The notes under the pieces are model-generated. The model searched no databases. It worked only from the letters and a program-made list of their open reading frames with translations, and was not told where the DNA came from. Of a DNA stretch of 64,000 bases, positions 1-64,000 are shown piece after piece. Position numbers and translations under genes: made by a program. Source of the DNA: Conexibacter woesei Iso977N. Lineage in GTDB: Bacteria > Actinomycetota > Thermoleophilia > Solirubrobacterales > Solirubrobacteraceae. Each line of letters starts with the position of its first letter. The stretch's first letter is position 1. The stretch spans positions 2,046,001-2,110,000 of the forward strand of contig NZ_AUKG01000001.1 of NCBI RefSeq assembly GCF_000424625.1, read 5' to 3'.

Positions 1-1
1 G

Positions 2-157
2 ACCGTCGAGTACATCGGGTTGATCCTGCTGATCGCCGGGATCATGGCCGCCGTCGTGGCGCTCAAGACGAGGTCCGGGACCGACCTCGGCACCACGATC
101 GTGGGCAAGCTGAAGGACTCGATCGACGGCGTCGGGGACCCGCCGTCCAAGAAGTGA
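2..157 (+). CDS. Flp/type IVb pilin-like protein, C-terminal part (5' truncated by window edge)
   Basis: The frame is open from base 2 to a TGA at 155-157, giving 51 residues. It begins [13 protein letters not shown], where a Glu-Tyr pair precedes an approximately 18-residue hydrophobic stretch, followed by a short polar tail rich in Lys, Gly and Asp. This resembles the mature N-terminus of Flp/type IVb pilins, whose conserved Glu sits just after the prepilin-peptidase site. The leader is outside the window, so cleavage cannot be checked. It could be another short class III signal membrane protein. Confidence 0.6.
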
Positions 158-230
158 TGCTGGCGCTACGGACCTACGAGCGCGTGCTCGCCGGGACGCT
201 GGTGGGGCGCGTCCCGGCGGGCCCGCCGCC

Positions 231-236
231 TACGAT
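231..236 (+). promoter_or_regulatory. Leaderless -10 element (TACGAT) for murI
   Basis: TACGAT lies 7 nt before the GTG at 244, with no Shine-Dalgarno. It matches the TAnnnT pattern seen before many starts in this window and favours GTG 244 as the murI start. Confidence 0.55.
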
Positions 237-243
237 GGTCGGC

Positions 244-1122
244 GTGCCCGCCAGCGACCCCCGCGACCGCCCGATCGCTGTCTTCGACTCCGGCGTCGGC
301 GGGCTCACCGTCCTGCACGAGCTGCTCGTCGCCCTGCCCCAGGAGGACTACGTCTACCTGGGCGACAGCGCGCGGTTCCCGTACGGCGAGCGCACGCAGC
401 AGGAGCTCGAGTCGTTCGGGATGGACATCGCCGACGAGCTGATCGCCCGCCGCGCCAAGCTGCTGGTCGTCGCCTGCAACTCGATGACCGCCGCCGCGCT
501 GCCGGCGCTGCAGCGGCGGATGCTGGAGACGACGCTCGGGATCGACGTCATCGGCGTCGTCAAGCCCGAGGCCGCGCAGGCCGTCGCGGTCACGCGCTCG
601 GGCCGGATCGGCCTGCTCGCCACCCGCGCGACCGTCGCCTCCGGCGCCTACGCGCGTGCCGTCGCGTCCGTCGACCCGCACGTCGACCTGGAGGCGGTCG
701 CCTGCCCGGACCTCGCGCCGCTGATCCAGGACCCGCCCGGCGGCGAGCTGTTCACGCGCGAGCTGGAGGACGTCGTGCGCGACTACTGCGCGCCGCTGGT
801 CGAGGCCCGCGTGGACACCGTCATCCTCGGCTGCACGCACTACCCGCTGGTCCGCCCGATGCTCCAGCGGATGCTCGGCCCCCGCGTGACGATCGTGACG
901 TCCGGCGCCGCGCTGGCGCGCCAGGCCGAGCACGCGCTCGGCGCGCGCGGCCTCGGGTCGCGGCGCTCCGGCGAGGGCACCTACTCCTTCCTCTGCACCG
1001 GCGACGCCGACGCGTTCCACGCGCTCGGCACGCGCTTCCTGCAGATGCCGCTGACCGAGGTCGAGCACGTCGACCTCGCCTCGAACCAGACCCCGGAGGT
1101 GCCCGCGTGGCCGCGCCGTTGA
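244..1122 (+). CDS. murI: Glutamate racemase
   Basis: Interconverts L- and D-glutamate to supply D-Glu for peptidoglycan; cytosolic. From GTG 244 the protein has 292 residues, normal for the family. The N-terminal [13 protein letters not shown] signature is at residues 11-23, with catalytic cysteines in VVACNS (C78) and LGCTHY (C197). An in-frame ATG at 235 and a longer frame from 154 exist, but the TACGAT hexamer 7 nt before GTG 244 supports the shorter start. The 3' end overlaps rph by 16 nt, so murI-rph-rdgB and the following exporter gene look like one operon. Confidence 0.93.
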
Positions 1123-1850
1123 CCCGCTCCTACGACCGCACGCAGGACGCGCTGCGCCCCGTCACGATCGAGCCCGGCTTCGTCCGGACCGCGTCGGGCT
1201 CGGCGCTGATCTCGATGGGGGAGACGCGCGTGATCTGCACCGCGTCGGCCGAGACCGGCGTGCCGCGCTGGCGCGTGGGCTCCGGGCTGGGCTGGGTCAC
1301 CGCCGAATACGGGATGCTGCCCGCGTCGACCGGCTCCCGGAAGGCGCGCGACATCACCAAGGGGCGCGCGGACGGCCGGACGATCGAGATCCAGCGGTTG
1401 ATCGGGCGCTCGCTGCGCGGCGTCGTGGACTTCACCGCGCTGGGCGAGAACTCGATCTACCTCGACTGCGACGTGCTGCAGGCCGACGGCGGGACGCGCA
1501 CCGCGTCGATCACCGGCGCCTACGTCGCGCTCGCGCTGGCGTGCGAGCAGCTCGTCGCTGCCGGCACGATCAAGCGCTCGCCGCTGACCGGGACGATCGC
1601 GGCCGTGTCGTGCGGGATCGTCGGCGGCGTGCCGCTGCTCGATCTCGACTACCCCGAGGACTCCAGCGCCGAGGTCGACGCCAACGTCGTCATGACCGGC
1701 GACGGCGGCCTGGTCGAGGTGCAGGCGACGGCCGAGCGCACGCCGCTGTCGCGCGCGCACCTCGACGAGCTGCTGGCGCTGGCCGAGGGCGGGATCGCGC
1801 AGCTGCGCGAGCACCAGGACGCGGCGATCGCGGAAGGACGGGCGTCATGA
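1107..1850 (+). CDS. rph: Ribonuclease PH
   Basis: A phosphorolytic 3'-5' exoribonuclease that trims tRNA 3' ends. The 247-residue product has the family length and the characteristic start region (residues 1-20 with RPVTIEPGF), the internal [14 protein letters not shown] segment and the [19 protein letters not shown] segment containing phosphate- and metal-binding residues. The GTG start lies inside the 3' end of murI, and the stop overlaps the rdgB ATG (ATGA), which implies translational coupling. The order murI-rph-rdgB is common in actinobacteria. Confidence 0.95.
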
Positions 1851-2425
1851 AGTTGGTGTTGTCGACGCGCAACGCGCACAAGGCCGAGGAGTTCGAGAAG
1901 CTGCTGGCCCCGCACGAGGTCGCGCCGCTGCCCGACGACGTCGTCCTGCCGCCCGAGACCGGGACGACGTTCGCCGAGAACGCGCTCGGCAAGGCGCGCG
2001 CTGCCGCGGAGGCGCTCGGAGTGGTCGTGATCGCCGACGACTCCGGAATCGAGAGCGAAGCGCTCGGCGGCCGCCCGGGCGTCTACTCGGCGCGCTTCGC
2101 CGGCGAGGACGCGACCGACCAGGAGAACCTCGACAAGCTCTTGCGCGAGGCCCCGACCGGCAGCGCGCTGGCCTACGTCTGCGTGATCGCGCTCGTCGAC
2201 CCCGTCGCCGGGACCGAGGAGCTGTTCGAGGGCCGCTGCACCGGCACGCTCGCCGCCGAGCCGCGCGGCGACGGCGGCTTCGGCTACGACCCCGCCTTCC
2301 TGCCCGACGACGAGATCCCCGCACCCGCCGGCCGCACGATGGCCGAGCTGACGCCGGACGAGAAGGGCGCCATCTCCCACCGCGGCCGCGCCGCCGCGCT
2401 GCTGCGGGAGCACCTGGGCGGATGA
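1847..2425 (+). CDS. rdgB: dITP/XTP pyrophosphatase (RdgB/HAM1 family)
   Basis: Hydrolyses non-canonical purine nucleoside triphosphates such as dITP and XTP to monophosphates, cleaning the nucleotide pool. The 192-residue protein opens with [14 protein letters not shown], the family's substrate-binding loop, and carries [22 protein letters not shown]-type residues near positions 62-85 and the FGYDPAF motif around 145-151. The ATG overlaps the rph stop by 4 nt; its own stop overlaps the following exporter's start (ATGA). Confidence 0.94.
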
Positions 2426-3900
2426 GCGACGCGCCCGACCGCGACGACGCGCGCGGCGCAGCCGCCGCAGTAGCGACACCTCCGGCGGTCGCCGCTCCCG
2501 AGCAGACCAGCGCCGAGGCGTCGGCGCGCGACATCCTGCGCTCGGCGCTGGGCTCGGTCTTCGCGGCTGCGTTCCTGGTCACGCTGAAGCTCGTCGCGGG
2601 CCTGCTGTCCGGGTCGCTCGGCCTCGTCGCCGAGGCGGTGCACTCCGGGACCGACCTCGTCGCGGCGCTGCTGACGTTCCTGGCGCTGCGGGTCGCGACG
2701 CGGCCGCCGGACCGCGACCACCCCTACGGCCACGGCAAGGCCGAGCACCTCGCGGCGCTCGGCGAGGGCGCGTTCCTGGTCCTGGCCTCGGCGTTCATCG
2801 GCATCCAGGCGCTGACGCGGCTGTTCGGCGAGTCCTCCCACGAGGTCGACGCGAACATCTGGACGTTCCTGGTGCTCGGCGTCGTGCTCCTGGTCGACAT
2901 CTCGCGCCTGCTGATCTCCCACCGCGCGGCGGTCCGCCACAACAGCCCGGCGCTGGCGTCCAACGCCCTGCACTTCGCCTCCGACATGGTCGGCACGGTC
3001 GCGGTGCTGATCGGCCTCGTCTTCGCGGCCAACGGGACGCCGGAGGCCGACGCGATCGCGGCGCTCGTCGTCGCGGTGCTGGTCGTCGTCGCGGCGTTCC
3101 GGCTGATGCGCCGCAACGTCGGCGTGCTGATGGACGCGACGCCGGTCGAGGCCGAGAGCGTCGCGCGCGCCGCGATCCGCGAGGCCGAGCCCGACGTCGA
3201 GCTGCGCCGCCTGCGCGTGCGCGCGGCGGCCGGGCGCAACTTCGTGGAGGCCACGATCGGCGTGCACCCCGACGCGGCGCTCGGCGAGGGCCACGCGGTC
3301 GCCGACTCGATCGAGGACGCGGTCAGCCGGGCGCTGCCGGGCAGTGACGTCGTCGTCCACGTCGAGCCGGGCGCGGTCGGCTCGGGCGACCTGCGCGAGC
3401 GCGCGTCGGCCGCGGCGCTGACGGTCCGCGGCGTGCGCGAGGTCCACAACGTCCGGGTCGTCGACGTCGGCGGCCGGCCGGAGCTGTCGCTGCACCTCAA
3501 GCTGCCCGCCGACCTCGACTTCGGCCACGCGCACGACATCGCCTGCGCGGTCGAGGCCGCGATCTGCGCGGCGGTCCCGGAAGTCATCGACGTCCACACC
3601 CACATCGAGCCGCTCAGCACCGAGGTCGAGGGCGCGCGGCCGCAGCCGACCGAGGTCGCCGCCGAGGAGCGCGTCGTGCGGGACCTGGTCCGGGAGCTGA
3701 CCGGTGGCGAACCGGACGCGCTGCGCTTCCGGACCGGCGACGACGGGCTCGTCGTCCTGCTCACGGTCCGGCTGGCGGGCACGCGCACGCTCGACCAGGC
3801 CCACGACGTCGCCTCCGAGCTGGAGCGGCGGATCCGCGAGCAGGCGCCGTCGATCGACGAGGTGATCGTCCACACCGAGCCGGCCGAGGCGCCGAGCTAG
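2422..3900 (+). CDS. Cation diffusion facilitator with three tandem cytoplasmic domains
   Basis: A probable divalent metal/proton antiporter of the inner membrane. An Ala-rich tail (1-35) precedes about six membrane segments (40-228). The two metal-site motifs are H74-xxx-D78 (HSGTD) and H184-xxx-D188 (HFASD), plus HPYGHGKAEH at 100-109. CDF proteins normally end in one roughly 80-residue ferredoxin-like dimerisation domain. Here there are three in a row, ending VVHVEP (311-316), VHTHIEP (391-397) and VIVHTEP (481-487). At 492 residues it is well above the usual 300. It is the last gene of the murI operon by 4-nt overlap. The metal is unknown. Confidence 0.88.
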   Translation: MSDAPDRDDARGAAAAVATPPAVAAPEQTSAEASARDILRSALGSVFAAAFLVTLKLVAGLLSGSLGLVAEAVHSGTDLVAALLTFLALRVATRPPDRDHPYGHGKAEHLAALGEGAFLVLASAFIGIQALTRLFGESSHEVDANIWTFLVLGVVLLVDISRLLISHRAAVRHNSPALASNALHFASDMVGTVAVLIGLVFAANGTPEADAIAALVVAVLVVVAAFRLMRRNVGVLMDATPVEAESVARAAIREAEPDVELRRLRVRAAAGRNFVEATIGVHPDAALGEGHAVADSIEDAVSRALPGSDVVVHVEPGAVGSGDLRERASAAALTVRGVREVHNVRVVDVGGRPELSLHLKLPADLDFGHAHDIACAVEAAICAAVPEVIDVHTHIEPLSTEVEGARPQPTEVAAEERVVRDLVRELTGGEPDALRFRTGDDGLVVLLTVRLAGTRTLDQAHDVASELERRIREQAPSIDEVIVHTEPAEAPS

Positions 3901-3958
3901 CCGCGTCGCCGCGCGCGCCCGGCGAAGCCCCTGCACAGCGCGCCTTTCGGCGCGCGCC

Positions 3959-4099
3959 TCAGCGCAGGTTGATGGCGGCCGACAGCGCGACCGCCGCGAA
4001 CAGCGCGGCGTAGCCCTGGTAGTTGCTGATCAGCATGATCAGCGCCCCGATCAGGAGGGCCACCACGGTCACCAGCCAGGCGATGCGCTGCAGGGTCAT
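3959..4099 (-). CDS. 46-residue single-span membrane peptide
   Basis: A 47-codon frame on the minus strand reads MTLQRIAWLVTVVALLIGAL and continues with a second hydrophobic stretch around LFAAVALSAAINLR. It has the look of a small integral membrane protein (one long or two short helices). No Shine-Dalgarno or TAnnnT hexamer precedes the ATG. The frame stays open for about 20 more codons upstream without another ATG or GTG. It fills part of the gap between the CDF exporter (convergent) and HU (divergent). Function unknown; it could be a chance frame. Confidence 0.45.
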   Translation of the reverse strand: MTLQRIAWLVTVVALLIGALIMLISNYQGYAALFAAVALSAAINLR

Positions 4100-4281
4100 C
4101 GAGATGGGATTCTGGACGGTCTGCAGGACGCCTGCCTTGCGATCCGTCCGACCGTGGTCTCAGACTGCCCGGCCGACCGTCAGCAGCACGGGTTTCGGGG
4201 CCGCTGAGGGCGGACACCGGCTAGGGGACGCGGAGGTCGAACCGACTCCGCGATGTGTCGCCCCGACCACGACCCTCGATC

Positions 4282-4287
4282 AGGAGG
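4282..4287 (+). promoter_or_regulatory. Shine-Dalgarno AGGAGG for HU
   Basis: A consensus AGGAGG sits 6 nt before the GTG at 4294. It stands out here because most first genes in the window lack a ribosome binding site, and it fixes the HU start at GTG 4294 rather than the in-frame ATG at 4255. Confidence 0.75.
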
Positions 4288-4293
4288 ACCGCA

Positions 4294-4569
4294 GTGACGA
4301 AGAGCGAGTTCGTCGACCACGTCGCCCAGAAGGGCGACCTCGACAAGAAGGAAGCCGCAGCGGCGGTCGACGCCGTGCTGGGCGTGATCGAGGAGACGCT
4401 CGCCCGTGGCGGCGAGATCACCTTCTCCGGCTTCGGCAAGTTCCACGTCGCCGAGCGCGGCGCGCGCGAGGGCGTGCACCCGCGCACGGGCGAGCCGATC
4501 CAGATCGCGGCGTCCAAGGTCCCGCGCTTCACCGCCGGCTCGGGCCTCAAGAAGGCCGTCAAGGGCTAG
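4294..4569 (+). CDS. hup: HU-family DNA-binding protein
   Basis: A nucleoid-associated, DNA-bending histone-like protein. The 91-residue product, starting VTKSEFVDHVAQKG, is the standard HU length. It contains the hydrophobic core GEITFSGFGKFHV and the DNA-binding arm region with RTGEPIQIAASKVPRFTAG. Unlike mycobacterial HU it lacks a long Lys-rich C-terminal tail and ends LKKAVKG. The strong AGGAGG ribosome binding site suggests high expression. pyrF follows 37 nt downstream and may be co-transcribed. Confidence 0.95.
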   Translation: MTKSEFVDHVAQKGDLDKKEAAAAVDAVLGVIEETLARGGEITFSGFGKFHVAERGAREGVHPRTGEPIQIAASKVPRFTAGSGLKKAVKG

Positions 4570-4606
4570 CCCGCCCTGGGCATCGACGTTCCATCTGGGG
4601 TCGCGC

Positions 4607-5557
4607 ATGCCGACCGGTGACGTCCACGTCGCCGACCGGCTCGCGGCCATCGTGGCCGAGCGCGAGTCGCAGATCGTGCTCGGCCTCGACCCCGATCCGA
4701 ATCGGCTCTGGCCGCAGCCCGCGGCCGCCGCGCTCGACGCAGCGCCGGACGGTGCGACGCCCGCGCAGCGCGCCGCCGCCGCGGTCCTCGCTCACTGCCG
4801 CGCGGTCATCGACGCGCTCGGTGAGGCGATCGCCGGCGTCAAGCCGCAGGTCGCGTGCTTCGAGCGCCTCGGCGCCCCCGGCTGGGCCGCGCTGGCCGAA
4901 GTTGTAGAACATGCTCGCGCGAGCGGGTTGTACGTGTTGGCCGATGCCAAGCGCGGCGACATCGACGTCACCGCCACGGCCTACGCGCAGGGCCTGATCG
5001 GCAGCACGCCCGGTCCGGAGGGCGTGGGGGAGATCCCCGGCCTCGGCGCCGACGCGATGACCGTCGCGCCCTACATGGGCGCCGACACGCTCGGCTCGTT
5101 CGCCGCGGTCGGCCGCGAGCACGCGACCGGGTTGTACGTGTTGATCCGGACCTCCAACCCCGGCGCCGCCGACGTCGAGGACACGCGCCTAAAGAGCGGC
5201 GGCGCGCTGTGGGAGCACGTCGCGGGGCTCGTCGCGCAGCTCGGCGCCAAGAGCCTCGGCCCGGAGTCCGGGCTCAGCGACGTCGGCGCCGTCGTCGGCG
5301 CGACCCAGCCGGAGCACATCGCGCGCGCCCGCGAGCTGCTGCCCCACGCGACGTTCCTGCTCCCCGGCGTCGGTGCGCAGGGCGGCCGCGTCGAGGATCT
5401 CGCACCCGCCTTCGCACCGCACCCGGCCGCCGGCCTGGTGACCGCCTCCCGCTCGCTCGTCCGCGCCCACGAGCAGGACGGCGCACCCGCCGACCCGGCC
5501 ACCGCCGCCCGCGCCGAGGCCGAGCGCCTCCGCACCACCGCCTGGTCGCTGCGCTAG
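4607..5557 (+). CDS. pyrF: Orotidine-5'-phosphate decarboxylase (type 2)
   Basis: Decarboxylates OMP to UMP, the last step of pyrimidine synthesis. The 316-residue product matches the longer type 2 PyrF subfamily. Landmarks are IVLGLDPDPNRLW near residue 25, GVKPQVACFERLG near 75-87, the catalytic DAKRGDI motif near 107-113, and VGAQGG near 260. The ATG at 4607 is the first plausible start after HU and gives the expected N-terminus (VADRLAAIVAERES). No TAnnnT hexamer or strong ribosome binding site is evident. Confidence 0.93.
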   Translation: MPTGDVHVADRLAAIVAERESQIVLGLDPDPNRLWPQPAAAALDAAPDGATPAQRAAAAVLAHCRAVIDALGEAIAGVKPQVACFERLGAPGWAALAEVVEHARASGLYVLADAKRGDIDVTATAYAQGLIGSTPGPEGVGEIPGLGADAMTVAPYMGADTLGSFAAVGREHATGLYVLIRTSNPGAADVEDTRLKSGGALWEHVAGLVAQLGAKSLGPESGLSDVGAVVGATQPEHIARARELLPHATFLLPGVGAQGGRVEDLAPAFAPHPAAGLVTASRSLVRAHEQDGAPADPATAARAEAERLRTTAWSLR

Positions 5558-5648
5558 CCGCCGCGCGCCACCGCGCCGCGCCCCCTCGCCACCGGCGAGC
5601 GGTCGCTGCGCTGACGCGCCGGCGGCGCGGGGTGACCGGAGCGCTCCC

Positions 5649-5654
5649 TATCCT
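5649..5654 (+). promoter_or_regulatory. Leaderless -10 element (TATCCT) for the LysM gene
   Basis: TATCCT lies 9 nt upstream of the ATG at 5664, after a GC-rich 106-nt gap following pyrF that contains no other signal I can support. No clear -35 box. Confidence 0.5.
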
Positions 5655-5663
5655 GCCTGCCTG

Positions 5664-5999
5664 ATGCGCCGCCGATCACCCGCTCGTTGGCTGGCCCCGC
5701 TGGCCCTCGTGGCCTGCGCGTTCGCCATCTACGCCGTCGTCGACCACGAGATCCTCAACAGGGACGACAGGACGACGCAGACGACGTCCTCGACGAGGAC
5801 GTCGAGGAACAGGGCGGTCAGGACGACGACCACCAGGAGGCAGGGGGTCAAGAGGACCACCTACACCGTGAGGCCGGGCGACTCGCTGTCGTCGATCGCC
5901 GCCAAGCAGGGCGTCGACGTCGCCGCCCTCGCCGCCGCCAACCCGAAGGTCGACCCCGCCGCCTTGCACCCAGGCCAGAAGCTCAAGCTGCCCCGATGA
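5664..5999 (+). CDS. Membrane-anchored LysM-domain protein
   Basis: A 111-residue protein with an N-terminal membrane anchor or uncleaved signal (WLAPLALVACAFAIYAVV, about residues 9-26). A Thr/Arg-rich linker (35-65) leads to a single C-terminal LysM domain (about 66-110: TYTVRPGDSLSSIAAKQGVD... LHPGQKLKLP). LysM domains bind N-acetylglucosamine polymers, so it probably sits on peptidoglycan. The linker uses almost only AGG for arginine, unlike most cytosolic neighbours. The stop overlaps the start of the D,D-carboxypeptidase gene (ATGA), indicating a shared role at the wall. Confidence 0.88.
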   Translation: MRRRSPARWLAPLALVACAFAIYAVVDHEILNRDDRTTQTTSSTRTSRNRAVRTTTTRRQGVKRTTYTVRPGDSLSSIAAKQGVDVAALAAANPKVDPAALHPGQKLKLPR

Positions 6000-7297
6000 C
6001 CGCCACCGCGTCCGCACCCAAGCGGGCGGCGGGCGGCGTGCTGACCGCGCTGCTGCTGGCCGCCCTCGCCGCGCTCCTCCTGGCGACGGCCGTCGCCCCG
6101 CCCACGGCGCGCGCCCAGACCGCGACCGCCACCAGGGCCCCGAGGATCACCGCGCCCGCCGCGATCCTCGTCGAGCCCGCGACCGGCGACATCGTCTTCC
6201 AGCGCAACGCCAACCAGCGCCGCGGCATCGCCTCGACGACCAAGATCATGACCGCGCTGGTCACCGTCGAGCACGCCTCGCTCGACGACGTCATGACGAC
6301 CGTCGACTACCACGCGGCGCCGATCGAGTCGCAGGCCGGCTTCGGCCCCGGCGAGCACGTCACGGTCCGCGACCTGCTCAGGGCGCTCCTGGTCACGAGC
6401 GCCAACGACGCCGCCGCCACGCTGGCCGAGCGCGTCGCCGGCAGCCGCGAGAGGTTCGTGGCGATGATGAACGCCAAGGCCAGGCAGCTCGGCCTGAAGG
6501 ACACGCACTTCGCCAACCCGATCGGGCTCGACAACGAGGAGAACTACTCGACCGCGTCGGACCTCGCGAAGATGGCGCTCGTCCTGCGCCAGAACAGGTT
6601 CCTGCGCGCGACCGTGGACTCCAAGCAGGTCACGCTGACCTCCGGCGCGCACCCGCGCACGTTCGCCAACCGCAACCTGCTGGTCCGCGACGTCCCTTAC
6701 GTCAACGGCGTCAAGACCGGCCACACGAACTCCAGCGGCTACATCCTCGTCGGCTCGGCGACCAGGAACGGGATCAACGTCGTCTCCGTCGTCCTCGACG
6801 ACCCGTCCGAGGCGGCCCGTGACGCCGACTCGCTCGCGCTCCTGAAGTACGGCCTGGCCCGCTACCACGTCGTCACGGCGATCAGGAAGGGCCAGCTCGT
6901 CGGCCAGTCCAGGCTCGCCCACCGTGACACGCACGTCAACCTGCTGGCGTCGAAGACGGTCACCCGGACCGCGCGCCGCGGCGACAGGCTCGTCGTCACC
7001 GTCCACGACCTGCCCAAGACGATCGACGGCCCTCTGGCCAAGGGCGCCGAGGTCGGGACGCTCACCGTGACCCAGCGCGGCAGGGTCGTCGCGCGCGTCC
7101 CGGTCGTCACCGCCGACGCGGTCGACGCCGCCACGTTCTTCGACCGCCTGCGCGACTGGCTCGGCAGCCCGGTGACCCTCCTCCTGCTCGCCGCCTTCGG
7201 CGTCTGTAGCCTCTACCTCGTGCTGCTCCGGCGGCGCGCGGTGCGGCGCAGGCAGAGGCGTCGCGCACAGAGGGAAGCCGAAGCTCCCGTCGCGTGA
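5996..7297 (+). CDS. D-alanyl-D-alanine carboxypeptidase (S11 family, DacA-like)
   Basis: A penicillin-binding protein that trims the terminal D-Ala of peptidoglycan pentapeptides. Of 433 residues, a signal segment occupies about 15-42. The S11 catalytic motifs are STTK (SxxK, near residue 80), SAND (SxN, near 139) and KTGHT (KTG, near 240). A C-terminal domain precedes a membrane helix (VTLLLLAAFGVCSLYLVLL) and a basic tail, so the enzyme is anchored at both ends or by the C-terminus after signal cleavage. It overlaps the LysM gene upstream and the PfkB kinase gene downstream by 4 nt each. Confidence 0.93.
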   Translation: MTATASAPKRAAGGVLTALLLAALAALLLATAVAPPTARAQTATATRAPRITAPAAILVEPATGDIVFQRNANQRRGIASTTKIMTALVTVEHASLDDVMTTVDYHAAPIESQAGFGPGEHVTVRDLLRALLVTSANDAAATLAERVAGSRERFVAMMNAKARQLGLKDTHFANPIGLDNEENYSTASDLAKMALVLRQNRFLRATVDSKQVTLTSGAHPRTFANRNLLVRDVPYVNGVKTGHTNSSGYILVGSATRNGINVVSVVLDDPSEAARDADSLALLKYGLARYHVVTAIRKGQLVGQSRLAHRDTHVNLLASKTVTRTARRGDRLVVTVHDLPKTIDGPLAKGAEVGTLTVTQRGRVVARVPVVTADAVDAATFFDRLRDWLGSPVTLLLLAAFGVCSLYLVLLRRRAVRRRQRRRAQREAEAPVA

Positions 7298-8259
7298 TCA
7301 TCACCGTCACCCTCAACGCAGCGATCGACAAGTCGCTCTCCGTGCCGAACTTCCGGCTCGGCCGCCGCCATCGCACGGTCGAGCAGCGCACGGCCGCGGG
7401 CGGCAAGGGCGTCAACATCGCCCGCGCGCTGAAGACGCTCGGCCAGCCGGTGATCGCCACCGGCTTCGCGGGCGGCCCGACCGGCACGCGGATCGTCGAC
7501 CAGCTCACCGAGGAGTCGATCCTCAACGACTTCGTGCGGATCCGCGAGGAGTCGCGCACGAACACGAGCGTCTTCGACCCGACCAACGGCCAGCAGACCG
7601 AGATCAACGAGCGCGGCCCCGCGGTCACCGACAACGAGATCCAGCTGTTCCGCGACAAGCTGCTCTACCTCGCGCGCGGCGCCGACATGGTCGTCATCGC
7701 CGGCTCGCTGCCGCGCGGCGTCGACCCGGCGATCTACGCCTCGATCATCCGCGAGCTGCGCAAGTCCGCCGTGCTGACGCTGATCGACACCGACGGCGAG
7801 CCGCTGCGCCACGCGACGCGCGCCGAGCCCGACGTGATCTCGCCCAACGTCCTGGAGGCCGAGGAGCTCGTCGGCCACGAGTTCAACGACGACGAGGACC
7901 GCCTGATCGCCGTCGGCGAGATGGTCGAGCAGGGCGCCCGCGAGGCGATCATGACGCTCGAGGACGGCTGCGTCGCGTGCCTCAAGGTCGACGGCCAGCT
8001 CCAGCGCTTCCGGGTCAGCGTCCCGCCGCGCGAGGACGTCGCCGGCGTCGGCGCGGGCGACGCGTTCCTGGCCGGCTACGTCGCCGCGCGCTACTCGGGC
8101 AAGTCGCCGTCGGACTGCCTGGCCTACGGCGTCGCCTGCGGCGCCGAGTCGACCAACCACCTCGGCGCGGGGATCATCGAGCCGGGCCTGGTCGACAGGA
8201 TGCTCAGCCAGGGCGAGGTCGACGTCAGGATGTTGTCGGCGCCCGCCGAAGTGACGTAG
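7294..8259 (+). CDS. PfkB-family sugar kinase (1-phosphofructokinase/hexose kinase type)
   Basis: An ATP-dependent phosphosugar kinase of the ribokinase fold. Its 321 residues begin IITVTLNAAIDKSL, typical of the FruK/LacC/PfkB branch. The AAGGKGVNIARALK substrate motif is near residues 34-47 and the catalytic GVGAGDAFLAGY motif is near 251-262. The exact substrate (fructose-1-P, fructose-6-P or tagatose-6-P) cannot be read from sequence. The GTG start overlaps the carboxypeptidase stop (GTGA). There is no PTS gene nearby, which weakens a specific fruK call. Confidence 0.85.
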   Translation: MIITVTLNAAIDKSLSVPNFRLGRRHRTVEQRTAAGGKGVNIARALKTLGQPVIATGFAGGPTGTRIVDQLTEESILNDFVRIREESRTNTSVFDPTNGQQTEINERGPAVTDNEIQLFRDKLLYLARGADMVVIAGSLPRGVDPAIYASIIRELRKSAVLTLIDTDGEPLRHATRAEPDVISPNVLEAEELVGHEFNDDEDRLIAVGEMVEQGAREAIMTLEDGCVACLKVDGQLQRFRVSVPPREDVAGVGAGDAFLAGYVAARYSGKSPSDCLAYGVACGAESTNHLGAGIIEPGLVDRMLSQGEVDVRMLSAPAEVT

Positions 8260-8298
8260 CTCACACCGCGCGGAGTGCGCTTCACCCCGTTGGGGGTT

Positions 8299-8326
8299 CG
8301 GTTCCGTACGAACCGATTGCTACTCT
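8299..8326 (+). promoter_or_regulatory. Inverted repeat and extended -10-like hexamer between pfkB and guaB
   Basis: CGGTTC (8299-8304) and GAACCG (8310-8315) form a 6-bp inverted repeat around CGTAC. It is followed 5 nt later by TGCTACTCT, whose TACTCT (8321-8326) looks like an extended -10. Transcription from here would meet a terminator about 50 nt on (8377-8400). This could be an operator-controlled promoter for a short RNA or an attenuated leader, or simply spacing sequence. Confidence 0.3.
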
Positions 8327-8376
8327 GAATCGGGCGTGACTGGTTGCCGCCACACCACGCCGCAACGCCCATCCTG

Positions 8377-8400
8377 GACCCCGCCTGCGCGGGGTCTTTT
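8377..8400 (+). terminator. Rho-independent terminator
   Basis: An 8-bp perfect stem, GACCCCGC/GCGGGGTC, with a 4-nt loop, followed directly by TTTT. It closes the HU-to-PfkB transcription region 118 nt after the PfkB stop and just before the guaB promoter. Confidence 0.75.
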
Positions 8401-8416
8401 CGTCCGGCCCCAGACC

Positions 8417-8422
8417 TAGGAT
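8417..8422 (+). promoter_or_regulatory. Leaderless -10 element (TAGGAT) for guaB3
   Basis: TAGGAT lies 7 nt before the guaB3 ATG at 8430 and only 17 nt after the preceding terminator, so guaB3 starts a new transcript that is probably leaderless. Confidence 0.6.
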
Positions 8423-8429
8423 TCGCCTC

Positions 8430-9656
8430 ATGGAGATCGAGATCGGCCGCGGGAAGAAGGCCCGCCGCGCCTATGGATTCGACGACATCGCGATCGTGCC
8501 TTCACGACGCACGCGTGACCCCGACGACGTCGACGTCTCCTGGAAGCTCGGCGACTACCGCTTCGAGCTGCCGCTGCTCGCGTCGGCGATGGACGGCGTC
8601 GTCTCGCCGCGCACCGCGGGCATCATCGGCAAGCTCGGCGGCCTCGCCGTCCTGAACCTCGAGGGCATCTTCGCCCGCTACGAGGACGCCGACGAGCAGC
8701 TGGAGCGCATCGCCGCGCTGCCCAAGGACGTCGCGACGCGCGAGATGCAGGAGATCTACCGCGCGCCGATCGACGAGGACCTGATGGTCCAGCGCATCCG
8801 CGAGATCAAGGAGCAGGGCGTCGTCACCGCCGCCTCGCTGACCCCGCAGCGCGTCAACAAGTACTACGAGAAGTGCCTCGACGCGGGCCTCGACATCCTG
8901 GTCATCCAGGGCACGGTCGTCTCCGCCGAGCACGTCTCGCAGACCTCCGAGGCGCTGAACCTCAAGGAGTTCATCGCCGACCTGCCGGTTCCGGTCGTCG
9001 TCGGCGGCTGTGCTTCGTACCACACGGGTCTGCACCTGATGCGCACCGGCGCGGCCGGCGTTCTTGTCGGTGTCGGTCCCGGCGCGGCGTGCACCACGCG
9101 CGGCGTCCTGGGCATCGGCGTCCCGCAGGCGACGGCGATCGCCGACGTCGCGGCCGCCCGCTCCCAGCACATGCTGGAGACCGGCGAGTACGTCCGCGTC
9201 ATCGCCGACGGCGGCATGCGCAACGGCGGCGACGTGTCGAAGGCGATCGCCTGCGGCGCCGACGCGGTCATGATCGGCTCCCCGCTCGCTCGCGCCCACG
9301 AGGCGCCGGGCCGCGGCTTCCACTGGGGCATGGCGACGTTCCACCCGACGCTCCCGCGCGGCGCGCGCGTGGCGACGACGCAGAACGGCACGCTCGAGGA
9401 GATCCTCGTCGGCCCGGCCCGCGAGAACGACGGCACGTTCAACCTGATGGGCGGCCTGCGCACCTCGATGGCCACCTGCGGCTACCAGGACATCGCCGAG
9501 TTCAACCGCGCGGAGCTGATGATCGCCCCGTCGCTGCAGACCGAGGGCAAGCAGCTCCAGACCTCGCAGTCCGTGGGCATGGGCTCGCGCGGCGCGGCGG
9601 TCGGGGCGCACAGCCCGTCGGCCGCCGAGGACAAGACGCCCGCCGGCGTCGCGTAG
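8430..9656 (+). CDS. guaB3: GuaB3-type IMP dehydrogenase family protein
   Basis: A member of the IMP dehydrogenase/GMP reductase superfamily, with the TIM barrel but no CBS pair. The sequence runs straight from the N-terminal FDDIAIVPSRRTRDPDDV (about residues 17-34) into the barrel. The phosphate-binding and catalytic loop GVGPGAACTTRGVLG puts the catalytic Cys at 221, followed by VIADGGMRNGGDV and MIGSPLARAHEAPG. At 408 residues it is slightly longer than typical GuaB3, with a polar Gln/Ser/Ala tail. guaA follows 12 nt later, consistent with IMP to XMP to GMP. Whether it oxidises IMP here is inferred from the family. Confidence 0.88.
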   Translation: MEIEIGRGKKARRAYGFDDIAIVPSRRTRDPDDVDVSWKLGDYRFELPLLASAMDGVVSPRTAGIIGKLGGLAVLNLEGIFARYEDADEQLERIAALPKDVATREMQEIYRAPIDEDLMVQRIREIKEQGVVTAASLTPQRVNKYYEKCLDAGLDILVIQGTVVSAEHVSQTSEALNLKEFIADLPVPVVVGGCASYHTGLHLMRTGAAGVLVGVGPGAACTTRGVLGIGVPQATAIADVAAARSQHMLETGEYVRVIADGGMRNGGDVSKAIACGADAVMIGSPLARAHEAPGRGFHWGMATFHPTLPRGARVATTQNGTLEEILVGPARENDGTFNLMGGLRTSMATCGYQDIAEFNRAELMIAPSLQTEGKQLQTSQSVGMGSRGAAVGAHSPSAAEDKTPAGVA

Positions 9657-9668
9657 TCCTACAACAAC

Positions 9669-11282
9669 ATGACAGACCACCTCGTCACCGCCTCGACGGC
9701 GGCCACGGAGCTCGCTGACGAATCGGCGCCCGTCGACCGCCCGACGGCGGTCGACGAGGTCGTCGTCCTCGACTACGGCGGGCAGTACTCGCAGCTGATC
9801 GCGCGGCGCGTCCGCGAGTGCGGTGTGTTCAGCGAGCTGCTGCCCCACCACGTCGGGGCGGCCGAGGTCCGCAAGCGCAGGCCGAAGGGCCTGATCCTGT
9901 CCGGCGGCCCGGCGTCGGTGTACGCCGACGGCGCGCCGAAGCTGGATCCGGAGCTGCTGGAGCTCGGCATCCCGGTGCTGGGCATCTGCTACGGCATGCA
10001 GCTGCTGGCGCTCAAGCTCGGCGGCAAGGTCGAGGGCGCCGAGGTCGGCGAGTTCGGTCGCTCCCAGCTGACCGTGCGCGAGCACGGGACGCTCTTCAAG
10101 GGCCTGCCCGAGGAGCAGTCGTGCTGGATGTCGCACCGCGACACGGTCTTCGAGGCGCCGCCGGAGTTCACCGCGCTGGCGTCCTCGACGGCGTCGCCGG
10201 TGGCGGCGTTCGAGTCGACCGAGCGCGGGATCTACGGCATCCAGTTCCACCCCGAGGTCGTGCACACGCCCTACGGGACCGAGGTGCTCAAGACGTTCCT
10301 GCGCGACGTCTGCGGCGCCGACCTGGAGTGGTCGGCCGCGTCGATCGTCGAGGAGCAGATCGAGCGGATCCGCGCTCAGGTCGGGACCGCCAAGGTCATC
10401 TGCGGGCTGTCCGGCGGCGTGGATTCCTCCGTGGCCGCCGTGCTCGTGCACCGCGCGATCGGCGACCAGCTCACGTGCATCTTCGTCGACCACGGGTTGA
10501 TGCGGAAGAACGAGGGCGAGCAGGTCATCAAGGCCTTCCGCGACCAGTACAAGATCCCGCTGGTGGCCGTCGACGCCGAGGACCGGTTCCTGGACAAGCT
10601 CGCGGGCGTGTCCGAGCCGGAGGCCAAGCGCAGGATCATCGGCGCCGAGTTCATCCGCGTCTTCGAGGAGGAGGCGGCCAAGATCGGCGACGCCAAGTTC
10701 CTCGTCCAGGGCACGCTGTACTCCGACGTGATCGAGAGCGGCGGCGGCACCGGCGCGGCGACGATCAAGTCCCATCACAACGTCGGCGGCCTGCCCGAGG
10801 ACCTCGAGTTCGAGCTGGTCGAGCCGCTGCGCGCGCTGTTCAAGGACGAGGTCCGCGCGGTCGGCGCCGAGCTCGGGCTGCCCGAGCGGCTCGTGTGGCG
10901 CCAGCCGTTCCCGGGCCCCGGCCTGGCGATCCGCGTCGTCGGCGGCGAGGCGACCAAGGAGCGGTTGGACGTCCTGCGCGACGCCGACTACATCCTGCAG
11001 GACGAGATCCGCAACGCCGGGCTCTACCGCGAGCTGTGGCAGTCCTTCTGCGTCCTGCCCGACGTCCGCACGGTCGGCGTCCAGGGCGACGAGCGCACCT
11101 ACGGCTACGTCGTCGTCATCCGCGCGGTGACCAGCGACGACGCGATGACCGCCGACTGGGCGCGCCTGCCCTACGACCTGCTCGAGCAGATCGCCTCGCG
11201 CATGATCAACGAGCTGCGCGAGGTCAACCGCGTGGTCTTGGACATCACGTCCAAGCCGCCAGGCACGATCGAGTGGGAGTGA
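9669..11282 (+). CDS. guaA: GMP synthase (glutamine-hydrolysing)
   Basis: Aminates XMP to GMP using glutamine and ATP. The 537-residue product has a 30-residue N-terminal extension. The class I amidotransferase domain (about 32-220) carries the nucleophile in LGICYGMQ and the His-Glu in FHPEV. The ATP-pyrophosphatase domain has the P-loop [14 protein letters not shown] near 243-256, and the C-terminal dimerisation domain ends KPPGTIEWE. The ATG at 9669 is preceded by ACAACAAC with no ribosome binding site. Linked to guaB3 by a 12-nt gap and followed at once by a strong terminator. Confidence 0.96.
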
Positions 11283-11288
11283 CCTGAC

Positions 11289-11316
11289 GAGAGGGCGGCC
11301 GAGCGGCCGCCCTCTC
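11289..11316. terminator. Bidirectional terminator hairpin
   Basis: A perfect 12-bp stem (GAGAGGGCGGCC pairing with GGCCGCCCTCTC) with a GAGC loop lies between the convergent stops of guaA and the PKD-domain gene. It has no T tract on the plus side, as is common in GC-rich genomes. Confidence 0.7.
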
Positions 11317-11327
11317 GCGTTCTGCGG

Positions 11328-13373
11328 CTAGGCGCGGGCGGCCAGCTTGGTGGTCGTGGTCGTCTTCGTGCCGTCGGCGGCGGTGAAGGTGACCGTCAGC
11401 GTGACGGTCAAGGACTTCAACTTGGCCGCACGGTTGCGAGTGGTCCTGCTGAGCTTCAGCGCGACCGGGACCGGCCTGCCGCTGGCGACCTTCGTCGTCT
11501 GCGCGCCGAGGCGCGTCGACTTCAGGCCCAGCTTCCTGGCGTCGGCCTTCGAGACCGTCGCGGTGACGCTGATCGTGCCGGCGCCCGGTGCGACGACCGT
11601 CGTCCGGATCGCCTGGCGGGCGAGGACCGTCGCCAGCCTCTGCGTGTGCGCGAGCATGACCGTCGGCGCCGCCTGCTTCGGCCCGGCGGCCGGCGTGGGC
11701 GCCGGGGCCTTGTCGGCGGTCCTGGTCGTCGTCGTGGTGGTCGTGGTCGACGGCGTCGTCGCGGTCGTGGTGCTCGTCGGCTGATCGCTCGGCGTGTCGC
11801 CGCCGGCGGGCGCCGCGGTGACCGTCACCGTGCGGGTCGCCGTCGTCGTGTTGCCGTGGGCGTCCTGCGACGCGATCGTCACCGTGTAGGTGCCGGCCGC
11901 GGCGTAGGTGTGCGACGGCGTCGCGCCGGTCACCGGCGCGGTGCCGTCGCCGAAGTCCCAGGTCGTGTCGCCGGTCGCCGAGAACGCGTCGACCGGGTTG
12001 ACCGAGGGCGCGTACGCGTGGCCCGCGACCGCGCTCGACGGGACGTCGAGGCCACGCAGGTACGGGCCCGAGTGGTCCAGGAACGACGCGTGGGCGCCGC
12101 CCGAGTTGTCGGTGAACACGGCGACCGCGCTGCCGTGGCCGTCGCCCGCGAGCACCGGGCTGTCGCCGTTGGCCGAGCCCCACGCCTGGACGTCGGGGGT
12201 CGACCACGAGCTGCCGGTGAGCACCGGCGTCTGCATCGAGGGGGAGGAGCCGGAGTCGCCCGGCCACGCCAGCGCGGCGAAGCCGCCGTCGCCGGCGGAC
12301 GCGCCGCCGCCGAGCCAGCCGCCGGTGCCGACCTGGACCGGCGCCGACCACGTGCCGTTCGCGTCGCGCGTCGCGGCGAAGTACGGGTTGCCGTTGGGCT
12401 CCTCGGCCCAGGAGACGACCGCGGTGCCGTCGGACGCGACCGACAGCGACGGGACGTAGTAGCTCTCGCCGGGGGTGTCGACCGAGACCTGGTGCGCGGC
12501 GCCCCAGGTGTCGTCGAGCGCCTGCGAGCGGACCTGCTCGCTCCTGCCCGACGTGCCCTGGTAGGCGATCGTCGCGCGGCCGGCGCCGTCGAGCGCCAAC
12601 TGGATCGAGTAGCCGGCGCCGAGCGGCGTGACCGACGACCACGTCGCGCCGTGCAGCACCGCGCTCTCCAGCTGGCCGTAGCGTTCCCACACGGCGACGG
12701 CCGAGCCGTCGGGGCGCCAGGCGACCGCGGTCTGCTGGACGCCGCTGGCGCCGGTGCCGAGGACGACCGGCGTGCCCCACGTCCCATCGGCGGAGCGGAT
12801 CGACGCGTACACGTTCAGGTCCTGCTGGGTCCAGAGCGCGATCGCGCGGCCGTCGGCGCCCAGGGCGGCCGACGGCGCGCTGGCGGCGGAGGTCGCGGGA
12901 TCGGGCGACAGCGCGCTCGCCGTGCCCCAGGCGCCACCCGCGGCGCGGGAGGCGACGTAGATCTGGTTCGGCCCGGGCATCGTCATCCCGGGGAAGCCCG
13001 GCATGGTCGTCGGGGTGTTCTGGCCCCAGACCGCGACCGCGGCGTCGTCGGCCGGCGAGGTCGCGATGGCGTACTCGCCGATGGCCTTCGCGGGGTCCGA
13101 GAGCGTCGTCGTCGCGCTCCAGCTGCCACCGGCGGGGTGGCTCTGGGCCACGAGCGCGCTCGCGAAGCCGGCGCTGTCGCGGATGACGGCGGTGACGTCG
13201 CCACCGGCGCCCATCGACGCCTTGGGGTACTGGTTGTTGTGGCCGGCGACGCCGAGGTCGACCGGGGTGGTCCAGGGCGAGACGGGGGTGGCCAGGGCGG
13301 CGGGGGCCACGAGGGCGGGGGACAGCATGGCGGTCGCGAAGACCGCAAGCGCGCTTCGGCGCATGAGGAGCAT
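11328..13373 (-). CDS. Secreted PKD-domain surface protein
   Basis: An exported protein of about 681 residues. An Arg-led signal peptide (MRRSALAVFATAML... ending near APAALA) is followed by a long region of repeated short motifs such as GRAIALW, GSAVAVWE, GTAVVSWAEE and GSAVAVF spaced every 40-60 residues, which suggests a beta-propeller. A PKD domain lies near residues 470-540 (TTWDFGDGTAPVTG... GTYTVTI). A Thr-rich linker and a basic Thr-rich tail follow. Start choice is uncertain: ATG at 13373 or 13364, or GTG at 13376. It is convergent with guaA and divergent from the lipase gene. Ligand unknown. Confidence 0.8.
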   Translation of the reverse strand: MLLMRRSALAVFATAMLSPALVAPAALATPVSPWTTPVDLGVAGHNNQYPKASMGAGGDVTAVIRDSAGFASALVAQSHPAGGSWSATTTLSDPAKAIGEYAIATSPADDAAVAVWGQNTPTTMPGFPGMTMPGPNQIYVASRAAGGAWGTASALSPDPATSAASAPSAALGADGRAIALWTQQDLNVYASIRSADGTWGTPVVLGTGASGVQQTAVAWRPDGSAVAVWERYGQLESAVLHGATWSSVTPLGAGYSIQLALDGAGRATIAYQGTSGRSEQVRSQALDDTWGAAHQVSVDTPGESYYVPSLSVASDGTAVVSWAEEPNGNPYFAATRDANGTWSAPVQVGTGGWLGGGASAGDGGFAALAWPGDSGSSPSMQTPVLTGSSWSTPDVQAWGSANGDSPVLAGDGHGSAVAVFTDNSGGAHASFLDHSGPYLRGLDVPSSAVAGHAYAPSVNPVDAFSATGDTTWDFGDGTAPVTGATPSHTYAAAGTYTVTIASQDAHGNTTTATRTVTVTAAPAGGDTPSDQPTSTTTATTPSTTTTTTTTRTADKAPAPTPAAGPKQAAPTVMLAHTQRLATVLARQAIRTTVVAPGAGTISVTATVSKADARKLGLKSTRLGAQTTKVASGRPVPVALKLSRTTRNRAAKLKSLTVTLTVTFTAADGTKTTTTTKLAARA

Positions 13374-13528
13374 CACCAACTTGCTTCGTGAGGGGGGAAC
13401 AGCAACGTCCCGTTTGGTCGGTCCCTCACGCCGTTCGGGTAGCCCGGGTGTCAGTTCGCCGACGGTGCGTAGCGCTATTCGTCCGCGCGCCCGGACCGGC
13501 CTGGCTAGGCGCGGCGGCCAGGAGGGAC

Positions 13529-13534
13529 TAGGGT
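13529..13534 (+). promoter_or_regulatory. Leaderless -10 element (TAGGGT) for the lipase gene
   Basis: TAGGGT lies 6 nt before the ATG at 13541. An AGGAGGGA stretch just upstream is too far (about 13 nt) to be a good ribosome binding site. Confidence 0.5.
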
Positions 13535-13540
13535 CGCGCG

Positions 13541-14722
13541 ATGGGTCGCTTCGTGGTCGCCGCCGTCGCGGCGCTGTCCTTGTTGTACGTCGCGGTCGCG
13601 GGTGCGGACGAGCCGTCCAACGCCTACTACCGGACGCCGAGCAGGCTGCCGGGCAAGCGCCACGGCGACGTGATCCGGCACAAGGCGCTCGGCGGTGAAC
13701 CCGCGGTCGCGGGCGCCGGCAGGACGCAGCTGGTGATCTACCGGACCACCGACGCGGCCGGCCGCGCAGTCCCGGCCTCCGGCGTCGTCTCGATCCCGAA
13801 GGGCAGGACGCCCAAGGGTGGCTGGCCGGTCATCACATGGGCGCACGGGACATCGGGCATCGCCGACCAGTGCGCGCCGTCGCTGGACTCCGCGACCGCC
13901 GCCGCGCACGGCTACAACGCCTACATCTACCCGCTGTTCACGCGCTGGCTGAAGGCCGGCTACGCGATCGTCCGGACCGACTACCAGGGGCTCGGCACGG
14001 CCGGGGACCACCAGTACCTGATCGGCGCCTCCGAGGGCCACTCGGTTCTCGACATGGTCCGCGCCGCCCGCGCGGCGCTGCCGGGGGCGTTGTCCACCAA
14101 CATGGTCATCTCCGGCCACTCACAGGGCGGCCACGCCGCGCTCTTCGCCGCCGCCGAGGCGCCGAAGTACACGCCGGAGCTGCACCTGCGCGGGACCGTC
14201 GCCTACGCGCCCGCCTCCCACCTGGACGAGCAGATCCCGCTGACGACGTCGCTCACGCAGCCCAACGCGGGCCTCACCGCGCTCGTCGCGACGATCGGCG
14301 CCGGGCTCGAGGCCGCCGGCCGGAGCGCCGGCGTCACGCCCGTGCTGACCCCGGCCGGCAGCGGCCTCGTCGCCGACGCCAGGACGCAGTGCCTCGGCAC
14401 GCTCGCCGGGACCGCGACGACGCAGAACCTCACGCCCGCGTCGCTCTTCCAGCAGGGCGCGAGCTTCACGACGCTGCGGAGGCTCCTCGACGCCCAGGAC
14501 CCGACCAACCTGAGGATTGCCAGCCGCGTCCGGATCGAGCAGGGCAGCGCCGACACGACCGTCATCCCGCTCTTCACCGACGACCTCGCCAAGACGCTCA
14601 CCGGCCGTGGCACGCCGTTGACCTACAACAAGGTCGCCGGCATCGACCACGCCGGGATCACGTCGGGCGCAGGCGCGACCGACGGGACCAAGTACATCGA
14701 GAAGTGGATGCCGGGGCGCTAG
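13541..14722 (+). CDS. Secreted alpha/beta-hydrolase, secretory lipase family
   Basis: 393 residues with a signal peptide (MGRFVVAAVAALSLLYVAVAGA). The alpha/beta-hydrolase fold resembles secretory lipases: ITWAHGTSG near residue 104, nucleophile elbow ISGHSQGGHAAL near 188-199 (Ser in GHSQG), acid candidate in GSADTTVIPLFTD near 336-348, and His in IDHAGIT near 368. Such enzymes hydrolyse extracellular esters or triglycerides; the natural substrate is not readable. The stop shares the tetranucleotide CTAG (14719-14722) with the oppositely oriented GspE-like gene. Confidence 0.85.
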   Translation: MGRFVVAAVAALSLLYVAVAGADEPSNAYYRTPSRLPGKRHGDVIRHKALGGEPAVAGAGRTQLVIYRTTDAAGRAVPASGVVSIPKGRTPKGGWPVITWAHGTSGIADQCAPSLDSATAAAHGYNAYIYPLFTRWLKAGYAIVRTDYQGLGTAGDHQYLIGASEGHSVLDMVRAARAALPGALSTNMVISGHSQGGHAALFAAAEAPKYTPELHLRGTVAYAPASHLDEQIPLTTSLTQPNAGLTALVATIGAGLEAAGRSAGVTPVLTPAGSGLVADARTQCLGTLAGTATTQNLTPASLFQQGASFTTLRRLLDAQDPTNLRIASRVRIEQGSADTTVIPLFTDDLAKTLTGRGTPLTYNKVAGIDHAGITSGAGATDGTKYIEKWMPGR

Positions 14723-16524
14723 CCCGCGGCGGTGACGCGGAGCACTTCTTCGGGCGACGTCAGCCCGAGCAGGACCTTGTCGCAGCCGTCCTCGCGCAGG
14801 CGCTTCATGCCCTGCGCGACGGCGACGTGGGCGATCTCGTCGGCCGAGGAGCGCTTGAGGATCAGCTCGCGGATCTCCTCGTTCATCCTGAGGACCTCGA
14901 AGATGCCGAGGCGGCCGCGGTAGCCGGTCTGGTTGCAGCGGTCGCAGCCGCCGGGCTTGAAGATCTCGACCGGGCCCTCGACCTCGAAGCCGTGGTCGTG
15001 CATGACGTGCTGCTCGACGCGCACGGCCCTCTTGCAGTGGTCGCAGAGCCTGCGCGCCAGGCGCTGGGCGACGACGCAGTCGATCGCGCTGGAGAGCAGG
15101 AACGGCTCGACGCCCATGTCCAGCAGGCGCGAGACCGCGTTCGGCGCGTCACGGGTGTGCAGCGTGGAGAGGACGAGGTGGCCGGTCAGCGCCGCCTCGA
15201 CCGCGATGTGCGCGGTCTCGCCGTCGCGGATCTCGCCGACCATGATGATGTCCGGGTCGGCGCGCATGATCGCCTTCAACCCGCCGGCGAACGTCATCTT
15301 CGCCTTGTTGTTGATGGCCATCTGCTTGACGCCGTCCATCCGGTACTCGACCGGGTCCTCGACGGTGACGATCGTGCGCGTGCCGTTGTTGACGTGCGCC
15401 AGGCACGAGTACAAGGTGGTGGACTTGCCCGAGCCGGTCGGGCCGGTGACGAGCACGCCGCCGTACGGGCGCGCCATCGCGGCCTCGACGTTCTTGCGGT
15501 CGCTCTCGAGCATCCCGATCTGCTCCAGCCCGACCGGGGCGGAGGACGAGTCCAGGATGCGCGCGACGACCGCCTCGCCGTGCACGGTCGGCAGCGTCAC
15601 GACGCGCAGGTCGATCTCGTGGCCGTCGATCAGCAGCGACACGCGGCCGTCCTGCGGCGTGCGGCGCTCGGCGATGTCGAGGTTCGCCATGACCTTGACG
15701 CGCGAGACGACGCCGACCGACATGCGGCGCGGGATCGTCACGGCGGAGTCGAGCATCCCGTCCACGCGGAAGATCACGTGCATGTCCTCCGAGGACGGGT
15801 CGAAGTGGATGTCCGAGGCGCCGCGGCGGATCGCGCGCTTCAGGACCGAGTTGACCAGCTTGATGATCGGCGCCGCGTCGTCGGCGCCGAGGTCGGTGAC
15901 GTCGGTGTCCGGGACCGCGGTGAGGTCGACCTCGCTGTCGCCCCCGTCGTCGTCGGCCGACAGGTCCGGGAGGTCGTTGCCGAGGCGGACGCTGAGGCGG
16001 TGGATGTCGTCGTAGGCGGCGACGACCGGGCGCACCGCCATGCCCGTGATCATCGTCACGTCGTCGATCGCGAGCATGTTGGCCGGGTCGGCCATCGCGA
16101 GCAGGAGCTGGCCCTCGTCGTCCTGGCCGACCGGGATCGCGTCGTAGCGGCGCACGAAGCCGGGGTCGACGAGGCGCGCGAGGTCGTTGTCGATGCGGAA
16201 GATCGTGAGGTCGATGCGCTCGATGCCGAAGCGCTCGGCCAGCACGCGGGCCAGCTGCTGCGGCGTCAGGACGCCGTCCTCGATCAGGACGCGGCCGGTC
16301 AGGCGCCCGGACTCACGGGCGTGCGCGACGGCCCTCTCGACCGCCTCCTCCTTGGCGAAGCCCAGCTCGACGACGACCTGGCCGATGAGCCGGGTCGAAC
16401 GTCCGCGCGACAGCGGCGGGATCAGGCCCGGGACGTCGGAGACCGGCGGCTCGTCGTGCAGAGACGGGACCGCGGGCGACGCCGCGTGGGCTGAGCTGCT
16501 GCTGCTGGGAGGAGGGACCGACAC
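14719..16524 (-). CDS. GspE/PilB-type secretion/pilus assembly ATPase
   Basis: 601 residues. A Ser/Pro-rich head is followed by an N-terminal MshEN-like domain (about 45-180) and an acidic linker (185-215). The ATPase core has Walker A GPTGSGKST at 361-369, an Asp box (TIVTVEDPVEYR) at 384-395 and Walker B IIMVGEIRDGE at 426-436. It has the zinc-binding tetracysteine of GspE/PilB: CDHC at 494-497 and CDRC at 527-530. It powers type IV pilus or type II secretion extension. No other secretion gene lies beside it, though a Flp-like pilin ends at the window's left edge. The GTG start is chosen as the first in frame. Confidence 0.9.
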   Translation of the reverse strand: MSVPPPSSSSSAHAASPAVPSLHDEPPVSDVPGLIPPLSRGRSTRLIGQVVVELGFAKEEAVERAVAHARESGRLTGRVLIEDGVLTPQQLARVLAERFGIERIDLTIFRIDNDLARLVDPGFVRRYDAIPVGQDDEGQLLLAMADPANMLAIDDVTMITGMAVRPVVAAYDDIHRLSVRLGNDLPDLSADDDGGDSEVDLTAVPDTDVTDLGADDAAPIIKLVNSVLKRAIRRGASDIHFDPSSEDMHVIFRVDGMLDSAVTIPRRMSVGVVSRVKVMANLDIAERRTPQDGRVSLLIDGHEIDLRVVTLPTVHGEAVVARILDSSSAPVGLEQIGMLESDRKNVEAAMARPYGGVLVTGPTGSGKSTTLYSCLAHVNNGTRTIVTVEDPVEYRMDGVKQMAINNKAKMTFAGGLKAIMRADPDIIMVGEIRDGETAHIAVEAALTGHLVLSTLHTRDAPNAVSRLLDMGVEPFLLSSAIDCVVAQRLARRLCDHCKRAVRVEQHVMHDHGFEVEGPVEIFKPGGCDRCNQTGYRGRLGIFEVLRMNEEIRELILKRSSADEIAHVAVAQGMKRLREDGCDKVLLGLTSPEEVLRVTAAG

Positions 16525-16593
16525 ACCCGGTACGTCGGCCGGGCTCGGACGAAGGTCCAGCGGGTGGACAGATGTTCGGTCCGTGCCCGGACG

Positions 16594-17199
16594 TCAGCGC
16601 CCGAAGTAGAGCGCGGCCGCAGGCAGGTCGGCGGCCAGCAGCGCCGCCTCGGCCTCGTGCTGCTGGGGTGTCGCCACGTCGTGGGCGAAGATCACGCCGG
16701 GGAGGTTGTCGAGGAGGACCGCGCGGACGTCCTGCCAGTCCTGCGTGTCCGGGAGCCGCAGCATCTCGTCGTCGAGCCCGAGCCGCGCCATCGTCGCCCG
16801 GACGAGGGTGACCAGCTCAGGGGCGGCGTGACGGCGGCGGCCGATGAGCTCCGAGCAGATCCGCTCGACGAGCTTGCCGCGCCACAACGGGAGCGCGTCC
16901 TCGGTCAGGATCCGCCGCTGAAGACGCCAATCGCCATCGGCCCACCAGCGCGGGACGAGCGGCGCGCCGTCCGGGGTTACGGCGACGGCGAGGCGCGGCG
17001 GCAGGCGCGTGCGAAGGTACTCCGTGCGCTCGCCGGCGGCGACGCGCGCGAGATGCTCCGCCGTGGTCGGTCGCCCGCGGTCGGCGAGGAGGACGCGCAA
17101 GGCGTGCGTCTCCAGCGGCACGCCGATCGCCGCGACGAGCGCTTCGATCTCGGTCGCGATCGCTCCCGCCCGGCGTGCTCTGCGGAGATCCGACGACAT
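16594..17199 (-). CDS. Hypothetical protein, 201 residues
   Basis: I do not recognise a family. The protein is mostly helical in character, Arg/Ala/Leu-rich, with no signal peptide or membrane segment. Conspicuous stretches are WWADGDWRLQRRIL (about 100-113) and DTQDWQDVRAVLLDNLPGVIF. The frame stays open to 17250, but a TAGCCT hexamer 7 nt before ATG 17199 supports this start. It is divergent from the rplM-rpsI operon and downstream-adjacent to the GspE-like gene, with no evidence of a link to either. Confidence 0.7.
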   Translation of the reverse strand: MSSDLRRARRAGAIATEIEALVAAIGVPLETHALRVLLADRGRPTTAEHLARVAAGERTEYLRTRLPPRLAVAVTPDGAPLVPRWWADGDWRLQRRILTEDALPLWRGKLVERICSELIGRRRHAAPELVTLVRATMARLGLDDEMLRLPDTQDWQDVRAVLLDNLPGVIFAHDVATPQQHEAEAALLAADLPAAALYFGR

Positions 17200-17206
17200 G
17201 GCGTAG

Positions 17207-17212
17207 AGGCTA
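17207..17212 (-). promoter_or_regulatory. Leaderless -10 element (TAGCCT) for the 201-aa hypothetical gene
   Basis: On the minus strand TAGCCT is separated by 7 nt from the ATG at 17199 and decides between this start and the longer open frame. Confidence 0.5.
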
Positions 17213-17314
17213 ACGTATAGGTCGGTGACCGCGTAACTCTCGATGAACACGGGGATCGCGTGGCGATCGGTCCCGAACCGTGCACCCCGGAACGCGCACG
17301 CGGCGCAGCCCGGC

Positions 17315-17452
17315 TACACTCTCCCGGCTGGATCGGGCCGACAGGCGGCTCGACGCGGTTCGATCCCGCTCCCTCGCGGAGCAGTTGCGATCGGAACGCA
17401 CTCCGTACACTCGTCCGTCGCCGCGCGCCCTGACGTGCGGCCACAGAACGCC
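17315..17452 (+). promoter_or_regulatory. rplM leader region with two TACACT hexamers
   Basis: Two -10-like TACACT hexamers occur at 17315-17320 and 17406-17411, giving leaders of roughly 125 or 35 nt before the GTG of rplM. Neither has a convincing -35; TTGCGA at 17385-17390 lies 15 nt before the second. No Shine-Dalgarno precedes GTG 17453. A leader-based control by L13 is possible but I see no defined fold. Confidence 0.35.
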
Positions 17453-17887
17453 GTGAAGACCTACGTCGCAAATTCAGAGAACCGCGAGCGCAACTGGCTC
17501 GTCGTCGATGCCAACGGCCAGACACTGGGCCGGCTCGCGACGCAGATCGCCGACGCTCTGCGTGGCAAGCGCAAGCCCGAGTACACCCCGCACGTCGATA
17601 CCGGTGACTTCGTCATCGTCATCAACGCGGAGAAGATCTCGGTCAGCGGCAACAAGCGCACCGAGAAGCGCTACTACCGCCACTCCGGCTACCCGGGCGG
17701 GATCAAGTCCCGCACGCTCGAGGAGATGCTCGAGCGTCGCCCCGAGGAAGTCATCCGCCTCGCGGTGAGGGGCATGCTGCCCCGCAACCGCCTCGCCCGC
17801 AAGCAGCTCACGAAGCTGAAGGTGTACGCCGGCGCGGAGCATCCGCACGCGGCGCAGCAGCCCCAGCCCTTGGAGATCAATTCTTGA
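17453..17887 (+). CDS. rplM: 50S ribosomal protein L13
   Basis: 144 residues, the standard length. [20 protein letters not shown] at the N-terminus, [18 protein letters not shown] and [16 protein letters not shown] are L13 landmarks, followed by the conserved [10 protein letters not shown]-type segment (here [15 protein letters not shown]). The GTG at 17453 is taken because it gives the canonical N-terminus; the frame is open further upstream. The TGA stop overlaps the rpsI ATG by one base (TGATG), the classical L13-S9 pair. Confidence 0.96.
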
Positions 17888-18747
17888 TGTCGGACCAGAC
17901 GCCGCAGGACCCGAAGGACGAGCAGGCCGCCGAGGAGCAGCTCCAGGCTGCCGGTGGCATCCCCGACGAGCCCATCGTCGAGGCCGACGTCGAGTCGATC
18001 GAGGGCGCTGACGAGGCTCCCGCCGAGCAGCCCGCCGCCGAGGGCGACGCCCCGGCCGAGGCCGAGGCCGCTCCGGCCGCCGACGCCGCTGCGGCCGCCG
18101 ACGCCGCTCCCGCCGCCGACGCCGCCCCGGCCGCCGCCGCCGAGGAGTCCGACGACGACTACGAGGAGCCCACGCCGCGCGTCAAGCCGGCGATCCCGGG
18201 CGCCGACCTCGAGGTCGACATCGTCCTGGACGGCGAGGACCGCCCGAGCCAGTGGTCGGAGGACGTCGACCCGGACGCTCCGGACGAGCCCACGGCCTCC
18301 GGTGATGAAGAGGACGTCGTCGAGGATCAGCCGATCACGGCGCAGATCCAGCTCGCCGAGGACGCGCGCTACCGCGCCACCGGCAAGCGCAAGACGGCGA
18401 TCGCCCGCGTGATCCTGAAGCCGGGCACCGGCAACTACCTCATCAACGGCCGCACGCTGGACGAGTTCTTCCCGCGCGCCACGTTGCAGAAGACGATCCG
18501 CCAGCCGCTGGAGACCGTCGGCTTCGAGGACCGCATGGACGTCATCGCGCGCATGCACGGTGGCGGCGTGTCGGCCCAGGCCGGCGCCCTGCGCCACGGC
18601 ATCTCCCGCGCGCTGCTGGAGGCCGACCCGAACCTGCGTACCGAGCTCAAGCGCCGCGGCTTCCTGACGCGCGACGCCCGTGCCAAGGAGCGCAAGAAGG
18701 CCGGCCTCAAGAAGGCGCGTAAGAAGCCGCAGTTCTCGAAGCGCTAG
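17887..18747 (+). CDS. rpsI: 30S ribosomal protein S9 with long acidic N-terminal extension
   Basis: The C-terminal 127 residues (from about 160) are a normal S9: [16 protein letters not shown], then [13 protein letters not shown], and the basic tail ending KKPQFSKR that reaches the decoding centre tRNA. In front lies an unusual extension of about 159 residues dominated by Ala, Glu, Asp and Pro, including alternating AADAA repeats (about 62-85). It is strongly acidic and probably disordered. Total 286 residues against roughly 130-170 in most bacteria. The frame from ATG 17887 overlaps the rplM stop by one base. Confidence 0.92.
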
Positions 18748-18755
18748 GCGCCGCG

Positions 18756-20072
18756 ATGGCCCGCCGGCTCTTCGGAACCGACGGCGTCCGCGGTGTCGCC
18801 GGCGAGGTCCTCACCGCGGACCTCGCCCTGCGACTGGGCCGTGCCGTCACGGCCCAGTCGCGCGCCGCGCGCCCGCAGGTGCTCGTCATCCGCGACACGC
18901 GCGAGTCCGGCGAGATGCTGGAGTCGGCGCTGGCCGCCGGCATCACCTCTGCCGGCGGCGACGTCCTGCTCGGCGGCGTCCTCCCGACGCCCGCCGCGCC
19001 GCTGCTGATCGCCCGCTACGGCTTCGACCTGGCGGCGGTGATCAGCGCGTCGCACAACCCGTACGCCGACAACGGGATCAAGTTCTTCGGCCCGGACGGC
19101 TTCAAGCTGACCGACGAGACCGAGGCGGCGATCGAGGCCCACCTCGACGACGACGTCGGGGCCGGCACCGCGATCGGCCGCGTCCGCGTGCTGCACGGCA
19201 CGCTCGAGGACTACCTGCGCGAGCTGCACACGCGCTTCGGCGACCTGGACCTGTCCGGGGTCGACGTCGTCCTGGACTGCGCCAACGGCTCGACCTACCA
19301 GGCCGCGCCGGAGATCTTCCGGCGCCTGGGCGCGCGCGTGACCGTCATGGCCGACGAGCCCGACGGGCGCAACATCAACGCGGCGTGCGGCTCGACGCAC
19401 CTCGGCGCGCTGGTCGCCGCGATCACCGCGGGCGGCCACGACCTCGGCTTCGCCTTCGACGGCGACGGCGACCGCGTGCTGGCGGTCGACCGCAACGGGG
19501 ACGTCGTGGACGGCGACGAGCTGATCGCGCTGGCGGCGCTGTCGCTGCGCGACAAGGGCCGGCTGAAGGGCGGCGTGGCGGTCACCGTCATGTCCAACTA
19601 CGGCTTCCACACCGGCATGCGCGAGGCCGGCGTCGAGGTGGCGATCACCTCGGTCGGCGACCGCTACGTCCTGCAGGAGCTGCGCGAGCGCGGCTGGACG
19701 CTGGGCGGCGAGCAGTCGGGCCACATCATCGACATGAGCTTCGTGCCGTCGGGCGACGGGATCGCCAGCGCGCTGCTGACGCTGGAGGCGCTGCGCGGCG
19801 GAGACCTGGCGGAGCGCGCGGCGATGCAGAAGATCCCGCAGCGGCTCGTCAACGTCCCGGTCGCCGACCGCGACGCGGCGATGACGTCGTCGGCGCTCGC
19901 GGAGGCCATCGACGCCGAGAGCGACGCCCTCGAGGGCCGCGGGCGCGTGCTCGTCCGGCCGTCGGGCACCGAGCAGCTCGTGCGCGTGATGGTCGAGGCG
20001 CCGACGGCCGAGGAGACGGACGCGGTGGTCGACCGTCTCGTCGCCGTCGTGGTCGCCGAAGCGGCCGTCTGA
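18756..20072 (+). CDS. glmM: Phosphoglucosamine mutase
   Basis: Converts glucosamine-6-phosphate to glucosamine-1-phosphate on the way to UDP-GlcNAc. 438 residues. N-terminal RLFGTDGVRGVAGE, active phosphoserine loop ISASHNPYADNGIKFFG near residues 93-109, metal-binding loop FAFDGDGDRVLAVD near 233-246, sugar-binding GEQSGHIID near 319, and the C-terminal phosphate-binding VRPSGTEQLVRVMVE. It lies 8 nt after rpsI, so it is likely co-transcribed with ribosomal protein genes, and the next gene (glmS) makes its substrate. Confidence 0.96.
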   Translation: MARRLFGTDGVRGVAGEVLTADLALRLGRAVTAQSRAARPQVLVIRDTRESGEMLESALAAGITSAGGDVLLGGVLPTPAAPLLIARYGFDLAAVISASHNPYADNGIKFFGPDGFKLTDETEAAIEAHLDDDVGAGTAIGRVRVLHGTLEDYLRELHTRFGDLDLSGVDVVLDCANGSTYQAAPEIFRRLGARVTVMADEPDGRNINAACGSTHLGALVAAITAGGHDLGFAFDGDGDRVLAVDRNGDVVDGDELIALAALSLRDKGRLKGGVAVTVMSNYGFHTGMREAGVEVAITSVGDRYVLQELRERGWTLGGEQSGHIIDMSFVPSGDGIASALLTLEALRGGDLAERAAMQKIPQRLVNVPVADRDAAMTSSALAEAIDAESDALEGRGRVLVRPSGTEQLVRVMVEAPTAEETDAVVDRLVAVVVAEAAV

Positions 20073-20085
20073 ACGGGCCGTTCCG

Positions 20086-20105
20086 CCCTGGCCCGAGGGC
20101 CAGGG
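20086..20105. repeat. Perfect inverted repeat between glmM and glmS
   Basis: CCCTGGCCC and GGGCCAGGG flank a 2-nt centre. As RNA it would form a 7-bp stem with a 6-nt loop. It may be a weak terminator for glmM or an operator for glmS; there is no T tract. Confidence 0.4.
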
Positions 20106-20124
20106 AGGCGGCGGAGGCCGCTGG

Positions 20125-20130
20125 TACCGT
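20125..20130 (+). promoter_or_regulatory. Leaderless -10 element (TACCGT) for glmS
   Basis: TACCGT lies 8 nt before the glmS ATG. The short 66-nt gap leaves no room for a glmS ribozyme. Confidence 0.5.
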
Positions 20131-20138
20131 GTCCGGCC

Positions 20139-21989
20139 ATGTGTGGCATCGTCGGATACGTCGGCCAGCGCTCTGCGCAGGACATCCTGCTCGCGGGGCT
20201 TCAGAAGCTCGAGTACCGCGGCTACGACTCCGCAGGGATCTCGGTCATCGCGGGCGACGAGATCGAGTCGGTCCGCGCGGTCGGCAACCTCGCCAACCTG
20301 CAGGCGGCGATCGACGGCACCGCCGGTGGCGTGGCGACCGCGGTGCGCCCGGGCTCGACCGGGATCGGCCACACGCGCTGGGCCACGCACGGGCGCGTCA
20401 ACGAGGAGAACGCGCACCCGCACTTCGACACGACCAACCGCGTGCACGTGGTGGTCAACGGAATCGTCGAGAACTACCTGGCCCTGAAGCACCGGCTCGC
20501 CGACATGGGCGCGCAGTTCACGAGCGAGACCGACGCGGAGGTCATCGCGCACCTGGTCTCCCACCATTTGGCGTCCGGGTCGCTGGTCGAGGCGGTCCGG
20601 GCCGCCTACGCCGAGCTCGAGGGCCACTTCGCGTTCGTCGCGATGACCCTGGACGAGCCGGACGTGCTGGTCGGCGCGCGCAAGGAGTGCCCGCTGATCG
20701 TCGGCCGCGGCGAGGGCGAGACGTTCCTGGCCTCCGCGATCCCGGCGTTCCTGCCCTACACGCGCAGGGTCCAGTACATCGAGAACGACGAGCTGGTCGT
20801 GATCACGCCGGAGGGGACGACGTTCCTGACGCCGGCGGGCGACGAGCTGGAGCGCCCGGTCGTGGAGATCGACTGGGACGAGGAGACCGCCGAGAAGGGC
20901 GGCTTCGAGACCTTCATGTTGAAGGAGATCCACGAGCAGGCCGACGCGATCGCCGAGACGATCGCCGACCGCACGGTCCGCGCCGACGGCGTCGACCTCG
21001 CCGAGGAGGTCTCCTTCGACGAGGCGCTGCTGCAGGACGTCAACCGGATCATCGTCGTGGCCTGCGGCACCTCGTACCACGCGGGCCTGATCGGGCGTTA
21101 CGCGATCGAGGAGTGGGCGCGGATCCCGGTCGAGATGGATGTGGCAAGCGAGTACCGCTACCGCAACCCGGTCGTCGGGCCGGGCGACCTCGTGATCGGC
21201 ATCACGCAGTCCGGTGAGACCGCCGACACGCTGGCCGCGATGCGGCTGGCGAGCGACCGCGGCGCGCGGGTCGTGGCGATCACCAACGTCATGGGGTCGC
21301 AGGCGACGCGCGACGCCGACGGCGTCCTGTACACGCGCGCCGGGCTGGAGATCGGCGTCGCGGCGACCAAGACGTTCGTCTGCCAGGTCGCCGTCATGTA
21401 CATGCTGGGCCTGCGCCTGGCCGAGCTGCGCGGGACGCTCGGCGCCGACGCGCGGACCCGGTTGGTCAGCGAGCTCAAGCGCGTGCCGCACGAGATCGAC
21501 TCGTTGTTGTCGTCCTTGGATCTCGACGGCGTCGCCGCCGCGCACTTCCAGCAGGAGTTCTTCCTGTACTTGGGCCGCCACGTCGGGCTGCCGGTCGCGT
21601 TGGAGGGCGCCTTGAAGCTGAAGGAGATCTCCTACATCCCGACCGACGCCTACGCCGCCGGCGAGATGAAGCACGGCCCGATCGCGCTGCTGGACGAGTC
21701 GACGCCGGTCGTGTGCATCGCGACCGACTCGCCGATCCTGGACAAGGTGGTGTCCAACGTCCAGGAGGTCCGCGCCCGCGGCGCGCACGTCATCGCGGTG
21801 GCGTCGGAGGGCAACATCGAGATCGGCGAGCACGCCGAAGAGGTCATCCGGATCCCGGCGATGGACTGGATGCTCCAGCCGCTGCTGGCCGTCATCCCGC
21901 TGCAGGTGTTGGCGTACAAGATCGCGCGGTTGCGCGGGTTGAACGTGGATCAGCCGCGGAACTTGGCGAAGACGGTCACGGTGGAGTAG
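20139..21989 (+). CDS. glmS: Glutamine-fructose-6-phosphate aminotransferase (isomerising)
   Basis: Makes glucosamine-6-phosphate from fructose-6-phosphate and glutamine. The 616-residue protein has the Ntn-type glutaminase domain with the nucleophile Cys directly after Met (MCGIVGYVG), and GIGHTRWATHG, GIVENY and SETDAEVIAHL downstream. The two SIS isomerase domains follow: VACGTSYHAGL and ITQSGETADTLAA in the first, PTDAYAAGEMKHGPIALLDE in the second. It ends AKTVTVE as usual for the family. No glmS ribozyme upstream. It is followed by a roughly 600-bp region holding a repeat element. Confidence 0.97.
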   Translation: MCGIVGYVGQRSAQDILLAGLQKLEYRGYDSAGISVIAGDEIESVRAVGNLANLQAAIDGTAGGVATAVRPGSTGIGHTRWATHGRVNEENAHPHFDTTNRVHVVVNGIVENYLALKHRLADMGAQFTSETDAEVIAHLVSHHLASGSLVEAVRAAYAELEGHFAFVAMTLDEPDVLVGARKECPLIVGRGEGETFLASAIPAFLPYTRRVQYIENDELVVITPEGTTFLTPAGDELERPVVEIDWDEETAEKGGFETFMLKEIHEQADAIAETIADRTVRADGVDLAEEVSFDEALLQDVNRIIVVACGTSYHAGLIGRYAIEEWARIPVEMDVASEYRYRNPVVGPGDLVIGITQSGETADTLAAMRLASDRGARVVAITNVMGSQATRDADGVLYTRAGLEIGVAATKTFVCQVAVMYMLGLRLAELRGTLGADARTRLVSELKRVPHEIDSLLSSLDLDGVAAAHFQQEFFLYLGRHVGLPVALEGALKLKEISYIPTDAYAAGEMKHGPIALLDESTPVVCIATDSPILDKVVSNVQEVRARGAHVIAVASEGNIEIGEHAEEVIRIPAMDWMLQPLLAVIPLQVLAYKIARLRGLNVDQPRNLAKTVTVE

Positions 21990-22150
21990 CGGCGCGCGCC
22001 GCGCTCTGCGCGGCTCGCGCGTCGGTGGCACGACGCGGCGGGCGGTGGCGCAGGTGGGGACTCGTTGCGTTGAGGGTGCTGCGGCGCGGCGGCCGGGGTG
22101 TTCAGCGCGGCCGTGTTGAGGTGCCGCTCCGCGTGGCTTGGAGGGCATCG

Positions 22151-22276
22151 ATGGGAGAGTCGTTTGGTGTGGTGCCGCCGTTGGCGGTGTGGCTGGGCGT
22201 TGGTGGTGCTTCCGGGCGCGGTTCGGGGCCGAACGGGTGGGTCGGCGGCAGTTGGGTGTTCTCGGCGAACACCTAA
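22151..22276 (+). other. 41-codon frame in the left arm of the repeat
   Basis: The ATG at 22151 opens a frame ending in TAA at 22274-22276, a rare stop in this genome. Its product begins MGESFGVVPPLAVWLGVGG and resembles the peptide encoded by the opposite arm (22363-22467). The matching may simply reflect the DNA repeat. No promoter or ribosome binding site is evident, so translation is doubtful. Confidence 0.25.
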
Positions 22277-22282
22277 CTGCCG
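22246..22282. repeat. Hairpin A inside the repeat element
   Basis: A 16-bp stem with one G-T wobble (CGGCAGTTGGGTGTTC against GAACACCTAACTGCCG) and a 5-nt loop TCGGC. It spans the stop of the 41-codon frame. Possible terminator or mobile-repeat terminus. Confidence 0.7.
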
Positions 22283-22329
22283 TTGACTCTTCGGGGTCCC
22301 GATTCGGGGCCGAATTGGGGCTTCGGCGA

Positions 22330-22378
22330 GGTCAACGGTGCATTTGGGTCCTATGCGAACCCCTATGCACCGTTGACC
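22330..22378. repeat. Hairpin B inside the repeat element
   Basis: A perfect 14-bp stem (GGTCAACGGTGCAT against ATGCACCGTTGACC) closes a 21-nt loop in which GGGT and ACCC can pair again. It marks the inner end of the right arm, as hairpin A marks that of the left. Confidence 0.7.
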
Positions 22379-22467
22379 CTTTCGTTCGCCCCCGAACTTC
22401 GCCCCGAGGCACCACGAACGCCCAGCCACACCGCGAACGCCGGCGCCACAGCAAACGACTCTCCCAT
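22363..22467 (-). other. 34-codon frame in the right arm of the repeat
   Basis: The minus-strand ATG at 22467 opens a frame ending in TAG at 22365-22363. The product begins MGESFAVAPAFAVWLGVRG, matching the left-arm peptide at most of its first 24 positions. Probably a by-product of the inverted repeat; a small repeated gene cannot be excluded. Confidence 0.22.
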
Positions 22468-22580
22468 CGATGCCCTCCAAGCAACGCCCCGCACCCTCAC
22501 CCACACGGCCGCGCTGAACACCACCCACCGCACGCGCCGCAGTACCACCAACCCAGCGGGCCAACCGCCAACGAGCCCAC

Positions 22581-22586
22581 TACGCT
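22581..22586 (+). promoter_or_regulatory. Leaderless -10 element (TACGCT) for acpS
   Basis: TACGCT lies 8 nt before the acpS ATG at 22595, just beyond the repeat element. Confidence 0.5.
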
Positions 22587-22594
22587 CGACCCCC

Positions 22595-22938
22595 ATGAGC
22601 GGCGTCGGCCTGGACCTTCTGGAGATCGAGCGGTTGGAGGCGGCGCTGGAGCGCCGGCCGTCCCTCGCCGCGCGGCTGTTCACGGAGGCTGAACGCGAGT
22701 ACGCCGCGGCGCGGTCGCGGCCGGGGCAGCATCTGGCCGCGCGGTTCTGCGCGAAGGAGGCGGTCGCCAAGGCGCTGGCGTTGGATGCGTGGTCGTGGCA
22801 GGACATCGAGGTCGTCTCGACGCCCGAGGGCGGGCCGCCGCGGGTCGTGCTGCATGGCGCGCTGGCCGGGCAGGGGCACGTGATCGATGTGTCGCTGACG
22901 CACTCCCGGGGAACGGCCGGGGCTGTGGCGGTCGTGCG

Positions 22939-22942
<4 letters not shown>
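22595..22942 (+). CDS. acpS: Holo-[acyl-carrier-protein] synthase
   Basis: Transfers 4'-phosphopantetheine from CoA to acyl carrier protein. 115 residues, typical of the small trimeric AcpS class. It has the GVGLDLLEIERLEAAL start with metal-binding Asp and the catalytic FCAKEAVAKAL segment around residues 50-60. It ends with the usual VSLTHSRGTAGAVAVV. The TACGCT hexamer supports ATG 22595. The stop overlaps nnrD (ATGA). Confidence 0.94.
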
Positions 22943-24480
<1,538 letters not shown>

Positions 24481-24492
24481 AGTCCTGGCGGC

Positions 24493-24969
24493 ATGGCAGC
24501 CGCTACGACCGTCGCCGACATCATGGAGCGCGATGCGCCCTCGATCGCCCTCGAGGCGAGCGTCGAGGCCGTGATCGCGCAGTTCAAGGAGCTCGACGTG
24601 CCGGCGCTGCCGGTCGTCAACGACGGCGGGCGCTGCGTCGGCGTGATCACCGAGAAGGACCTCGTCATCAAGGACGACGACGGCGATCTGCACATCCCGC
24701 ACTACATCGAGCTGTTCGGCGGCCTCGTGTTCTTCCCGCCCGAGCTGCGCCACTTCCGGGAGCGGCTCAGGAAGGCCGCCGCGTCGCAGGCCAAGGACCT
24801 GATGACCGAGCCCGCGGTGGTCGTGGAGCCGAGCACCTCCCTCCACGAGGCCGCGCACGTGATCGTCGAGCGCGGGCACTCGCGGCTGCCGGTCGTCGAG
24901 CACGGGCGCTACGTCGGGCTCGTCACGCGGGCCGACGTCCTGGCGGCGCTGAACGGCGCGGAGGCCTAG
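24493..24969 (+). CDS. Two-CBS-domain protein
   Basis: 158 residues made almost entirely of a CBS pair. The first CBS covers about 4-60 (TVADIMERDAPSIALEASVEAVI... GVITEKDLV) and the second about 98-156 (AKDLMTEPAVVVEPSTSLHEAAHVI... LVTRADVLAAL). Between them is a linker with IPHYIELFGGLVFFPPELRHFRERL, common in bacterial CBS proteins. Such pairs bind adenosine nucleotides and usually regulate a partner; no partner domain is fused. It sits between nnrD and alr. Confidence 0.85.
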   Translation: MAAATTVADIMERDAPSIALEASVEAVIAQFKELDVPALPVVNDGGRCVGVITEKDLVIKDDDGDLHIPHYIELFGGLVFFPPELRHFRERLRKAAASQAKDLMTEPAVVVEPSTSLHEAAHVIVERGHSRLPVVEHGRYVGLVTRADVLAALNGAEA

Positions 24970-24973
24970 GCGC

Positions 24974-26104
24974 GTGGCGGTGCGCGCGCTGGCACGGGTC
25001 AACCTGAGCGCGATCGAGCGCAACGTCGCGCGGCTGGCGCGCGAGGCGCCGGGCTGCGCGGTCTGCGCGGTCGTCAAGGCCGAGGGCTACGGGCACGGGA
25101 TGGTCGCCGCGGGGCGCGCGGCGCTCGCGGGTGGCGCGACGTGGCTGGCGGTGGCGACGGCGGAGGAGGCGCGGGAGCTGCGTGCCGGCGTCGGCGACAA
25201 CGTCCGGATCCTGGTGCTGGGTGCCGTGTCGGACGCCGAGCTGGTGGTGGCGCTGGACGCCGACGCCGACGTGTCGGTGTGGTCGGTCGAGAGGGCGCAG
25301 GCGCTGGCCGACGGCGGCCGCGGCGCGCGCGTGCACGTCAAGCTCGACTCGGGACTGGGGCGGCTGGGCACGCGCGACACCGCGGAGGCCACCGCGGTTG
25401 TTGATGCTGTCGCTGCTGCGGAGAACCTGGAGCTCGTCGCCGCCTGGACCCACTTCGCGACCGCCGACGAGCGTGGCGACCAGTTCTTCGGCGAGCAGCT
25501 CGCGCGCTTCAAGGCGTGGGCGGAGCCGCTGCGCGCCGCGCACCCGGGGCTGCTGCTGCACGCGGCGAACTCGGCGGCGCTGCTGCGCGATCCGGCGTCG
25601 CACTTCGACCTCGTCCGGCCGGGCGTGGCGATCTACGGCCTCGATCCCTTCGGCGACGACCCGGCCCAGCGCGACCTTGAACCAGCACTCGAGTTGGTGT
25701 CCTACGTGGCGGCCGTCAAGCCGGCCGACGTGGGGGAGAGCGCGGGCTATGGGCGGCGGTTCGTGGCGCAGAGGCCGACGACGATCGCGACGGTCCCGAT
25801 CGGCTACGGCGACGGCTGGCGGCGCGCGCTGACCAACCGCGGCGAGGCGCTGCTGCACGGGACCAAGGTGCCGCTGGTCGGGACCGTGTCGATGGACAAC
25901 GTGACGTTCGACGTCGGTGCGGTCGCCGGGCTGGAGGCCCACGTGGGCGACGCGGTGGTGCTGGTCGGCGCGCAGGGGGCCGAGCAGATCACGGCCGAGG
26001 ACGTGGCCCGCTCGATCGACACCATCAACTACGAGATCACCACCGCCCTGACGGCGCGGGTCGCCCGCGAGTACCACCGGGACGGCCAGGCGCCGGGGTC
26101 GTGA
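24974..26104 (+). CDS. alr: Alanine racemase
   Basis: A PLP enzyme supplying D-alanine for peptidoglycan. 376 residues. The PLP lysine lies in AVVKAEGYGHGM (near residue 36), with LDSGLGRLGTRD, the LHAANSAALL block, FDLVRPGVAIYGLDPF, the catalytic Tyr region AGYGRRF (near 258) and VGTVSMDNVTFDV. The GTG start lies 4 nt after the upstream TAG. The stop overlaps the next start (GTGA), a tight operon. Confidence 0.95.
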   Translation: MAVRALARVNLSAIERNVARLAREAPGCAVCAVVKAEGYGHGMVAAGRAALAGGATWLAVATAEEARELRAGVGDNVRILVLGAVSDAELVVALDADADVSVWSVERAQALADGGRGARVHVKLDSGLGRLGTRDTAEATAVVDAVAAAENLELVAAWTHFATADERGDQFFGEQLARFKAWAEPLRAAHPGLLLHAANSAALLRDPASHFDLVRPGVAIYGLDPFGDDPAQRDLEPALELVSYVAAVKPADVGESAGYGRRFVAQRPTTIATVPIGYGDGWRRALTNRGEALLHGTKVPLVGTVSMDNVTFDVGAVAGLEAHVGDAVVLVGAQGAEQITAEDVARSIDTINYEITTALTARVAREYHRDGQAPGS

Positions 26105-27552
26105 GCGAAGCGGCACTGGAAGCGGTCCGGGGCGCGCTGGCGGGCGCCGAGGCGTGGGTCGTCGGGGGCGCGGTCCGCGACGAGCTGCTGGGCCGTGACG
26201 TCAGCGACGTCGATGTGGCGGTGGCGGGTGACGCGAAGCCGCTGGCGCGCGCGCTGGCGCGTGCCTCGGGCTCCGGCTCGGCCTCGTTCCCGCTCAGCGA
26301 CGCCTTCGGCGCCTGGCGCGTGATCGGCCCCGACCAGGCCTGGCAGGTCGACCTGATGCCCCTCCAGGGCGACGGCACCCTGGCCGACGACCTCGCGCGC
26401 CGCGACTTCACCGTCAACGCGATGGCGCGCCCGCTGGGCGCCGCTCCCTCCGGCGACGGCGGTGCCTCCGGCGGTGACCCGCTCGCCGCCGTCGTCGACC
26501 CCTTCGGGGGCGCGGCGGACCTGCAGGCGCGTCGCCTCCGGATGGTCGCGCCGCGCGCGTTCGCCGACGACCCGCTCCGCGTCCTGCGCCTCGCGCGCTT
26601 CGCCTGCGAGCTGGGCTTCGCGCCGGAGGACGAGACCGTCCGGGTCGCCGCGCAGCACGCCGCCGCGATCGAGCGCGTCGCGGCCGAGCGCGTCTTCGCT
26701 GAGCTCAAGCGCGTCATCGCGAGCGACCGGGTTGTTGAAGGTCTCGAGTTGATGGACTCGCTCGGCCTGACCCCGCACGTCCTGCCCGAGCTCAGCGGGC
26801 TCCGCGGCGTCGAGCAGAACCGCTACCACCACCTCGACGTCCACGACCACACGCTCGAGGTGCTCGCCGAGACCGTCGCGTTCGAGCGCGGCGACCGCGT
26901 CCTCCTCGACGATCCCGAGCTGGACCGGCGCATCCGGGCGTTCCTGGCGCAGCCCTTCTCCGACGAGATCACGCGCGGGACCGCGCTGCGCTTCGGGGCG
27001 CTGCTGCACGACGTCGCCAAGCCCGAGACCCAGGCCTTCCACGACGACGGGACCATCCTCGGCTTCCCCGGCCACGCCGACCTCGGAGCCGACCGCTCCC
27101 GCGCGACCCTCACCCGGCTGAAGGCCTCCGAGAAGCTCCGCGCGCACGTGGCGCTGCTGGCGCGCCACCACCTCGGCCTCGGCTACCTGGTGCACAAGGC
27201 GCCGCTCGACCGGCGCACCATCCACCAGTACTTGACCAAGACGTCGCCCGTCGAGGTCGACGTGTCGCTGCTGTCGATCGCCGACCGCCTCGCCACCCGC
27301 GGCCGCAAAGCCGACGAGGCCATCACCAAGCACCTCGCCATCGCCCGCATCGTCCTACCGGCCGCCCTCGACTTCGCCTCCTGGCGCGCCCAACCACCCC
27401 TCCTACGCGGCGACGAACTGGCCACAGCCCTCAACATCAAGCCAGGCCCCTCCCTCGGCGCCCTTCTGGCCCAACTCGACGAAGCCCGCTACGCCGGCGA
27501 GATCACGACACCCGACCACGCCCTACAACTCGCGCGCGAGCTGGTCGGCTAG
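26101..27552 (+). CDS. CCA tRNA nucleotidyltransferase / poly(A) polymerase with HD domain
   Basis: 483 residues of the class II nucleotidyltransferase superfamily. The head domain has VVGGAVRDELLGRDVSDVDVAVAG (residues about 20-43, with the GG and DVD catalytic motifs) and RRDFTVNAMA. The RNA-binding neck/body follows (DPLRVLRLARFACELGF), then an HD-type phosphohydrolase region (YHHLDVHDHTLEV near 241-253, LLHDVAKPET near 301-310). CCA-adding and poly(A) functions cannot be told apart by eye. The GTG start overlaps alr; the stop shares CTAG (27549-27552) with the convergent peptidase. Confidence 0.88.
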   Translation: MSEAALEAVRGALAGAEAWVVGGAVRDELLGRDVSDVDVAVAGDAKPLARALARASGSGSASFPLSDAFGAWRVIGPDQAWQVDLMPLQGDGTLADDLARRDFTVNAMARPLGAAPSGDGGASGGDPLAAVVDPFGGAADLQARRLRMVAPRAFADDPLRVLRLARFACELGFAPEDETVRVAAQHAAAIERVAAERVFAELKRVIASDRVVEGLELMDSLGLTPHVLPELSGLRGVEQNRYHHLDVHDHTLEVLAETVAFERGDRVLLDDPELDRRIRAFLAQPFSDEITRGTALRFGALLHDVAKPETQAFHDDGTILGFPGHADLGADRSRATLTRLKASEKLRAHVALLARHHLGLGYLVHKAPLDRRTIHQYLTKTSPVEVDVSLLSIADRLATRGRKADEAITKHLAIARIVLPAALDFASWRAQPPLLRGDELATALNIKPGPSLGALLAQLDEARYAGEITTPDHALQLARELVG

Positions 27553-28760
27553 GGCATCTCGCCGTTGGCGGAGCGGGCGATGGTGGCCATGACGATGGAG
27601 ACCGCGTTGGAGACGGACTTGTAGTCGACGTTCTCGGCGGTGTCGGAGGGCCAGTGGTAGTTGGAGGGGACGAGGTGCTCGGTCATGGAGCCGATCGAGG
27701 CGGTCTCGTAGCCCTGGCGCAGCGGCACGAGGCCGTCGGTCGCGAAGGTGAAGCGCATGCCGCGACGCAACCGCACGCCTGCGTCGTGCGCCGCCGCCGC
27801 CACCCGTTCCTTCTGGTGCGAGGGGTACTCGAACATCTTGAGGAAGCCCTCGCCCTCGATCAACACCAACTCGGGCGAGCCGACGGTGTCGAGGCAGAGG
27901 AAGGACGTGCGCTCGGGCGACAGGTCCGGGAAGTGGCGGCGGGCGAAGGCGAGCATGCCCTCCTGGTTGGCCTCCTCGGCGCCGGCGCTGAGCAGGATCA
28001 CCCGGACGCCGTCCGGCGGGCCGCCGCCGTCGCGCAGTCGGCGCGCGACCTCCAGCAGCACGGCCACGCCGCTCAGGTTGTCGTTGGCACCGGGCACCAC
28101 CGGCTGGCGGATCATGTCCGCCATCACCGCGGCGGTTCCGGCCGCGAACGCGGTGCCCAAAGCAGCGGTCTTCTTCCCACCGGTGAGGGCCGACACGGCG
28201 ATCGCCGCCGGCCCGCCCCAGACCATCCCCATCAGCGGCGGCCAGCGGTCCCGGCCGTTCATGAGGAACGGCAGGTGGTCGATGACGAACTTCGCCGCGC
28301 TGTCGTCGAAGATGAACGACGTCCGCGCCGCGTCGTGGTGGGCGTGCACGATCAGCGTGTGCTCGGCGTCCTCGGGCCCGATCGACGCCACCACGTTGGT
28401 GGTGTTCTGGCGCTTGAGCAGCCGCCGCAACGCACGCCGCGGCCCGCCCGTGAGGTCCTGCCAGACGCCGGCCGCGCACACCGCCGCGACCACGCCACCC
28501 ACGCGCCGGCGGCCCACCAGCACGCCGACACCCGCGGCGGCCGCCACGCCGTTGAGCACGCCCAGCGGCGTGAAGTACGTGCCGTGGATGAGCTCCTCGT
28601 CGATGACGACGCGCGCGCCGGTCTCCCGGAATCGCGCGGCGATCCACTCGGCGGCCTCGCGCTCGCCCGGGCTGCACGGCAGGCGGTCGATCGCGGCGAG
28701 CGCCGCGACGTCGGCGTACAGCGCCGCCTCGGTCTTGTTGGTGGCCTCGCCTGCGCTCAT
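27549..28760 (-). CDS. M28-family zinc peptidase with internal membrane segments
   Basis: 403 residues. M28 zinc and catalytic motifs are present: HAHHDAA, GANDNLSGVA, GAEEANQEG, the Asp in FLCLDTVGS, and the His in NYHWPSDTAE. Two hydrophobic, Ala/Gly/Val-rich stretches are inserted between the N-terminal strand and the first metal ligand (about 68-100) and before the second (about 185-230). This suggests a membrane-embedded peptidase rather than the usual secreted aminopeptidase. The ATG at 28760 follows a TAGCCT hexamer by 10 nt. Substrate unknown. Confidence 0.8.
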   Translation of the reverse strand: MSAGEATNKTEAALYADVAALAAIDRLPCSPGEREAAEWIAARFRETGARVVIDEELIHGTYFTPLGVLNGVAAAAGVGVLVGRRRVGGVVAAVCAAGVWQDLTGGPRRALRRLLKRQNTTNVVASIGPEDAEHTLIVHAHHDAARTSFIFDDSAAKFVIDHLPFLMNGRDRWPPLMGMVWGGPAAIAVSALTGGKKTAALGTAFAAGTAAVMADMIRQPVVPGANDNLSGVAVLLEVARRLRDGGGPPDGVRVILLSAGAEEANQEGMLAFARRHFPDLSPERTSFLCLDTVGSPELVLIEGEGFLKMFEYPSHQKERVAAAAHDAGVRLRRGMRFTFATDGLVPLRQGYETASIGSMTEHLVPSNYHWPSDTAENVDYKSVSNAVSIVMATIARSANGEMP

Positions 28761-28770
28761 CTTCAACCGG

Positions 28771-28776
28771 AGGCTA
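28771..28776 (-). promoter_or_regulatory. Leaderless -10 element (TAGCCT) for the M28 peptidase
   Basis: On the minus strand, TAGCCT ends 10 nt before ATG 28760. It is divergent from the HIT gene promoter 56 nt away. Confidence 0.45.
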
Positions 28777-28831
28777 CCCGCTCTCCCGTGTTCTCCATAT
28801 GAACGGGACCTGAACGGACGCCGCCGACGGG

Positions 28832-28837
28832 TAAGGT
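28832..28837 (+). promoter_or_regulatory. Leaderless -10 element (TAAGGT) for the HIT gene
   Basis: TAAGGT lies 8 nt before ATG 28846. A CTGAAC 16 nt further upstream is a possible weak -35. Confidence 0.5.
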
Positions 28838-28845
28838 GCCCTGCC

Positions 28846-29271
28846 ATGTCCGCCACCGACCCGGATTGCCTGTTCTGCAAGATCGTCGCGGGGGAGATCC
28901 CGGCGACCATCGTCGCGTCCGACGAGCGCACGGTCACGTTCATGGACATCAACCCCGCGACGCGCGGCCACGCGCTCGTGATCCCGCGCGCGCACGCCAG
29001 GGACCTGCTGGAGATCGACCCGGACGACCTCGCCGCCGTGGCCCAGGCGGGCCAGCACATGGCGCGCACCGCCAAGGCGACGCTCCGAGCCGACGGGATC
29101 AACCTCATCAACAGCTGCGGCGCCGACGCGTGGCAGACCGTCTTCCACTTCCACCTCCACGTCATCCCGCGCTACAGGGACGACCCGCTGCAGCTGCCGT
29201 GGGTCCCCGGGCCGGGCGACATGGACCAGATCCAAGCCACCGGCCTCGAGCTGAAGGAGCACTACGCGTGA
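28846..29271 (+). CDS. HIT-family nucleotide hydrolase/transferase
   Basis: 141 residues. CLFCKIVAGEIPA at residues 8-20 carries the Cys pair found in many HIT proteins. The active-site histidine triad is FHFHLHVIPRY near 99-109 (HxHxHxx). It hydrolyses adenosine phosphoramidate or related AMP-linked compounds in characterised relatives. The stop overlaps the start of the crotonase gene (GTGA), so the two are translated together. Confidence 0.92.
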   Translation: MSATDPDCLFCKIVAGEIPATIVASDERTVTFMDINPATRGHALVIPRAHARDLLEIDPDDLAAVAQAGQHMARTAKATLRADGINLINSCGADAWQTVFHFHLHVIPRYRDDPLQLPWVPGPGDMDQIQATGLELKEHYA

Positions 29272-30047
29272 GCGACGTCGTCCGCCTGGAGACCGAGGGC
29301 CCGCTGGCCGTCCTGACCTTCGACTCGCCCCCGCTGAACCTCTTCGACGACGCGGTCTTCAACGGCTTCCGCGCGGCGATCGACAAGATCGCCGCCGACC
29401 CGCCGCGCGGGCTGCTGATCCGCGCCGAGGGCAAGGTCGTCTCCGGTGGCGTCGACGTCGGCAGGGTCTTCGACGGCATGAGCGCCCAGCGCGGCGGCGA
29501 GCTGTGGGACGAGCTGCTGGCGACGATCGCCGTCCTGGAGGAGCTGCCGCTCCCGACCGTCTTCGCCGCGCACGGCCTGTGCCTGACGGCGGCGTTCGAG
29601 ATCGCGCTGGCGTGCGACATCCTGCTGGCGAGCGAGCGCGCGAAGTTCGGGCTGGTCGAGATCGTCGTCGGCCTGACGCCGTCGATGGGCGGCCCCCAGC
29701 GCCTGGCCGAGCGCGCCGGTCCCAACCGCGCGAAGGAGCTGATCTTCACCGGTGAGCTGTTCGACGCGAACACGCTGAAGGAGTGGGGCGTCGTCAACCG
29801 CGTCTCGGCGCCCGACGCGTTCGAGGCCGAGTCGCGCGCGTTCGCCGAGAAGGTCGCCAACGGACCGACGCGCGCGCACGCCGCGACCAAGCGCCTGGTG
29901 TGGGAGTCCAAGGAGCGCGGCGCGCGGGCGGCGGACGGGATCGTCGCCGAGGTCTCCGGGCCGCTGTTCGACACCGCCGACCTGCAGAACGCCGTCAGGT
30001 CGTTCCTGGCCGACGGGCCGGGCAAGGCGACGTACGAGGGGCGCTGA
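29268..30047 (+). CDS. Enoyl-CoA hydratase/isomerase family protein
   Basis: 259 residues of the crotonase fold. FDSPPLNLFDDAV begins the fold, oxyanion-hole segments are GKVVSGGVDVGRV and AAHGLCLTAAFEIALACD, and an acidic residue at the first catalytic position lies in FGLVEIVVGLTP. The GGPQRLAERAG..AKELIFTG block contains a candidate for the second glutamate. Substrate unknown; such proteins act in beta-oxidation or related acyl-CoA chemistry. GTG start in overlap with the HIT gene. Confidence 0.88.
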   Translation: MSDVVRLETEGPLAVLTFDSPPLNLFDDAVFNGFRAAIDKIAADPPRGLLIRAEGKVVSGGVDVGRVFDGMSAQRGGELWDELLATIAVLEELPLPTVFAAHGLCLTAAFEIALACDILLASERAKFGLVEIVVGLTPSMGGPQRLAERAGPNRAKELIFTGELFDANTLKEWGVVNRVSAPDAFEAESRAFAEKVANGPTRAHAATKRLVWESKERGARAADGIVAEVSGPLFDTADLQNAVRSFLADGPGKATYEGR

Positions 30048-30052
30048 ACGCG

Positions 30053-30646
30053 ATGCGACGGCGCGGCGTCCTGGCGGTTGTTGGTGTGGTCGCTGCGCTC
30101 GGCGGCGCGGGCGGTGCCGCCGCGTGGGCGGCGACCGCGCAGCCGAGGGCGCAGGTCGTCACCGACGCAAAGGGCGACGTCGGCGACGGCGACCTCGACC
30201 TCACGCGCGTGTCGTTCAAGCGCACGAGCGACGGCCGCCTGCAGGCGTCGCTGACGCTCGCGCAGGTGTGGGGCGCCAGGGACCTGCTCGCGGACTCCGG
30301 CCCGCCCGGCTCGCTGTGCCTGAAGGTCTGGACGACCACCGTCCCGCCCGACACGACGCCGGACTGGCTGGTCTGCGTGACCACCGACAGGAGCGGCGCG
30401 CTGCGCGGCTCGATCCTCAAGCAGCGCCCGAACAAGCTCCCGGCCCGGACCGGCGGCGCCGACGTGACGGAGCCCAGCGACCACACGGTCTCGCTGCGCT
30501 TCTCGCAGGCGTCGATCGGCGCGCCGGCCAAGCTCTACGTCGCCGCCGAGGCGACCCGTCCCGGCTGCACGCGCGGCAGCTGCATCGACCTGGCGCCGGA
30601 CGCGCCGAAGTACCTGACGTTCAAGCTGCGGGAGTCCTCGAAGTGA
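30053..30646 (+). CDS. Exported hypothetical protein
   Basis: 197 residues with an Arg-rich signal peptide (MRRRGVLAVVGVVAALGGAGGAAAWA). The mature part looks like a beta-sandwich: DAKGDVGDGDLDLTRVSFKR near the N-terminus, with four cysteines (in SLCLKV, LVCVTT, GCTRGSCID). I do not recognise a family. The opening pattern resembles extracellular proteins whose domain starts with an Asp/Gly-rich strand. It starts 5 nt after the crotonase stop and overlaps the cupin gene by 4 nt, so it belongs to the HIT-crotonase-cupin transcript. Confidence 0.75.
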   Translation: MRRRGVLAVVGVVAALGGAGGAAAWAATAQPRAQVVTDAKGDVGDGDLDLTRVSFKRTSDGRLQASLTLAQVWGARDLLADSGPPGSLCLKVWTTTVPPDTTPDWLVCVTTDRSGALRGSILKQRPNKLPARTGGADVTEPSDHTVSLRFSQASIGAPAKLYVAAEATRPGCTRGSCIDLAPDAPKYLTFKLRESSK

Positions 30647-30999
30647 GTGAAGTTGATGTTCATGGTCCGTGGGTCGTCGCGGTCGGCGACGCGCAGCTGA
30701 GCGCGGACGAGCTCGACCCGCAGGACGTCCTGGCCGGTGAGCCGGCGACCGCCTCGCGCGAGCTGATGAGCGCCACCGGGACCGCCGACCTCGGGATCTG
30801 GGAGATCACCGAGGGGACGGTCACCGACGTCGAGGCCGACGAGCTGTTCGTCGTGCTGTCCGGGAGCGCGACGATCGCGTTCGAGGACGGCCCGACGCTC
30901 GAGGTCGGTCCGGGCGACGCGTGCCGGCTGAAGGCCGGGCAGCGCACGGTCTGGACCGTGCACGAGACGCTCCGGAAGGTCTACGCGATCGTCTCGTGA
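30643..30999 (+). CDS. Small cupin-domain protein
   Basis: 118 residues. TADLGIWEITEGTVTDVEADELFVVLSGSATIAFEDG... and VGPGDACRLKAGQRTVWTVHETLRKVYAIV match the single-domain RmlC-like cupin often annotated as DUF861. The usual His metal ligands are largely absent (EADE in place of HxHxE), so metal-dependent catalysis is uncertain. The GTG start overlaps the upstream stop. Its last 19 nt overlap the convergent MFS gene. Confidence 0.82.
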   Translation: MSEVDVHGPWVVAVGDAQLSADELDPQDVLAGEPATASRELMSATGTADLGIWEITEGTVTDVEADELFVVLSGSATIAFEDGPTLEVGPGDACRLKAGQRTVWTVHETLRKVYAIVS

Positions 31000-32294
31000 G
31001 CCGGAGCGGCGGTGGCGGCGTGCGCCGCCGCCGCCGCTGCTGCTGCGTCGCGCCGCGCCCCGCGCGTCTGGACGTGCTCCAGGCACCACGCGAGCAGCCC
31101 GACCACCGCGAGCCCGCCGCCGAGCGCGCTGATCGCGCCCCAGCCGCCCGCGGTCCAGGCCCACGACGCGCCCGCCGAGCCGATCGCCGCGAACGTGAAG
31201 TTGCTGGTCATGTACGCGGTCGTCAGGCGCGAGCGCGCCTGCGCGTCGAGCGCGTAGACCGTCGACTGGTTGAGGATGTGCTGGCCCTGGATCCCCAGGT
31301 CCAGCAGGACGATCCCGGCGATCAGCGCCGCCAGCGACGTCTCGCCGAGCGCGATCAGGACCCACGAGACCGCGATGGCCAGCAGGAACGCGCCGGTCGC
31401 GGCGTGGCCGTGGCCGCGGTCGTGCAGGCGTCCTGCGCGCTGGGCGGCGCCCGCGCCGACCAGGCCCGCGAGGCCGAACAGGCCGATCGTGCCCTCGCCG
31501 TAGTTGTAGGGGTCGCCGGAGAGCAGGAAGGCGATCGCGGTCCAGAGGACGCTGAACGACGCCATCCCGACCGCGCCGTAGACCATCCGGCGCCGCAGGA
31601 CCGGCTCGTCGCGCACGAGCGCGCCGACCGAGCGCAGCAGCTGGCCGTAGGGGAGCGTCGTGACGCGGGGCGTGTCCGGGAGCGCGCGGTGCAGGACCGC
31701 GGAGAGCGCGACCATCAGCAGCGCGCCGATCACGTAGACGCTGCGCCAGCCGCCGACGCTGGCGATCAGCCCGGAGGCGGTCCGGGCCAGCAGGATCCCG
31801 AGCAGCAGGCCGGACATGACGTTGCCGACGACCTTGCCGCGTTCGTGGTCGGCGGCGAGGCTCCCGGCCAGCGGGACCAGCACCTGGGCGACGACCGACA
31901 TGACGCCGATCACGGCGATCGCGGCGGCCAGGACCGCGAACGACGGCGCCGCCGCGGCGACCGCGAGTCCCGCCGCGCAGACGAGCAGCAGGCGCGAGAC
32001 CATCTTGCGGCGGTCCAGGAGGTCGCCGAGCGGGACCAGGAAGACCAGCCCGACCGCGTAGCCGACCTGCGACGAGGTGACCAGCAGGCCCGCCGTGCCG
32101 GAGGAGACGCCGAGGTCGCCGGCGATCACGTCCAGCAGCGGCTGGGCGTAGTAGAGGTTGGCGACCGAGGCCCCGCAGGCGACGGCGAGCAGGAGGACCA
32201 GGCGGCGATCCAGCGAACTAGGAGCGGGGGAGACGGCGATGTCCACCAGGTTATTGGTGGCGCCGCGTCGTCCCTCGAACGGGGGTCCCTGCAT
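30981..32294 (-). CDS. MFS transporter (drug/sugar efflux type)
   Basis: About 437 residues with twelve predicted membrane helices. LYYAQPLLDVIAGDLG in the first loop, VGLVFLVPLGDLLDRRKMV (the MFS motif A, G-x-x-D-R-R-K) and the six-plus-six helix layout mark the family. The C-terminus is an Ala/His-rich tail. The substrate is unknown. Start choice is open: ATG 32294, GTG 32246 (starting VDIAVSPAPS) or TTG 32321. None has a clear signal. It overlaps the convergent cupin gene by 19 nt. Confidence 0.87.
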   Translation of the reverse strand: MQGPPFEGRRGATNNLVDIAVSPAPSSLDRRLVLLLAVACGASVANLYYAQPLLDVIAGDLGVSSGTAGLLVTSSQVGYAVGLVFLVPLGDLLDRRKMVSRLLLVCAAGLAVAAAAPSFAVLAAAIAVIGVMSVVAQVLVPLAGSLAADHERGKVVGNVMSGLLLGILLARTASGLIASVGGWRSVYVIGALLMVALSAVLHRALPDTPRVTTLPYGQLLRSVGALVRDEPVLRRRMVYGAVGMASFSVLWTAIAFLLSGDPYNYGEGTIGLFGLAGLVGAGAAQRAGRLHDRGHGHAATGAFLLAIAVSWVLIALGETSLAALIAGIVLLDLGIQGQHILNQSTVYALDAQARSRLTTAYMTSNFTFAAIGSAGASWAWTAGGWGAISALGGGLAVVGLLAWCLEHVQTRGARRDAAAAAAAAHAATAAPAHETIA

Positions 32295-32341
32295 GGGGGC
32301 GCCCGCAACTTCGGCTCTCAACCGTGTTGAATCTGGACGTG

Positions 32342-32995
32342 ATGATGCCTCGTCTCCGCACCTTGCTGTCCGTGTTCGTCGCCGCCGGCCTCGCGTATCC
32401 CGCGGTCGCGCCCGCGACCCTCGACCCGGTTCCGGCCACGGATCCGGGCGACGCCACCCCGAGCTGCCCGGACAAGCCCTGCTACGCCGTGGGCCGGACC
32501 ACCGGCTACCAGGCGAAGGTCGGCACCAACCGCGGGCTGTACACCGTCCAGAGGGACGGCGTGCTGGTCTCGTGGACGATCAAGCTGTCCAAGCCGGGCG
32601 ACAGGCAGATCGACTTCTTCAACAAGTCGCTCGGCGGCGAGGCGCAGGCCGCGATCTCGGTCCTGCGCATGGGCAACCACCTGCACGCCCGCCAGGTCGC
32701 CGTCGGCGAGACCCAGAAGCTGACGCCGTACTTCGGCCAGACCGTCGAGTTCGCCCTCCAGAGGACGATCCCGGTCAAGAAGGGCTGGGTCATCGGCTTG
32801 ACCGTCCCCACCTGGGCCCCCGGCCTGGCCGCCGGCCTCGGAAACGACACCTCCTGGCGCGCCTCCCGCCCCAAGGGCTCCTGCGACGACTCGCAGACCC
32901 AGACCGCCCTGGCCGCCAACCAGATCGGCAACTTCTACTGCCTCTACCGCACGGCGCGCATCATGTACTCAGCGCGCGTGATCTCCACGCCGTAG
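32342..32995 (+). CDS. Exported hypothetical protein
   Basis: 217 residues with a signal peptide (MMPRLRTLLSVFVAAGLAYPAVA). The mature part begins with a Pro/Asp-rich stretch, then CPDKPCYAVGRTTGYQAKVG, a beta-rich region (TVQRDGVLVSWTIKLSKPG) and a C-terminal CDD...FYCLYRTARIMYSARV. Four cysteines could form two disulfides. The pattern recalls extracellular beta-sandwich proteins found many times per genome in Thermoleophilia, but I cannot name a family. ATG at 32342 or 32345. A TTGAAT 9 nt upstream could be a weak -10. Confidence 0.7.
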   Translation: MMPRLRTLLSVFVAAGLAYPAVAPATLDPVPATDPGDATPSCPDKPCYAVGRTTGYQAKVGTNRGLYTVQRDGVLVSWTIKLSKPGDRQIDFFNKSLGGEAQAAISVLRMGNHLHARQVAVGETQKLTPYFGQTVEFALQRTIPVKKGWVIGLTVPTWAPGLAAGLGNDTSWRASRPKGSCDDSQTQTALAANQIGNFYCLYRTARIMYSARVISTP

Positions 32996-33020
32996 GGCGC
33001 TGCGGGACGGCGCCGCCCGG

Positions 33021-33554
33021 CTAGCCCGGGCAGGCGCCGGGGTTCTGCGAGCAGAAGTCGCTGAAGCCGCCGGAGTTGCTCGTCGAGGTGCCGCCTCCGG
33101 AGGTGCCGGAGGAGCCGGTGCCTCCGGATGAGGTGCCGCCGCCGGATGAGGTGCCGCCGCCGGCGGAGGTCCCGCCGGAGGACGTGCCGCCGGTTGCGGC
33201 GCCGGCGCCGGTGCCGGTGGAGCCCGTCGCGCCGGTGGAGCCCGTGGATCCGGTGGCCGCGCCGGTGCCGGTGGAGCCGCTGCTGGTCGAGCCCGAGGAG
33301 GTCGAGGGCGTCGAGGTGGCGGGGGAGGTCGTGCTGGACGGCGAGGTGTCGCTCGGCGACGTCGAGGACGCTGAGGAGTCGCTCGATGACGACGAGGACC
33401 TCGCCGACGACGCCCCCAGCGAGACGTTCTCCGGCGCGATGATGTCCGGCGTCGTCTTGGGGACGGTGTCGTGCGACACGCTGCTGCCGCCGCAGGCGCT
33501 CAACCCGCCGGTGGCGAGGAGCATCAAACCCAGGGCAGCAGCGCGGCGCGCCAT
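33021..33554 (-). CDS. Ser/Gly/Thr-rich lipoprotein
   Basis: 177 residues. A lipoprotein signal (MARRAAALGLMLLATGGLSAC) has a lipobox LSAC, cleaved before Cys21. The mature chain is low-complexity: Ser-Thr-Pro from about 50 to 90, then imperfect GSTGST/SGGTS repeats to about 165, ending FSDFCSQNPGACPG. Such a chain would be a flexible cell-surface tether with a small Cys-paired tip. It lies 16 nt downstream of the zinc-ribbon gene on the same strand. Confidence 0.72.
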   Translation of the reverse strand: MARRAAALGLMLLATGGLSACGGSSVSHDTVPKTTPDIIAPENVSLGASSARSSSSSSDSSASSTSPSDTSPSSTTSPATSTPSTSSGSTSSGSTGTGAATGSTGSTGATGSTGTGAGAATGGTSSGGTSAGGGTSSGGGTSSGGTGSSGTSGGGTSTSNSGGFSDFCSQNPGACPG

Positions 33555-33570
33555 CACGGGGAAGCCTGGA

Positions 33571-33852
33571 TCAGGCTTCGGACGGCACCGTCAGCGGCGC
33601 CATCCGGCGGCCGCAGGTCGGGCAGTCGTTGAGGTCCTTCTGCGCCAGCTCGTCACACCAGTTGCAGAAGCGCAGGTTCTCGACCGCCCAGGGCAGCCGG
33701 GAGGCGCTGGGGGCGAGCGGGACGACCTTGCCGACGACCTCGAGGGTCTCGCCGGTGTCGCGGTCGCGGTAGATCTTGCCGGGCTCGGCCTCGAGGAAGA
33801 TCTCACGCCCCGTGGAGGGGGTGCGCATGCGGTAGCGCTGCTTGATGCTCAC
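33571..33852 (-). CDS. Small zinc-ribbon protein
   Basis: 93 residues. The N-terminal half has a beta-like segment (EIFLEAEPGKIYRDRDTGETLEVVGKVVPLAP). The C-terminal half has two CxxC knuckles, FCNWCDEL and DCPTCGRRM, which form a zinc ribbon. The GTG at 33852 is chosen because TAACCT precedes it by 7 nt; an internal ATG lies 9 codons on. Possibly a nucleic-acid- or protein-binding factor; no partner is obvious. Confidence 0.72.
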   Translation of the reverse strand: MSIKQRYRMRTPSTGREIFLEAEPGKIYRDRDTGETLEVVGKVVPLAPSASRLPWAVENLRFCNWCDELAQKDLNDCPTCGRRMAPLTVPSEA

Positions 33853-33859
33853 GACGTGA

Positions 33860-33865
33860 AGGTTA
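33860..33865 (-). promoter_or_regulatory. Leaderless -10 element (TAACCT) for the zinc-ribbon gene
   Basis: On the minus strand TAACCT is 7 nt before GTG 33852, which identifies the start of an otherwise ambiguous frame. Confidence 0.5.
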
Positions 33866-33898
33866 TCGACCACAGGCGTGAGAAGGCCCGCAACCCGG

Positions 33899-33904
33899 CA
33901 TGAT
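33899..33904 (+). promoter_or_regulatory. Possible -10 element (CATGAT) for the glycosyltransferase
   Basis: CATGAT lies 8 nt before GTG 33913. It departs from TAnnnT at the first base, so this is a weaker example of the pattern. Confidence 0.3.
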
Positions 33905-33912
33905 CGTTCGCG

Positions 33913-35541
33913 GTGCGCATCCTCATCTTCCACGGCTACCTCCTGCAGGGGACCGGGTCGAACGTCTACAACGCCCTGCTCGCGGGCGCGCTCGCCCGCG
34001 CCGGGCACCAGGTCGACCTCGTCTGCCAGGAGCGCCACCCCGACCAGGTGGCCGGCGTCGGCGCATGGTGGGACTGGGACGGCGACGGCGGCGACGGCGG
34101 CGCGCTGACCCGCCGCGGCGGCGATCCCGACGCGCCGCTGCAGACGTTCCGGCCCGACATCGGCGGTGTCCTGCCCGTCTACGTCGCCGACCGCTACGAG
34201 GGTGTCGAGGCCCGGCCGTTCAGCGCCCTGAGCGACGCCGAGCTCGACGAGTACCTGCGCCGCAACGTCGCCGCGGTCGCCGACGTCGTCGCGTTGCGCA
34301 GGCCGGACATCGCGCTCGCCAACCACCTCGTGATGGGCCCGGCGATCCTCGCGCGGGCGCTGGGCGCCGCCGCCGACCCGGTCCCCTACGCGGTCAAGAT
34401 CCACGGCAGCGCGCTGGAGTACACCGTCAAGCCCGAGCCGGACCGCTTCCTGCCCTACGCCCGCGAGGGCCTGGCCGGGGCCCGGACGATCCTGGTCGGC
34501 TCGCGCCACACCGCCGAGTCGCTGTGGGCGGCGATGGACGACCCGTCGGTGCGCGCCCGGACGCGCCTCGGCCCGCCCGGCGTCGACATCGACGCGTTCC
34601 GCCCGCGGCCCCGCGCCGACGCGGTCGCCGACGTGCGCGCGCTCGCCGCGCGGCTGGCCGAGCAGGCGCTCGCCGCGCCGCCCACGGGCGAGGGCGCAGA
34701 GGCGTCGTCGTTCGCGCGCGACCCGGGCGAGGCCGCCCGTGCGCTGGGCCGCCTCGTCGGCTCCGGCAACCACCACGGCGAGGCCACCGACGACGACCGC
34801 CTCGTCGCGTTCGTCGGCAAGCTGATCGTCAGCAAGGGCGTCGACCTGCTGATCGCCGCCTGGCCGCTCGTGCTCGCCGCGGTCCCGGACGCGCGGCTGG
34901 CCGTCGTCGGCTTCGGCGCCTATCGCGACACGCTCGAGGCTCTGCTGGCCGCGCTGGCCCGCGGCGACCTGCAGGCGGTCCGGGCGATCGCCGAGCACGG
35001 CCGCGCCGCGGAGGGTGGGCCGGTTGGCAACGGCCTGCGCTGGCTGCTCGCGTTCCTCGACGACCTCGAGGGCGCCGAGGACCGCGGCGCCTACGTGGCG
35101 GCCGCGTCGCTGGTCGAGGACCGCGTCGTCCTGACCGGACGGCTGGAGCACGCCGAGCTGGCGCCGCTGCTGGCCGCCTGCGAGGCGGAGGTGGTCCCGT
35201 CGACCTTCCCGGAGGCGTTCGGGATGGTCGCCGCCGAGGCGGCCGCGTGCGGCGCCCTGCCCGTCGTTGCCGAGCATTCCGGGCTCGAGGAGGTCCGGGC
35301 GATCCTGGCGGGCAGCGTCCCGGTGGGCGCGCGGCCGTGGCTCGGGTTCCGGGTGGGGGACCGCGCGGTGCGCGACCTCGCCGAGCGCGTGATCGCCTGG
35401 CTGCAGGCGCCGGAGGACGTCCGCGAGGCGGTGCGCGACGGGCTCGTCGGGGTCGCGCGGGAGCGGTTCTCGTGGGACGGCGTGGCCCACGGAGTGGTGT
35501 CCGCGGCGCGCGGCGAGCTGGACGTCTTGCCCGAACCGTGA
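33913..35541 (+). CDS. Glycosyltransferase family 4-like protein
   Basis: 542 residues of GT-B fold. The N-terminal domain starts MRILIFHGYLLQGTGSNVYNA, with the donor/acceptor glycine loop. The C-terminal domain has VAFVGKLIVSKGVDLLIAAW, VLTGRLEHAELAPLL and the E-x7-E motif in PEAFGMVAAEAAACGALPVV. The region about 250-290 and the stretch before VLTGRL (around 350-400) are longer than usual, accounting for the extra 150 residues. Sugar donor and acceptor unknown. GTG start, divergent from the zinc-ribbon gene. Confidence 0.88.
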   Translation: MRILIFHGYLLQGTGSNVYNALLAGALARAGHQVDLVCQERHPDQVAGVGAWWDWDGDGGDGGALTRRGGDPDAPLQTFRPDIGGVLPVYVADRYEGVEARPFSALSDAELDEYLRRNVAAVADVVALRRPDIALANHLVMGPAILARALGAAADPVPYAVKIHGSALEYTVKPEPDRFLPYAREGLAGARTILVGSRHTAESLWAAMDDPSVRARTRLGPPGVDIDAFRPRPRADAVADVRALAARLAEQALAAPPTGEGAEASSFARDPGEAARALGRLVGSGNHHGEATDDDRLVAFVGKLIVSKGVDLLIAAWPLVLAAVPDARLAVVGFGAYRDTLEALLAALARGDLQAVRAIAEHGRAAEGGPVGNGLRWLLAFLDDLEGAEDRGAYVAAASLVEDRVVLTGRLEHAELAPLLAACEAEVVPSTFPEAFGMVAAEAAACGALPVVAEHSGLEEVRAILAGSVPVGARPWLGFRVGDRAVRDLAERVIAWLQAPEDVREAVRDGLVGVARERFSWDGVAHGVVSAARGELDVLPEP

Positions 35542-35575
35542 CGTTCCCCCTTGCCTTGACCTCCCAGGTTGCGGA

Positions 35576-35581
35576 TAGGAT
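35576..35581 (+). promoter_or_regulatory. Leaderless-type -10 element (TAGGAT) for the cytochrome c gene
   Basis: TAGGAT lies 11 nt before ATG 35593. TTGCCTTGACC upstream (35551-35561) offers -35-like hexamers (TTGCCT at 19-nt spacing). Confidence 0.5.
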
Positions 35582-35592
35582 CGGCCGCGATC

Positions 35593-36315
35593 ATGGGGAA
35601 GAGGATCATGCCGCGCGCGGCGCTCTGCGCTGCCATCGTCGCCGTCGTTCCGGCGCTGTCCGCCTGTGGGGGCGTCAAGGACCCACAGCCTGACGTCGTC
35701 GCGGGCAAGCAGCTGTTCGTGCAGAAGTGCGGTGCGTGCCACACGCTCAACCGCGCGAACACGAAGGGCACGCAGGGCCCGGACCTGGACGACGCGTTCC
35801 AGCAGTCGCTGAAGGAGGGCTTCGGCGAGACCGCTGTGCGCGGCGTCGTCTACAAGCAGATCCTCTATCCGAACCGGCTGAAGAACGCCCAGGGCATCAA
35901 GATGCCCGCCAAGCTCGTCAGCGGCCAGGACGCGCACGACGTCGCCGCCTACGTCGCCAGCGTCGCCGCCAAGAGCGGCAGGGACAGCGGCAGGCTCGCG
36001 AGCGCCGTGAGGGCCGCCGGCGGCGGCACCGCCGTCGAGAAGAACGGCACCATCTCGATCCCCGCCGACCCCAACGGCCAGCTCGCCTACACCTACGCGA
36101 AGGCGACCGGCAGCACCGGCCCCGTGACGATCGCGATGCCCAACAGGTCCGGCACGGGCCACGACATCGTCATCGACGGCCTCGGCAAGGGCTCCGTGGT
36201 CTCGAAGGGCGTCTCGTCCTTCAAGGCGACCCTCAGGCCCGGCAAGTACACCTACTACTGCTCCGTCCCCGGCCACCGCGCCGCGGGCATGCAGGGCACG
36301 CTGACGGTCAGGTAG
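35593..36315 (+). CDS. Lipoprotein with fused cytochrome c and cupredoxin domains
   Basis: 240 residues. The lipoprotein signal ends in LSAC (Cys near 25). A small class I cytochrome c domain follows, with haem motif KCGACH near residue 46 and a Met ligand candidate in GIKMPAKLV. The C-terminal third is plastocyanin-like: a GHDIVID His ligand near 195, and YYCSVPGHRAAGMQGTLTV near 221-239 supplying the Cys-His-Met copper ligands. It would carry electrons on the outer face of the membrane, plausibly to the nearby oxidases at 37-47 kb. I know no exact named homologue. Confidence 0.85.
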   Translation: MGKRIMPRAALCAAIVAVVPALSACGGVKDPQPDVVAGKQLFVQKCGACHTLNRANTKGTQGPDLDDAFQQSLKEGFGETAVRGVVYKQILYPNRLKNAQGIKMPAKLVSGQDAHDVAAYVASVAAKSGRDSGRLASAVRAAGGGTAVEKNGTISIPADPNGQLAYTYAKATGSTGPVTIAMPNRSGTGHDIVIDGLGKGSVVSKGVSSFKATLRPGKYTYYCSVPGHRAAGMQGTLTVR

Positions 36316-36348
36316 CGCCCGCGCGCGCCGCGGGCGATGACGGGCGGA

Positions 36349-36795
36349 TCAGCGCCGCCTCGACAGCGCGTCCCCGGATTCTGGAAGGTGTAGGCGTCGC
36401 TGGGTGAGGTCGAGCCCGCCGTGCTCGGCGATCAGCTCGAAGTCGCGGTCGATGTGGACGAGGCCGTAGCCGTGCTGATGGGCGAGTGCGGCGGTGAGCA
36501 GGTCGGCGACCGGGCGGCGGTGGTGCTCCGGGCCGGCGAGCGCGAGCCGCTCCATCATCTGCGCGGCGAGACGGACCGTCTCGTCGTCGGGCGCGACGAT
36601 CGCCACGGCGTCGCGCAGCTGCGCGTGCTCGGCGGCGACGGCGGCGCCCTGCGGCCCGGTCAGCAGCTCCAGCAGCACCGGCCCGGAGAGGACGAGCTCG
36701 TGGGCGTCGTCCTCCTCCAGCAGCGCCTTGAGCTGGTCGCGGACCTCGGGGATCCCGCGCCGTGACCAGGCGGACGTGTCGACCAGCCACCGCAT
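36349..36795 (-). CDS. PIN-domain ribonuclease toxin (VapC-like)
   Basis: 148 residues. RWLVDTSAWSRR at the N-terminus contains the first PIN acidic residue (Asp6). LSGPVLLELLTGP carries the Glu, and RPVADLLTAALAHQHGYGLVHIDRDFELIAEH carries two further acidic residues, giving the four-acid Mg2+ site expected of VapC nucleases. The ATG overlaps the upstream gene's TGA by one base (TGATG), the usual antitoxin-toxin coupling. Confidence 0.87.
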   Translation of the reverse strand: MRWLVDTSAWSRRGIPEVRDQLKALLEEDDAHELVLSGPVLLELLTGPQGAAVAAEHAQLRDAVAIVAPDDETVRLAAQMMERLALAGPEHHRRPVADLLTAALAHQHGYGLVHIDRDFELIAEHGGLDLTQRRLHLPESGDALSRRR

Positions 36796-37226
36796 CAGGC
36801 GAGCGGGTCGTCGGCGGTCTCGATGTCGTCGACGACGTCCTGCGCGGTCAGGCCGGGGGAGGGCCGGGTCGTGTCGAGCAGCGCGAGCTGGCGCCGCCGG
36901 CGCAGCGCCCGGTGCTGCACGACGCTCGCGTGGTCGAGCTGCGCGCGGACGCGATCGACCACGTCCTGAGGGAGGTCCAGCGTGTCGATGGCCTGCCGGA
37001 TCGCCACCTCGAACGTCGCCCGTGGGTCGGCCGGTGTCGCGTCGCCGTGCAGCTCGGCTCGCGCCATCTGCTCCAACACCGCCTCGAAGATCTCGCCCTC
37101 GAAGATCGCCCACCGCGCGACGCCCGCCCGTGCGACATCGCCGGGCCGGCGTCCGGCCAGCCGCGTCAGCGTGCGATCCATCGCCTCGTCGACCACCAGG
37201 CCCACGCGTGGATGCGGAGACGGCAT
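36795..37226 (-). CDS. Putative antitoxin, atypically long (VapB-like position)
   Basis: 143 residues, immediately upstream of and coupled to the PIN toxin. The N-terminus (VGLVVDEAMDRTLTRLAGRRPGDVARAG) could be a ribbon-helix-helix or AbrB-like DNA-binding segment. The rest is a long helical body with no family I can name, ending in an acidic tail (VVDDIETADDPLA) that may cover the toxin site. VapB antitoxins are normally 70-90 residues. The start at ATG 37226 is fixed by TACACT 6 nt upstream. Confidence 0.68.
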   Translation of the reverse strand: MPSPHPRVGLVVDEAMDRTLTRLAGRRPGDVARAGVARWAIFEGEIFEAVLEQMARAELHGDATPADPRATFEVAIRQAIDTLDLPQDVVDRVRAQLDHASVVQHRALRRRRQLALLDTTRPSPGLTAQDVVDDIETADDPLA

Positions 37227-37232
37227 CGGCCG

Positions 37233-37249
37233 AGTGTAACACCGGGTGT
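37233..37249 (-). promoter_or_regulatory. Promoter and palindromic operator of the toxin-antitoxin pair
   Basis: On the minus strand the -10 TACACT (37233-37238) lies 6 nt before the antitoxin ATG. It abuts an 11-nt inverted repeat ACACC-G-GGTGT (37239-37249), a natural site for autorepression by the antitoxin-toxin complex. Confidence 0.5.
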
Positions 37250-37273
37250 CGCACCGCACCCCTTAACGACGAA

Positions 37274-37298
37274 GGGCGGCGCCCTCAGTGCGCCGCCC
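37274..37298. terminator. Terminator hairpin at the end of the first cox operon
   Basis: A 9-bp perfect stem (GGGCGGCGC with GCGCCGCCC) and 7-nt loop lie 31 nt past the stop of the 57-aa cox gene on the minus strand, before the antitoxin promoter. Confidence 0.65.
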
Positions 37299-37328
37299 CA
37301 TCGTCACGCGCGTCCGTGCGCGGCTGCC

Positions 37329-37502
37329 TCAGGTGAGGAGTCTGATGAGGACGATCAGGAGGATGATCGTCCCGAAGATCGCGATCGTGCCGAGCAGGAC
37401 GTTGAACGCCGCCGCCTCGGACCGGAACGGGGCCAGCACGCGCTGCAGCAGCGCGTTCCAGTCGCGGCCCGTCGGCTCGTCGCTCACGCCCGGCGTGCTC
37501 AC
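37329..37502 (-). CDS. 57-residue single-span subunit of the first cytochrome oxidase operon
   Basis: A short protein with a polar N-terminus (VSTPGVSDEPTGRDWNALL) and one C-terminal membrane helix (FNVLLGTIAIFGTIILLIVLIRLL). The GTG start overlaps the coxC stop (GTGA). Position and shape suggest a small accessory or subunit IV-like component of the oxidase. I do not recognise the family. Confidence 0.65.
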   Translation of the reverse strand: MSTPGVSDEPTGRDWNALLQRVLAPFRSEAAAFNVLLGTIAIFGTIILLIVLIRLLT

Positions 37503-38143
37503 AGCACGTACACCGACGTGTACACGACGATCCACATCACGTCGACGAAGTGCCAGTAGATCCCGGGGATCTCGACGCCGTGGTGCTCCTCGGGCGAGAA
37601 GTGGCCCCTGAAGGAGCGCACCGTCACCATCCCGAGCAGGATCAGGCCGATCGTCACGTGCGCGCCGTGCAGCCCGGTCAGCGAGAAGAACACCGTCGCC
37701 TGCGCGAAGTCCTGCGGCTTCATGCCGATGTGGACGTACTCGTTGATCTGGATGAACAGGAACGTCAGCCCGAGCAGGAACGTCGCCGACATGCCCGCCT
37801 GCAGCCCGAAGCGGTTGCCGTTCTTGATCGACGTCTGCGCCCAGTGCAACGTCAACGAGGACGACACCAGGATCGCCGTGTTGAAGCCCGCGACGGCGAC
37901 GGGGAGCTTGTGCCCGTCGACCGGGAACCAGTGCTGCCCGTGGTAGCCGTGGCCCACGACGCGGATGAAGAAGTACGCCGTGAAGAAGGCCCCGAAGACC
38001 ATGATCTCCGAGATGATGAACAACATCATCCCGAGCAGCGCGGGCTCGACCCGCGAGCTGCGGTTGGCCGCCGGCGGCCCGTGGTGGTCGTGGCCGTGAT
38101 CGCCCTCGTGGGCGTGACCGGCGGCGATCGAAGCGGCTTCCAT
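37499..38143 (-). CDS. coxC: Cytochrome c oxidase subunit III
   Basis: 214 residues, five membrane helices. The N-terminus is His/Asp-rich (HAHEGDHGHDHHG, residues 10-22), a likely copper-binding tail. Subunit III landmarks include GMMLFIISEIMVFGAFFTAYF, QINEYVHIGM, TGLHGAHVTIGLI and the C-terminal YWHFVDVMWIVVYTSVYVL. It follows the stress-protein-like gene by 7 nt. It is the only coxC in the window, so it may serve one or both oxidases. Confidence 0.94.
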   Translation of the reverse strand: MEAASIAAGHAHEGDHGHDHHGPPAANRSSRVEPALLGMMLFIISEIMVFGAFFTAYFFIRVVGHGYHGQHWFPVDGHKLPVAVAGFNTAILVSSSLTLHWAQTSIKNGNRFGLQAGMSATFLLGLTFLFIQINEYVHIGMKPQDFAQATVFFSLTGLHGAHVTIGLILLGMVTVRSFRGHFSPEEHHGVEIPGIYWHFVDVMWIVVYTSVYVL

Positions 38144-38150
38144 GGTTCTC

Positions 38151-38993
38151 CTACGCGGCGTTGGCGGCGGCGCGATCCGCCGTCTCGATGTGCTCGACGG
38201 GCTTGTTGGTGACCTTGCGCACGCGCTCGATCAGGTCCGCGCGCAGCCAGCCGGAGCGGGTCGCGGGCAGGGTGGAGATGACGATGTCGTCGACGCGGAA
38301 GAACTGCAGCGCGTTCATCGTCGCCGTGTACGGATCCGGGTCGCCGATCATGCCCGCCGCGATCAGCCCCTCGCTGACCAGCCGGTCCACGACCTGCGCC
38401 ATCCGCGCCCGGGCGCGCGCCGCGTGCTGGCCCTCGCCGCCCTCCTGCGGGACGATCACGATGAACAGCGACCCGCGCGGGTCGTCGCCGGCCCTGGCCT
38501 TCAGGGAGTTCAACAGCTCGTCGCCCGACGCCGTCTTGGCGGCCACGACCAGCGTGACCTTGAACGGGATGCCCTCGGCGTCGATGTCCTGGACCACATG
38601 CTGGACCGGCAGGCCCGAGGCCTGCTCGATGCGCTCGATCAGGTCGCGCCGCAGCCAGCCCGACACCGTCGCCGGGTAGGTCGAGACGATGATCTCGTCC
38701 GGGTGGTGCTCGGCGACCGCGTCCATCGTCGCGGTGTACGGGTCGGTGTCGCCGATGTCGCCGATCGCGCTGATCCCCTGATCGCGCAGGAACCGCCGCG
38801 CCAGGTCGATCCGGACCTTCGCCGCGTCGAAGACGAAGTCGTCGTAGATGATGTTGCCGTGCTTGGGCTTGTTGCGCGGCACGCACACGATCACGCGCGT
38901 GTCCTCGCCGCCCGCCGCCGCGCGCTCCTTGACGACGTCAAGAAGCCCGGCGCCCGCCAACGTCTCGTTGGCCACGACCAAGATGGTGCTCAT
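38151..38993 (-). CDS. Tandemly duplicated universal-stress-protein-like protein inside the cox operon
   Basis: 280 residues in two similar halves. Each half ends with DPYTATM (84-90 and 220-226), then D-(E/D)-I-(I/V)-(V/I)-ST and SGWLRRDLIERI (111-122) or SGWLRADLIERV (247-258), followed by PVQH or PVEH. The start, MSTILVVANETL, resembles the first strand of the Usp/HUP nucleotide-binding fold. No membrane segment. It lies between coxA and coxC with short gaps (16 and 7 nt), so it is made with the oxidase. Role unknown; nucleotide or stress sensing is a guess. Confidence 0.7.
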   Translation of the reverse strand: MSTILVVANETLAGAGLLDVVKERAAAGGEDTRVIVCVPRNKPKHGNIIYDDFVFDAAKVRIDLARRFLRDQGISAIGDIGDTDPYTATMDAVAEHHPDEIIVSTYPATVSGWLRRDLIERIEQASGLPVQHVVQDIDAEGIPFKVTLVVAAKTASGDELLNSLKARAGDDPRGSLFIVIVPQEGGEGQHAARARARMAQVVDRLVSEGLIAAGMIGDPDPYTATMNALQFFRVDDIVISTLPATRSGWLRADLIERVRKVTNKPVEHIETADRAAANAA

Positions 38994-39009
38994 GAGTTCC
39001 CGCTCCTCA

Positions 39010-40923
39010 TCACTCGGTGGGTGGCTGGGCGTGGGTGCCCGCCGGGGTCGCCTTGGCCTCGGCCGGGGCCGCCGGCCCGAAGATCCCGTGCACCGCGCCC
39101 GGCACGCCGTACTCGTACGGCCCGCCGACGACGGTCGGGATCTCGTCGAAGTTGAACACCGGCGGCGGCGAGCTGACCTGCCACTCGAGCGTGAGCGCAC
39201 GCCAGGGGTTGGCCACCGCCCGCGCGCCACCGCGCCAGGACGCGATCATGTTGTAGGCGAAGATCAGCATGCTCAAGCCCAGCGCGAACGAGGCCAGCGA
39301 GATGATCAGGTTCCACGTCGCGAACTGGTCGGCGTAGTCGGCCACGCGCCGCGGCATGCCCTGCACGCCGATCAGGTGCATGGGGGCGAACGTCGCGTTG
39401 AAGAAGATCAGCGTCGTCCAGAAGTGGAGCTTGCCGAGCCTCTCGTCGTACATCCGGCCCGTCATCTTCGGGAACCAGTAGTAGACGCCGGCGAAGATCG
39501 TGAACAGCGAGCCGCCGAACAGCACGTAGTGGATGTGGGCGACGATGAAGTACGTGTCGCTGACGTGGATGTCCAGCGGGATCATCGCGAGCATCACGCC
39601 CGAGATCCCGCCGCAGGTGAACATGCACAGGAAGCCGAGCGCGAACAGCATCGGCGTGTCCAGCCGCAGCACCCCTCGCCACAGCGTCGCCAGCCACGAG
39701 AAGATCTTGATGCCGGTCGGCACCGCGATGATCGCCGTGGTCACCATCATCGGGATCCGGATCCACGACTGCATGCCCGAGACGAACATGTGGTGGGCCC
39801 AGACCGTGAAGCCGAGGACGACGATCGCCAGCAGCGAGAAGGCCATCATCCGGTAGCCGAAGATCGGCTTGCGCGCCTTCACCGACAGGACCTCGGAGAC
39901 GATCCCGAAGCCCGGCAACATCATGATGTAGACCGCCGGGTGGCTGTAGAACCAGAAGACGTGCTGGTACATCAGCACGTCGCCGCCCTTGTCGGCGTCG
40001 AAGAAGTGGAAGCCGAGCGCGTAGTCCAGCAACACGAAGAACTGCGACGCGGCGATGAACGGCGTGGCGATCACGACGAGCAGCGAGGTCGAGAAGTTCG
40101 CCCACGCCAGCAGCGGCATCCGGAAGAACGACATGCCCGGCGCGCGCATCGTGATGATCGTGACCAGGAAGTTCAGCGCGGTCGCGATCGACGACGCGCC
40201 CGCGAACTGCACGGCGATCGTGAAGAACATCTGCCCGAGTGGCGCCGTGGTCGAGAGCGGCGCGTACGCCGTCCAGCCCGACGCGAACGACCCGCCCGGC
40301 GCGAAGAACGACGCCAGCATCAGGACGCCGGCGCACGGCAGCAGCCAGAACGACAGCGCGTTCAGCCGCGGGAACGCCATGTCCGGCGCGCCGATCATCA
40401 GCGGCAGGACGAAGTTCGCCAGCCCGGCGAACACGGGGATGATGAACAGGAAGATCAGGATCGACGCGTGGACCGAGAACAGCCCGTTGAACGTGTTGGC
40501 GTCCACGAACTGGCGCCCCGGCTCCGCGAGCTCGGCGCGCATCAGCATCGCCATCAGCCCGCCCACGAACAGGAAGAAGAACGAGTGGACGGTGTACTGG
40601 ATCCCGATGACCTTGTGGTCGGTGTTCGGGCGGAAGTAGTCCTTCCACGACGTCGCGCCGTGCGAGGAGTGGTCCTCGGGACGCGTCGGCTTGCCCGCCG
40701 CCCAGTAGAACCAGTAGTCGAAGCAGCCCAGACCGATCAGGAACGCGATCGGCAGCGCGAACATCCCGATCAGGATGAACGACTCGGCCTCGAGGAAGTG
40801 CCTGTAGAAGCTGTGGCCGTAGAGCATCCGGACCAGCCACGAGATCCCGACGCTGAACGCGGCCGCGATCAACATGTAGAACGCGGCCCGGTACCAACCG
40901 GCCTGCCGCACCTTGACGGTCAC
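39010..40923 (-). CDS. coxA: Cytochrome c oxidase subunit I, A2-type
   Basis: 637 residues. An N-terminal extension with two extra membrane helices (about 12-66) precedes the 12-helix core, whose first landmark is the haem a ligand region (NGLFSVHASILIF). The Cu-B/Tyr motif reads WFYSHPAVYIMMLPG: Tyr-Ser replaces the Gly-Glu of A1 enzymes. This is the signature of A2-type oxidases, which lack the D-channel glutamate. WAHHMF gives the Cu-B histidine pair and HIHYVLFGG the haem ligands. GTG start in overlap with coxB. Confidence 0.94.
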   Translation of the reverse strand: MTVKVRQAGWYRAAFYMLIAAAFSVGISWLVRMLYGHSFYRHFLEAESFILIGMFALPIAFLIGLGCFDYWFYWAAGKPTRPEDHSSHGATSWKDYFRPNTDHKVIGIQYTVHSFFFLFVGGLMAMLMRAELAEPGRQFVDANTFNGLFSVHASILIFLFIIPVFAGLANFVLPLMIGAPDMAFPRLNALSFWLLPCAGVLMLASFFAPGGSFASGWTAYAPLSTTAPLGQMFFTIAVQFAGASSIATALNFLVTIITMRAPGMSFFRMPLLAWANFSTSLLVVIATPFIAASQFFVLLDYALGFHFFDADKGGDVLMYQHVFWFYSHPAVYIMMLPGFGIVSEVLSVKARKPIFGYRMMAFSLLAIVVLGFTVWAHHMFVSGMQSWIRIPMMVTTAIIAVPTGIKIFSWLATLWRGVLRLDTPMLFALGFLCMFTCGGISGVMLAMIPLDIHVSDTYFIVAHIHYVLFGGSLFTIFAGVYYWFPKMTGRMYDERLGKLHFWTTLIFFNATFAPMHLIGVQGMPRRVADYADQFATWNLIISLASFALGLSMLIFAYNMIASWRGGARAVANPWRALTLEWQVSSPPPVFNFDEIPTVVGGPYEYGVPGAVHGIFGPAAPAEAKATPAGTHAQPPTE

Positions 40924-42050
40924 TTGGCCGCCACCTCCTCGAGGTACTTGACGAGCGCGTCGATCTCCGCCGCGTTGAGCAGCCTGGTGTAGTTGCCCGG
41001 CATGATGTTGGCGTCGAAGCCCTTGGCGATCTCGGCGTTCGGGTCCTCGATCGACTGCTTGATGAACGCCGCGTCCTTGCCCCTCAGGACCTGGTTGAGG
41101 TCCGGGCCGACGCCGCCGGCCGTGCCCGCGTCGGCGAGCCTGTGGCAGCCGCCGCAGGCGGTCGCGCCGGTCGTCGCCTCACCCTGCGTGAAGAGCTTCT
41201 TGGCGTCGACCGCGGGGGTCGCCGCTCCGGCGCCGCCGGCCGCCGTGCCGGAGCCCGCGGCGGGGGCGCTGCCGCCGGCCGCGTTGGCCACCATCTTCCT
41301 GACCCAGGCGGCGTAGGCGTCCTTGGGCAGCACGTGCGCGGTGTTGCGCATGAACGCGTGCCCGAGGCCGCAGAGCTCGGCGCAGACCACCGGGTATTCG
41401 CCGAGCTTGATCGGCGTGATCCGGTAGTGGGTGACGATGCCCGGGACGGCGTCGATCTTCATCCGCCAGGCCGGGACCCAGAAGTCGTGCAGGACGTCCT
41501 GCGTCCTGACGTTGAACCTGACCGACTCGCCGATCGGGACGTAGAGCTGAGCGCTCGTGAACCTCTTGCCGCCCTCGGCGTAGTCGAAGGTCCAGTTGAA
41601 CTGCTGGCCCTCGACCGTGATCTGGCGCTCGATGCCGGAGGCCGGGGCCTTCTCGACGTCGTGCAGCGTCACGTAGGCGTAGGAGCACAGCGCGATCAGC
41701 ATGATCGCCGGGATCGCCGTCCAGACGACCTCGAGCTTCGTGTTGCCGTGGATCGGCGGGCCGTCGAGGTTCTCCTCCCCAGGCCGCATGCGGAAGTCCC
41801 GCGCCGCGAACAGCACGACGGTCGTCACGAGGACGAACACCGGGACCGAGCAGATGATCAACACGTCCCAGAACGTGTCGATCCTCTCGGCCTGCTTCGA
41901 ACCCTGTGTCGGGAACCAGTTGATGACGAGCCCGAGGGCGATTCCCAGTGCAGACGCTATGAGGCCGACGACAACCATCTGCGTGATGGTGCGCCGGCCT
42001 CCCCGTCCACCCAGGGGATCGGCCTCCGCTCGAGTGCTCTCCTCACCCAT
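40920..42050 (-). CDS. coxB: Cytochrome c oxidase subunit II with fused cytochrome c
   Basis: 376 residues. Two membrane helices (about 24-45 and 62-83) precede the cupredoxin domain with the Cu-A site VCAELCGLGHAFM (near 225-237). A Gly/Ala-rich linker (258-285) leads to a C-terminal cytochrome c with haem motif ACGGCHRL (near 300) and Met ligand candidate NIMPGNY. This caa3 arrangement lets the enzyme take electrons through its own haem c. First gene of the operon; the ATG is 9 nt after TAGGAT. Confidence 0.95.
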   Translation of the reverse strand: MGEESTRAEADPLGGRGGRRTITQMVVVGLIASALGIALGLVINWFPTQGSKQAERIDTFWDVLIICSVPVFVLVTTVVLFAARDFRMRPGEENLDGPPIHGNTKLEVVWTAIPAIMLIALCSYAYVTLHDVEKAPASGIERQITVEGQQFNWTFDYAEGGKRFTSAQLYVPIGESVRFNVRTQDVLHDFWVPAWRMKIDAVPGIVTHYRITPIKLGEYPVVCAELCGLGHAFMRNTAHVLPKDAYAAWVRKMVANAAGGSAPAAGSGTAAGGAGAATPAVDAKKLFTQGEATTGATACGGCHRLADAGTAGGVGPDLNQVLRGKDAAFIKQSIEDPNAEIAKGFDANIMPGNYTRLLNAAEIDALVKYLEEVAAK

Positions 42051-42059
42051 AGCCCGGCG

Positions 42060-42065
42060 ATCCTA
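42060..42065 (-). promoter_or_regulatory. Leaderless -10 element (TAGGAT) for the first cox operon
   Basis: On the minus strand TAGGAT is 9 nt before the coxB ATG at 42050. Confidence 0.55.
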
Positions 42066-42197
42066 TGCGGCCTGACCGACGCAAAGCAACGCCTGACCGT
42101 GTCGGATGACGTTCTGAGCTGTTGTGAACCTGCCCAGGCGGCGAGACGCCGCGGCGAAAACGGGCGCGGCGTGGGGCGGAGAACCGGCTGAACGCGG

Positions 42198-42593
42198 TTA
42201 GGCGACGGCGCCGTCAGGCGCCGTGGTGACTGCGTCGGCGCGCGCGAAGCGGCCGTTGGCGCGGTAGTCCGACGGGGCGATCCCGTGGTGGCGGCGGAAC
42301 GCCTTGGCGAACTGGGCGGGCTGGCGATACCCGACTCGGTGGGCGACGTCGCGGACCGTCAGGCCCCGGATCCTCAGCAGCTCTGCCGCGCGCTCCATGC
42401 GCACGGCGGTCAGGTGCTCGCGGAACGTCGTGTCGCCGATCTCGGAGTAGGCGCGCTGGAGCTGGCGTCTGGACGAGGCCACGCGCCGGGCGATGTCGTC
42501 GAGCGACAGGTCCGAGGCGTACTCGTTCTCGACGATGGCGACCGCGTCCTCGAAGAGGCTGGTCCGCAGGCGGATGGTGGCTGGTCGGTGCAT
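42198..42593 (-). CDS. AraC-family transcriptional regulator (HTH domain only)
   Basis: 131 residues, nearly all the two-helix-turn-helix AraC DNA-binding domain: AVAIVENEYASDLSLDDIARRVASSRRQLQRAY, then FREHLTAVRMERAAELL, RDVAHRVGYRQPAQFAKAFRRHHGIAPSDYR. No ligand or dimerisation domain, like MarA/SoxS-type proteins. The chosen ATG is at 42593; an upstream GTG (42620 region) is possible. It is divergent from a CBS gene and sits between the two oxidase loci, so it may regulate one of them; that is inference. Confidence 0.88.
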   Translation of the reverse strand: MHRPATIRLRTSLFEDAVAIVENEYASDLSLDDIARRVASSRRQLQRAYSEIGDTTFREHLTAVRMERAAELLRIRGLTVRDVAHRVGYRQPAQFAKAFRRHHGIAPSDYRANGRFARADAVTTAPDGAVA

Positions 42594-42656
42594 GGCGTCT
42601 CGGGGGATACGTGGCACGTTGGCCTTCGGATCATCGGCTACCCGCGGGCCCGTTGC

Positions 42657-42706
42657 GATAGTGGCAGTTGATGCTATCTTGCAGCTTGAGTCAATCGTTG
42701 CAAGCT
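42657..42706. promoter_or_regulatory. AT-richer divergent regulatory region between araC-like and CBS genes
   Basis: This stretch is clearly AT-richer than its surroundings. It contains GATAG...CTATC (42657-42661 and 42674-42678) and a direct repeat TTGCAGCT (42679-42686) / TTGCAAGCT (42698-42706) spaced about one to two helical turns. These could be the AraC-type operator half-sites. A Shine-Dalgarno AAGGAG follows at 42728-42733, 10 nt before the CBS ATG. Confidence 0.4.
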
Positions 42707-42743
42707 CGATCTCGAAACTGGAACGCGAAGGAGCGAATGACGG

Positions 42744-43175
42744 ATGCAGGTGCGTGACGGCATGAGCAGCATGGTCCTCAGCGTGGGACCGGGCCACACC
42801 CTCCGCGAGGCGGCCAGGGCGATGGCCGACCGCAGGGTCGGCGCGGCCGTGGTGCTGGACCCTGACGCCATGGGGCCGGGGATCCTGACCGAGCGCGACG
42901 TGCTCGACGCGATCGGGAGGGGCCAGGACGTCGACACCGAGCGCGTCGGCGACCACCTGACCCAGGAGGTCGTCTTCGCCTCTCCGGACTGGTCGCTCGA
43001 GGAGGCCGCCGCCGCGATGGTACGCGGCAACTTCCGCCACCTCATCGTCACCGAGAGCGGCGAGATCCGCGGCATCCTCTCGGTCCGCGACGTGGTCCGC
43101 TGCTGGACCGACGATGGCGCGATCTGCGACGTCCCGGAATCCGTCGGCGCGGGCGAGAGCCGCTTCGCGCGCTGA
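42744..43175 (+). CDS. Two-CBS-domain protein
   Basis: 143 residues: CBS 1 about 2-60 (VRDGMSSMVLSVGPGHTLREAARAM... GILTERDVLDAI), CBS 2 about 67-125 (VGDHLTQEVVFASPDWSLEEAAAAM... GILSVRDVVRCW), then a short polar tail. A probable adenosine-ligand sensor without a fused effector. It differs from the CBS protein at 24.5 kb in having a short linker. Preceded by a good Shine-Dalgarno (AAGGAG), so it is not leaderless. It ends before a strong bidirectional terminator. Confidence 0.88.
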   Translation: MQVRDGMSSMVLSVGPGHTLREAARAMADRRVGAAVVLDPDAMGPGILTERDVLDAIGRGQDVDTERVGDHLTQEVVFASPDWSLEEAAAAMVRGNFRHLIVTESGEIRGILSVRDVVRCWTDDGAICDVPESVGAGESRFAR

Positions 43176-43201
43176 GCGCCGCCACAAAGCCTCCTGAACG
43201 A

Positions 43202-43231
43202 CGAAGGGCGGGCCGAGAGGCCCGCCCTTCG
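43202..43231. terminator. Bidirectional terminator hairpin
   Basis: A perfect 13-bp stem (CGAAGGGCGGGCC with GGCCCGCCCTTCG) and GAGA loop separate the CBS gene from the convergent end of the second cox operon. Confidence 0.75.
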
Positions 43232-43254
43232 CGTGTTCAAGAGACTCGGTGCGC

Positions 43255-43497
43255 CTAGTGGTGCTCGTGGCCGTCGCCGTGGTGCAGCGGCAGCTCGGCG
43301 ATGTCGCGGCGGGTGTCGGCGATCCAGCGGATCATCGTCCACAGCGCGAGGATGCCGCCGGCGATGGTCAGCCACCACGTCGTGGTCACGCCGACCAGGG
43401 CGGCGGTGATGCCGATCGTCAGCAGCAGCGGCTGGATCGAGCCGCCGGGGAGGTGGATCTCCTCGCCGACGGGCGGGAGCTGCGGGTCGCGGCTCAT
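43255..43497 (-). CDS. 80-residue small oxidase subunit (subunit IV-like), His-rich tail
   Basis: An 80-residue protein with a polar head (MSRDPQLPPVGEEIHLPGGS), two membrane helices (about 22-40 and 42-60) and a C-terminus ending LPLHHGDGHEHH. It is similar in size and layout to actinobacterial cytochrome oxidase subunit IV proteins. The ATG overlaps the stop of the 36-aa gene (ATGA on the minus strand). It is the last gene of the second cox locus. Confidence 0.7.
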   Translation of the reverse strand: MSRDPQLPPVGEEIHLPGGSIQPLLLTIGITAALVGVTTTWWLTIAGGILALWTMIRWIADTRRDIAELPLHHGDGHEHH

Positions 43498-43604
43498 GAG
43501 ACGTAGATCGCGGCGGCGACGAAGGTCAGGCCGAACATGACGAGGCACACCGCGCCGGCGATCAGGCCGGTGCGCACGTTCTTGCGGGCGAGGTTGCGGT
43601 CCAT
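43494..43604 (-). CDS. 36-residue single-span membrane peptide of the second cox locus
   Basis: The frame reads MDRNLARKNVRTGLIAGAVC and continues LVMFGLTFVAAAIYVS: a basic, polar 11-residue head and one membrane helix. Its stop overlaps the ATG of the 80-aa subunit by 4 nt and its start lies 26 nt after ctaB. The coupling argues that it is a real gene. It is probably a tiny oxidase subunit or assembly factor. Confidence 0.68.
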   Translation of the reverse strand: MDRNLARKNVRTGLIAGAVCLVMFGLTFVAAAIYVS

Positions 43605-43630
43605 ACGGGTCTTGATTCTCCCAGACGGGG

Positions 43631-44560
43631 CTACAGCTTGACGTCCGCCACCATCGACGCGAACAGCAGCGCGAGGTAGAGGAGCGAGAACAGGTACAGG
43701 CGCAGCGCGGCCTTGCGCGTGGCCTGCTTGTACAGGTTGATCGCGAGCGCGATGAAGGTGATGCCCAGGAGGGCGGAGGCGACGACGTACAGCGCGCCCA
43801 GCCCGCCGCCGCCGCAGAACGGCAGCTGCGACACGGCGTACAGCAGGACGCTGTAGAGCAGGATCTGCAGGCGCGTCTCGCGCTCGCCGCGGACGACCGG
43901 CAGCATCGGCACGCCGACCTTCGCGTACTCGTCCTTCATCAGGATCGACAGCGCCCAGAAGTGCGCCGGGGTCCAGAAGAAGACGATCGCGAAGAGGTAG
44001 ATCGGCAGCCCGGTCAGCCCGCCGGTCACGGCGGCCCAGCCGACCAGCGGCGGCACGGCACCCGCGGCGCCGCCCCACACGATGTTCTGCCACGTGCGGC
44101 GCTTCAGCCACACCGTGTACATCAGCGTGTAGCCGAGGAAGCCGGAGAACGACAGCGCGCCGGCCAGGACGTTGGACGTCCACCACAGCCAGAGGAACCC
44201 GGCGATGCCCAGCGCGATCCCGAACCACAGCGCGACGGCCGGCTTCAGACGGCCCGACGGGATCGGGCGCGTCGCGGTGCGCGCCATCTGCGCGTCGATG
44301 TCGCGGTCGTACCAGTGGTTGACCGCGCCCGCGCCGCCCGCGCTCAGGTAGCCGCCGATGCACGTCGCGACGATCAGCTCGATCGACGGCGAGCCCGCCA
44401 CCAACATGGTGGTGACGGTCGTCAGCAGCAGCAGCGACTGGACCTTCGGCTTGGTCAGCGCGACGAGGTCGGCGACCAGCTGGAAGTTGCGCGAACGCGC
44501 GGCCGGCAGGGCGGAAGCCGCTGCCGGCGCGTTCGCGGTGGATGCGCGGGATGCCTCCAT
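43631..44560 (-). CDS. ctaB: Protohaem IX farnesyltransferase (haem O synthase)
   Basis: 309 residues of the UbiA prenyltransferase superfamily, about nine membrane helices. The first Asp-rich motif is VNHWYDRDIDAQMARTATRPIPSGR (about residues 80-104), the second is MKDEYAKVGVPMLPVVRG (about 209-226). It converts haem B to haem O, needed for the a-type haems of both neighbouring oxidases. It has its own TAGGCT hexamer 11 nt upstream of the ATG. Confidence 0.95.
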   Translation of the reverse strand: MEASRASTANAPAAASALPAARSRNFQLVADLVALTKPKVQSLLLLTTVTTMLVAGSPSIELIVATCIGGYLSAGGAGAVNHWYDRDIDAQMARTATRPIPSGRLKPAVALWFGIALGIAGFLWLWWTSNVLAGALSFSGFLGYTLMYTVWLKRRTWQNIVWGGAAGAVPPLVGWAAVTGGLTGLPIYLFAIVFFWTPAHFWALSILMKDEYAKVGVPMLPVVRGERETRLQILLYSVLLYAVSQLPFCGGGGLGALYVVASALLGITFIALAINLYKQATRKAALRLYLFSLLYLALLFASMVADVKL

Positions 44561-44571
44561 GGCGATTGGCG

Positions 44572-44577
44572 AGCCTA
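44572..44577 (-). promoter_or_regulatory. Leaderless-type -10 element (TAGGCT) for ctaB
   Basis: On the minus strand TAGGCT ends 11 nt before the ctaB ATG, inside the 27-nt gap after coxA2. Confidence 0.45.
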
Positions 44578-44587
44578 CCGCGGCGGG

Positions 44588-46318
44588 CTAGTGCCCGTCG
44601 CCGGCGATCCGGCCCGCCTCCATCGCGGTCATGTACGCCGGCTCGGCCGCACCCGTCTGGGCGATGACCTGGCGGCGGATGTCCTTCATCGGCTCGACCG
44701 AGCGGATGCGCGGCACGGAGTCGAAGTTGTTGACCGGCGGCGGCGACTGCGTGAACCACTCCAGCGTGTTCGCCTTCCACGGGTCCGGACCGGCGACCGC
44801 GCCGTGCTTGAGCGACCTGAGCACGTTGATCAGCGTCAGCAGGATGCCGAAGCCGAGGATGAACGCGCCGATCGTCGAGATCAGGTTCAGGATCGCCAGG
44901 TCGCGGATGTCCGGGTACTCGTAGATCCGTCGCGGCATGCCCTCCATGCCGGCCGAGTGCTGGACCAGGAAGGTCACGTGGAAGCCGACGAGCATGAACC
45001 AGAAGGACGCCTTGCCCAGCGGCTCGCTCATCAGGCGCCCGGTCATCTTCGGGAACCAGTAGTAGAGGCCGGCGAAGATCGTGAAGACCGCGCCGCCCAT
45101 CAGCACGTAGTGGAAGTGCGCGACGACGAAGTACGTGTCCTGCATCTGCCAGTCGATCGGGAAGACCGCGACGAAGATGCCGGTGATGCCGCCGATCACG
45201 AACGTCCCGATGAAGCCGATGCAGAACAGCATCGCGGTGGTGAAGGTGATCGTCCCTCGCCAGAGGGTCGCGATCCAGTTGAAGATCTTCACGCCCGTCG
45301 GGACGGCGATGAGGAAGGAGCTCATCATGAAGAAGATCAGGACCAGCGACGGGCTCGGCGTCGTGAACATGTGGTGCGCCCAGACCAGCAGGCCCAGGAA
45401 CGCGATCACGAGCGTCGCGGCGGCGATCGCCTTGTAGCCGAAGATCGGCTTGCGGGCGAAGACCGGCAGGACCTCGGAGACGATGCCGAAGCCCGGCAGC
45501 ACCATGATGTACACCTCGGGGTGCCCGAAGAACCAGAAGAGGTGCTGCCACAGCAGTGGCGAGCCTCCCTCTGACGCGTCGTAGAAGTGCGTCCCGAAGT
45601 GGCGGTCGGTGAGCAGCAGCGTGACCGCGGCGGCGATGACCGGCAGGGCGAGGATCAGCAGGACCGCGTAGGTCAGGATCGCCCAGACGAACAGCGGCAG
45701 GCGGCCCCAGCCCATGCCGGGCGCGCGCATGTTCGCGATCGTCGCGTAGAAGTTGATCGCGCCGACCAGCGAGCTCAGGCCCGTGAGGTGGATCAGGAAG
45801 ATCCAGGCGTCGACGCCGCCCGAGGGCAGGAACTTCGTGTCGCTCAGCGGCGAGTAGCACGTCCACCCGCACTCCGGCGGGGAGAAGAAGATCGAGGCGT
45901 AGAACACCACGCCGCCGGCGGCCAGGAGCCAGAACGACAGCGCGTTGAGCTTCGGGAACGCCATGTCGCGCGCGCCGATCATCAGCGGCACGAAGTAGTT
46001 GCCGAACCCGGCCATGACCGGCACGACGAACAGGAAGATCATCGTCGTCCCGTGCATCGTGAACAGCTCGTTGTACGTCTGCGGCGTCAGCAGGTCGTTG
46101 TTCGGGACCGCGAGCTGCAGACGGATCAGCAGCGCCTCGATCCCGCCCAGGATGAAGAAGCCGAACGTCAGGACCAAGTACATGATCCCGATGCGCTTGT
46201 GGTCGGTCGTGGTGACCCACGAGGTCCAACCGGTCGCGGGCTTGTCGACCCTGCGAGCGGCGACCTGGGGGATCGGCGTCGCGGTGGCGGTTGTGGGTGC
46301 TTCGACGGTGGCGGCCAT
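44588..46318 (-). CDS. ctaD: Cytochrome c oxidase subunit I, A1-type
   Basis: 576 residues, 12 helices after a 35-residue cytosolic head. FTMHGTTMIFLF holds a haem a ligand. The active-site motif WFFGHPEVYIMVLPG retains the D-channel glutamate, marking the A1 type. WAHHMFTTP gives the Cu-B histidines, the K-channel Lys region is in TGVKIFNWIATLW, and HFHYVLMGG supplies the haem a3/a ligands. The C-terminus extends about 60 residues on the cytosolic side. It lies 22 nt after coxB2. Confidence 0.95.
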   Translation of the reverse strand: MAATVEAPTTATATPIPQVAARRVDKPATGWTSWVTTTDHKRIGIMYLVLTFGFFILGGIEALLIRLQLAVPNNDLLTPQTYNELFTMHGTTMIFLFVVPVMAGFGNYFVPLMIGARDMAFPKLNALSFWLLAAGGVVFYASIFFSPPECGWTCYSPLSDTKFLPSGGVDAWIFLIHLTGLSSLVGAINFYATIANMRAPGMGWGRLPLFVWAILTYAVLLILALPVIAAAVTLLLTDRHFGTHFYDASEGGSPLLWQHLFWFFGHPEVYIMVLPGFGIVSEVLPVFARKPIFGYKAIAAATLVIAFLGLLVWAHHMFTTPSPSLVLIFFMMSSFLIAVPTGVKIFNWIATLWRGTITFTTAMLFCIGFIGTFVIGGITGIFVAVFPIDWQMQDTYFVVAHFHYVLMGGAVFTIFAGLYYWFPKMTGRLMSEPLGKASFWFMLVGFHVTFLVQHSAGMEGMPRRIYEYPDIRDLAILNLISTIGAFILGFGILLTLINVLRSLKHGAVAGPDPWKANTLEWFTQSPPPVNNFDSVPRIRSVEPMKDIRRQVIAQTGAAEPAYMTAMEAGRIAGDGH

Positions 46319-46340
46319 CAGGTGTGTCAGGTCCTCGGGA

Positions 46341-47234
46341 CTACGGGTTGGTGGAGCCGGCGGGCTGGCTGTTGGCGGTCGAACCCTCGAGCTGCTGGCG
46401 CTGCTTCGCGCCGGCCTGCTCTGCAGCCTTGATGTTGGCCTTCTGCTGGTTCAGCCATTGCGTGTACTGCTCCGGCGTGACGGCCTTGACCCGCGCGGTC
46501 ATGTTCGCGTGGTTGCGGCCGCACAGCTCGGCGCACTGGCCGTAGAAGGTGTGCCCGGCGAGCTTGCCCGGGATCTTGAACCAGGTGTGGTTCGTGTAGC
46601 CCGGGATCGCGTCGAACTTGCCGCCGAGCTCCGGGATCCACCAGGAGTGTGCGACGTCCTGCGCGACGATGTCGAGCGTGACCGTGGTGTCGGTCGGGAC
46701 GACCATCTCCTCGTAGGAGAACGGCGCGCCCAGGTTCTTGCCCGACTTGTCGGTGCAGCTCTCCTGGTAGGTGTAGCGCCAGATGTACTGCTGGCCGTTG
46801 ACGCAGATGTTCAGCGACTTGCCGTTCGGCGGGAGGCGGCGGCTCGTGTCCGCCAGCTGCAGGCCGTTGGCGCTGGAGTCCGGCGGGTTGCGGATCCCGT
46901 CGAGCTTGATGAACGTGACGCACGCGAGGACCACGAGGATCAGCGCCGCGCCGAGCGTCCAGCCGACCTCGAGCCGCGTGTTGCCGCGGATCTGGGCCGG
47001 GATCGCGCCCTTGCGCGCCTTGAACTTGAAGACGGTGTAGAGCAGCACGCCCTCGACGCCCACGAACACGACGATCGCGACGGCGAAGACGAACCAGTAG
47101 AGCGTGTTGATCCCGTCGGCGTTCGGCGAACCGCCGTGTTCCGGGGACAGCAGCCCGGCGGACGCGACCGGCGCCAAAAGGAGCGCTCCGGCGACGACGG
47201 CGAGGAGGGTGAGAGTGAAACGGCGCGAAGTCAT
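46341..47234 (-). CDS. ctaC: Cytochrome c oxidase subunit II (no fused cytochrome c)
   Basis: 297 residues. A cleavable signal (MTSRRFTLTLLAVVAGALLLAPVASA) is followed by two membrane helices (about 45-68 and 85-107) and the cupredoxin domain with Cu-A ligands GQCAELCGRNHANM. The C-terminal tail is Gln/Ala/Ser-rich and carries no CxxCH. The ATG at 47234 gives a proper signal peptide. The frame extends to an ATG at 47282, and TTG 47261 lies 10 nt after TAGAAT, so the start is not settled. Confidence 0.9.
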   Translation of the reverse strand: MTSRRFTLTLLAVVAGALLLAPVASAGLLSPEHGGSPNADGINTLYWFVFAVAIVVFVGVEGVLLYTVFKFKARKGAIPAQIRGNTRLEVGWTLGAALILVVLACVTFIKLDGIRNPPDSSANGLQLADTSRRLPPNGKSLNICVNGQQYIWRYTYQESCTDKSGKNLGAPFSYEEMVVPTDTTVTLDIVAQDVAHSWWIPELGGKFDAIPGYTNHTWFKIPGKLAGHTFYGQCAELCGRNHANMTARVKAVTPEQYTQWLNQQKANIKAAEQAGAKQRQQLEGSTANSQPAGSTNP

Positions 47235-47271
47235 GAGGTTGCGAAGACGAGAGGTGTCCAAGGCGGCGCGG

Positions 47272-47277
47272 ATTCTA
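47272..47277 (-). promoter_or_regulatory. Possible -10 element (TAGAAT) for the second cox operon
   Basis: On the minus strand TAGAAT lies 10 nt before TTG 47261 and about 37 nt before ATG 47234, so it would give either a leaderless TTG start or a short leader. Confidence 0.35.
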
Positions 47278-47375
47278 TTCATGAACGGGTGTCCGACGAC
47301 CGCTCGCTACCCAGGCTGGGCATCGGCGGACTCGGTTCGGGAGCGTACGGAGGCGCCCGGTCGGGTGCCGGACCG

Positions 47376-48179
47376 TCAGTTGCCCTTGAACTTGGCGGGG
47401 CGCTTCTGCAGGAACGCCATGACGCCCTCGACGAAGTCGTCGCTGTGGGCCATGTCGTTCTGGACGGTCGCCTCGAGCTCCAGCTGGTCGTCCATGCGGG
47501 CATACAGCCACGCGTTGAGCTGGCGCTTGACGCCCGCGTAGGCGGCGGTCGCGCCGCTCGCGAGGCGGTCCATCAGCGCGTCGACCTCGCCCTGGAAGGC
47601 GTCGTCGGGGACCGACTTGTTGATCAGGCCCCACTCGGCGGCCTGGGGCGCGTGGATGCGCTCGCCGAGCATCGCCATCTCGATCGCGCGCGTGAACCCG
47701 ACGCGCTCGGGGACGAACAGCGACGAGCCGCCGTCGGGCGCCAGGCCGATGTTCACGAAGGCCAGCAGGAAGTAGGCGGACTCCTTGGCGACCACGAGGT
47801 CGGCGCAGAGGGCGAGGGACAACCCGATCCCAACAGCGGGGCCGTTGACGGCGGCGACGACGGGCTTGGGCATCGTGCGCAGGCCGGTGATGATCGGGTG
47901 GTAGCGCTCGGTCAGCGCCCTGTAGACGTCGGGGCGCCCGGCGGGCGTCTGCTCGTCGGAGATGTCCTTGAGGTCGGCGCCCGACGAGAACCCGCGCCCC
48001 GCGCCGGTGATGCAGACCGCGCGCACGTCGTCGTCGGCCGCGACCTCCTCGACCGCCGCCCGCAGGTCGAGCCCGAACTGCTTGTTCCAGGCGTTCATCG
48101 TCTCGGGGCGCGACAGCTCGATCGTGGCCGCGCCGCCGCGCCGGTGGATCGTGACGGTCTCCAGCTGGGTTGAGCTCAT
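47376..48179 (-). CDS. Crotonase-fold enoyl-CoA isomerase/hydratase (PaaG-like)
   Basis: 267 residues: ATIELSRPETMNAWNKQF, oxyanion segment GRGFSSGADLKDI, and AAVNGPAVGIGLSLALCADLVVA. At the usual first catalytic Glu the sequence reads FLLAFVNIGLAPDGGSS, with no Glu but an Asp in PDGG, the pattern of PaaG-type isomerases. A second acidic candidate is in RAIEMAMLGE. So isomerase activity is more likely than hydration. ATG 48179 is chosen because TAGGAT lies 7 nt upstream; the open frame continues much further. Confidence 0.85.
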   Translation of the reverse strand: MSSTQLETVTIHRRGGAATIELSRPETMNAWNKQFGLDLRAAVEEVAADDDVRAVCITGAGRGFSSGADLKDISDEQTPAGRPDVYRALTERYHPIITGLRTMPKPVVAAVNGPAVGIGLSLALCADLVVAKESAYFLLAFVNIGLAPDGGSSLFVPERVGFTRAIEMAMLGERIHAPQAAEWGLINKSVPDDAFQGEVDALMDRLASGATAAYAGVKRQLNAWLYARMDDQLELEATVQNDMAHSDDFVEGVMAFLQKRPAKFKGN

Positions 48180-48186
48180 GGGCGGC

Positions 48187-48192
48187 ATCCTA
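48187..48192 (-). promoter_or_regulatory. Leaderless -10 element (TAGGAT) for the PaaG-like gene
   Basis: On the minus strand TAGGAT is 7 nt before ATG 48179; it removes about 51 codons from the longest possible frame. Confidence 0.55.
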
Positions 48193-48250
48193 TGTCTCCT
48201 GGCTGGCTGGCCAGTCCGTTCTGCGCATGATCGTCTGGGTTCCTGCGCAG

Positions 48251-48256
48251 TACCGT
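48251..48256 (+). promoter_or_regulatory. Leaderless -10 element (TACCGT) for the amidotransferase-like gene
   Basis: TACCGT lies 8 nt before ATG 48265, divergent from the PaaG-like promoter 59 nt away. Confidence 0.5.
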
Positions 48257-48264
48257 GACGAAAC

Positions 48265-49059
48265 ATGGCCGGACGACCTGTGATCGGACTCTGCGCGGCC
48301 GTCGAGCGCGCGCACTGGGGTGTGTGGGACACGCCCGCACATCTGCTGCCGCGCGAGTACGCCGACGCCGTCCAGCGCGCGGGCGGGATCGCGCTGCTGC
48401 TGCCGCCCGACCCGGCGGCGACGGAGGATCCCTCCGAGTTGTTGGGGTTGTTGGACGGGCTGATCCTCGCGGGCGGCTCCGACGTCGACCCGGACTCCTA
48501 CGGCGCGGCGCGCCATCCGGAGACCATCAACACCAACAAGGCACGCGACGACTTCGAGGTCGCGCTCGCGCAGGCGGCGATCGCGCGCGACATGCCGTTC
48601 CTGGGCATCTGCCGCGGCATGCAGGTGCTGAACGTCGCGCGCGGCGGGACGTTGTTGCAGCACTTGCCGGAGTCCCACGGCCACGAGAACCACCGCCGCA
48701 ACCCCGGGACGTTCGACGGCAACGACCACCCGGTCCGGCTGGCGGGCGGCTCGCTGGCCGCGCGCGCCGCCGGCGAGGAGCTCCACCGCACGCTGAGCCA
48801 CCACCACCAGGCGGTCGACCGCGTCGGCTCAGGGTTGGTGGTGACCGGGACCGCGGAGGAGGACGACCTCGTCGAGGCGATCGAGCTGCCCGACCGCCGC
48901 TTCGTGCTCGGCGTCCAGTGGCACCCGGAGGCCGACGAGACCTCGCGCCTGGTCGCCGCGCTGGTCGGCGACGCCCGCGACTACGGCGAACGCTCGCCCA
49001 AGGGGCGAGGTTCGCTCGCGGGTGTTCGCCCAGAGGGCGAAACCCGCCTCGCCGGCTAG
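48265..49059 (+). CDS. Class I glutamine amidotransferase-like hydrolase (PuuD family)
   Basis: 264 residues. The nucleophile elbow is FLGICRGMQVLNV (Cys near 114), and the His-x-Glu pair is in GVQWHPEADET (near 215). LILAGGSDVDPDSYG near 70 is typical of gamma-glutamyl-gamma-aminobutyrate hydrolases. It hydrolyses gamma-glutamyl amides in characterised relatives. The last 20 residues (SPKGRGSLAGVRPEGETR) are encoded by small hairpin-forming sequences. One base separates its stop from the convergent cyclotransferase gene. Confidence 0.87.
   Translation: MAGRPVIGLCAAVERAHWGVWDTPAHLLPREYADAVQRAGGIALLLPPDPAATEDPSELLGLLDGLILAGGSDVDPDSYGAARHPETINTNKARDDFEVALAQAAIARDMPFLGICRGMQVLNVARGGTLLQHLPESHGHENHRRNPGTFDGNDHPVRLAGGSLAARAAGEELHRTLSHHHQAVDRVGSGLVVTGTAEEDDLVEAIELPDRRFVLGVQWHPEADETSRLVAALVGDARDYGERSPKGRGSLAGVRPEGETRLAG
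49025..49041. terminator. Small hairpin at the 3' end of the PuuD-like gene
   Basis: TTCGCCC and GGGCGAA pair around AGA within the last codons. It may serve as a terminator for both convergent genes, which have essentially no intergenic space. Confidence 0.35.
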
Positions 49060-49060
49060 C

Positions 49061-49588
49061 TCAGAGATCGACGCGCGCCAGCTCGGCGAGCGGGAACGGC
49101 GGCGCCTCGGTCGTCGCGCGGTAGCGCTCCAGCGCGTCCGGGCCGAGCTGCGCGTAGGCGCGCTCGACGCTGTCGGCATAGGCGCGCTGGATGACTACGG
49201 TGACGGAGCCGTCGCGGCCGGCGGTGACCCGCGCGCGTCCGGGCGCCCGCCCGACGTAGGTGTAGGTCTTGCCGTCGGGCCGCGGTTCGACGGCGGCGGT
49301 CACGTCGATGCGCTCGTACTGGCGCTCGCGGGCGTCGAGGAGGGCGAGGTCGGGCGCGGCGATCAGCGCGCCGTCGATCACGGCGTCCGGGTCCTCGGCG
49401 AGGTCCAGGAAGGCGACGGCGACCGCCGGCCGCGTGCCCTCGGGGTTCTCATACACCTTGTAGCCGGGCGTCGCGACCGTGTTGTCCATCGCCACACCCC
49501 AGACCCGGCGGAAGCCGCGCAGCCGCGCGGGGACGGCATCCGGCAGCGCGACCAGCGAGCCGTAGCCGAAGACGTACATGTCGCTCAC
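49061..49588 (-). CDS. Gamma-glutamylcyclotransferase-like protein
   Basis: 175 residues. VSDMYVFGYGSLVAL at the N-terminus is the GGCT/AIG2 family substrate loop (YGSL). LRGFRRVWGVAMDN and the acidic residue in DARERQYERIDV (the usual catalytic Glu position) support the fold. Such enzymes release 5-oxoproline from gamma-glutamyl peptides. The GTG overlaps the stop of the membrane glycosyltransferase (GTGA); the alternative ATG is three codons later. The convergent PuuD-like gene also acts on gamma-glutamyl bonds, an intriguing coincidence. Confidence 0.8.
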   Translation of the reverse strand: MSDMYVFGYGSLVALPDAVPARLRGFRRVWGVAMDNTVATPGYKVYENPEGTRPAVAVAFLDLAEDPDAVIDGALIAAPDLALLDARERQYERIDVTAAVEPRPDGKTYTYVGRAPGRARVTAGRDGSVTVVIQRAYADSVERAYAQLGPDALERYRATTEAPPFPLAELARVDL

Positions 49589-51699
49589 CAGATCAGCGAC
49601 AGCGGGCGGCCGCCCGTGTCGTCGCCGCTCAGCGTGACCGACTTGACCGTCGGCGTCGCCGCGCTGCTGCTCCAGGACTGCCTGGCCTGCTGCTGGGTGT
49701 AGCCCTTGGCCACCGTGGTCGTGACGGTCGTGTCGCGGCCCGGCGCGATGGTGTAGGTCTTGCCCCCGAACACGACGTTCTCCGGCACGCGCGAGCCGTG
49801 GTAGGTGACGCTCAGCAGCGCGTCGGAGTCCAGCCACAGCGCGACCGTCATGTCGGCCGCGCAGTCCAGCGGCGCGTCGGCCGGGACGATGTCCGGCGAC
49901 GCCGCGGAGTAGCCCGGCGTCCGCCGCGGGCAGGGCAGGATCACCATCGAGCGCGCCTGGACGGGCTTCGATGGGTCAAGTTCTACAACTCGCCCGGTGT
50001 TCTTGTCCGTGCTGATCCGCGTCTCGTCGCGGAAGCGGATCCGCGCCGACGGGTCGTTGATCAGGAAGCGGTGGGGCAGCGCGCCGCAGCCGGTCCCGGC
50101 GCTGACCGTCCCGGTCGTCGTGAACCTGAACGTGCAGCGCTTGCCCTGGATCGCGCGGCCGAGGATCGGCTGCTCGGGCACGAAGACCTGCGTGACCTGC
50201 TTGTTGAAGTAGTCGACGTCGTCGAACTGCGGCGCGTTCTGGGTGATCGCCAGCAGCGCCAGCGGGCCGGAGGTGTGGTGGTCGACCCACTGCAGGTCGC
50301 TCGGCATCACCGAGCGGAACGACACCTCGGTCTTGTGCATCTGCCACCACGCGGCCTGGCTCTGCAGCAGCAGGACGACCGCGGTCGCGCCGAGGATCAG
50401 CGCGGGGGACCTGCGGTGCAGGCCCGCGAGCGTGATCCCGCCGAGGATCAACCCCACCAACAACAGCGCGGGGCCCGCACCGAGATGGAGGACTTGGTGG
50501 ACGCGGTAGGCGACCGCCCAGCTGGAGCGCTCCTCGCCGATCATCGCGATCGCGGGGCGCGCCACGAGCGTGAGCGTCAGCAGCGCGGTCACCCCGATCG
50601 CGGTGGGCGCGAGCAGCCGCGGCCGCGTCGCGACGACGGTCGCCAGCACGAACGCGATCGGCAGCGCGTAGGTGATGTAGCGCCCGATCGCCCACGGCGC
50701 GCCGCCGTAGCCGGCGAGGAAGAAGCCGGACTGGACGATGGTCGCCAGCGCGACCGGCCAGAAGACCGCCAGCAGCGGGCCGGCGTCGCCGTCGCGCCAG
50801 GCGCGCGGCGACAGCGCGCCCGCGGTGGCGATCAGCGCGGGCGCGAAGCCGGCGGTCGCCACCAGCTCCAGCGCCTGCATGCCGGTGTAGTGCAGGATCC
50901 TGGACGTCCCGGGGCGCCAGCTCCAGATCGAGCCGTAGTCGCCCGCGATGCCGGGGTCGGCCGCGGCGAGGAACAGGACCGCGAGGCCGCCGAGGACCAG
51001 CACGGCGATCGGCCAGCGGTGCGCGTGCAGGCGCGGCGCGCGCGTCTGGGGGTCTCTGAGGACGTCGAGGACCAGCGTCAGTAGGACCGCCGGGATCAGC
51101 ACGGCGAGCTGGATCCGGGCGGCGGTCGCGAGGACGACGAGCAGCAGCGCGACCCACGGCAGGCGCGACGTCGCGCCGCCGCCGCTGCGCCTGAGGCCGA
51201 GCGCGAGCAGGCACAGCGCCCAGGTCGTCAGCGGGAACGCGAGCGCCTCGGTGGCGGTCTCGGCGCTGCTCAGCATCCAGGTGCCGGCGACGCTCAGCGC
51301 GGCGGGGGCGAGCGCGAGCTTCGGGCCGACGCCCTCGGTCTCGCGCGCCAGCATCCAGACCGGGATCACCTGCGAGGTCAGCGCGAGCGTCCCGAGGAGC
51401 TTCGATGCGCGCCACGCGTCGACGGTCGAGTCGAAGATCGCCCACGCGGGCTTGATGAACCAGATGTACAGCCGCGCGGTCTGGGCCAGCGGCTCGCCGC
51501 GCCAGTCGAGCCCGTCGCGCGCGATGTGGGCGTAGCGGAACTCGTCCGGGAACAGGACCGGCAGCGGCGTGCGCAGGGACAGGACGCCGTAGACGACCGC
51601 GGCCAGGAGGTAGAGGCCGGCGATCCAGGTCCACGGCGAGTCCCGCAGCCGGCGCGCGGAAGCGGCGCCCGGCGGCTCGGCGACAGGCACGGAGCTCAT
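49585..51699 (-). CDS. Multi-spanning GT-C type glycosyltransferase-like membrane protein
   Basis: 704 residues: about 11-12 membrane helices in the first 460 residues, then a large soluble C-terminal domain (about 470-704) outside. The first extracytoplasmic loop has LFPDEFRYAHIARDG with the Asp-Glu typical of GT-C polyprenyl-phosphate-sugar transferases. The C-terminal domain contains Cys residues (GKRCTF, TGCGALP, LPCPRRT, DCAADMT) and beta-strand-rich sequence. Donor and acceptor unknown. The ATG is 9 nt after TAGAGT. Confidence 0.78.
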   Translation of the reverse strand: MSSVPVAEPPGAASARRLRDSPWTWIAGLYLLAAVVYGVLSLRTPLPVLFPDEFRYAHIARDGLDWRGEPLAQTARLYIWFIKPAWAIFDSTVDAWRASKLLGTLALTSQVIPVWMLARETEGVGPKLALAPAALSVAGTWMLSSAETATEALAFPLTTWALCLLALGLRRSGGGATSRLPWVALLLVVLATAARIQLAVLIPAVLLTLVLDVLRDPQTRAPRLHAHRWPIAVLVLGGLAVLFLAAADPGIAGDYGSIWSWRPGTSRILHYTGMQALELVATAGFAPALIATAGALSPRAWRDGDAGPLLAVFWPVALATIVQSGFFLAGYGGAPWAIGRYITYALPIAFVLATVVATRPRLLAPTAIGVTALLTLTLVARPAIAMIGEERSSWAVAYRVHQVLHLGAGPALLLVGLILGGITLAGLHRRSPALILGATAVVLLLQSQAAWWQMHKTEVSFRSVMPSDLQWVDHHTSGPLALLAITQNAPQFDDVDYFNKQVTQVFVPEQPILGRAIQGKRCTFRFTTTGTVSAGTGCGALPHRFLINDPSARIRFRDETRISTDKNTGRVVELDPSKPVQARSMVILPCPRRTPGYSAASPDIVPADAPLDCAADMTVALWLDSDALLSVTYHGSRVPENVVFGGKTYTIAPGRDTTVTTTVAKGYTQQQARQSWSSSAATPTVKSVTLSGDDTGGRPLSLIW

Positions 51700-51708
51700 C
51701 GCCGAGAG

Positions 51709-51714
51709 ACTCTA
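51709..51714 (-). promoter_or_regulatory. Leaderless -10 element (TAGAGT) for the GT-C gene
   Basis: On the minus strand TAGAGT ends 9 nt before ATG 51699. Confidence 0.45.
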
Positions 51715-51744
51715 GAGGGCGGTCCCGAAGTCCCCGCTAAATGG

Positions 51745-52329
51745 TCAGCGCAGCGCGTTGGCGACGCCCTGGCGGGCGCGGCACACCAGCGCCTTGCTCG
51801 CGCCGGCCGAGACGCCGAGGGCGCGGCCGATCGAGCTGTGCGAGCGGTCCTCCAGCTCGTGCATGACCAGCGCGCGGCGCTGGCGGTCCGGGAGCTGCTC
51901 CAGGCCGGAGACGACGTCGTCGAGCTTCTGGCGGTTGGCGATCATCGAGACCGGGCCGGGACCGTGGTCGGCGAGGACGGCCTCGTGCGGGTCGAGGTCG
52001 GTCGTGCGATTGGGCTTGCGCAGCTGGTCGAGGCAGCGGTTGCGGACGATCGCGTGCAGCCACGGGCGCAGGGCGATCTCGGCGTCGTTGGAGCGCATCG
52101 AGCGCAGCGCGCGGACGAACGCGTCCTGCACGACCTCCTCGGCGTCGTGATGCCGGCCGCCGAGGACCTGGCGGGCGTAGGCGGTCAGCGGCGCCTCGTA
52201 GCGCTGGACGATCGCGGTGAAGGCGGCGTCGGAGCCGGTGCGAGCGGCGGCGACGAGCGCGTCGTCGGAGGCCGAGCCGGCGCGGGGAGTGCGGGGAGTG
52301 CGGGTCAGGGTGCTGCTCATGTCCACCAT
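51745..52329 (-). CDS. ECF-type sigma-70 family RNA polymerase sigma factor
   Basis: 194 residues. Region 2 covers about 30-100 (AFTAIVQRYEAPLTAYARQVLG... AEEVVQDAFVRALRSM... WLHAIVRNRCLDQLR). Region 4 covers about 135-192 (LDDVVSGLEQLPDRQRRALVMHELEDRSHSSIGRALGVSAGASKALVCRARQGVANAL). No anti-sigma gene lies beside it. It is divergent from the FHA-HTH gene and ends 46 nt before the GT-C gene start, so it could be co-transcribed with it. ATG at 52329 or 52320. Confidence 0.9.
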   Translation of the reverse strand: MVDMSSTLTRTPRTPRAGSASDDALVAAARTGSDAAFTAIVQRYEAPLTAYARQVLGGRHHDAEEVVQDAFVRALRSMRSNDAEIALRPWLHAIVRNRCLDQLRKPNRTTDLDPHEAVLADHGPGPVSMIANRQKLDDVVSGLEQLPDRQRRALVMHELEDRSHSSIGRALGVSAGASKALVCRARQGVANALR

Positions 52330-52412
52330 GTTCGCCGCGATGCGGTGGCGTGCCCAGGGACCCGAGGGCTAGAGGTGTGCCACCCCAGGTGAGGTCCGTT
52401 CACACCTAGGGC

Positions 52413-52418
52413 TAGGCT
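52413..52418 (+). promoter_or_regulatory. Leaderless -10 element (TAGGCT) for the FHA gene
   Basis: TAGGCT lies 7 nt before GTG 52426. Confidence 0.5.
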
Positions 52419-52425
52419 GCGGGAT

Positions 52426-53108
52426 GTGTCGTCCGGAGAGGAATCGCCGCTCGCGGCTCACGCCGCGTCGCCCGCCGAGATCCAGGAGCGTCTGGTCGCC
52501 GAGCGCGCCGGTGCGCCGTTCCTGGTCCTGCGCGACGGCAGCGGGCAGCAGCGGTTGGTGCGGTTGGACGGCGACCGGCTGAGCGTCGGGCGCGGTGAGA
52601 CCAACGACGTCCCGCTGCCGTGGGACACCGAGGTGTCGCGGCTGCACGCCGAGCTGGAGCGGATCGCGGGGGAGTGGACGGTCGTCGACGACGGGTTGTC
52701 GCGGAATGGGACGTTCGTCAACGGCACCCGCATCTCCGGCCGCGTCCGGCTGCGCGACGGCGACGTCCTGCGCATCGGCCGCACGACGCTCGGCTATCGC
52801 CGCCCGGACTCCGAGGACTCCGCGGAGCACACCGTCGTCGCCGGCGACTTCTTCACGCTGACCGACATCCCGTCGACCCAGCGCCAGGTGCTCGTCGCGC
52901 TCGCCCGTCCCTACAAGCAGGCCGAGTTCGCGACACCCGCGACCAACCAGGCGATCGCTGCCGAGCTGCACCTCAGCGTCGACGCCGTCAAAGCCCACCT
53001 CCGCTCGCTCTTCCAGCGCTTCGGCATCGAAGCCCTGCCCCAGAACCAGAAGCGCTCCACCCTCGTCGCCGAAGCCTTCCAGCGCGGCGTCATCACGCCC
53101 CGGGATCT

Positions 53109-53112
<4 letters not shown>
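52426..53112 (+). CDS. FHA-domain protein with C-terminal helix-turn-helix
   Basis: 228 residues. The FHA domain spans about 44-125 and has its phosphothreonine-binding residues: GR at 55-56, S71 and H74 in VSRLHAELE, and NG at 94-95 in RNGTFVNG. The C-terminal part (about 145-225) is a winged-helix/LuxR-like segment (ATNQAIAAELHLSVDAVKAHLRSLFQRFGI). This makes it a probable phosphothreonine-controlled transcription factor. Its stop shares CTAG (53109-53112) with the convergent Ser/Thr kinase, the obvious candidate partner. Confidence 0.87.
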
Positions 53113-55139
<2,027 letters not shown>

Positions 55140-55241
55140 GCCGCACGCCCGGCGGCAGCGGTTTGATGGGACGGCCTGCTCACTGGTCGGCGACGGTATC
55201 GACTCGGCACGCCGGAAGGTCCGCCGCGCCGACCGACCAAC

Positions 55242-55247
55242 TAGGAT
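55242..55247 (+). promoter_or_regulatory. Leaderless-type -10 element (TAGGAT) for the PAP2 gene
   Basis: TAGGAT lies 11 nt before ATG 55259 and excludes the 32 extra codons of the longer frame. Confidence 0.45.
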
Positions 55248-55258
55248 GGGCCGCCTCG

Positions 55259-56191
55259 ATGCGCCTGTCGTCAGCCCTTCGCGTTGCAGCGTGGGGCGTT
55301 GTCGCGGCCGGTGTGACGGTCCCGCTCGTTCGCCGGCGTGCGCGGATCCCACCGCCGGTCGTCTCCGCCTCCGCCGCTGCCGCACCGATCGCCCTCAGCA
55401 TCGCCCTGCCGCGTTCCAAGAAGCGCGACGTCGCGCTGTGCGCGCTGCAGATGTACGCGTACACGGTCACCTACCAGATGCCCAACGACGACCCGGAGGC
55501 GCTGGAGCGCAAGGTCCACCTGGACTACCCGGCGCGGATCGACCGGATCCTGGGCCTGGGCGAGATGCCCAACGTCCGCCTGCAGCGCTGGTTCTCCGTG
55601 CCCGGCAAGATCCGCAAGCGCGACCAGGTCCTGGTCTGGTCGCATTGGCTCTGGTTCCTGTTCCCGCACGGCACGGTCGCCTACATCCTCTGGCGCCACC
55701 CGGACCGCTTCCCGCGCACGGCGGCGCTGACCTACGCGGTCTTCGACCTCGGCCTGATCGGCTACTGGGCGGTCCCGACCGCGCCGCCGTGGTACGCGTC
55801 GCTGCACGGCCGCCTCGGCGAGCAGGGCGACGTCGCGATCCGCCGCATGATGGTCGAGCACGGCGAGGCGTTCTGGAAGGACTCGTGGGAGCCGATGTAC
55901 GCGGTGCTGGGCGGCAACCCGCTGGCGGCGATGCCGTCGCTGCACTTCGCGACGTCGCTGCAGGCCGCGCACCTGCTGTCCGAGGCGGGACCGGTCGAGG
56001 GCGCGATCGGCTGGACCTACGCGCTGACGCTCGGCTTCGCGCTCGTCTACCTCGGCGAGCACTACCTGATCGACCTGCTCGTCGGCGCGACGCTGACGGA
56101 GTCCGTCCGGGCCGCCGCGCCGGTCGCCGGCAGGCCGCTGGGCCGGATCGCGGCCGCGCTGCAGGCGCTGGAGCGCCGGGCGCACTCGTAA
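55259..56191 (+). CDS. PAP2-superfamily membrane phosphatase/phosphotransferase
   Basis: 310 residues, about six membrane helices. The active-site motifs are AMPSLHFATSLQAAHLL (PSxH, near 225) and YLGEHYLIDLLVGATL (the second His and Asp, near 268). The central region has HWLWFLFPHGTVAYILW and AVPTAPPWYA, a pattern of the inositol-phosphotransferase-like (PAP2_3) branch in actinobacteria. Role in phospholipid or inositol-lipid metabolism is inferred. Divergent from the Ser/Thr kinase. Confidence 0.85.
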   Translation: MRLSSALRVAAWGVVAAGVTVPLVRRRARIPPPVVSASAAAAPIALSIALPRSKKRDVALCALQMYAYTVTYQMPNDDPEALERKVHLDYPARIDRILGLGEMPNVRLQRWFSVPGKIRKRDQVLVWSHWLWFLFPHGTVAYILWRHPDRFPRTAALTYAVFDLGLIGYWAVPTAPPWYASLHGRLGEQGDVAIRRMMVEHGEAFWKDSWEPMYAVLGGNPLAAMPSLHFATSLQAAHLLSEAGPVEGAIGWTYALTLGFALVYLGEHYLIDLLVGATLTESVRAAAPVAGRPLGRIAAALQALERRAHS

Positions 56192-56238
56192 CCTGCCGCG
56201 CGGGCTGGCACCCTCTGTAACGGGCGTCCGCGACCCGG

Positions 56239-56247
56239 TACTATACA
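56239..56247 (+). promoter_or_regulatory. -10 region (TACTATACA) for trxB
   Basis: Overlapping TACTAT and TATACA hexamers occur about 36-40 nt before ATG 56283. Together with a GGAAGGA ribosome binding site near 56267-56273 this is a conventional leadered promoter, unlike most in the window. Confidence 0.45.
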
Positions 56248-56282
56248 AAGTGAAGCGACCTGAACTGGGAAGGACCCACCAC

Positions 56283-57308
56283 ATGGCAGCCGACGTCGAG
56301 AACGTGATCATCATCGGGAGTGGCCCCGCGGGCTACACGGCCGCGCTGTACACCGCGCGCGCCAACCTGAAGCCGATCGTGATCGAGGGCTTCATGTGGG
56401 GTGGCCTGCTCCAGCAGACCACCGAGGTCGAGAACTTCCCCGGCTTCCCGGCCGGCGGCATCGACGGTCCCACGCTGATGACCAAGATGCGCGAGCAGGC
56501 CGAGGACTTCGGCTCGCGCTTCATCACCGACCAGGCGACGTCGGTCAAGCTCTCCGACGAGCCCGGCGGGATCCACGAGGTCCACGTCGGCCAGGACGTC
56601 TACCGCGCCCGCACGGTGATCCTGTCGATGGGTGCCGAGCACAAGAAGCTCGGCGTGCCCGGCGAGCAGGAGCTCTCCGGCGCCGGCGTGTCCTACTGCG
56701 CGACCTGCGACGCCGCGTTCTTCAAGGACCAGGTGATCATGGTCGTCGGTGGCGGCGACTCCGCGCTGGAGGAGGCGATGTTCCTCGCCAAGTTCGGCCG
56801 CAAGGTCGTCCTCGTCCACCGCCGCGACGAGCTGCGCGCCTCGAAGATCATGCAGGACCGCGCTCGCGCGATGGAGAACATCGAGTTCAAGACGCCGTAC
56901 GTCGTCGAGTCGTTCCTGGCCGGCGACGGCCCGTTCAAGCGGATCGCGCGCCTCAAGCACGCTGCGACCGACGCGACCGAGGACGTCGAGATCGGCGGCG
57001 CGTTCATCGCGATCGGCCACGAGCCGCAGAGCGAGATCGTCGACGGCGTGATCGCCACCGACGACGAGGGCTACGTCAAGGTCGACGGCCGCTCGACCCG
57101 GACCAACGCGCCGGGCGTCTTCGCCGCCGGCGACCTCGTCGACCACACCTACCGCCAGGCGATCACCGCCGCGGGCTCCGGCTGCCAGGCCGCGCTCGAC
57201 GCCGAGTGGTACCTGCGCGACACGCCCCAGGTCCCGACGCCGCCCTCCCTCGAGGAGAGCGGCGACCTGGCCGAGGCGCAGTGGGCGCCCGCGGCCGAGA
57301 CGGCCTAG
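56283..57308 (+). CDS. trxB: Thioredoxin reductase
   Basis: Transfers electrons from NADPH through FAD to thioredoxin. 341 residues: FAD motif IIGSGPAGYTAALY at 11-24, redox pair CATC (C139, C142) in YCATCDAAFF, NADPH motif VVGGGDSALEEA near 154-165 with HRRDELRAS, and C-terminal FAAGDLVDHTYRQAITAAGSG. A 30-residue Glu/Ala-rich tail extends beyond the usual end. ATG 56283 with GGAAGGA upstream is preferred over GTG 56250. No thioredoxin gene follows. The stop shares CTAG with the convergent protease. Confidence 0.95.
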   Translation: MAADVENVIIIGSGPAGYTAALYTARANLKPIVIEGFMWGGLLQQTTEVENFPGFPAGGIDGPTLMTKMREQAEDFGSRFITDQATSVKLSDEPGGIHEVHVGQDVYRARTVILSMGAEHKKLGVPGEQELSGAGVSYCATCDAAFFKDQVIMVVGGGDSALEEAMFLAKFGRKVVLVHRRDELRASKIMQDRARAMENIEFKTPYVVESFLAGDGPFKRIARLKHAATDATEDVEIGGAFIAIGHEPQSEIVDGVIATDDEGYVKVDGRSTRTNAPGVFAAGDLVDHTYRQAITAAGSGCQAALDAEWYLRDTPQVPTPPSLEESGDLAEAQWAPAAETA

Positions 57309-57886
57309 CGGCGCCGCTTCGCCCTCGTCTTCTTCTTGACGACCTTCGCCTTCGCGACCCTCGCCGGCTTCTTCGGCGGGGTCGCGGCGGCGCGCGGTGC
57401 CGCGGGCACGCCGGTCTCGGCCGGCTCGGCCATCGCCGCGCACTCCGGCGCCGGCTGCACGTAGCTGAAGTACATGATGTCGGTCGGGTCGGCGACGTGG
57501 TCGTGGCCGTCGAGGTGGCCGATCTCGTGGATCACGACCGTGCACAGCTTCGGCCAGTCCCACGTCGTCGCCGTCGACAGCGTCACCTGGCAGTCGCTGT
57601 TGCGCGACGGCTGACCGAAGTCGTCGACCGGGTTGACCCACGACGACTGCGCGTTGAGCGACGGGTCCAGCGTGCCCCAGCGGATCGACACCTTGCCGCC
57701 GCACGGCGTCATGCCCCAGTGGTCGGCGCCCATCGCCAGCAGCAGGTGCAGCGTCGAGCCGCCGGTCGGCCACCTGGCGGCGGGGTTGTCGTCGGCACGC
57801 GCCGCGACGGGGGCGAGCGTGACGGCGAGGAGCGCCGCGCAGAGCAGCGCGACGAGCAGGCGGGAACGGTGCGGCGTGCCATCCAT
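57305..57886 (-). CDS. Exported matrixin-like zinc metalloprotease
   Basis: 193 residues. The signal peptide (LLVALLCAALLAVTLAPVAARA) is followed by a compact metzincin domain. It has zinc motif HEIGHLDGHDH at 120-130 (H120, E121, H124, H130) with the Met-turn in DIMYFSY at 136-142. The domain has Cys in TPCGGKV, SDCQVT and KLCTVV. The C-terminus is a Pro/Lys/Arg-rich basic tail (from about 170), possibly a wall-attachment segment. At about 100 residues the catalytic domain is short for matrixins, with no propeptide. Confidence 0.82.
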   Translation of the reverse strand: MDGTPHRSRLLVALLCAALLAVTLAPVAARADDNPAARWPTGGSTLHLLLAMGADHWGMTPCGGKVSIRWGTLDPSLNAQSSWVNPVDDFGQPSRNSDCQVTLSTATTWDWPKLCTVVIHEIGHLDGHDHVADPTDIMYFSYVQPAPECAAMAEPAETGVPAAPRAAATPPKKPARVAKAKVVKKKTRAKRRR

Positions 57887-57976
57887 GGCGCGGAGCGCAT
57901 CGGCCGTCTCAGCCCTTTGGATGAGGAACCCGCGCGTGCCATGGCCAGATCTCTTGCCATCCACCCAAACCGGGGG

Positions 57977-57982
57977 TACGAT
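57977..57982 (+). promoter_or_regulatory. -10-like hexamer TACGAT for the GAF-LuxR gene
   Basis: TACGAT lies 40 nt before ATG 58023, with a GGGAGGAG Shine-Dalgarno at about 57996-58003. The Shine-Dalgarno fits a TTG at 58014 better than the ATG. Confidence 0.4.
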
Positions 57983-58022
57983 CGCCTCCGTCTTAGGGAG
58001 GAGAAGGGGTCACTTGCAAGCC

Positions 58023-58883
58023 ATGGATGTGCTGACTCGTCCATTGGGTCCCGTAGCGGAGGCGGCCAAGCGCCTGCGCGGCGTTCAGCGCGCGATGACG
58101 CGGCTGTCCAGCTTGGACTCGGTCGCGCGGCTGGTCTCGGCCGCGCCGCGCGAAGCGTGCCGCGCCGTCGGCTTCGAACGCGCGATGTTGTCCCACATCC
58201 GCGGCGATCGCGTGAGCTTCGCGAGCGTGAGCTTCGAGGGCGATCCGATCATGGCCGCCGACTTCGCGCGGCTGGCCCGCGCGGTCCGGCCGCGGCTGGA
58301 CCGCTGCGCGCCCGAGCACGAGGCGGTCGTCCGCCAGATGCCGGTGCTCGTCCGCGACGCGCAGACCGCGACCGGGCTGTTCCGGCCGCTGACGCACGTC
58401 GCGCGCACGTCGTCCTACGTCGTGGCGCCGATCGTGCGCGACGGCCACACGGTCGGGCTGCTGCACGCCGACCACTTCGGCACCGGCAGGGTGCTCGACG
58501 AGCTCGACCGCGAGCTGCTCTGGACGTTCGCGACCGGGATCGGCTGGGCGATGGACGACATCGCCGGCCGCGGCACGCGCCGCGCGGCCGACGAGGACGG
58601 CGAGCCCGCCGAGGAGCCGCTGCTGACCGCTGCCCGGCTCGGCGGCGCCGAGCTCGACGGCGAGCTGTCGGGCCACCCCGGCCGCCTCGCATCGCTGACC
58701 GCGCGCGAGCTGGAGGTCCTGCACCTCATGAGCGAGGGCGCGTCGAACGCCGCGATCGGCACGGCGCTCGTGATCTCCCAGGCGACCGTGAAGTCCCACG
58801 TCCGCCACATCCTGCGCAAGCTCGGCGCGGCCAACCGCACCGAGGCCGTCAGCCTGTTCCTCGCCACCGGCGCCCGCCGCTAG
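58023..58883 (+). CDS. GAF-domain LuxR-type transcriptional regulator
   Basis: 286 residues. The N-terminal GAF-like sensor spans about 25-185 (LVSAAPREACRAVGFERAMLSHI... SSYVVAPIVRDGHTVGLLHADHF). After an acidic linker comes the C-terminal LuxR helix-turn-helix (about 222-280: SLTARELEVLHLMSEGASNAAIGTALVISQATVKSHVRHILRKLGAANRTEAV). No phosphorylation-type receiver. The start may be TTG 58014 (three residues longer). No target is obvious, but the convergent exported-protein cluster (58.9-64 kb) is adjacent. Confidence 0.88.
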   Translation: MDVLTRPLGPVAEAAKRLRGVQRAMTRLSSLDSVARLVSAAPREACRAVGFERAMLSHIRGDRVSFASVSFEGDPIMAADFARLARAVRPRLDRCAPEHEAVVRQMPVLVRDAQTATGLFRPLTHVARTSSYVVAPIVRDGHTVGLLHADHFGTGRVLDELDRELLWTFATGIGWAMDDIAGRGTRRAADEDGEPAEEPLLTAARLGGAELDGELSGHPGRLASLTARELEVLHLMSEGASNAAIGTALVISQATVKSHVRHILRKLGAANRTEAVSLFLATGARR

Positions 58884-58925
58884 CGGCGAGCGTCGCCGCC
58901 GCGCAGCGGCTCCGCTTCACCGTCG

Positions 58926-60263
58926 CTACTTGACGGTGAAGCGGATGACGTTGCGGCCCGGGGCCGGCGCGTCGATGTACCTGTTCTCGTCGGAGGCCTT
59001 GACCTCCAGGACGTAGCTGCCCGCGGGCAGCGTCATCGCGAAGCTGTAGGAGAACGTCGAGACCGGGTCGCCGACGTCGCCGGGGAACCAGGTGGCGTAC
59101 TTGGTCCCGCACCTCCTCATCGACTGCAGGAGGGCCGTCGAGTCGTTCCACTGGGTGCAGCGGGTGACGGTCTTGTACCTGTACTTGACCTTGGTCCTCC
59201 TGCCCCGCTTGGCCTTCTTCCTGGCCTTGACCTTGACCTTCACCCTGGTCCTCACCGTCCGCGTCAGCCGCATCTGGACGCCGCCGACGCCGTTGGGGTC
59301 CAGCGCCAGCGTCCCCTTGACCTGGCCGGGGCCGTGGCGCTTCTTGAAGACCTGCCTGTCCTTGATGTTGGTGACGGTCGCCACCGGGCCGGACGTGTCG
59401 GGCGTGCCGCAGTTGCCGTCGTGGCCGTTGGTCAGGCAGTCCGACGGGTAGTTGGTGACGACGAACGGCGGCGGGTCGTCCCTGACGGTCCCGCAGTTGC
59501 CGTCGCCGCCGTCGGTCGAGCAGACCTGCAGCCGCGACGGCGGCGCGCTGCCCTCCTGAGCGTTGACGGTGACCGTGTGCGGCCCGGCGTTCTGGAGGTT
59601 GACGTAGGCGACGCCGTCGCCGCGCAGCGTGGAGTTGCTGAGCACGGAGGCGCCCTCGTCGGTCGTGACGAGGGCGGTCGACGTCGTCGTCCACTGGCCG
59701 TTGGAGGCCTGCATCGCGTAGATCGCCAGCGGCGAGCCGAAGGTGACGTTCTCGGAGGCCATCTCGTAGTTGCCGGTGTCGAAGAGGTGGACGCCCATCG
59801 GCGTGCCCGTCCAGCAGTTGTTGGCCTTCCTGGCCGCGCACAGCGGGTAGAACAGCACCTCGGTGTTGGCCGGCACGTGGTCGCTGCACGGCGCCGTCGA
59901 GCGGACCGCGCCGATGTAGGCGATCCAGCTCGGCGGGTTGGTGAGGATCATGCTCGTGTCGAGCCCGGTCTTGATCTTCGTGACCGCGAACGTGGACGCG
60001 TCGGCGCCGGTGCCGCTCCACGCGCCGCCGGTCGCCCTGTCCAGCGCGGCGATCGGGCTGTCGCCCGCGCACGTGACGTCGCCCGCGGTGCCGGGGCGCG
60101 TGACCGCGCCGGCCGGGTCGAGGTCGACGCTCGTGCGCGGCACCAGGCCGCCCGCCGACGTCGGCGCCTCGACGCGCACGGTGGTCGGGAACGCCGACGC
60201 GCTGCCCGCGGCCAGCAGGAGCGCGACGAGCGCGGCGAGCAGGAACTTGTACAACAACGACAT
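58926..60263 (-). CDS. Exported protein with Lys/Arg/Val-rich segment
   Basis: 445 residues. A signal peptide (MSLLYKFLLAALVALLLAAGSASA) and a beta-rich body follow, with GGDGNCGT and GHDGNCGT repeated near 252-259 and 281-287. A strongly basic stretch at about 334-370 contains alternating VKVKVK and KYRYKTVTR (360-368). The C-terminus (YVLEVKASDENRYIDAP... IRFTVK) looks like an Ig/pre-peptidase-type sandwich. I know no family. The ATG overlaps the upstream subtilase stop by one base (TGATG). Confidence 0.75.
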   Translation of the reverse strand: MSLLYKFLLAALVALLLAAGSASAFPTTVRVEAPTSAGGLVPRTSVDLDPAGAVTRPGTAGDVTCAGDSPIAALDRATGGAWSGTGADASTFAVTKIKTGLDTSMILTNPPSWIAYIGAVRSTAPCSDHVPANTEVLFYPLCAARKANNCWTGTPMGVHLFDTGNYEMASENVTFGSPLAIYAMQASNGQWTTTSTALVTTDEGASVLSNSTLRGDGVAYVNLQNAGPHTVTVNAQEGSAPPSRLQVCSTDGGDGNCGTVRDDPPPFVVTNYPSDCLTNGHDGNCGTPDTSGPVATVTNIKDRQVFKKRHGPGQVKGTLALDPNGVGGVQMRLTRTVRTRVKVKVKARKKAKRGRRTKVKYRYKTVTRCTQWNDSTALLQSMRRCGTKYATWFPGDVGDPVSTFSYSFAMTLPAGSYVLEVKASDENRYIDAPAPGRNVIRFTVK

Positions 60264-61744
60264 CAACGACGTGCTTTCTTCTTGGCCTTGGCCCTGTGGG
60301 GCTGCTTGTAGGCGCTGAGGCGGTAGGGGACGACGTCCGGGATCGGGTCGCCGGAGCTGTCGTCGGCGGGCGTGGGGGTGACCGCGATGTAGTACGTCCC
60401 GGCGCGCCTCGCGCGCAGGTCGATCTCCGGGTCGTTGACGTAGCCGCCGGTCCCGGCCGCGACGTAGTCGTCGGCGTCGTCGGTCACGTCGAAGTCGCCG
60501 GCGCGCGGGTCGAGCACGTCGAGCTCCAGGACCGCGCCGGGGTCGGCTGCGGTCGCGTTGACGACGAGCCGGTCGCCGACGCTCAACGACACCGGGAACA
60601 CGTCGGCCGGGTCCTTGGCCGGCGACAGGTCGCCCTGGAGCGAGAAGCGCAGCTTGGTCCTCGAGAGCAGCTTGGGGTGCCTGCTCGCGTACCTCCCGCG
60701 CAGCCAGTGCGGGTCGTCGTCGGGCTCGGGCGCCGCGGCGCTGACGACCGGGACCGCCGCGCCGATGCCCGCCGCGACGTTGAGCAGCCCGTAGCCGGTG
60801 GCGTCGTCGCGGCCGCCGACGCCGAGGTCGGTCGCGCTGCTGCGCCGCGCGATCGCGAAGACCTGCGCCGCGCCGGCGGCCGGGTGCAGCTTCTGGATCA
60901 GCGCGACCGCGCCCGCCAGCGTCGCGGCGGCGAACGACGTCCCGGTCGAGAGCCCGTAGCCGAAGCCGCAGGCCGCGGGCGGCAGCGGCGCGATCACGCC
61001 CTCGCCCGGCGCCATCACGTCGAGGTAGGCGCCCGTGCTGTTGAACGTCGACTGCAGCGAGCCCAGCGTCATCGAGCCGGCGACCACGACGTGGGGCAGG
61101 AGCGCCGGCAGCGTCGCGGTCGTCGCGTCGCCGGTCCCGCCGTCGGGCCCGACGACGACCGCGCCGCGCGCCAGCGCGTCGCCGATCGCGGTGCTCAGCG
61201 CCCGGAGGTCGTCGGCGGTCGCGGCGCCCACCGCCGCCCAGCCGGAGATCAGGATCGTCCCCGCGCCGCGGTCGACCGCGAGCCCGATGCCCTTCGCGAT
61301 CGCCGCCGCGGTCGCCGCGCCGGTCGCGTCGTAGATCCGGACCGGCAGGATCGGGCTGGCGGGGGAGACGCCGACGACGCCCGGCCCCGCGCCCGCCGCC
61401 AGCCCCGCGACCGCGGTGCCGTGGCCGCTGCGGTCGCCGGAGAACGGCTGGCCGGTCGTCGCGTCCACGCCGGCCAGGACGCGGCCCGCCAGCTCCGGCG
61501 CTCCGGCGTCGACGCCGTCGTCGAGGATCGCGATCGGCGCCGTGACCACCGGCGCCAGGCCGGCCGCGCCGACCAGCTGCGCGACCTGGGCGCCGACGCC
61601 GTTGGCCGGCAGGCAGTAGCCGGCGGCCGGCAGGGTGACCTCGGGGTGCAGCGACCACGCCGCAGCGCGTCCGTCCGGCGCTCCTGCGGCGGCCGCGGCC
61701 GCGGCGAGCACCGCCGCGGCCGATCCGATCACCGCACCCCGCAC
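60263..61744 (-). CDS. Exported subtilisin-like serine protease (S8)
   Basis: 493 residues. A signal segment (about 1-28) is followed by a catalytic domain with Asp75 (ILDDGVD), His108 (SGHGTAVAG) and Ser270 (STGTSFAAATLAGA). At the oxyanion position, where most subtilases have AxxAGNxG, the sequence is VVVGPDGGTG, placing Asp201 instead of Asn. The prodomain is very short or absent. A C-terminal beta-domain (about 390-475) and a basic tail (HRAKAKKKARR) follow. The GTG lies 7 nt after the upstream gene's stop; it is coupled to the downstream gene. Confidence 0.87.
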   Translation of the reverse strand: MRGAVIGSAAAVLAAAAAAAGAPDGRAAAWSLHPEVTLPAAGYCLPANGVGAQVAQLVGAAGLAPVVTAPIAILDDGVDAGAPELAGRVLAGVDATTGQPFSGDRSGHGTAVAGLAAGAGPGVVGVSPASPILPVRIYDATGAATAAAIAKGIGLAVDRGAGTILISGWAAVGAATADDLRALSTAIGDALARGAVVVGPDGGTGDATTATLPALLPHVVVAGSMTLGSLQSTFNSTGAYLDVMAPGEGVIAPLPPAACGFGYGLSTGTSFAAATLAGAVALIQKLHPAAGAAQVFAIARRSSATDLGVGGRDDATGYGLLNVAAGIGAAVPVVSAAAPEPDDDPHWLRGRYASRHPKLLSRTKLRFSLQGDLSPAKDPADVFPVSLSVGDRLVVNATAADPGAVLELDVLDPRAGDFDVTDDADDYVAAGTGGYVNDPEIDLRARRAGTYYIAVTPTPADDSSGDPIPDVVPYRLSAYKQPHRAKAKKKARR

Positions 61745-61751
61745 GGCCGTC

Positions 61752-62927
61752 CTAACCGATCGAGATCTTCACGTACAGCGAGGTGCTGACGATGATCGGG
61801 AGCGGGATCGCGAAGCCGTTGCACGGGCTCGTCGGCGAGCCGGGCGACAGGCAGGCCTGGACGTCGAGCGGGTCGGGCGCCGAGGTCAGGTGCAGCTTGG
61901 TCAGGCCCAGGCCCTTCTCGAGCTTCCCCTTGAAGAAGAAGGTCTGCGGGATGTCCTGGTAGCCGGTCGAGATGTAGGGGCTGTTGCAGCCGCTGTCGTC
62001 GTTGCGGAGGTCCAGCGCGAGCCGGATGTCCGTGTAGACCGTCGCGGTGACCCCGCCGGCGGCGGTCAGGATCGACGTGCTCGACCGCGCCGGGTCCAGG
62101 TACACGTTGCTGGTCGGGTTGGTCTTGATCGAGGACGAGACCTGGCCGCCGCAGTCGTCGTCGATGAAGACGTCGGTGGCGGCGATGCCGATCGAGCCGC
62201 GCGACAGCGAGATCTGGTTGTCCTGGCTGAGCTGGTAGCCGCCGGGGATGAAGCCGGACAGGTCACCGCTCAGCGGCGCGTTGCGGACGAAGGCGCCGAA
62301 GTCCAGCGTGGCGACCGAGCCGGGCAGCAGCGAGATCCGGACCGGCGTGCCCGACGCGCTGTTGGACGTCGTCGCGCACTTCTGGAAGGTGTAGACCTTG
62401 ACCTTCTTCTTGACCTTGACGATCCGGTTGCCCTTCTTGACCGACACCGTCTTCTTCACGGTCTTGTAGACCGGCACGGTCACGGTCACGGTCCTGGGCT
62501 TGCCGACGCGGACCCTGACCTTCTTCCTCTTGCCCTTCACGACCTTCGTGACCGTCTTGTACCTGTAGCGCTTCTGCTTCTTGGTGACGGTGCGCGCGCA
62601 CTGGCGCGAGCAGGTCGTCTTGAGCTTGCGCTTGGCCTTGACGACGACCTTCTTGTAGGACTTGGAGCCCTTCTTCTTCCTGTAGGCGTACTTGTAGTAC
62701 GTCTCGTAGAGCGGGACGAGCTTCGTCCCCTTCTTGATCTGGGCGACGCACGTGTCCGCGGCGGCGGAGGCGGTGGGCGTCGCGGAAGCGGATGCTGCGG
62801 AGGTCCCGATGCTGCCGGCGGCGGCGACGCTCAGGCCGACAACGGCGAAGGCGACGGCGCAGAGGGCGACCAGTCGCGTGAGGATCCGCCGGCCGTGGCG
62901 GTGGGAAGACATCGTGTCGCGGTCCAT
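61752..62927 (-). CDS. Exported protein with long Lys/Val/Tyr-rich basic domain
   Basis: 391 residues. The signal peptide is near 15-48. Residues about 62-183 are extraordinarily basic and built of alternating Lys/Arg with Val, Thr or Tyr, e.g. RYRYKTVTK (120-128), VRVRVGKPRTVTVTVPVYK and VKVKKKVKVYTF. They are bracketed by Cys60, Cys106, Cys110 and Cys184. The rest (about 190-391) is a beta-rich, uncharged domain with SGDLSGFIPGGY and paired Cys. A GGGAGAGAG ribosome binding site precedes ATG 62927 (ATG 62912 is an alternative). It begins the operon with the subtilase. Confidence 0.75.
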   Translation of the reverse strand: MDRDTMSSHRHGRRILTRLVALCAVAFAVVGLSVAAAGSIGTSAASASATPTASAAADTCVAQIKKGTKLVPLYETYYKYAYRKKKGSKSYKKVVVKAKRKLKTTCSRQCARTVTKKQKRYRYKTVTKVVKGKRKKVRVRVGKPRTVTVTVPVYKTVKKTVSVKKGNRIVKVKKKVKVYTFQKCATTSNSASGTPVRISLLPGSVATLDFGAFVRNAPLSGDLSGFIPGGYQLSQDNQISLSRGSIGIAATDVFIDDDCGGQVSSSIKTNPTSNVYLDPARSSTSILTAAGGVTATVYTDIRLALDLRNDDSGCNSPYISTGYQDIPQTFFFKGKLEKGLGLTKLHLTSAPDPLDVQACLSPGSPTSPCNGFAIPLPIIVSTSLYVKISIG

Positions 62928-62975
62928 CGTTGCTCTCTCTCCCGGAGAATTTCTGCTGTCCCTGCCGGAGGGGGT

Positions 62976-63001
62976 GAGCCCCGGCCTTGCGGCCGGGGCT
63001 C
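62976..63001. terminator. Terminator hairpin
   Basis: An 11-bp perfect stem (GAGCCCCGGCC with GGCCGGGGCTC) and 4-nt loop lie between the stop of the partial gene on the right (minus strand) and the start of the Lys-rich protein gene. Confidence 0.65.
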
Positions 63002-63037
63002 GTTCCCACCAGGTGCTACGCGGTACTGCGGGTGCTG

Positions 63038-64000
63038 CTAGTTGACGTCGCCGATCATGATGTCGGCCTCGATGTCCTGGACGGAGATGTCGCCCGAGAC
63101 GGAGACCTTCGAGCCGTCCGACGCGGTCGTGTAGGCCGGGTCGGTCGGGTTGGCGATGCCGTTGAACGCGGCACCCCTCACCTGCGGCGACTGCACGGAG
63201 TCGCAGGTGTCGGTCGGGGCCGGACGGGCGTTGAGCTCGTCGATGGGACGGGTCGTCGTCGTGTCCAGCGTGTGCGCCGTGGTCGTGGGGACCGCGGCGG
63301 ACGGATCGCTGGAGTCGGCGGCGAACGGAGCCTGCGGCGACAGGCAGGCGGCCAGCGCGACGTGCGCCGGGTCACCCAGGGAGCTCAGCGACGCCTTGGC
63401 GATGCGGAGGCCCGAGGCCGTGATGGCCGGGGAGATGTGCAGGGAGCCCTTGAGCTTGACGCCCGGGATGTAGTTCTGCACGGTGCCCGTCCACGCCTGA
63501 CGGCAGCCGAAGGCCGCGCCGGGGTAGGGGCCGCCCGAGATCAACGGGTACGCATCCGGCGCGACCGAGCGCAGGATCGAGTTGATCTGGGTCGACAGCG
63601 ACACGGTGACGTCGATGCCGTAGGCCTTGCCCGGGATGTTCCCGAACAGGTTCGCCTGACCGCCGGACTGGCCGATCGTGATGTTCTGCGTGCCCTCAGC
63701 GCCGGCGTTGGTCGCGGCGCCCACCGGGGCGACGGCCAGCTTCAGCGCGCCGGTGCGCAGGACGGCGTCCTTGTAGCCCGGGGCGTACGACGCCCTCGTG
63801 CTCGGATCCGTGACCGCGCCCGACGGGAACGGCGTCGGGTTGCCGCCGACGTTGTTGTTGTTGCCCGGGACAGCGGAGGCGGCCATCTTGTCGAGGCCGT
63901 CAACACCCGGGATCTCCGGCAGGAAGCCGTTCGGCGTGCCGTGGGTGACCGCGGTCGCCAGGTCCGGGTAGAACGGGACGCCGGGGGCGCCCGGGACGTT
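63038..64000 (-). CDS. Exported beta-rich protein, 5' end beyond the window
   Basis: An open frame of 320 codons runs from the window edge to the stop at 63038. No start is forced inside the window: it stays open through VPGAPGVPFYPDLATAV to the last base, so the N-terminus is missing. Visible parts include a PGNNNNVGGNPTPFPSGAV stretch, NITIGQSGGQANLFGNIPGKAYGIDVTVSLS, and a C-terminus ending ISVQDIEADIMIGDVN. There are few charged residues and several Cys. The domain style (lipid- or polymer-facing beta-protein) resembles the second half of the neighbouring Lys-rich protein. Family unknown. Confidence 0.7.
   Translation of the reverse strand, partial: NVPGAPGVPFYPDLATAVTHGTPNGFLPEIPGVDGLDKMAASAVPGNNNNVGGNPTPFPSGAVTDPSTRASYAPGYKDAVLRTGALKLAVAPVGAATNAGAEGTQNITIGQSGGQANLFGNIPGKAYGIDVTVSLSTQINSILRSVAPDAYPLISGGPYPGAAFGCRQAWTGTVQNYIPGVKLKGSLHISPAITASGLRIAKASLSSLGDPAHVALAACLSPQAPFAADSSDPSAAVPTTTAHTLDTTTTRPIDELNARPAPTDTCDSVQSPQVRGAAFNGIANPTDPAYTTASDGSKVSVSGDISVQDIEADIMIGDVN

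What the first reader, a model, noticed from the sequence alone, without database searches (positions are those of the whole stretch)
22097..22522. Nested palindromic element between glmS and acpS
A roughly 430-bp region forms a large imperfect inverted repeat, with exact 20-nt outer ends and an exact 29-nt block, and each arm ends inside in its own strong hairpin (22246-22282 and 22330-22378). Codon-like structure is shared: both arms carry a short frame beginning MGESF on opposite strands, with matching peptides. This fits two head-to-head copies of an unnamed repeat, a MITE-like mobile element, or a structured RNA locus. Intergenic space this long is unique in the window.
Basis: seen in the sequence. 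Interest (0 to 1): 0.68.

Follow-up and report, generated by a model that had tools for sequence, protein, structure and literature searches.

The report
Nested hairpin repeat with nuclease-gene partner
The mirror-image DNA between two soil-bacterium genes is one of about 16 scattered copies of a large repeat whose tip carries small hairpins, and those hairpins also bracket genes for a DNA-cutting enzyme in the same genome, which hints at a new way for bacterial hairpin repeats to spread.

Summary
Window 22074-22545 is a giant imperfect palindrome (RNA fold z -28) with two nested hairpins at its tip (B 22241-22287, A 22330-22378). It belongs to a dispersed family: 25 arm matches in this genome (G000) and 37 in a congener (G001); 16 and 24 loci examined. 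Shells lie at gene 3' ends, often flush between convergent stop codons: 19 of 24 loci in G001 against 50 of 351 ordinary gene pairs.

The tip hairpins are species-specific, also occur alone, and bracket AbiEi_4+DUF559 (Vsr-like) nuclease genes. The two ends of 13 of 26 such genes resemble each other more than those of any of 388 control genes; in a wider control 4 of 1072 reach that level. The tips of 31 of 39 tested shells match a same-genome nuclease gene's ends above all 388 controls. Nuclease and hairpin similarity correlate over 17 genes (1 of 20000 permutations). A Tsukamurella plasmid shows the same layout.

Best reading: a REP/BIME-like composite whose hairpins are spread, by inference, by a nuclease rather than a RAYT transposase. 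Movement is not shown, and the shell's own origin is unexplained.

The parts
22074..22545 (.). whole composite element (shell plus tip); ends approximate
   Evidence: inverted repeat; other copies in the genome match nearly the whole stretch
22097..22234 (+). left shell arm, ending in the palindrome GTTCGGGGCCGAAC (22221-22234)
   Evidence: arm model match; sequence
22384..22522 (-). right shell arm, beginning at GTTCGCCCCCGAAC (22384-22397)
   Evidence: arm model match on the other strand; sequence
22241..22287 (.). inner hairpin B, of the type that brackets the AbiEi_4+DUF559 gene at G000:C1:996367-997281
   Evidence: fold, hairpin model match 22240-22288, tip-to-gene-end match score 37 against a control maximum of 22
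22330..22378 (.). inner hairpin A, of the type that brackets a PhdYefM/ParE gene pair at G000:C4:161412-162128
   Evidence: fold, best hairpin model match 22330-22377, L349
22302..22315 (.). middle copy of the short palindrome ATTCGGGGCCGAAT between the two hairpins
   Evidence: direct repeat 22214-22247 / 22295-22328, 76%; sequence
20139..21989 (+). glmS, upstream neighbour (flank, not part of the element)
   Evidence: Pfam SIS and GATase domains
22595..22942 (+). acpS, downstream neighbour (flank, not part of the element)
   Evidence: Pfam ACPS domain

Best explanation
The element is a non-coding, dispersed, REP/BIME-like composite. A palindromic shell of about 470 bp, lying at gene 3' ends, carries at its tip a pair of hairpins of about 48 bp. 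Those hairpins belong to species-specific families that also occur alone and that bracket AbiEi_4+DUF559 nuclease genes in the same genome. Shown here: dispersion, 3'-end placement, species-specific tip hairpins, bracketing of nuclease genes by matched hairpins, and correlated similarity of nucleases and hairpins. Inferred: the nuclease (winged-helix AbiEi domain plus Vsr-like PD-(D/E)XK domain) recognises its own hairpin as folded or cruciform DNA, cuts DNA there or at the target, and so causes the hairpin to be copied to new sites, as RAYT transposases are thought to do for REPs. The junction of convergent genes and the tip of older palindromes would be tolerated or preferred landing places. 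For the host the composite may end or insulate transcription in both directions; that step is a guess.
For: Copies: 25 arm matches in G000, 37 in G001, 9 in G004, 5 in G005. Placement: convergent in 19 of 24 G001 loci against 50 of 351 ordinary pairs, p 1.7e-12, and in 6 of 14 two-sided G000 loci against 51 of 356, p 0.009; ends mostly 0-30 nt from stop codons in G001, G004 and G005. Tip hairpins differ between species and occur outside shells: D at 10 sites in G001, 8 in shells; C at 13 sites, 6 in shells; neither in G000, G004 or G005. The two D sites outside shells bracket a nuclease gene; hairpins of type B bracket one in G000. Matched ends: 13 of 26 nuclease genes above all 388 controls, 15 of 26 above the 99% mark; wider control 4 of 1072. 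31 of 39 tested shell tips match a same-genome nuclease gene's ends above all 388 controls. Nuclease against hairpin similarity: r 0.488, 1 of 20000; between genomes r 0.569, 6 of 20000. Putative active-site residues D235, E246, D248, H253, D262 and R278 are present in 26 of 26 proteins. Independent case: Tsukamurella plasmid gene bracketed by hairpins 39 of 42 identical, with further copies of the hairpin in records of the same strain.
Against: No movement or cutting was observed. 11 of 26 nuclease genes do not pass the 99% control mark. 8 of 39 tested shell tips have no same-genome match above controls, among them both two-arm shells of G004; the G004 and G005 assemblies are incomplete. Shell presence does not follow nuclease presence: G002, G003 and G006 have 3, 2 and 10 nuclease genes but no arm matches. 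Shell arms themselves do not clearly match nuclease gene ends (best 26 against a control maximum of 22, to a gene in another genome). Hairpin A brackets a toxin-antitoxin-like pair, not a nuclease gene. One degenerate A/B-like hairpin lies just behind the G001 RAYT gene. The focal site is codirectional, not convergent.
Confidence: 0.5

Rival explanations
1. Ordinary REP/REPIN system: the hairpins are REPs moved by the HUH tyrosine transposase (RAYT) that both genomes also encode; the link to DUF559 genes is secondary.
For: One RAYT-like gene each in G000 and G001 (REP_Tyr_transpos 60.6 bits, below its cut-off of 80). An A/B-like hairpin follows the G001 RAYT by about 10 nt. Placement is that of published REPs (PMC3733652, passages).
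Against: RAYT genes of G000 and G001 lack matched ends (13 and 18), while three G006 RAYT genes have them (28, 29, 41), so the test can see true pairs. No RAYT match in G004, which has shells (68% complete). No conserved unpaired GTAG or CGTC at the foot in the 12 G000 hairpins aligned.
Confidence: 0.2
2. Host-selected bidirectional terminator or 3' insulator: shells and hairpins are kept because they end transcription of both convergent genes; repetition is a by-product.
For: 3'-3' enrichment; flush ends; a second, unrelated palindrome family is also often between convergent genes, 11 of 19 copies; arms of one copy fit each other better than swapped arms in G000, 8 of 10000 permutations.
Against: Absent at the orthologous spacer of three congeners; 24 or fewer copies per genome while convergent pairs usually overlap or nearly touch (medians 4 and 10 nt in G000 and G001); no T-run seen behind the hairpins (sequence); copy-specific arm fit weak in G001, 829 of 10000; the focal pair is codirectional. 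Not exclusive of the best explanation.
Confidence: 0.15
3. The hairpins at the nuclease genes are operators for self-regulation by the AbiEi domain, and the dispersed ones are decoys or operators of a regulon.
For: In 7 of 22 genes examined the ATG lies in the loop of the 5' hairpin. AbiEi proteins are known to bind inverted repeats in front of their own operon (recalled, from no call).
Against: A second matched hairpin lies at the 3' end; solitary copies lie at gene 3' ends, 0 of 14 in divergent gaps in G000; stretches of the second hairpin are coding in both type cases.
Confidence: 0.1
4. Structured non-coding RNA with a function of its own.
For: Extreme folding energy; fixed asymmetry of the two arms in G001.
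Against: 0 Rfam matches; G.U-type against A.C-type differences 89 to 93 in G001 and 75 to 56 in G000, so little or no strand preference. No transcription data.
Confidence: 0.04

Closest known systems
REP / BIME / REPIN repeats with RAYT genes (REPtrons)
   Same: Short palindromes in many intergenic copies, often paired, close to 3' ends of convergent ORFs; a cognate enzyme gene bracketed by the repeat; REP dimers nested in longer palindromes are described (PMC3733652, passages).
   Different: No unpaired GTAG or CGTC tag; hairpins of about 37-53 nt rather than 20-40; the bracketed enzyme is AbiEi_4+DUF559, unrelated to the HUH transposases; very large shell.
MITEs
   Same: Non-coding, inverted-repeat, dispersed, present or absent at orthologous sites.
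   Different: No target-site duplication or parent transposon with the same ends recognised; the palindrome runs through nearly the whole length.
AbiEi antitoxin / AbiEii toxin systems
   Same: AbiEi_4 domain in the nuclease protein; PADLOC AbiEi models match.
   Different: C-terminal DUF559 nuclease domain; stand-alone gene with matched hairpin ends. A true S. canus AbiEi gene next to AbiEii has no matched ends (score 9).
Vsr-like / DUF559 endonucleases
   Same: DUF559 domain, described as common in Vsr-like PD-(D/E)XK endonucleases (PMC12907096, passage); conserved putative active site.
   Different: Fused to AbiEi_4 and bracketed by hairpins; no repair context examined.

Membership tests
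Tagged REP (GTAG or CGTC superfamily) | unpaired GTAG or CGTC motif at one end | tested here: not met
   no such conserved unpaired motif in the alignment of 12 G000 hairpins; other hairpin types judged by eye only
REPtron (REP with RAYT) | RAYT gene bracketed by the repeat | tested here: not met
   RAYT end similarity 13 (G000) and 18 (G001), control maximum 27; G006 RAYTs 28, 29, 41 as positive control. One degenerate hairpin behind the G001 RAYT keeps a residual doubt
REP-like repeat in the wide sense | many intergenic palindromic copies near gene 3' ends | tested here: met
   90 hairpin matches over both strands in G000 (150 of 1904 candidates scored); 7 convergent, 7 codirectional, 0 divergent of 14 sites
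MITE | target-site duplication | tested here: inconclusive
   flanks listed; exact ends are not known, no duplication seen
MITE | parent transposon with the same ends | tested here: inconclusive
   no gene called between arms in the loci examined; shell arms do not clearly match nuclease gene ends; other transposases were not searched
Rfam RNA family | score above a family's gathering cut-off | tested here: not met
   0 matches in the window and in 16 loci
Nuclease-partnered hairpin system (proposed) | gene bracketed by matched hairpins | tested here: met
   13 of 26 genes above all 388 controls; 13 of 26 do not exceed that maximum
Nuclease-partnered hairpin system (proposed) | enzyme binds, cuts or moves its hairpin | not testable with these tools
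   needs biochemistry

The most novel reading that the evidence does not exclude
AbiEi_4+DUF559 (Vsr-like) nucleases of Actinomycetota are the enzymes of a so far unrecognised REPtron-like system: each nuclease gene is bracketed by, coevolves with and spreads its own hairpin, which settles at convergent gene ends and nests in larger palindromes such as the one between glmS and acpS. This would be a route to REP-like repeats independent of HUH transposases, and a candidate answer to why some REP families have no known transposase.
Probability: 0.5. Interest if true: 0.9.

Novelty: new variant of a known kind. Interest (0 to 1): 0.75.

Why it matters
How REP repeats spread is understood only in part, and only for GTAG REPs with RAYT transposases. 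[quoted passage not shown] Here untagged hairpins go with a nuclease family of another fold, with gene bracketing, genome-specific matching and correlated evolution. One purified protein and a few oligonucleotides would test it.

Tried and rejected
Rfam: 0 matches. RAYT as the mover: weak for G000 and G001; one search looked only for near-exact motifs and strong stems and missed the degenerate hairpin behind the G001 RAYT that one search then found. Copy-by-copy fit of the two arms: the first test mixed the two arm types and was uninformative; repeated by type. RNA strand bias: none in G001, slight in G000. Shared insertion sites: G000 L008 = G001 L116 and G001 L067 = G005 L087; two could be chance and are not used as evidence. 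Nucleotide search of 61 genomes: outside G000 and G001 only four single weak hits. The two weak arm hits in G062 and G067 are not counted as elements; the G062 stretch, printed, looked like coding sequence to me, and G067 was not inspected. Viral contigs for the nuclease: none. Streptomyces plasmid hits: the two plasmid families opened are AbiEi genes beside AbiEii; one was tested and has no matched ends. Profile of two nucleases against PDB sequences: best 3hrl_A at E 0.019, suggestive at most. Structure prediction was not run, because its stated rule does not cover loci from these genome searches.

Limits. Genes were called with my own codon-usage script (checked on part of the window). Genome searches score a capped number of candidates (30 per genome; 150), so copy numbers are lower bounds. 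One search gives 15 loci for the 25 G000 arm matches; a sixteenth, L042, came from my own search, in which L046 gave no arm hit. In G004, 5 of 7 contigs with arm matches were examined and one of these (L101) gave no arm hit in my search; G005 5 of 5. One search tested 39 of the 49 loci with an arm hit. One search tested 26 of 29 nuclease matches (one partial and two weak ones left out); two of the 26 have cut-off flanks. The Mantel test used 17 genes whose hairpin I could delimit, a choice that may favour clean cases. Arm typing in G001 used 12 of 18 two-arm loci. In one search the sample search also gave one 19-nt cross-genome hit. In one search the Tsukamurella hairpin also gave two weak partial hits in Sinorhizobium meliloti (E 0.6).

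Paper searches. Of the papers, passages only were read of PMC1525189, PMC3733652, PMC8266576 and PMC12907096; the others were seen as search listings.

Full report
WHAT IS THERE. The region between glmS (20139-21989) and acpS (22595-22942; domains) holds a large imperfect palindrome. Arms of 157 nt are 78% complementary and the outer 20 nt are exact; the longest exact block is 31 nt. As RNA it folds to -368.1 kcal/mol, 28 standard deviations below shuffles. Two hairpins sit at the tip, B (22241-22287) and A (22330-22378), separated by a short palindrome of the form TTCGGGGCCGAA that also closes each arm (sequence).

DISPERSION. The 441-bp query has 66 matches in the genome. A sequence-only model of one arm (28 arms from two genomes) finds 25 arms in this genome (G000), 37 in a congener (G001), 9 in G004, 5 in G005, one weak match each in G062 and G067, and none in G002, G003 and G006. 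Among 101 genomes searched with stricter filters, those same six had any match. At the orthologous glmS-acpS spacer the element is absent in G001 (136 bp, holding another palindrome), G005 (41 bp) and G002. The nearest named relatives by GlmS are Conexibacter sp. MAGs at 88-89% identity, so the organism is taken to be one of the Solirubrobacterales.

PLACEMENT. With my gene caller, loci in G001 lie between convergent genes in 19 of 24, codirectional 4, divergent 1; in G000 6 convergent, 8 codirectional, 0 divergent and 2 at contig ends; in G004 4 of 4 with an arm hit are convergent; in G005 4 of 5, the fifth being one-sided. In spread 400-kb samples, 50 of 351 (G001) and 51 of 356 (G000) gene pairs are convergent; binomial p 1.7e-12 and 0.009. 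Elements mostly begin 0-30 nt after the stop codons in G001, G004 and G005. Fourteen A/B hairpin sites outside complete shells in G000 lie in 7 convergent, 7 codirectional and 0 divergent gaps; one of them, in L040, turned out to be the 3' end of a nuclease gene. Published REPs behave alike: most REPs between convergent genes lie under 20 bp from both ORFs (PMC3733652, passage).

ANATOMY. In G001, 12 of 12 two-arm elements typed carry one arm of type I and one of type II, so the palindrome is an asymmetric unit. G.U-type and A.C-type differences are balanced in G001 (89 to 93) and 75 to 56 in G000, which speaks against a one-strand RNA. Arms of one copy fit each other better than swapped arms in G000 (8 of 10000) but only weakly in G001 (829 of 10000).

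INNER HAIRPINS. The shell is shared between species but the tip hairpins are not: A and B in G000, C and D in G001, others in G004 and G005. D occurs at 10 sites in G001, 8 inside shells; C at 13 sites, 6 inside shells; neither was found in G000, G004 or G005, and reversed-pattern controls gave 0.

NUCLEASE GENES. The two D hairpins outside shells bracket a 318-aa gene in G001, and two hairpins of type B bracket a 304-aa gene in G000; the proteins are 53% identical and carry AbiEi_4 and DUF559 domains. In both the ATG lies in the loop of the first hairpin. The G000 stop codon lies in the stem of the second hairpin; the G001 frame runs through the second hairpin and stops just after it. A profile finds 29 such matches in 7 genomes: 2, 4, 3, 2, 3, 5 and 10 in G000 to G006. 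The two ends of a gene resemble each other above all 388 length-matched control genes in 13 of 26 cases and above the 99% mark in 15 of 26; 11 of 26 do not pass. In a wider control 4 of 1072 genes reach the level of those 13. The tips of 31 of 39 shells match a same-genome nuclease gene's ends better than any of 388 control genes; 8 of 39 exceed controls with a gene of another genome, and 8 of 39 have no same-genome match above controls. Cognates: B and G000:996367; the L047 hairpin and G000:746721 (score 42 against a control maximum of 39; also seen by eye); D and G001:790744; C and G001:5689530; the L078 hairpin and G004:C571; the L072 hairpin and G005:C534. In the spread samples the hairpins of G006:513768 and G000:746721 have 2 and 1 further copies, in their own genomes.

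COEVOLUTION. Over 17 genes with a hairpin I could delimit, protein and hairpin similarity correlate (r 0.488, 1 of 20000 permutations; between genomes r 0.569, 6 of 20000). D235, E246, D248, H253, D262 and R278, a plausible PD-(D/E)XK/Vsr-like set, are among the residues present in all 26 proteins. DUF559 is described as common in Vsr-like endonucleases (PMC12907096, passage).

INDEPENDENT CASE. One plasmid record has a relative of the 304-aa protein at E 1e-5 or better, from Tsukamurella tyrosinosolvens (28% identity over 92%). Its DUF559 gene is bracketed by inverted 42-bp hairpins, 39 of 42 identical, score 36 against a control maximum of 27. The hairpin recurs in three records of that strain (3, 2 and 1 places), once 8 nt from both stop codons of a convergent pair and once in a divergent gap. 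This is a single case.

RAYT CONTROL. G000 and G001 have one RAYT-like gene each without matched ends (13, 18), whereas three G006 RAYT genes have them (28, 29, 41); G003 and one G005 gene score 10 and 11, and the other G005 gene was not called. One degenerate A/B-like hairpin follows the G001 RAYT, which keeps the RAYT rival alive.

OPEN. The shell arms do not clearly match nuclease gene ends, shells are absent from G002, G003 and G006 although these have nuclease genes, and hairpin A brackets a PhdYefM/ParE pair rather than a nuclease gene. So the tip hairpins have a candidate mover; the shell has none.

PRINT. No paper on such a pairing turned up in the searches made: DUF559 with inverted repeat, 0 papers; AbiEi, hairpin and mobile, 5, off-topic by title; DUF559 alone, 14, none about repeats by title and start of abstract; at least two of six REP, RAYT, AbiEi, DUF559 and Vsr terms, 12, none joining REP terms with DUF559 or AbiEi. 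The library holds open-licence papers only and no preprints.

Noticed in passing
G000 (10 matches) and G001 (12 matches); e.g. L334, L337, L342, L272:10880-11015: A second, unrelated palindrome family with core GGATCGTYGTGGCTG and a variable, compensating outer stem (17 of 38 predicted pairs with changes on both sides). 0 matches in five other congeners, reversed control 0; 11 of 19 distinct copies lie between convergent genes. One copy fills the G001 glmS-acpS spacer.
   Followed up: partly
G001:C1:5412174-5412491 (L343, L345, L347, L348): Four family-2 cores in tandem with a spacing of 101 bp.
   Followed up: no
L349:1913-2629 (G000:C4:161412-162128): PhdYefM antitoxin and ParE toxin genes bracketed by two type-A hairpins; end similarity 43.
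   Followed up: partly
L125:6632-6679 (G001:C1:1466631-1466678): Degenerate A/B-like hairpin about 10 nt behind the stop codon of the only RAYT-like gene found in G001.
   Followed up: partly
L104, L106, L108 (G006): Three RAYT-like genes with matched ends, i.e. probable ordinary REPtrons.
   Followed up: no
G001:C1:1321683-1544000: 8 of the 24 shell loci of G001 lie within about 222 kb (positions); whether this is local spread or chance was not tested.
   Followed up: no
L015 (G000:C2:1-223) and L127 (G000:C3:588638-588819): Two contigs end inside shells, so the palindrome probably breaks the assembly.
   Followed up: no
L008 / L116 and L067 / L087: Two convergent gene pairs carry a shell in two species each (flanking proteins 79-84% identical), each copy with its own genome's arm and hairpin types.
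   Followed up: partly
window 27549-27552: Convergent genes overlapping by 4 nt; such overlaps are common in the samples, where the median convergent gap is 4 nt in G000 and 10 nt in G001.
   Followed up: no
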